Below, piece by piece: positions 1-24,294 of a DNA stretch of 24,294 nucleotides. Source of the stretch: Saccoglossus kowalevskii (lineage: Eukaryota > Hemichordata > Enteropneusta > Harrimaniidae); NCBI RefSeq assembly GCF_000003605.2, contig NW_003124908.1, forward strand, positions 105,928-130,221. The letters are read 5' to 3'. The notes below the pieces were generated by a model that saw only the letters and a program-made list of their open reading frames with translations, was not told where the DNA came from and made no database searches. The position numbers and the translations under genes were made by a program. Each line of letters begins with the position of its first letter. Position 1 is the first letter of the stretch.

Positions 1-102
1 CATGCTAACCACAGATAGTTTACTGATAGCCATTTTGATCACTTTATTAATTAAATAAGTTGTTGTTAAGAATGTTTTTACTTTATTTTTTTAATTTTAC
101 AG

Positions 103-3100
103 AATCAATGTTGGTGGTAAAATTTTAACCAATCATCTAAAAGAAATCATCTCATATCGTCAGTTACATGTAATGGATGAGACGTACGTCATCAATCAGG
201 TCAAAGAGGATGTCTGTTTTGTATCTAATCAGTTCTATAAAGACATGAATATAACACAGTGAGTGATGCATTATGGGTTATATACACACTACAAACAAAA
301 AACTACTATTTTTATTTCTAGTCTGTTTTTAAAGACCAGAAACTGACATATTATCCCAAAACCTTGGCAAAAAATGCAGCCTCGTGGTCCTAAATATATT
401 ATTTATTGCAATCCCAGAGGTGTAATCATTTTGTTTGTTCATTATTGTAGATTAAAAGGTAAAGACAATACAATTGTCAAGGACTATGTTCTTCCAGATT
501 TCTCACAGATTAAAAGAGGATATGTGAAAGAGGAATCCTCTGGGAAAGCCAAACAAAATGAACAGGTGGGTTGGTAACTATGGAAACATTGTTTTCCTTG
601 GTGATATCAGTTTGATTCACAATTACATCCATGTATGTGGTTAGCATTTTGTTACAATCACTGTGTTAGCTATGTGCCATTTATAGGAATTTGGCTGAAT
701 GCATATATTAGCATAGTACTTTTTTTTAATCATGTTCAAACACACTTTGGTTCACATGTAATTCTTAACTACTGGCAATATTTCCACAATATGCACAAGT
801 ATGTCACATGACATTCTAACACAACAATAAACAAACAAAAAACCTTCTCAGAATGTGATTTTAAGTTATTTAAAATTGCATTTGCACTTTGCAAATATGT
901 GAAATGAATCCAGAACAAGCTACAAACATAAACTGTTGGTGTTAATATGAAATATTAAAAGTAGATATATATTTTGCCCTGTCCCATGTGCAGGCGAAGA
1001 CTCCCCCTCTTTAAGTAAAAAATTACTGAAAATAATCATTTATACAATCAAGAAAAACTCATTTTTTCATGCCAAGTATCAGCAAACAGCATTTTAGTTT
1101 CTGCTTTAAAATTCTGTCTTGTCAAACATGCATAACCGAAACAAACTTTTGTGATTATGGTCACCATATTTGAAAGTTTAAAATAGATATACCAAACAAC
1201 TGTACAATCAAAGTTGCCATTTTGAAAACATATGAACCCTGCTTGCCTTCCTCAGAACTTGAGAAATTATTTTGTTGATTGTTGACGCAAGTTTTATTCT
1301 AAAATTGTATACACTCTTGTTCACACTCAATGACATTAGAAAATTGTGCAATTTCATGATCTTAATTTTGTTGGTATGTTTATTATTATGGTACACGAAT
1401 AAATTAGTATCTCATTTCATACCATGGTAACATCTGACATCTAATTTACATATTATTGAACATTCTGGATTTAGTTTCAGAAAAAAGCTTCAATGTAAGA
1501 CACATTATTGTATTTGAGGTTCATCTGAAAATGTAAAAATAAACTTCAAAAAATGTTTTTTATTTGGTTTAGTTTGGTTTGGGGCTTCATTATTTGTGTA
1601 ACCATTGCCCTTAAATTCATATATCAGGAAATGGTACTTTACAGATTTGCAAAGTCTGCAACTTTAAAAAGAGTGCAACTTTGAAAACTGTTAACTGCCT
1701 AATTGTGAGCTTAGTTCTAAAAAAAGAACAGGATTGTTGTGCTCCCTCTTCGTCATTTTATCATTGACTTGACACTCTCTATGAATGTATGTGATGATGA
1801 CTTTAATTTATTTGTAGATAGTTCGTATGAACAATGAAAGATTCTCTGTACCAGAAATTCTTTTCCATCCATCTGATATTGGTATTCAAGAAATGGGAAT
1901 ACCGGAAGCTGTAATTCTTGCAATAAATGCTACACCTAAAGGTACTTAATCTAGTAAAATAGTCAAAATTTGATTCTATAGTTATTGCTTTCAACTTTTT
2001 GTCTGCATGATCCACATGAAGTCATTATGTTTGTATTAATTAGTGTGCAATGCTTTGTCTCACTGAAATGTTTAAATTTTTTTAACTGGCAAATATAATA
2101 ACACATTTGTATATTAATAAAATAATGTAAATCTGGTCAACATTGCATAAACACACATTGAACATTACAGTGTTCAGTTAATTTGTCTGCCTGAAGTGAT
2201 TGGTGTTATTTTGCATGTACATAACTCACAGAACTGAACAATAAATGCCAAATTATTTATAGAAATCTATAAGAGATGTAGAAATTGATTATTGTGACTT
2301 GCAGTTGTCTCAACATTTAACTGATATACATTGTATTTACAAAAAGAGAACGGGAGCAACAAACAAAAGTCACAAAAAGTACAATCATGTCAAATTATTG
2401 AAATAGAATTTTTAGAATAAGCCTTTTAAATAAAAGTTTTCAAAATTTTGTTTTCTATAGTTTAGAATATGTTATAGTAGAATGTTATCAGTAGAATGTT
2501 ATCAGTAGAATGTTATCAGTAGAATGTTATCAGTAGAATGTTATCAGTAGGCATAGAATGTATGAAACAACTGATACAACTTTGTATTTTTAAAAAATCT
2601 TGATAATTCAAGGAAGGAGCTGAAAAGATAAATTTCTAATATTTTTTTTTAATTTCAGAAATGCATCCACATCTTTACAGAAACATTGTGCTGACTGGTG
2701 GCAATTCTCTATTTCCTGGCTATCGACAAAGAGTTTTTGATGAAGTGAGGTCACTAGCTCCTCAGGAATATGAAGTCAATGTTGTCTTACCTCAAAAGTA
2801 AGTGATATTTGCAAAGTAATAGCTTCCTTTAAAAACATGTCCTTATAGATTGACTTGTGTTTCTGTGTACTTGGTGCATGCATGAATGTATCTAGAACCA
2901 ATCACATTCAAACTTCCACACATACATCATACTTCTTAGGATATGAATATACATTGATTTGTTTGACATCCCAATGACAGCCATTTATTTGTCTCCATTT
3001 TTTTTTTAAAAATTCTCTTCTGGAGCCATACCTCTGATTTGTCCTGACTTATCATGTTCATATATCATGTCATGTCACACTTATGCACATTTATCAGTTT

Positions 3101-4565
3101 GAAGATTTGATTCAAGATGGTTGAATGGTGGTTTTTTTAATGTTAAAAATTCATCAAAATCAAGCAATTCTGGATCCAGATCTTGGTTGCACATGGACAG
3201 ATTTTGTTCAAGCTTGGTATAAAAAATTATGTCGTCTTGATGCATGTTTTTTTGTTTTTCATAACAGTTTTACATGAGTGTAGCTCATATCTTTAACATG
3301 CTCTGATTATTTATGTTAAAACTTTATATTTCTTGAAACTCACAGGGACTAGCTGTTATATGTGTTTTCATTCTTTCAATTATTATATTGACCTAATGTT
3401 TTGCATGTGCCTAGTACTTTAGTTTAGACATATGCACATGCATTGGTTTACTGATTTAATCAAGATGGCTAACTGGCAGCTATTTTGTGTTTTGTAAAAT
3501 TGGTATCGGATCAAAGATGGCCAACTGGTAGGCATTTTGTTTTTTGAAAATGTGGTATCTTATGCATGCTTTTGTTCAAATTTAGTACATACATTGTACA
3601 TTTTAGATTACATGCGCAAGTACAATTTGTTTTACGAACAGATCATAGATAGCTGACTGGTGGCCTCGTCGTGGCTTTTTGACCATACTACATCTCCATG
3701 TCTTAGGGTCCATTATCAATCATATTTGGCACATACATCATATATATTGGAATACATGTCTTTTTTTTTCTTAATCAGATCAACTTGGCGGCCATCTTGC
3801 TTTTGACCATACTACTACCGGTATATCTCCACGGCTTATGGGACCATTTTCAATCATAATTTGACACATACATCATACATATTGGAATAATCAGATCAAA
3901 GATGGCCAACTGGCATCCATCTTGTTTTTTGAAAATGTGGTATTTGATTTCCAATTTGATACAAACATTATGATTTGTTTTGTGTTTCTTATCTCTGTAT
4001 GTGAGTTTAGATAAAAACATACATGAACAGTACAATTTAATTTCTGACCATATATTATGATTTTGGAAGAGTCATTTAATACATCTAATTTCTGTTGATA
4101 CTAAACCAGTCAATTATTCACTCTTTATTTTTGTCATGAACAACATTTCCCCTAATCCCAACAGGTCTATGCCATTGACAATGACTTGTGAAGGTTGCTT
4201 TTATAGATAATAAATTCATTGCGCTTACATTTTGTATTTGAAAGTTGTAAGCAAAATGTTTCGTTTTTACATAAGGGTTGTCATAGAAACATCTGTCTGT
4301 TCTAACATTGATATCAAATTCAGATATAAAACACCTTTGCCTGGTGGTACTTGCTCTGAACAAAAAATGCCAATGAATATTATGTGATTTTCATCTTTTA
4401 CTAAAAATGACACATACTTGTTTCTCAAACAGTGCCATAACATATCCCTGGGAAGGCGGTGGTGTGATCTCCAAATATGAAGAATTTCAAGACAAATATT
4501 GTGTGACCAAAAAACAATATGAAGAAAGTGGACAGAACATCTGTCTGGAGACTTTTGATGTGTGA
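103..4565 (+). CDS. ACTR6: Actin-related protein 6 (ACTR6), 3' part, five exons
   Basis: Exons 103-258, 451-565, 1818-1941, 2659-2797 and 4433-4565 (stop TGA 4563-4565) all have AG/GT borders and join in phase, giving 221 C-terminal residues; the N-terminal half lies upstream of the window. Recognised from diagnostic stretches such as INVGGK, HLKEIISYRQLHVMDET, KDYVLPDF, ERFSVPEILFHPSDIGIQEM, NIVLTGGNSLFPG and YPWEGG, which follow vertebrate ACTR6 residue by residue. ACTR6 is a nuclear actin-fold subunit of SRCAP/SWR1-type complexes that deposit histone H2A.Z (family knowledge). The loop after YVLPDFSQIKRGY is shortened and Ser/Lys rich compared with my memory of the human protein. The introns at 566-1817, 1942-2658 and 2798-4432 hold no other gene I can see; the last two carry tandem or dispersed repeats. 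The gene converges on the minus-strand hexokinase. Confidence 0.95.
2476..2549. repeat. 14-bp tandem repeat in ACTR6 intron
   Basis: About five nearly identical copies of AGTAGAATGTTATC lie head to tail in the intron before exon 2659-2797. The unit is not a multiple of three, no ORF is associated, and it lies about 110 bp upstream of the splice acceptor. Confidence 0.9.
3100..3935. repeat. Diverged dispersed-repeat copies in ACTR6 intron
   Basis: The segment contains several degenerate copies of one module: an AGATGGCCAACTGGC-like core, then a GCCATCTTG-like stretch, a TTTTTTGAAAATGTGG or TTTTGACCATACTAC link, and a CACATACATCATA...ATTGGAATA tail. Clear cores occur near 3463, 3517, 3780 and 3898. 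A related core (GGCTGACTGACGGCCATTTTGG) sits near 11634 in a hexokinase intron. No ORF is preserved, so this looks like remnants of a non-coding interspersed repeat that multiplied locally. The family is not identified. Confidence 0.6.
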
Positions 4566-5387
4566 ATTATTTGTTATCATATACATAGGCCCTAGAAAAA
4601 GAAGGATAGGAAACATGGGCATTTTATTTGATGCAATCTTGGTTGAATTACTCATGATGATTCACTGATTCGCTTCTTGTTTACTGAAAATACTTTCCAG
4701 GTGAACAAATATGGTAAAATCTGTCTTGTATGAATTGCAACTTTTGTATATAGCTAATTGTTGTTCAGCAAGACAGATCAATACAATATGAAATACGACA
4801 GTTTAAATTTTTTCATGTGTGATTATTCAATTATTCACACATTATTGACTCCTAAATATCACCATGTCACAAGATTATATTTTATAAACTATTATGACTA
4901 TAAAACTGGTAATGAAGTTGTGAGAAAGTTAATTGACAATTTTGGTTGTTGTTCCCAAACTACTGTAGAATACTTTACTTCCACTTGGAATTTATTTTCC
5001 CTGAAGTGATAATCGAGAAAATTAAAATCCAGTCAATATACCTTTTTCCTATATTTTACATTCAACTCATCACAAATCAGTGAAGATTCTCCAAACAAAA
5101 CACCCAGTGAAAAATAATTCCAGCTAAAATTATGAATTTTACATTATTTCAAAAACAGTGCACAACTATGACAGCTCTGCACATGCATGGTAACTCTTTT
5201 GTTAGCCTTAGATAATCCAATTATAAATTTGGTCAGTATAACCAAGCTCTTACAATAACCATTCTGATTTCCTTATTTGTTGTTTTGCACAGTTTCTTAT
5301 CCTTTTTTTCTTGAGTTTACATATATATGTCATAATGTATGGCATTATATTTGGGAATATATTGTTGATATTTGTAACAAGATTGGT

Positions 5388-5442
5388 AATAAACTTCACA
5401 TCACTGCCAATATCTACACCAGTTTTATTTTCATGTAATAAA
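5388..5442 (+). terminator. ACTR6: Candidate ACTR6 polyadenylation signals
   Basis: Two AATAAA hexamers at 5388-5393 and 5437-5442 lie about 0.8 kb after the ACTR6 stop. This would give a 3' UTR of roughly 850 bases. The stretch 4566-5387 shows no other gene. Cleavage here is inferred from the motifs alone. Confidence 0.45.
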
Positions 5443-7058
5443 TCTTTTTATACCATAATACGTTGGCTTTCTTATTTTCTGTAACAAGAAGTTCATAAAT
5501 AAGCATTGTTTAATGTTTGTACTACAAATATGATTTATATTGATGTAAATATCAGAGAAGTCATTATGTGTGATTAATGCAGTGTCTCACCGAGGGTTTA
5601 ATATAAAAGTCTGTAAGATCCTTTTTAAAGTCATTCTATTGGGGTCTATAAGAAGAAGACAGTGAACATTCCACTGTGAATATTCCACTAGTCAATAATA
5701 ATGAGACAGTAAACATTCCACTAAGAATATTTATAAAAAAAATGGATAACCGAAAATGCAGTCAAAAAACACAGGACTAAATGCCTCTGTCACCTTTGTA
5801 CATATAACACCAAATAATATCAATTTGCATAACAAGGTTACAGCAGCAGGCTGTCACTCTGAATAAGTTCTGTATCTGCACACCATCTGGATATGTAAAA
5901 TTATGTTATAGAACTCAATAAGCTTTGTTACTGAGTGGTATACAAACATTATATATAGTACGTTGCTATGTGACAACTATGCAGCTTTTGTTTTTATAAT
6001 AATTACGATTAATCACCTGCGAAAATTTGATAATAATCGGACTCAGAACTATCGAACTAACCCTTTTATTGGAAGATGCTAAATATTCAATATCTAATTA
6101 ATAAATTGTTCCTACAATTCAAACTTAGGCCAGACTTTTGTTATTCCTTGTTTCTCGAGTTTTTATAAGGCAATTTTTTTGAGGAGGGCGAAAAATAAAT
6201 AAAATTAATTCTTTTTTTCCATTAGATTTGTGTGATTCTCAAAGAATTGTAATTGAGATCATTGATCGAAGAGAAGAAATGAAATAAAATTGTATTCCAT
6301 GTATAACCTTGTTTCTCATCTGCGCGAGACTTCGGTACTTTGATCATAATACTCCCACAAAAATGCAACTTAGATTTGTTATGCGGCGGGCGGTAAAAAA
6401 ATGAAGATACAAATAAAAAAAATTTAAAATATTTTTGCACTTACAAGTCGGCAGGCACGAGAAATTGCGCTGAAATAAAATTTTATTTTTATTTCATTTT
6501 CAGATCCTGTTCATTCGGCGGGTTCACAAAACAGGGGGATATTAAAAAGTCTGGCCTTAATGCGCACAAGATTTTATAATGGGAATTGCTATGAATACTG
6601 ATTTAATGAATAAATACCACGCCATGACCTCAAGAACACTTTTAAGAAACACAATGGTATATAGACTAAGATGTACACAGCCTGGGGCTGATATCAAGAT
6701 TTATAGTTCCTAAGTGCCACCTTGGGATGATATTCTTGATATTGGCCTAGGGCAAACTGTTTCCTAATTTGTCCCAAATATCTCAAAAGCGAACAACAAG
6801 ATAGTAAGCATGGTAAAATTGTCAACCAAATCGCAAAGCTAAACAGTCAGGTCAAGATTAAGGTCACACAGGCAGAGACAGCTAGCATCACGGATAAATA
6901 TGGCACTTAAAGTTTCCCATCCCTGAAAACCATGTACAATACAATAACTGAATGTGTAAATAAAGATGAATGCTCATATGTCTATTACTAAGTACATGTA
7001 TGTTAACATCACAGTAGTGATTACATACAATGTGTACAATGCTCTACTTATATGTTCG
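5443..7058. other. Intergenic spacer between convergent ACTR6 and hexokinase
   Basis: No coding exon is recognised. The spacer holds the MITE-like element described separately (6128-6556). On the minus strand no AATAAA occurs between the hexokinase stop and the MITE; a variant ATTAAA (plus-strand TTTAAT at 6602-6607) is the only candidate poly(A) signal for the hexokinase seen here. Confidence 0.6.
6128..6556. mobile_element. Harbinger-like MITE with TTA target duplication
   Basis: The left end reads TTA then GGCCAGACTTTT (6125-6139); the right end reads AAAAGTCTGGCC then TTA (6545-6559). This is a perfect 12-bp terminal inverted repeat starting with GG, flanked by a TTA direct repeat. A 3-bp TTA/TAA duplication with GG-type ends is typical of PIF/Harbinger elements (family knowledge). 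The 429-bp interior has no transposase ORF, so it is a non-autonomous element. Beyond 12 bp the arms stay only loosely similar. Confidence 0.7.
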
Positions 7059-10000
7059 TTATTTCTTTAATCTTTGGGCAACAGCAGCAACTATAGCAGC
7101 ACCTCTACCACTACCATCTGATGACTCCACATACTGCACAGTCATAAATGGAGCAAGTAGCTTGGTGGTTTCCGCCATTATTGTCTTTATATTTGGATGA
7201 TACTTATAAAGTGATCCATCCACACCACATATGACTTCTTTTCTTCCCACCTGACAGACAATGGCAGCAATACCTGCTGATAACAGCTTGGCAGCACGAG
7301 ACGAGACAGCAGAACAGACTGTCTTGACCTTTTCACAGTCTTCATCTTTTATCTCTAGACCAAACTTCTTGAATATAGATTTGCATGCTTCATTATTTAC
7401 ACTGGTGTCTCTGTGTATATAGTAAATACATTTGAATAATTACATTTGTCTCCAAACATTCTATCATTAGTTCCATTCTGAATATTCACAGCAATTTACA
7501 AACACAAGTGATGGATGAATGGATGGATGGATGGATGGATGGATGGATGGATGGATACCGAGAAACATGTGATATTATGTGCTGCACAAGTTGTACAAGT
7601 CTTATGTTATTTCTTTTACTTTCAAATACTAAATCAATGTTCCAGCAAGAACACGAAATATACTGACTATATTATTGTTGTATAAATATTCTAGAACTAC
7701 ATCTACAACATCCCAATGATGTAATAATGGTCCGATATAGTATAAGGCTTATATGTTTCATCAATGAGCTGACAGACGATTAGTACGTATGTCGACAGCT
7801 TGATGTAAAGGCATTTCAAAATGCTCATACTAGTTTATGAGCTGATAACAACAAACTCGGTGAACTTACTCTTCAATGTATGAAATATATTTAGTTTTGA
7901 AAATCCATTTAGTTTCTAAATCGTCTGTAATATTACCATTGAAGATAACACCAGCCTTGGTTAGTTTCACAAGAATTAAACGAACAATTTCACCCAGGTA
8001 CATCCCAGAAGTCATCTTTTCAAAACTGTTGATAAAAAAGAAAATGCTTTTGTTAGTTTGAAGTAAGCACATTTCACAAAGTTGAACAAATGAGCAAAAC
8101 TCATTTCTTATAAATTCGTTTTACACTGTGGCATGTGATGAAATGTTAGGTTGTAAGTTCTGCCACACGGAGAATACATTCTAATCTTGATTCTACTTAT
8201 GCGACTTTGGTCAAGTATTCTTACTCGATTTCACTATAGTGAGTTGACCTACTTGTCCATATATACGCCATAGGCTTAAAGAAGGTTCGAGAAATTGGTA
8301 ATTTATAAATAATCCTGCTTATAATACAGGTTACTTTATAAACCATTAGGTTCAATTTGGAGAAACAGATCAAGGTACGAAGTGAATGCTAAGTTCTTTA
8401 GAAGAGTTGTCAATGTATCTGTGCGTGTTGTTGAAGTGGTGTACATCTAGGAATACATACTCGATTGGCTGAGGAAAACTGTTTGATATCTTTATATTTT
8501 AAATAGTGAGAGTTAGCAATTGAACCCCTCAACGAATGAACAAATGATTTTAATAATGAATGAATAAACGAATGAAAAAAATATTAATTCAATGCAACAA
8601 TGTGTTATTATATGCAAACACTTTCATCTTCCATGTGCGGGCGATCATTTTCAAAGAAGGCGTTAATGTTTCCCATAAATAATGTATGCGTGGTTCTCGG
8701 ATGTACACGTCATCATATATGCAAGTATACGATGTACACGCCATCATATATGCAAATATCTGATGTACACGTCATCATATATGCAAGTATACGATGTACA
8801 CGTCATCATATATACAAGTAACTGATGTACACGTCATCATATATGCAAGTATCCAATGTGCACGTCATCATATATGCAAATAACCGATGTACACGTTATC
8901 ATATATGCAAGTATCCGATGTACACGTCATCATATATGCAAATATCTGATGTACACGTCATCATATAAGCAAGTATACGATGTACACGTCATTATATATA
9001 AGTATACGATGTACACGTCATCATATATGCAAGTATCCCGATGTACACGTCACCATATATGCAAGTATCCGATGTACATGTCATCATATATGCAAGTATA
9101 CGATGTACACGTCATCATATATGCAAGTATCCGATGTACACGTCATCATATATGCACGTATACGATGTACACGTCATCATACATGCAAGTATCCGATGTA
9201 CACGTCATCATATATGCAAGTACACGATGTACACGTCATCATATATGCAAGTATACGATGTACACGTCATCATATATACAAGTATCCGATGTACACGTCA
9301 TCACATATGCAAGTATACGATGTACACGTCATCATATATACAAGTATCCGATGTACACGTCATCATATATGCAAGTATCCGATGTACACGTCATCATATA
9401 TGCAAATATCTGTTGTACACGTCATCATATATGGAAGTATACGATGTACACGTCATCATATATGCAAATATATTATGTGCACGTCATCATATATGCAAAT
9501 ATCCGATGTACACGTCATCATATATGCAAGTATACGATGTACACGTCATCATATATGCAAATATCTGATGTACACGTCATCATATATGCAAATATCCGAT
9601 ACACACGTTAAACTTACATATGTTTTCCATCATTCACTGTGCTTCTATTGATTTCGTCATCATACTCAGTTATCAAGTGTTCCAATACTCCTCCATTACC
9701 ATCTGCATCTCTATCACCAAATGCACCCCATTCAGTGTTGATTATGATCTGCTGAGGTGGCAGAGTGTCACCATCCCAAATATCAACATTCTCAAGTTTC
9801 TCAATATAGCACGCGTTAGTACCAGTCCCTATAATTATACACATATATTGATAATTTAATTAATTTTGTTGATTTTTATTAAATTATTTCTTACATATTT
9901 CGGGTATATACAGTAAGACTGATGGGTGTTATATTGGCATGTGTGTGTGACCGACTTGTTTATTCGTACGAATTTCCACAAAGCGACTACAAATTTATCT

Positions 10001-13000
10001 GAATTGTGCATACACACACTGAATTAGTTTTCTAACTTACCAAGAATAAGACCTGCCACACAATCGTGGTGTTCAAAAGCACATGACATCAGCGTACCGG
10101 TTGTATCGTTAATCACAGCTAGCACGTTAACAGATATATCCTGTAAGTATACAATAAAAGCATTAACACGTCGAATAACAAATGATTTCATATTTTCTTC
10201 TAATGCCGGAAATGTTCAAATAAATTATGTTTACTATTACCCCTCTGCGTTTTATCGCTTCTTGTAAAAGTACATAAACATCTTCGCCTTCGACTCCTGA
10301 TACCTCAAAATCTTTGGACCAAGCAGTCAGAGTAGCTACGGAGAAATACCATCACTAGTAGATTTAATGCACTAATTTTGTCAAATTTCATATTTACTCG
10401 CATTTTACAGAGCGTTCGAATTTAAGTTTTTTTTTATAACCCCACAATACATTTTCAACAACAATGTGAAGCCAGTACTGTCTAAATATATATATATANN
10501 NNNNNNNNNNNNNNNNNNNNNNNNNNNNNNNNNNNNNNNNNNNNNNNNNNNNNNNNNNNNNNNNNNNNNNNNNNNNNNNNNNNNNNNNNNNNNNNNNNNN
10601 NNNNNNNNNNNNNNNNNNNNNNNNNNNNNNNNNNNNNNNNNNNNNNNNNNNNNNNNNNNNNNNNNNNNNNNNNNNNNNNNNNNNNNNNNNNNNNNNNNNN
10701 NNNNNNNNNNNNNNNNNNNNNNNNNNNNNNNNNNNNNNNNNNNNNNNNNNNNNNNNNNNNNNNNNNNNNNNNNNNNNNNNNNNNNNNNNNNNNNNNNNNN
10801 NNNNNNNNNNNNNNNNNNNNNNNNNNNNNNNNNNNNNNNNNNNNNNNNNNNNNNNNNNNNNNNNNNNNNNNNNNNNNNNNNNNNNNNNNNNNNNNNNNNN
10901 NNNNNNNNNNNNNNNNNNNNNNNNNNNNNNNNNNNNNNNNNNNNNNNNNNNNNNNNNNNNNNNNNNNNNNNNNNNNNNNNNNNNNNNNNNNNNNNNNNNN
11001 NNNNNNNNNNNNNNNNNNNNNNNNNNNNNNNNNNNNNNNNNNNNNNNNNNNNNNNNNNNNNNNNNNNNNNNNNNNNNNNNNNNNNNNNNNNNNNNNNNNN
11101 NNNNNNNNNNNNNNNNNNNNNNNNNNNNNNNNNNNNNNNNNNNNNNNNTATATATATATATATATATATATAAAATAACTAAATAAAACAATTATCAGTT
11201 GTTAATTCCCAACCTGAAGTAAGACCTTTCTGCACATAGGGAAATGAAAACGTAAACCCAAGCGGTAACGTCTTTTCTTTTAGTCCATTTTTCTCCATAA
11301 ATTCAGCTAAACGTTCTGCAACATAGTCAAATAACTGAAAATCAAAAATAAAACGTCAGCATAACATAAACAATGATTAACACAATTATAAGATATATGC
11401 ATTGGGAGCATATTCTATCATTACATCGGTTCTAATAATTTGGGTTCTGTGTGTCTGTTAGTCCGTCTGGAGCCATTTCTCGGACATAATTTGACTGATC
11501 ATTCTTAGACCATGGACGACGACTCACACATGCACGTTTGTTTTTTATAAAACATGGCTGTATTTATTAAAGTCCTGTAATTTTTTTTGTTATGGGTAAT
11601 AAAAAATATTTATCAAAAAAAAAAAAAAAACATGGCTGACTGACGGCCATTTTGGTCCTCAAAATTGCTGAGTTCTGATAATTAGTGTGATTCAAAGGCG
11701 GCACACATTTTTGCATGGGGACGTGATTTGCTCATCAACCTTGCGCTTTCGGTGCGACCTTACTAAGGGGTCCGCGCGCTTCTCCTTAAAAATTTGGAAA
11801 TCTAGACCCTCTATTTCATGCATTTTGAGGGGCAAATTTTGCTGGCACAAAAGGTTTCAGCTAGATTTTGTAGGGGGGACGCCCCCAACATCTTTTTCGA
11901 GAGGGCGACCGTCCCACCCTCTGCCCCCCCCCCCCGTGCCGCCAACACTGCGATTGTATTCAAACTATGTATCATGATGACGCATAGGAAGACGTTATAT
12001 TTTTGAGATTTGTTTTTTTATCTGTTTGTATGTGTGATAGATAATCATAACATATTGTCAGTCTATGCACTTCACATCGTATTGAAATTGTCTTAAAGAT
12101 GGGACATGTACGTGATAGACGTGTATATTTACTTTGTACTGAATATTGAGATGGTCTACGAGTGAAAACAATACAATGCGTGTTGCCTATTGTTTCGACT
12201 ATTATTGTTTGTTGTGGCTCGCTATTGGCTATTGTAACCTATTGATATATATCATGTTCTTGTGTAAATAAAAATAACGATTGAGTAGGCTAGTTATCTT
12301 CATATCTACTGACCATTATTTGTTTAGCACTGTGCACTATAGAGTCTCTCGTGAACCGCTCAATCCCATGGATTGCACCAAAGAATCATGGGACACTATT
12401 GTTTTATAATGTTTACAATGTTAATCTATCGAGATTAGGCTTAACTGGATCCAGAAACAGTTGTGTCACGTAAATGTAACAACAAACCACAGTCCCTCTA
12501 TCTATGATAGAGGGACTGTGAACAAACCCTACTGACTCACTTACTTGAATACCAGTTACTTTCTTCAAGTCTTTTATTTCATGTCTGGTTTCAGCAATTT
12601 GTTTAACAACTTTGTCACTAATGTGAACGTATAACACACGGAGATTAGTACCACCAATATCCAAGGCCAGAAAATCACCACTCTCTTGAAAAATAAAATA
12701 TTCACGAGCTGCTGATAGTTTGCTGCAGTGTCTAAGTTCAGATATTATACAATTTTAATACTAATATGACGTTAATAACTGTGCTATTATTGTTTCACAT
12801 TACCTGTACCATTGGGTGTGAGTCTCACATATGGCGGATACATCTTTCTTTAGCGATAGTATAAATAACTTTAGTGAGACTTTTCAACATCTATATTATC
12901 ATCTCTACCTGGACCATCGGGTGTGGCTAACATGCATGCCAGACACATCTCAACTTAAAAAATAACATAACTAGTTTTAATGCAACATTTGAACATTTCT

Positions 13001-15746
13001 ATGTTGAACTTCACTCTTACCTGTACCATCAGATGTGGCTGTACATTTTAACTTAGGGTACATATTAACTTAACAGTAGCATATATAATGTTATTATACA
13101 TCTGTCACCGTAACGCCATAAGTTACAGCGTGCCGTACTTTTGTGGTATTTACGGGGTATTTTCATCCTACCATATTAGAAAATGCAAATTCCAAATATG
13201 GAATGATTACGCACGTAAGCGTCCTTTAAAAATAAAAACAAACATGGCTGCCACCAGGGTTTGACCGAACTCTACACAAAGAAGTTCGCTGTTTTTGTTC
13301 TAAACATTTTGAATTTCCCATGGTGTATCCTTGTAAGGAAAAGATGTATAATAATAAGGTTATTACGAGAATACCTCAAAGTATGCACTCAGACAGTACG
13401 CCGCGCATCGATCTCCGCGCATACTTCAGCTGTACTATCTTCGTGCATATTTTGAAGTGTTCTCGTAATAACCTTATATTATCAAAACATTTCATGGTCC
13501 CTATATTCATCCTTACCTGTACCATCAGGTGTAGCTCTCACATATGTCGGATACATCTTAACATCCGCAGTATTATGAGTATCTTTACTGAGACCTTTCA
13601 TCATCTCCCTATGCATGAGTTCTTTTACATCAATTAACTGGTCTATTCTGTGATGCATACATTTTAACATTGACGTCAGCTACGGATAAATACATATTAT
13701 TACAGACAAACTGTTATTAATGATTATTGCTGATTTTAATTGTATCTCTTTTTTATTTCCTGCTATTGTTCACACATGTAGCATATTATTCTCTAATATA
13801 TATTCTATATACGATGGCACATATGATGTTGTGTTTTCTTATTAAAATCGTATGCCAGTATTTCGTGAAGAATAATTAAATGTTTGTTTTACCTCATTTT
13901 CCTCTATATTTTCATCTGCATTTCTGTTTGGATCTATAAGTAAGCGTTAAGTAACAAACACCCATAGTATAAGGTAAGCAATATTATATGGCAAACACGG
14001 CACAAATAATATCAATAGCATTGTATCCATGGCTATATGTGTAACATGAGAATTTAGGTGACTTGTATGTCCATTTTTGTAGTTTAAATAAAATAAAAAA
14101 ATCGCGAAACGGAGGTGTTAGCGCGAAATTCGCTGTAACTGCGAAATCACCACGACGGGGTGATTTCGCGTTAACACCTCCATTTCGCGATTTTTTAAAA
14201 AAAAATTTAAACTAAAAAAACAAACAAATTAATCGCCCCGACTGCGCCAGTCTACCCTGATGTATCTTCCAAGAAAGTCATACCGTCTCGTGTAAGTGAC
14301 AACGTTCATAAGAATTGTATTATATTCATATACGGTCATCCGTCTGTTGTTACATTGTAAATGGTAACAACATTTATTATATCCATCTAACTCATATTGA
14401 CGTCACAAAAACTCATGTCGACGTCTCAAATGCGATTCGTTACCTAAGAGCGCAAGTCATAGGAATGGTGTATTCACTGAAATGAATTGTTATTTCTATT
14501 TATAGAAATTGCTTTATTAAGAATAGTCTTTATAATATCTCTTTCAATAGTGCCGTACTAACAGCAAAATTAAATGGACATTGTTGTATCATACAACTGA
14601 TATATGTGAAGTACCCGAATGCAAAATACAGGAAGAAATGTAGCAACCATACAAACAGATGATATGTATGTATACATCACTATAACAATACAGACATACT
14701 AGCCCCGAGATGACAAGTGCATATCCCATATAATTGATCATTTAACGTTAATATAAATAATCATGACACATAAAAACGTGTATAACATACTTGCTTGTCC
14801 ATGATCATCTACGGTATCTTCATAATTGCTTGTTGTCTTTAACATTAACTGTAGAGGCAAATACGAGCAATAACTGTTAAACAAAGATTTCGCTGAAAAT
14901 GTTTATTTTATTCATAAATTAACTCATCTTACATCTTATCATCAAATTGTCATAATATTAAAATGTGTAAGTTACTGTATACTTATCCACTACTAAATTG
15001 GTCTACATGATAAAACAAGTTACCACGTCTATATGTCGTTGTGTTTAATACTATAATTTGACTTACCTCATTTTCATCGGAATTTATGTCTGAATCTACC
15101 AATACAAATCAAATTAACAGAAAACAATATCAAATACGTAATATTAAATAATTGTATATAAGTTTGAAAACACATCGAAATATTATTTCCGGTTAATGAA
15201 TTTGTAACTTCGCTATATTTTAATTATGCAGCTTTTTACAACTCTAATTCACTGTACTAAATGTCTGCTACTTCAGTTTGTTTTAACTTTTCGATTCACT
15301 GACTCTCAACTGATGAAATAATGAAAATAACAAATCTTGAAATGTTTAATAGGGAATCTGACTTCAAGCTGAGCTTATAGTGATGACGCTTGTAAATGAT
15401 ACTGCTAATTTGTGCTTGTCTTTATCATGTTGTACAATCAAATAAATAATCTTTGTTCCACCCTACAACGTGTTTTGTCAATGAAGATAGTTGAGGTATC
15501 TACACAATATTACGCAGCAAACGAACAACACACACACACGTGTAACAGCGCTGTGTCTGATAAACCCTAACCCTAGTGTGATATGGATGCTCCGTAATTG
15601 TAAGCTGACTCTGCTTTGTAACCACCGTAATTGTAAACAGTTTTATAAATAACGAAATCAGTGCAATACATACTTGCACCTAGTTGTCCAGGGTCACTTA
15701 TGGTTTTACCATCTTCGCTTCTTGCCTTTGTGCAAGTATTTCCCAT
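7059..15746 (-). CDS. Hexokinase, single-domain, complete, 12 coding exons
   Basis: ATP-dependent hexose kinase (first step of glycolysis). Exons in transcript order: 15746-15674, 15095-15067, 14848-14791, 13933-13893, 13679-13517, 12684-12545, 11334-11214, 10335-10241, 10140-10041, 9828-9618, 8025-7870, 7410-7059. They total 1539 nt and close one 512-aa frame. Landmarks: KGLSKDTH and PDGT (end of exon 5), phosphate-1 loop DIGGTNLRV (130-138), GFTFSFP with Ser198, Lys216, catalytic Asp252 in NDTTGT, Asn278 in GTGTNACY, Glu306 in NTEWGAFGD, Glu346 in FEKM, adenosine-site motifs GVDGSLYK (458-465) and [10 protein letters not shown] (492-501). Length matches roughly 50-kDa invertebrate hexokinases; it is not the duplicated 100-kDa vertebrate form. 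Oddities: residues 1-67 are an atypical acylation-like and acidic extension, and five residues (RDADG) are inserted after GAFGD. Family assignment is certain. Subtype is unclear: the core differs from the typical mollusc/fly enzyme at many sites, so this may be a paralogue. The N gap lies within an intron and the protein is contiguous across it. Confidence 0.94.
7510..7556. repeat. (GGAT)n tetranucleotide microsatellite
   Basis: About eleven ATGG/GGAT units with one interruption (GAAT) lie in the hexokinase intron before the last coding exon. Confidence 0.95.
8700..9606. repeat. 30-bp minisatellite, about 30 copies, in hexokinase intron
   Basis: The unit contains GATGTACACGTCATCATATA followed by TGCAAGTATM. 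Copies differ at a few fixed sites (AAGTATAC, AAGTATCC, AAATATCT), and a few carry small indels near 8990 and 9030. Because 30 is a multiple of three, long reading frames stay open on the plus strand, but they encode only a repeated Tyr/His/Ile-rich peptide and are not genes. The array ends a few bases before the splice donor of exon 9618-9828. Confidence 0.95.
10485..11172. repeat. TA microsatellite with 650-N assembly gap
   Basis: A TA run before 10499 continues after 11148, so the N block (10499-11148) interrupts an unresolved TA repeat. Hexokinase exons on either side encode contiguous protein (...QKGLTS then [10 protein letters not shown]...), so no exon need be missing here. Reading frames spanning the gap are artefacts. 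Confidence 0.95.
11335..12544. other. Hexokinase intron holding a GC-rich repeat-like block
   Basis: The intron between exons 11214-11334 and 12545-12684. Within it, 11690-11960 is much more GC-rich than the rest of the window, with GGGGGGACGCCCCC-type and C12 runs (11924-11935), poly-A at 11614-11630 and a GGCTGACTGACGGCC core. It resembles a fragment of an interspersed repeat. The 96-codon frame across it lacks any family signature and I do not call it a gene. Confidence 0.5.
12481..12527. mobile_element. Perfect hairpin flanked by a 7-bp direct repeat
   Basis: CACAGTCCCTCTATC (12488-12502), loop TAT, then GATAGAGGGACTGTG (12506-12520) forms a perfect 15-bp stem. AACAAAC stands immediately on both sides (12481-12487 and 12521-12527), as expected for a small foldback insertion with a target duplication. 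It lies just after the splice donor of the GGTN-loop exon. Confidence 0.6.
12804..12892 (-). pseudogene. Decayed copy of hexokinase exon 13517-13679 (copy 3)
   Basis: About 89 bases match the 3' part of exon 13517-13679, including the splice donor (GTAATG). The frame retains [14 protein letters not shown], with PDGT changed to PNGT, but has two stops upstream of KMYP. It lies in the intron between that exon and exon 12545-12684. Confidence 0.8.
12909..12953 (-). pseudogene. Exon copy 2: open 45-nt cassette-like segment
   Basis: Similarity to the end of exon 13517-13679: [14 protein letters not shown] against [14 protein letters not shown]. It has a donor (GTAGAG) and a possible acceptor (TTATTTTTTAAG). 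From acceptor to donor it is 45 nt, phase 1 to phase 1, with no stop, so inclusion would keep the hexokinase frame. It is more likely a relic than a used exon. Confidence 0.65.
13021..13068 (-). pseudogene. Exon copy 1: open 48-nt cassette-like segment
   Basis: Similar to the end of exon 13517-13679: [15 protein letters not shown], donor GTAAGA. A possible but pyrimidine-poor acceptor (CTGTTAAG) would give 48 nt in symmetrical phase 1. A stop lies just upstream of that acceptor. It shares the TAAGTT block with copy 2, so the copies probably arose in series. Confidence 0.65.
13346..13483. mobile_element. Foldback element next to hexokinase exon 5
   Basis: AAGGTTATTACGAGAA (13356-13371) is mirrored by TTCTCGTAATAACCTT (13460-13475). 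The inverted similarity continues inward imperfectly (TATGCAC.. against ..GTGCATA; CCGCGCAT.. against ..CGCGCATA), so nearly the whole 138 bp can fold on itself. No ORF with a family signature is present. It ends about 30 bp from the donor of exon 13517-13679. Confidence 0.6.
13893..13933 (-). other. Hexokinase mini-exon B2 (acidic linker)
   Basis: This 41-nt exon has acceptor CTTATAG and donor GTAAAA and encodes [14 protein letters not shown]. It shares GATGAAAAT and the GAAAATGAG end with exon B1. A2 plus B2 together make 99 nt, phase 0 to phase 0, so the pair could be skipped without breaking the frame. Confidence 0.65.
14080..14214. mobile_element. MITE-like foldback with TA ends
   Basis: TAGTTTAAAT at 14080-14089 is mirrored by ATTTAAACTA at 14205-14214. 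Inside, AAAAATCGCGAAACGGAGG and GGTGTTAGCGCGAAAT pair with the other arm, and the centre carries a second hairpin (GCGAAATCACC / GGTGATTTCGC). A TA on each side could be a Tc1/mariner-style target duplication (inference). It is CpG-rich in an AT-rich intron. Confidence 0.7.
14791..14848 (-). other. Hexokinase exon A2, duplicate of the first exon's 3' part
   Basis: This 58-nt exon has a strong acceptor (TTTGCCTCTACAG) and donor GTATGT and encodes [19 protein letters not shown]. Its 3' end (GAAGAT...GGACAA...GCAA|GTATGT) repeats the end of the first coding exon, including the donor. It runs from phase 0 to phase 1. Its internal ATG could serve an alternative start that would lack the MGNTCTK motif. 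Confidence 0.65.
15067..15095 (-). other. Hexokinase mini-exon B1 (acidic linker)
   Basis: This 29-nt exon has acceptor ATTGGTAG and donor GTAAGT and encodes [10 protein letters not shown] together with the phase-1 base of the previous exon. It ends in phase 0. It is similar in sequence and identical in phase to the 41-nt exon at 13893-13933, so the two look like duplicates. Confidence 0.7.
15674..15746 (-). other. Hexokinase first coding exon with acylation-like N terminus
   Basis: Chosen start ATG at 15746-15744; the exon encodes MGNTCTK followed by a Ser/Asp/Gly-rich tail ending DPGQLGA, then donor GTATGT in phase 1. Gly2, Thr6 and Lys7 fit the N-myristoyltransferase consensus, and Cys5 would suit palmitoylation, as in plant calcium-dependent kinases starting MGNTC (family knowledge). 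The start is supported by exact frame closure to the hexokinase core. An upstream out-of-frame ATG exists about 28 bases earlier in the presumed 5' leader. Confidence 0.75.
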
Positions 15747-16088
15747 GATAAGTATGCAGTTATGTTACGCATATGCAACCCTGTTTTTTATATTATTTTG
15801 GTCTGGAACCACGTAAACCTGTAAATACCATAATATATGGCATCAAGTCAAGCAAAGATAATAAGAAATTGAGACCGTATTCAAACAAACACTATGTAGG
15901 TCACTATGTTGTGTCTGTAATGGTTACGATATTCGTGATGTAATAATATGTCACACTATGGAAGAACTTATCATGTTTTAAACATTCAATGCATTGTATA
16001 TTCAGGTTTGAAAATAGTTTCTCAGATCTAGCAAATTAAACCAAAAAACTACAAAAACACAATAATGAATAAATCTGTACGCACCTAC

Positions 16089-16190
16089 TTTAATTCCGTC
16101 TTGCCGATCGTGGTCATGTTTTTACTGATAATCACAGGAGTGGCTGACAGTGTTACACAGCAAGACAGTGACGAATAGACAGAGAGTGCC
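16089..16190 (-). other. Probable hexokinase 5' UTR exon
   Basis: On the minus strand this stretch is richer in GC than its surroundings and ends in a donor-like GTAGGT (plus 16083-16088). It contains an ATG at 16116-16114 that opens a short frame (MTTIGKTELK...), which meets a stop soon after splicing to either acceptor I tried upstream of the first coding exon. It would therefore be an upstream ORF. Exon limits are inferred, not demonstrated. Confidence 0.35.
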
Positions 16191-16238
16191 AGTACTTTTA
16201 TTACAGCATTTTAAAATAACTGGTAATACGACCCCCAG

Positions 16239-16261
16239 TAACGTCATGTGACCATAGCAAC
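16239..16261 (-). promoter_or_regulatory. Overlapping CRE-like, M-box and X-box-like sites
   Basis: Read on the minus strand, three motifs overlap within 23 bp: GTTGCTATGGTCAC (16261-16248, 11 of 14 matches to the RFX palindrome GTTGCCATGGCAAC), GTCACATGAC (16252-16243, a perfect M-box/E-box) and TGACGTTA (16246-16239, one mismatch to a CRE). They lie about 500 bp upstream of the hexokinase start codon and about 60 bp upstream of the presumed 5' UTR exon. Assignment as promoter is inference. Confidence 0.4.
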
Positions 16262-17229
16262 GCTAGCAATGAGTAAAACAGTTTAATACTCAGTTTAAAA
16301 ACTGTCTTGTTAAATAAAGTCTTAATCTATTCAACAACTGGTCTATATACGAGGTATTCCTAATGTACATTATATGTGACTATAAATATGATTTCCATAC
16401 ATATTTGAAACACCCATGTAAATTAATATAGTAATATAGAGCCCCTATAGACCATGTTTCTGAGTCGTTTTGCATCAGCCCATTTTATTACAATTTTAAT
16501 GGATCTACAGTGGAATATATAATTATAAATGCCTTGTGGCGGTAGATTCAAATTAATTAAATAAAAAAAAAAGTCCTGCGACATGATAAAATATCTGCAG
16601 TCTCGACATTTGATCTCTGATCGGATTATGTACAGGTTAGTTCGGATCCGGGTTAGAGCCAATCATTCCTGAGATATATTCATAGTAGTCAGAATTACAT
16701 TTGTTGAAAGATGTTAGTCACCTTTGACGTCATCAAATCTGAATTTTCTTTCATTGGCATCGTCTTTGAAGTCGAAACACAAACTTGTGTAATCTGATTG
16801 GCTAGCTCAGTTTCAAGCTCAGACAACCAACCCAAAGTATTGCTCGAGGTTCAAGTAAGGTGAACCCCCAAATCATAGAGGAATCCCCTTCACTAGTATA
16901 TCATATATTATGAATCAAAGTCATAATCAACGAATCAAGTTGTGCCTTCTATGATCATATACCATATTGTTTACTAAGTTATGTTTTGTTCTTCAGCAAA
17001 TTATGGTGTGGCAAATTACAAGTCTGTTCATTGGCGTGTTTGAATTTCATGTAAATAAACAATGTATTTTACACGCGTTGTATACGTCGCTATGAATCCC
17101 ATATCGAATAGGGTGCGGTGCGACGACTACCGCCCTTTAAACGTCACGTACAAGAAGAACCTTCCTACTATATCCTAACAGTACGAGTAAATGAAAGTGG
17201 ATTAAGATTGAAAAACGCGACTCTTATTG
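16262..17229. other. Intergenic spacer upstream of the hexokinase
   Basis: No exon is recognised. A perfect palindromic CRE (TGACGTCA, 16725-16732), CCAAT boxes (16658 on plus; ATTGG near 16797) and a CpG-rich patch (about 17070-17225) suggest promoter DNA, perhaps for a second transcript pointing right. Nothing else stands out. Confidence 0.35.
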
Positions 17230-17290
17230 TCAGATGACAACATACACATCAGATGAGGAGTAGACACCCTTCTTGTTTCTGGCATCATAG

Positions 17291-17610
17291 TTATAAACCA
17301 CAAAGAGCTAAACAGTAACACCTGCAATCCCAATAATTACGCTCAGGGTGGAGATCATTATTATGAAGCAACCGCTGGCAACTACTACTTTTTGAATGAA
17401 GGATAAGCCTTTCTTTCAAATACCTTGGAAGCAGTTTTTTTCCTTTGATAAAGATGTAAAGGCACAAGAAAACTTCAGATATAATCAAGATTGCCATGCC
17501 ATGATATAAATCTGACCAGTTCACAATAAATGATTCTATCTGTTGATGAGGGTACTTTTTCTGGTATTGGCTATGACAAGATCGACCCTGGGGATAAACC
17601 TAATAATTCT
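17291..17610 (-). CDS. Open frame with a membrane-like helix, unrecognised
   Basis: A stop-free minus-strand stretch of about 106 codons begins at acceptor-like TATTAG. It reads SFIVNWSDLYHG, then a hydrophobic run GMAILIISEVFLCLYIFI, then basic KGKKLLPRYLKERL. In the next frame, after a five-A run, a second hydrophobic run follows (SGCFIIMISTLSVIIGIAG), so one extra A could have broken a two-helix protein; that second frame meets a TAG soon after. It could be a pseudogene, a sequencing slip or chance, since AT-rich DNA easily reads as hydrophobic. Family not recognised. Confidence 0.25.
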
Positions 17611-18471
17611 GAAATTGATCCAGTGGTAAACTGTATTTGTAAGTACATGTATGTAAACATTACATCTTGCTTGTATACATTTCTGATGGAAATTGCAATT
17701 CTGTTGTTTAATGAAAATCAATTTCAAATAAAATAATCGGCAGTACAATGAGGGAAAAGTGCTACAATATATTTGATAATACAACAGACTTAAATTCACT
17801 TCTACTTGTCTTTATTATAATAAATAAATTTTAGCCAAAAAAACATGCATTAATTGAAATACACCTGTAACTCTAAACCACAAATCTACAACTGTGCATC
17901 TACACTTCCTGTGACACATTTATAAAAACAAGTATGTACAAATTTTTTTACAAATCTGATTAAAATCAGATGTAGAGGGCATTGGTTACTGACTATCCAA
18001 ATTGTTTTCAAGACTCTTGAAAACGATGCTGTCTGAAACACTTGACTTGTCTATAATACAATGATACAAGATAAGATTTAAATTGGTCAAATGTACACTG
18101 CTGACTGTACATTCAATATTAGATTTCAAATTACTGTACAGCTGGGTAGTATATAATTAACAGTCCTATTTAATATATATTTGCATTGTACTATTACAAA
18201 TTGTAAATGTCACATAGATATATGCACTATCATATCTATCAATCTATTGGTATTTTTGACTTGATTTAAAGCAACAATTGTATGTTTTTTTCTCATACAT
18301 ATATTTTCTGTTGCTAGTCCATAAATAGGCACTAGAGTGCATGTTTGTTTTTTAGCTTTGTCAAATTCTATAACAATGACACTTCCTGGCAGTGATTGTT
18401 ACTTGGCTAATGTTCCTAAAGAAGCACTGAAAGATGACATGAGTATTACATGGTACATGTATGTAGGATAA
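17530..18471 (+). CDS. Possible two-exon 74-aa gene, unrecognised
   Basis: Exon 17530-17638 starts with ATG in a good context (AATAAATG) and ends at a consensus donor GTAAGT in phase 1. Exon 18356-18471 has a strong acceptor (TTTGTTTTTTAG), continues in phase and ends in TAA. The joined protein has 74 residues; its second part reads LPGSDCYLANVPKEALKDD and its codons look gene-like, with GC above background. An in-frame TAA precedes the ATG. No domain is recognised. It overlaps the minus-strand membrane-like frame, so at most one of the two is likely real. Confidence 0.3.
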
Positions 18472-18806
18472 TCTGCATATGTGCAAGTTTGAGGGAAATT
18501 GTTGAGAATTTGGCTTCACCCTGAGTAGGTCTATACTGAAATAATCCTACTACAAATTATTGTGAATCAACATGACATTAAAGAAAAATATTGAAAAGCA
18601 ACAGTCAAATGAAATTCAAACAAAAAAACACAAATGCAAGGCAAAAAAATTACCTACATTGTGAACAGGCTGAAAATCATGGAGTCATGGATATATCAGA
18701 TTATCCCAAAATATCAGTAAACACAAAGTATTGTAGAGTTGAATTTTGTGTGTCAACCATAATAAATGATTAACTGCAATTCATTTATGTGAAATGATAA
18801 AGTTAC

Positions 18807-18921
18807 TTTCACCACTACCAGATTGTTTCCCTGCCAGTGCAAATTCACATTTACTGTATTTTTCACAGATATTTGACAGTAAACTTCGCGGGGATACAAA
18901 GATGCTGGATACAGGTTTACT
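18807..18921 (-). CDS. Coding-like orphan exon, unrecognised
   Basis: The acceptor (CCTTCTGTATAG) and donor (GTAACT) frame 115 nt, phase 0 to 1, encoding a Cys-containing soluble-looking segment with ICEKYSKCEFALAGKQSGSGE. GC is well above background and the residue composition looks like real protein. A plus-strand reading of the same bases (IFDSKLRGDTKMLDTGLLY) is also open. I could not connect it to neighbouring exons in one convincing frame. It may belong to an unannotated gene or a relic. Confidence 0.3.
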
Positions 18922-18952
18922 CTATACAGAAGGTTACAAAAGTTACAAATAG

Positions 18953-19512
18953 TTTTGTATTCAAGTTTTCACAAAGTAGTGACTAGTTTTCAAATTCAGA
19001 TGTGCAAATAAAACCAAAATACATTTCAACTATACATCAATATTCAATTTTTTCATTCAGTACAATTCTCAGGAAAAAGGAGTGTATAATTATTACTTAT
19101 ACCTTTTTTGATACAAAAATGGTAATGTTCCATAAATACACATAACTATTATTATAAGCATTATTATCCTTATCAAAGTGAGCACTATTTTTTAGCACTT
19201 GTAAATACAGAAATATATTTAATAAAATTTATATTAAAACTGATTAGCAATTGCAAACCAAAATACATAAATATCAGATATATAGTACAGAGGGAAAATT
19301 ATGATTTTCGCATTGTTTGTAAAGGACAGAGGGGATATTATATGCTATTTAATAATTAAAGGCAATTGTGACATTTGCCAAAGTCACTGTGACACACTGT
19401 CTTCTTAGACATTATTTCTGTTATTAACACAACTGCAAAAACTCTAATTTAATTAATATGCTGATATTTCCTTGTTTCATATTGTAATCAGCACCTCTAG
19501 CATTGTCCAGTA
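18953..19512. other. AT-rich spacer
   Basis: No gene is recognised. An AATAAA at 19007-19012 could end a plus-strand transcript from the cluster on the left. Confidence 0.4.
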
Positions 19513-20622
19513 GGTTTGGCTTGGGCTCCTCCTGACAAGTTTGGCTTGTGCTCCTCAGGTCAATTTTGGCTTGGGCTCCTCAGGTCAAGTTTAACTTGGG
19601 CTCCTCAGGTCAAGTTTGGTTTACCGGTAGGTTCCTCTGGTCAAGTTTGGATTGGGTTCCTCAGGTCAGGTTTGGTCTAGGTTCCTCTGGTCAAGTTTGC
19701 CTTGGGTTCCTCAGGTCAATTTTGGTTTGGGTTCCACAGGTCAAGTTTGGTTTAGGTTCCTCTAATCAAGTTTGGCTTGTACACCTTAGTTAGATTTTGG
19801 TTTGGGTTCCTCAGGTCAAGTTTGGCTTGTACTCCTTAGGTAGATTTTGGTTGGTTTCCTCAGGTCAAGTTTGGCTTGGGCTCCTCAGGTCAAGTTTGGC
19901 TTGTACTCCTTAGGTAGATTTTGGTTTGGGTTCCTCAGGTCAAGTTTAGTTTAGGTTCCTCAGGTCAAGTTTGGCTTGTACTCCTTAGGTAGATTTTGGT
20001 TTGGATTCCTCAGGTCAAGTTTGGCTTGGGTTCCTCAGGTCAAGTTTGGTTTGTACTCCTTAGGTAGATTTTGGTTTGGGTTCCTCAGGTCAAGTTTGGC
20101 TTGTACTCCTTAGGTAGATTTTGGTTTGGGTTCCTCAGGTCAAGTTTGGCTTGTACTCCTTAGGTAGATTTTGGTTTGGGTTCCTCAGGTCAAGTTTGGT
20201 TTGGGTTCCTCAGGTCAAGTTTGGCTTGTACTCCTTAGGTAGATTTTGGTTTGGGTTCCTCAGGTCAAGTTTGGTTTGGGTTCCTCAGGTCAAGTTTGGC
20301 TTGTACTCCTTAGGTAGATTTTGGTTTGGGTTCCTCAGGTCAAGTTTGGCTTGTACTTATTAGGTAGATTTTGGTTTGGGTTCCTCAGGTCAAGTTTGGT
20401 TTGGGTTCCTCAGGTCAAGTTTGGCTTGTACTCCTTAGGTAGATTTTGGTTTGGGTTCCTCAGGTCAAGTTTGGTTTGGGTTCCTCAGGTCAAGTTTGGC
20501 TTGTACTCCTTAGATAGATTTTGGTTTGCGTTCCTTAGGTCAAGTTTGGTTTGGGTTCCTCAGGTCAAGTTTGGCTTGTACTCCTTAGGTAGATTTTGGT
20601 TTGGGTTCCTCTGGCTATTCAG
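19513..20622. repeat. 25-bp minisatellite with A/B higher-order units
   Basis: About 44 copies of a 25-bp monomer. Type A reads TTTGGTTTGGGTTCC then TCAGGTCAAG; type B reads TTTGGCTTGTACTCC then TTAGGTAGAT. The left third is mostly diverged A-type monomers; from about 19775 on they are ordered as AB (50 bp) and AAB (75 bp) blocks. Because 75 is a multiple of three, repeated Trp/Phe/Gly-rich frames appear, which I do not regard as genes. The array lies just downstream of the DEPDC7-like stop codon. Confidence 0.93.
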
Positions 20623-20683
20623 TATAAATTGAATGAACACATTCATTCATTCCCTTATACATTTATAACTATTATAAGCAGAG

Positions 20684-23547
20684 TTATAGAAATCCATGAA
20701 AATGTACATCATATACATCGCTGTGAGCTTTCTGCAATTGTTTGAGTTTTTGTTTCTTTTGTTTGAGTGAGAGGTTCACATCATCTATAATATAGTTCAT
20801 CAAATCACGTAAAGCATCACGAGTCAAGTTTACTTTTTCCTTTTCATAGTCTATCTTAGATATCATAGTACAGTAGGTTTCTGAAAAGAAAAGAAAAATT
20901 GTACTGTAACAACTGCATCAAACTAAAGCTGAACTTACTAACAGAAAGAAAGTAAAGCTGCTTGATTCCCTGGACTGATTGAGATAAAAGTCTACATATA
21001 CTCATAATCCAAATACCAAAAATGCATGCACAATTGTCCTCTGAGTCAATATAAAGTCATCAATCATATAAATGTCTCATATCACTCTTCTAGTACATTA
21101 AATTCAGTTAAATGAGTACGAAGACAATTTTTTTCTTGATCTGTAAATATTAGATTTGATGACATGTCTAATAGTGTAATTCATACAAACTTTTAGTCAG
21201 TTTAGTGTAATTCATACAAACTTTTAGTCAGTTTAGTGTAATTCATACAAACTTTTAGTCAGTTTAGTGTAATTCATACAAACTTTTAGTCAGTTTAGTG
21301 TAATTCATACAAACTTTTAGTCAGTTTAGTGTAATTCATACAAACTTTTAGTCAGTTTAGTGTAATTCATACAAACTTTTAGTCAGTTTAGTGTAATTCA
21401 TACAAACTTTTAGTCAGTTTAGTGTAATTCATACAAACTTTTAGTCAGTTTAGTGTAATTCATACAAACTTTTAGTCAGTTTAGTGTAATTCATACAAAC
21501 TTTTAGTCAGTTTAGTGTAATTCATACAAACTTTTAGTCAGTTTAGTGTAATTCATACAAACTTTTAGTCAGTTTAGTGTAATTCATACAAACTTTTAGT
21601 CAGTTTAGTGTAATTCATACAAACTTTTAGTCAGTTTAGTGTAATTCATACAAACTTTTAGTCAGTTTAGTGTAATTCATACAAACTTTTAGTCAGTTTA
21701 GTGTAATTCATACAAACTTTTAGTCAGTTTAGTGTAATTCATACAAACTTTTAGTCAGTTTAGTGTAATTCATACAAACTTTTAGTCAGTTTAGTGTAAT
21801 TCATACAAACTTTTAGTCAGTTTAGTGTAATTCATACAAACTTTTAGTCAGTTTAGTGATACCTACCATTGTTTGGGAGATAATCTTTGCCGTGTCTTGC
21901 AGCTGATAATTTCTCTTCCACCTCCTCAGCAATTCTGTCTGGTATTTCAAAAACTTCATTATTTTGATCCATCATGAATATGACAAGTTGTTCCGACTGT
22001 CCTTTGCTTAACATAGGATGGTGTATTATGACATTGGTGAATGAACGGCGGACTAGTGTTCTGTTGTCAACCTGATGGAAAGAAAGTTGAATTATGACAC
22101 CACCAATGGGTTGCCTGAAACGTGGATAGTAGTATACAATACTAGTTTATGTGTTCACTGGGATTTTTTTCATTATATTTTGTTTAATCAATCAATGAAT
22201 ATGCAAAAATAACTATAGAATTCATTGTTTCCTTAACAAAAAAGTTAATTTATACCCAATTGTACCTAATAAATATCATCAAATTGGGTTAATTACACAA
22301 CCTCAAAGGTAGAAAGGAAGCATCACCAATTTTGGTTTCACTTCAGTTGGCAATGATCTTTTTAGCCCACGTAAGTGTGCCCTGTCCTTTTCTGCACTGA
22401 ACAATATAAAAATAACTTGACTCACATCTTGATCCAGTCTTACTCCGTGAGATGTAGCTGCATGTGACATAAAGTTTAATAACCTCTTCAGTGAATCTCT
22501 GGTTGATCTATTCAATAGTATCATATGTAACTGTACCGCAAACAATGCTTCTTTGCATTTACCATTAGAAAGTAATGTCAATATTGCAGTATATAACTCA
22601 AAAAATCCTTTTGGCAGTAGAGGTTCTCTCTGTCCATGGTATAAGTCCTGTACAACTTTAAACAATGCTTTTTTCTTGAGAGTATCCATTTCTTGGATAT
22701 CAGATGCATCTGATATGTTCCCATCTGATCCAATGAGACTTTCAATAATCCTTAGACTTTCTGGGTGCTGATCCAGGCAGTCTAGTGCAGATACAATCCA
22801 TCCATCACTGAGAAGTTAACAATAAAAAGAGTTAACCAAGTTTTGATACTGATTTCTAATGTAGATACAATCCATTCACCATTGAGGTGTTAACCAAGTT
22901 TTTATATTGAAATGAAATTACTGATGTACAAAGACGATAGGGGACTAATCTTTACATATGCACTAGAAAATAATGACATCAAACACATACATGTACTACA
23001 AACAAATACAGTTATATTATGTAATTATTTCTTACCTTGGTGTACTTGTCTGGGCAGGACTATGAGTATTAGCAAAAACATTAGAGATGACAATATTATG
23101 GGAGTCTTCCTGTTTATTGTCTGTAATACATTTCAATACATGGTCTAACATTGGCACATCAATTACATGCAAAAGTCTTTCCAATGCTACTTCTCGCCAC
23201 ACATCATCAATATCTGAAAAGAAACAACAATTTCAGGTCAATCATTGCTGTTAGACAAACCAATTCAGGATTATTCACATGTCTATCTGAAGTCATGTAA
23301 ATTAACCTTTTCACCACCAGTTCCCTCTTTTCATCACAAATTCACAAAATAGTCTTGTTTATAGTGTCACTTTCACTACTATTTACCTCTAGACTGTACA
23401 ATAGATGTAGATGATGCTGTAGACATATTGCCTTGACTGTCATTACATGTACTGTCCTGTAAGATTCTATGAAATAATTCACCATATGGACTGAATGGCA
23501 AAGGATTGCTAATAACACGCTCTGTGTCTGGTGTCTTGGGAACATCT
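20684..23547 (-). CDS. DEPDC7: DEPDC7/DEPDC4-like protein, 3' part, five exons
   Basis: Exons in transcript order: 23547-23387, 23213-23036, 22807-22426, 22071-21867, 20880-20684. All join in phase to a 373-residue C-terminal part; the N-terminal DEP domain must lie beyond the right edge. Recognised from the DEPDC7 C-terminal region: DDVWREVALERLLHVIDVP, DGWIVSALDCL, REPLLPKGFFELYTAILTLL, RDSLKRLLNFMSHAA, VDNRTLVRRSF, EQLVIFMMDQNNEVFEIP, and the tail LTRDALRDLMNYIIDDVNLS followed by a Lys/Gln-rich helix ending HSDVYDVHFHGFL. The first exon here is Ser/Thr-rich and poorly conserved. Molecular function of this family is little known, and I assign none. Vertebrates have two paralogues, DEPDC4 and DEPDC7; one invertebrate gene may stand for both. 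The intron 20881-21866 contains a satellite array. Confidence 0.9.
21172..21858. repeat. 31-bp satellite, about 22 near-identical copies, beside a splice donor
   Basis: The unit is TGTAATTCATACAAAC followed by TTTTAGTCAGTTTAG. I saw no base differences between the copies. The array ends 8 bp from the last base of exon 21867-22071, so in the transcript it begins just after the donor GTAGGT. Each unit on the transcript strand carries CTAAACTGAC, which resembles branch-point sequence. Confidence 0.95.
22858..22905 (-). repeat. Decayed duplicate of a DEPDC7-like splice acceptor
   Basis: On the minus strand, ATGGATTGTATCTAC with its upstream TTGGTTAACACCTCAA copies the start of exon 22426-22807 (CTCAG, then GATGGATGGATTGTATCTGC) about 70 bp further 5'. 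In the copy the acceptor CAG has become CAA, so it should be inactive. Confidence 0.6.
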
Positions 23548-24294
23548 CTGTAAAACAAACCAAATAATAATTACAAGGAGAGACCACACACTGAGCATCA
23601 CACACAAGTCAAAACAAAAGAAATGAATGAATAAACAGCAAAATATACCTTTACTTTTCATTTATACAGCCATCTCATGTAAAAAAAAGTCTACAATGGG
23701 ACCAGGATGTTTTTAAAATATGGAATATATTTTAAAATGTATTCACCACTGTGACATGAAAGCACATTGAATGCATTTACAGTAACATAATTTCTAATAT
23801 CATTTTGTTATTACTATCATCAAAAAAGAGCTCCATGTTTCTAATTGATTAAATTCAATAATGCCATGATGATGCACTTTTAATATGTAGTCAGAAGAGA
23901 CTTTATTAACTAACTACTTTATTGCATGTAGTTGTACAATCATGGGTTAAATGGTCTTATTTGGTTTGGGGGAGAGGTGATAAATAGACCAACTTTAAAT
24001 ACTTAAATTCAAATGAAATTGTAGAGTTGATGGCACATCATTTCCTTCAGAATAGATGAGAAAATTTTGCAAAAGCACTGAAATCTGAACTGATAAACAG
24101 AACCCAACTTAGCAGTAAATTGCAAATGGTAAATATTCAGTAAATTTGAATCTGCAGGTCAAATTTGCAAATCATTTTGAATGAGTACCGTAACTAGAAT
24201 ATCTACATTAAAGCGAACTTAAATGCGGCCTTAAATTATAGTTCTGTATATTCTAAACTGTATTCGAAATAATATTGCAGTGGTTTAATTTTTT
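23548..24294. other. Presumed DEPDC7-like intron, no exon seen
   Basis: The exon at 23387-23547 starts in the middle of a codon, so an upstream exon exists, but no matching exon with a donor is visible before the window ends. Confidence 0.55.

Follow-up and report, generated by a model that had tools for sequence, protein, structure and literature searches.

The window, the whole stretch of 24,294 nucleotides from Saccoglossus kowalevskii that was analysed, carries on its minus strand a 12-exon hexokinase gene opening with MGNTCTK. The frame is intact between the ATG at 15746 and the stop codon at 7059. Spliced at GT-AG introns, the 12 exons (Table 1) amount to 1539 nt, that is, 512 codons plus the stop with no internal stop, and the frame closure over 12 exons described in the initial annotation thus holds. 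The best explanation of the sequence as a whole, towards which we lean without strong conviction, is a single-domain, catalytically intact enzyme of about 50 kDa. On the same footing, exon 1 would provide it with a dual-acylation anchor that holds it at the plasma, ciliary or flagellar membrane. For this enzyme we infer that transcripts include exon 1 and that both acylations occur, as well as the location and a ciliary or sperm role.

The fold of the hexokinase core is secure. In Pfam, Hexokinase_1 (PF00349) covers residues 68-262 with 252.5 bits (cut-off 24) and Hexokinase_2 (PF03727) residues 269-506 with 210.5 bits (cut-off 24.3), while a search of NCBIfam with the whole protein returned no matches. 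Alignment to HK2 shows the hexokinase motifs to be retained, namely GGTN at 132, FTFSFP at 195, WSKDF at 214 (with Ser in place of the Thr of WTK), INDT at 250 and NTEWGAFGD at 304, which we take to serve in catalysis and glucose binding. The single-domain invertebrate hexokinase of PDB entry 1bdg, presumably from Schistosoma, likewise consists of one catalytic unit and matches residues 80-509 with E = 2.2e-101, but the match stops short of the N-terminal extension of the window protein. Vertebrate HK1 and HK2 have the core in common with the window protein, and exon 5 begins at about the equivalent protein position; in contrast, their porin-binding hydrophobic N-terminal helix is absent here.

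Table 1. Exons of the hexokinase gene and upstream elements in the window.
Feature	Position	Strand	Remarks
Exon 1, first coding exon	15674..15746	-	24 codons plus one base; predicted Gly2 myristoylation and Cys5 palmitoylation; ends in phase 1
Exon 2	15067..15095	-	29 nt; acidic linker; donor GAG/GTAAGT ranks 1 of 257 GT sites, acceptor 41 of 209 AG sites
Exon 3	14791..14848	-	58 nt; linker; 3' portion a divergent duplicate of the exon 1 3' portion
Exon 4	13893..13933	-	41 nt; linker; divergent duplicate of exon 2; donor ranks 24 of 257, acceptor 33 of 209
Exon 5	13517..13679	-	163 nt; hexokinase fold begins, from residue 68 (Pfam, alignment)
Exon 6	12545..12684	-	Contains LALDIGGTN
Exon 7	11214..11334	-	Contains FTFSFP
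Exon 8	10241..10335	-	Contains WSKDF
Exon 9	10041..10140	-	Contains INDTTG (catalytic Asp252)
Exon 10	9618..9828	-	Contains NTEWGAFGD
Exon 11	7870..8025	-	Splice chain, Pfam, alignment
Exon 12	7059..7410	-	Runs to the stop codon TAA
X-box (RFX site) GTGACCATAGCAAC	16248..16261	+	502 bp upstream of the ATG
CRE-like site TGACGTTA	16239..16246	-	Adjoins the X-box; 1 mismatch
Speculative 5' leader exon	16085..16180	-	Short upstream ORFs; left border arbitrary; inference alone

The start codon at 15746 (A at -3, G at +4) is preceded by an in-frame stop (ORF 15573..15764), and the donor of exon 1, CAA/GTATGT, ranks sixth among 257 GT sites. Acylation was called by motif rules, with a PROSITE-type myristoylation pattern. 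On this basis the proposed fit of the MGNTCTK start to myristoylation and palmitoylation was borne out, both by the translation and by a count of the pattern in the window. ATG starts that open at least 7 codons number 830 on the two strands, and 8 of them fit the myristoylation pattern. Cys at positions 3-6 is found in three of these eight (15746, 13321 and 6920, all on the minus strand), with 13321 lying within intron 5 and 6920 past the 3' end of the gene. MGNTCTK also shows the combination that defines the HK1S type of start (MGQICQ), i.e. MG followed by Asn or Gln at position 3 and Cys at position 5. It should be noted that acidic residues at positions 11-12 may disfavour acylation.

Between this start and the fold lie three small exons. 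Exons 1-2 and exons 3-4 form two duplicate pairs, the likeness of exon 3 and that of exon 4 each being reached in 0 of 2000 shuffles; exons 2 and 4 have weak acceptors (Table 1). The introns following exons 1 and 3 are of phase 1 and those following exons 2 and 4 of phase 0, so that the chains 1-2-5, 1-4-5 and 1-2-3-4-5 are all in frame. The resulting extension of about 67 residues is hydrophilic with a net charge of -11, and the most hydrophobic 15-mer in residues 1-75 scores -0.51 (Kyte-Doolittle), which rules out an N-terminal mitochondrial helix. Neither the PDB set, searched up to E = 10, nor Pfam yielded a match to residues 1-81. The position of exon 5 calls for coding sequence ahead of it. 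The porin-binding first exon of HK1 comprises 21 residues. Local alignment equates query residue 70 with HK1 residue 24, which places the start of exon 5 near HK1 residue 22, directly after that first exon. One would therefore expect further coding sequence upstream that ends in phase 0, as exon 4 (or exon 2) does. The porin-binding domain of HK1 is encoded in exon 1 (PMC4736023, in excerpt).

A membrane-tethered hexokinase was initially thought to represent a new localisation mode, a claim that does not stand against the precedent of mammalian sperm HK1S. According to the excerpted text of PMC4736023, HK1S opens with MGQICQ, N-myristoylation of its Gly2 was shown experimentally, and its targeting to the plasma membrane requires Gly2 and Cys5. 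The same excerpt describes a poorer consensus that was missed by two predictors, yet is myristoylated, and proposes that HK1S feeds local glycolysis at the flagellar membrane. Common to HK1S and the window protein are the MG[Q/N]xC start, a basic residue 7 (HK1S octapeptide GQICQRES), an extension over more than one exon ahead of the conserved core, and the lack of a mitochondrial helix. Conversely, HK1S as portrayed in the excerpt is a splice variant of a two-domain enzyme of 100 kDa and is devoid of Ser/Thr6, whereas the window enzyme has one domain of 512 aa, Thr6, and a longer, acidic extension of 67 residues from duplicated small exons, with acylation being predicted. Thus, the window enzyme would work like HK1S but is not HK1S, as it is not a two-domain 100-kDa protein. 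A looser parallel is the flagellar arginine kinase AK3 of T. brucei, where an N-terminal acylation or acylation-like signal brings energy-metabolism enzymes to the flagellum (PMC4517888, in excerpt); enzymes of the AK3 type are phosphagen kinases, a sequence family unrelated to hexokinase.

In the mechanism that we favour, the initiator methionine would be removed and Gly2 then modified by N-myristoyltransferase, followed by palmitoylation of Cys5 at the membrane. The flexible acidic stretch of about 67 residues from exons 1-4 would serve as a tether, keeping the enzyme on the cytoplasmic side of either the plasma membrane or a ciliary or flagellar membrane. Incoming glucose could then be phosphorylated near its transporters and enter local glycolysis, as proposed for HK1S. 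Sperm-flagellar proteomics of the ascidian Ciona recorded ten glycolytic enzymes, hexokinase not being among them (PMC4427456, in excerpt), and this result counts against a sperm-flagellar hexokinase. In the literature found, dual acylation of a hexokinase is confined to mammalian sperm HK1S; the text of a study on prawn hexokinase gives no N-terminal sequence for comparison. An HK1S-type layout on an invertebrate-type single-domain hexokinase is predicted here and probable, if unproven; if true, the device is either ancient or has arisen twice, which bears on the ATP supply of cilia and flagella far from mitochondria.

Exon 1 might also be one of several alternative first exons, with the acylated form limited to ciliated or male germ cells and the promoter deciding between a mitochondrial and an acylated N terminus, as in mammalian HK1. 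We consider this model credible but unlikely. HK1S arises in such a manner (PMC4736023, in excerpt), the three exon chains named above keep the frame, an X-box lies upstream of exon 1, and a candidate start exists at 17497, but no other first exon has clear support.

The choice of start was addressed with an exon-chain search trained without exons 1-4 and run under six settings, with a permissive, middle or strict exon penalty. The middle penalty recovered precisely exons 1-4 and the strict penalty chose exons 1 and 2 alone; MGNTCTK was the best start at both, also with sequence up to 17600. At the permissive penalty and with the 1.2 kb of extra upstream sequence, a start at 17497-17389 scored 33.9 vs 32.7 for the MGNTCTK path, and thus led by a margin of 1.2 in one of the six settings. 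This hydrophobic start, MAILIISEVFLCLYIF, would be joined via 16763-16722 to exon 2. It exemplifies a rather unlikely reading in which the hexokinase starts elsewhere, in an upstream exon or at Met71 in exon 5, so that exon 1 is a chance reading and the enzyme is soluble or membrane-bound via a hydrophobic segment. The CpG observed/expected ratio, which peaks (1.3-1.4) at about 16900-17300, and the in-frame ATGs of exon 5 are in line with another start. Still, MGNTCTK wins under both the middle and the strict penalty, the 17497 path requires one extra exon with weakly supported boundaries, and Met71 would leave the phase-0 acceptor at the conserved boundary without use.

The chance level was estimated from 10,000 dinucleotide shuffles of 13680-16400, two of which yielded no path. 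The score of the real path was matched in 36 of the 10,000, a figure that supersedes the 0 of 300 from a smaller run. The best shuffled path opened with MG in 456 cases, with the myristoylation pattern in 82, and with the pattern plus Cys at positions 3-6 in 16. That exon 1 is used while its MGNTC likeness is non-functional, with the enzyme cytosolic and its N terminus either unmodified or N-acetylated after cleavage, appears improbable: a motif fit is by itself no proof of acylation, but MG[NQ]xC opened the best path in 0 of the 10,000 shuffles, and HK1S is myristoylated despite its poorer consensus and two negative predictors (PMC4736023, in excerpt).

Upstream of the preferred MGNTCTK start, GTGACCATAGCAAC is the sole match in the window to GTNRCCN0-3RGYAAC and to RTNRCCN1-3RGYAAC. 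This X-box was spotted by eye before testing, and a strict X-box occurred in 0.8, 1.25 and 3.75% of 4000 shuffles for 600, 1000 and 3000 bp, respectively. A looser search gave 2 matches, and at least 2 were also found in 20 of 100 shuffles. The site is a weak hint at a ciliary or flagellar programme, and the location at the plasma membrane or cilium suggested in the initial annotation gains a weak hint from it. CRE-like sites with at most one mismatch number 13 in the window vs 7.65 expected (as many in 6 of 100 shuffles), and because such matches are common, the one beside the X-box says little. The FOXJ1-type motif is not enriched (20 in the window vs 21.7 expected), with no site between 15747 and 16967, the 1.2 kb upstream of the start. 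A sigma-70 promoter scan was disregarded as a bacterial model.

A dually acylated, RFX-controlled ciliary or flagellar hexokinase could even be ancient, with the MG[N/Q]xC exon predating the vertebrate domain duplication and HK1S as a remnant. We hold this to be distinctly improbable; if true, animals would have trapped glucose locally at the flagellar membrane since ancient times, and HK1S would be no mammalian invention.

The small ORF MTTIGKTELK (about 16118-16086) was rejected as a hexokinase start, its donor phase either misfitting exon 2 or 5 or giving a stop. The putative leader exon of the same region could be spliced from donors after 16089 (8.8) or 16085 (6.8), with a possible acceptor opening at 15818 (7.0).

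A gene for a hexokinase is carried on the minus strand of the window, whose DNA is of animal type. Rebuilt from the sequence, it comprises 12 exons (15746-15674 to 7410-7059), separated by introns that are all GT-AG, and its coding sequence of 1539 nt gives 512 codons plus stop. The initial annotation had relied on exact closure of the reading frame over these exons, and this holds; its translation of exon 1 (starting MGNTCTK) was likewise reproduced exactly. Both hexokinase domains of Pfam were detected, spanning residues 68 to 506. The closest solved structures include single-domain hexokinases (for example 1bdg) as well as the two-domain vertebrate enzymes HK1 and HK2, each half of which aligns with residues ~70 to 511. 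As the motifs that we take to serve glucose binding, ATP binding and catalysis are all present in the sequence and alignment, the enzyme is probably active.

The hexokinase fold begins with exon 5 and is preceded by an acidic extension encoded by exons 1-4. Alignment with HMMER paired residue 70 with residue 24 of HK1, thus exon 5 (residue 68 onwards) starts at about HK1 residue 22; the porin-binding first exon of HK1 has a length of 21 residues. At an HK1-like boundary of this kind, the preceding exon is expected to finish in phase 0, as exon 4 (or exon 2) does. According to a study on HK1S, the mammalian sperm-specific hexokinase 1, the porin-binding domain of HK1 sits wholly in its first exon, and in HK1S this exon is replaced by a region over two exons that is four residues longer (PMC4736023). 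Exons 1-4 occupy the same place. Within the extension, exon 4 resembles exon 2, and exon 3 resembles the 3' part of exon 1; both alignments take in the splice site, and neither was equalled in 2000 shuffles (0/2000 each). These two resemblances indicate that the extension lengthened when a two-exon unit was duplicated, without the MGNTC start being retained in the copy. Owing to the exon phases, the joins 1-2-5, 1-4-5 and 1-2-3-4-5 all keep the frame. With a net charge of -11 and 21% hydrophobic residues, the 67-residue extension is likely a flexible tether.

To distinguish genuine exons 1-4 from a lucky reading, the best exon path leading into exon 5 was searched with splice-site and codon scores trained on exons 5-12 and parts of two neighbouring genes (14 donors, 17 acceptors, 832 codons). 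At the middle exon penalty the best path consisted of exactly exons 1-4, even with sequence up to 17600 included, and at the high penalty it was reduced to exons 1 and 2. The low penalty again returned exons 1-4 with sequence up to 16400; with sequence up to 17600, a path from 17497 scored higher (33.9 vs 32.7), and its first exons, in frame with exon 2, are possible alternatives. The observed path score was reached in 36 of 10,000 dinucleotide shuffles of 13680-16400. Since the penalties were chosen by the analyst, the exon-path result counts as support, not proof. The start motif is a second line of evidence for exon 1, largely separate from this score: a myristoylation pattern with a cysteine at positions 3-6 opened 16/10,000 shuffled best paths, and MG[NQ]xC none (0/10,000). 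Moreover, an in-frame stop lies upstream of the ATG.

Gly2 followed by Asn3 and then by Thr6 and Lys7 matches what N-myristoyltransferase accepts, and the position of Cys5 suits palmitoylation. HK1S (MGQICQ) offers a direct precedent: its Gly2 undergoes myristoylation both in vitro and in a reticulocyte lysate, a G2A variant is cytosolic, and changes of Cys5, there termed putatively palmitoylated, abolish the plasma-membrane pattern; Gly2, Gln3 and Cys5 are conserved across thirteen orthologous sequences (PMC4736023). As two predictors missed HK1S (PMC4736023) and the present motif contains Thr6, the latter is if anything the better consensus. In the proposed mechanism, N-myristoyltransferase would myristoylate Gly2, Cys5 would be palmitoylated, and the tethered enzyme would phosphorylate glucose at the membrane. 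On balance, we conclude from the sequence, with moderate confidence, that an anchored form genuinely exists and carries the acylation. Anchoring of this kind had been proposed as a new localisation mode for hexokinase, which does not stand, as dual acylation of a hexokinase is an established mechanism through HK1S (PMC4736023). Unlike HK1S, the present enzyme has a single domain, and its long acidic extension stems from exon duplication. No report of a dually acylated invertebrate hexokinase was found among the open-licence papers searched, nor any paper combining hexokinase, myristoylation, palmitoylation and invertebrate, which is weak evidence of absence.

As to which membrane is involved, an X-box (RFX site) upstream of the ATG hints at a ciliary or sperm programme. 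It is the sole match in the window to GTNRCC N0-3 RGYAAC (PMC10530576) and likewise to the restricted form RTNRCC N1-3 RGYAAC (PMC2375033). When the 600, 1000 or 3000 bp upstream were shuffled 4000 times, an X-box arose by chance in 0.8, 1.25 and 3.75% of cases, respectively, and a strict one appeared somewhere in the whole window in 10.7% of 300 shuffles, all computed after the site had been spotted by eye. It is a hint only, because it was noticed before testing, because PMC2375033 cautions that RFX control is not predicted by a degenerate X-box in front of a single gene in a single species, and because a search for FOXJ1-type sites gave no support for such a programme. By analogy, the myristoylated sea urchin flagellar creatine kinase (PMC13024116) and the calflagin-like N terminus of trypanosome flagellar arginine kinase (PMC4517888) fit a flagellar placement. 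Counting against it, many glycolytic enzymes but no hexokinase were detected in Ciona sperm flagella (PMC4427456), although a membrane-bound enzyme may have been lost in that preparation. A ciliary or flagellar location is rated clearly less probable than the anchor itself.

Features of the window in and around the hexokinase gene
Feature	Position	Strand	Remark
Actin-related protein gene, last exons	~106-4566	+	Pfam Actin, E = 6.2e-41; presumably ARP6
Tandem-repeat array, long	~8700-9600		inside intron 10
N run, 650 N	10499-11148		within intron 7; overlaps no exon
Partial diverged copies of exon 5 3' part (n = 3)	12804-12892, 12909-13003, 13021-13124	minus	intron 5
Palindromic stretch	~14080-14200		intron 3; resembles small inverted-repeat mobile element
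X-box GTGACCATAGCAAC	16248-16261	+	502 bp upstream of hexokinase ATG
Candidate alternative first exons	17389-17497 + 16722-16763	minus	hydrophobic start MAILIISEVFLCLYIF
Raised-CpG stretch	16900-17300		close to candidate alternative first exons
Tandem-repeat array, long	~19560-20620
Exons of another gene	~20690-23600	minus	tentatively a DEP-domain (DEPDC) protein
Tandem-repeat array, long	~21165-21860

A 166-residue piece of the putative DEPDC gene gave no Pfam match. Each of the three exon 5 copies stops at a GT following the copied GGTACAG/GGTCCAG, and they may be alternative exons or what is left of an exon duplication.
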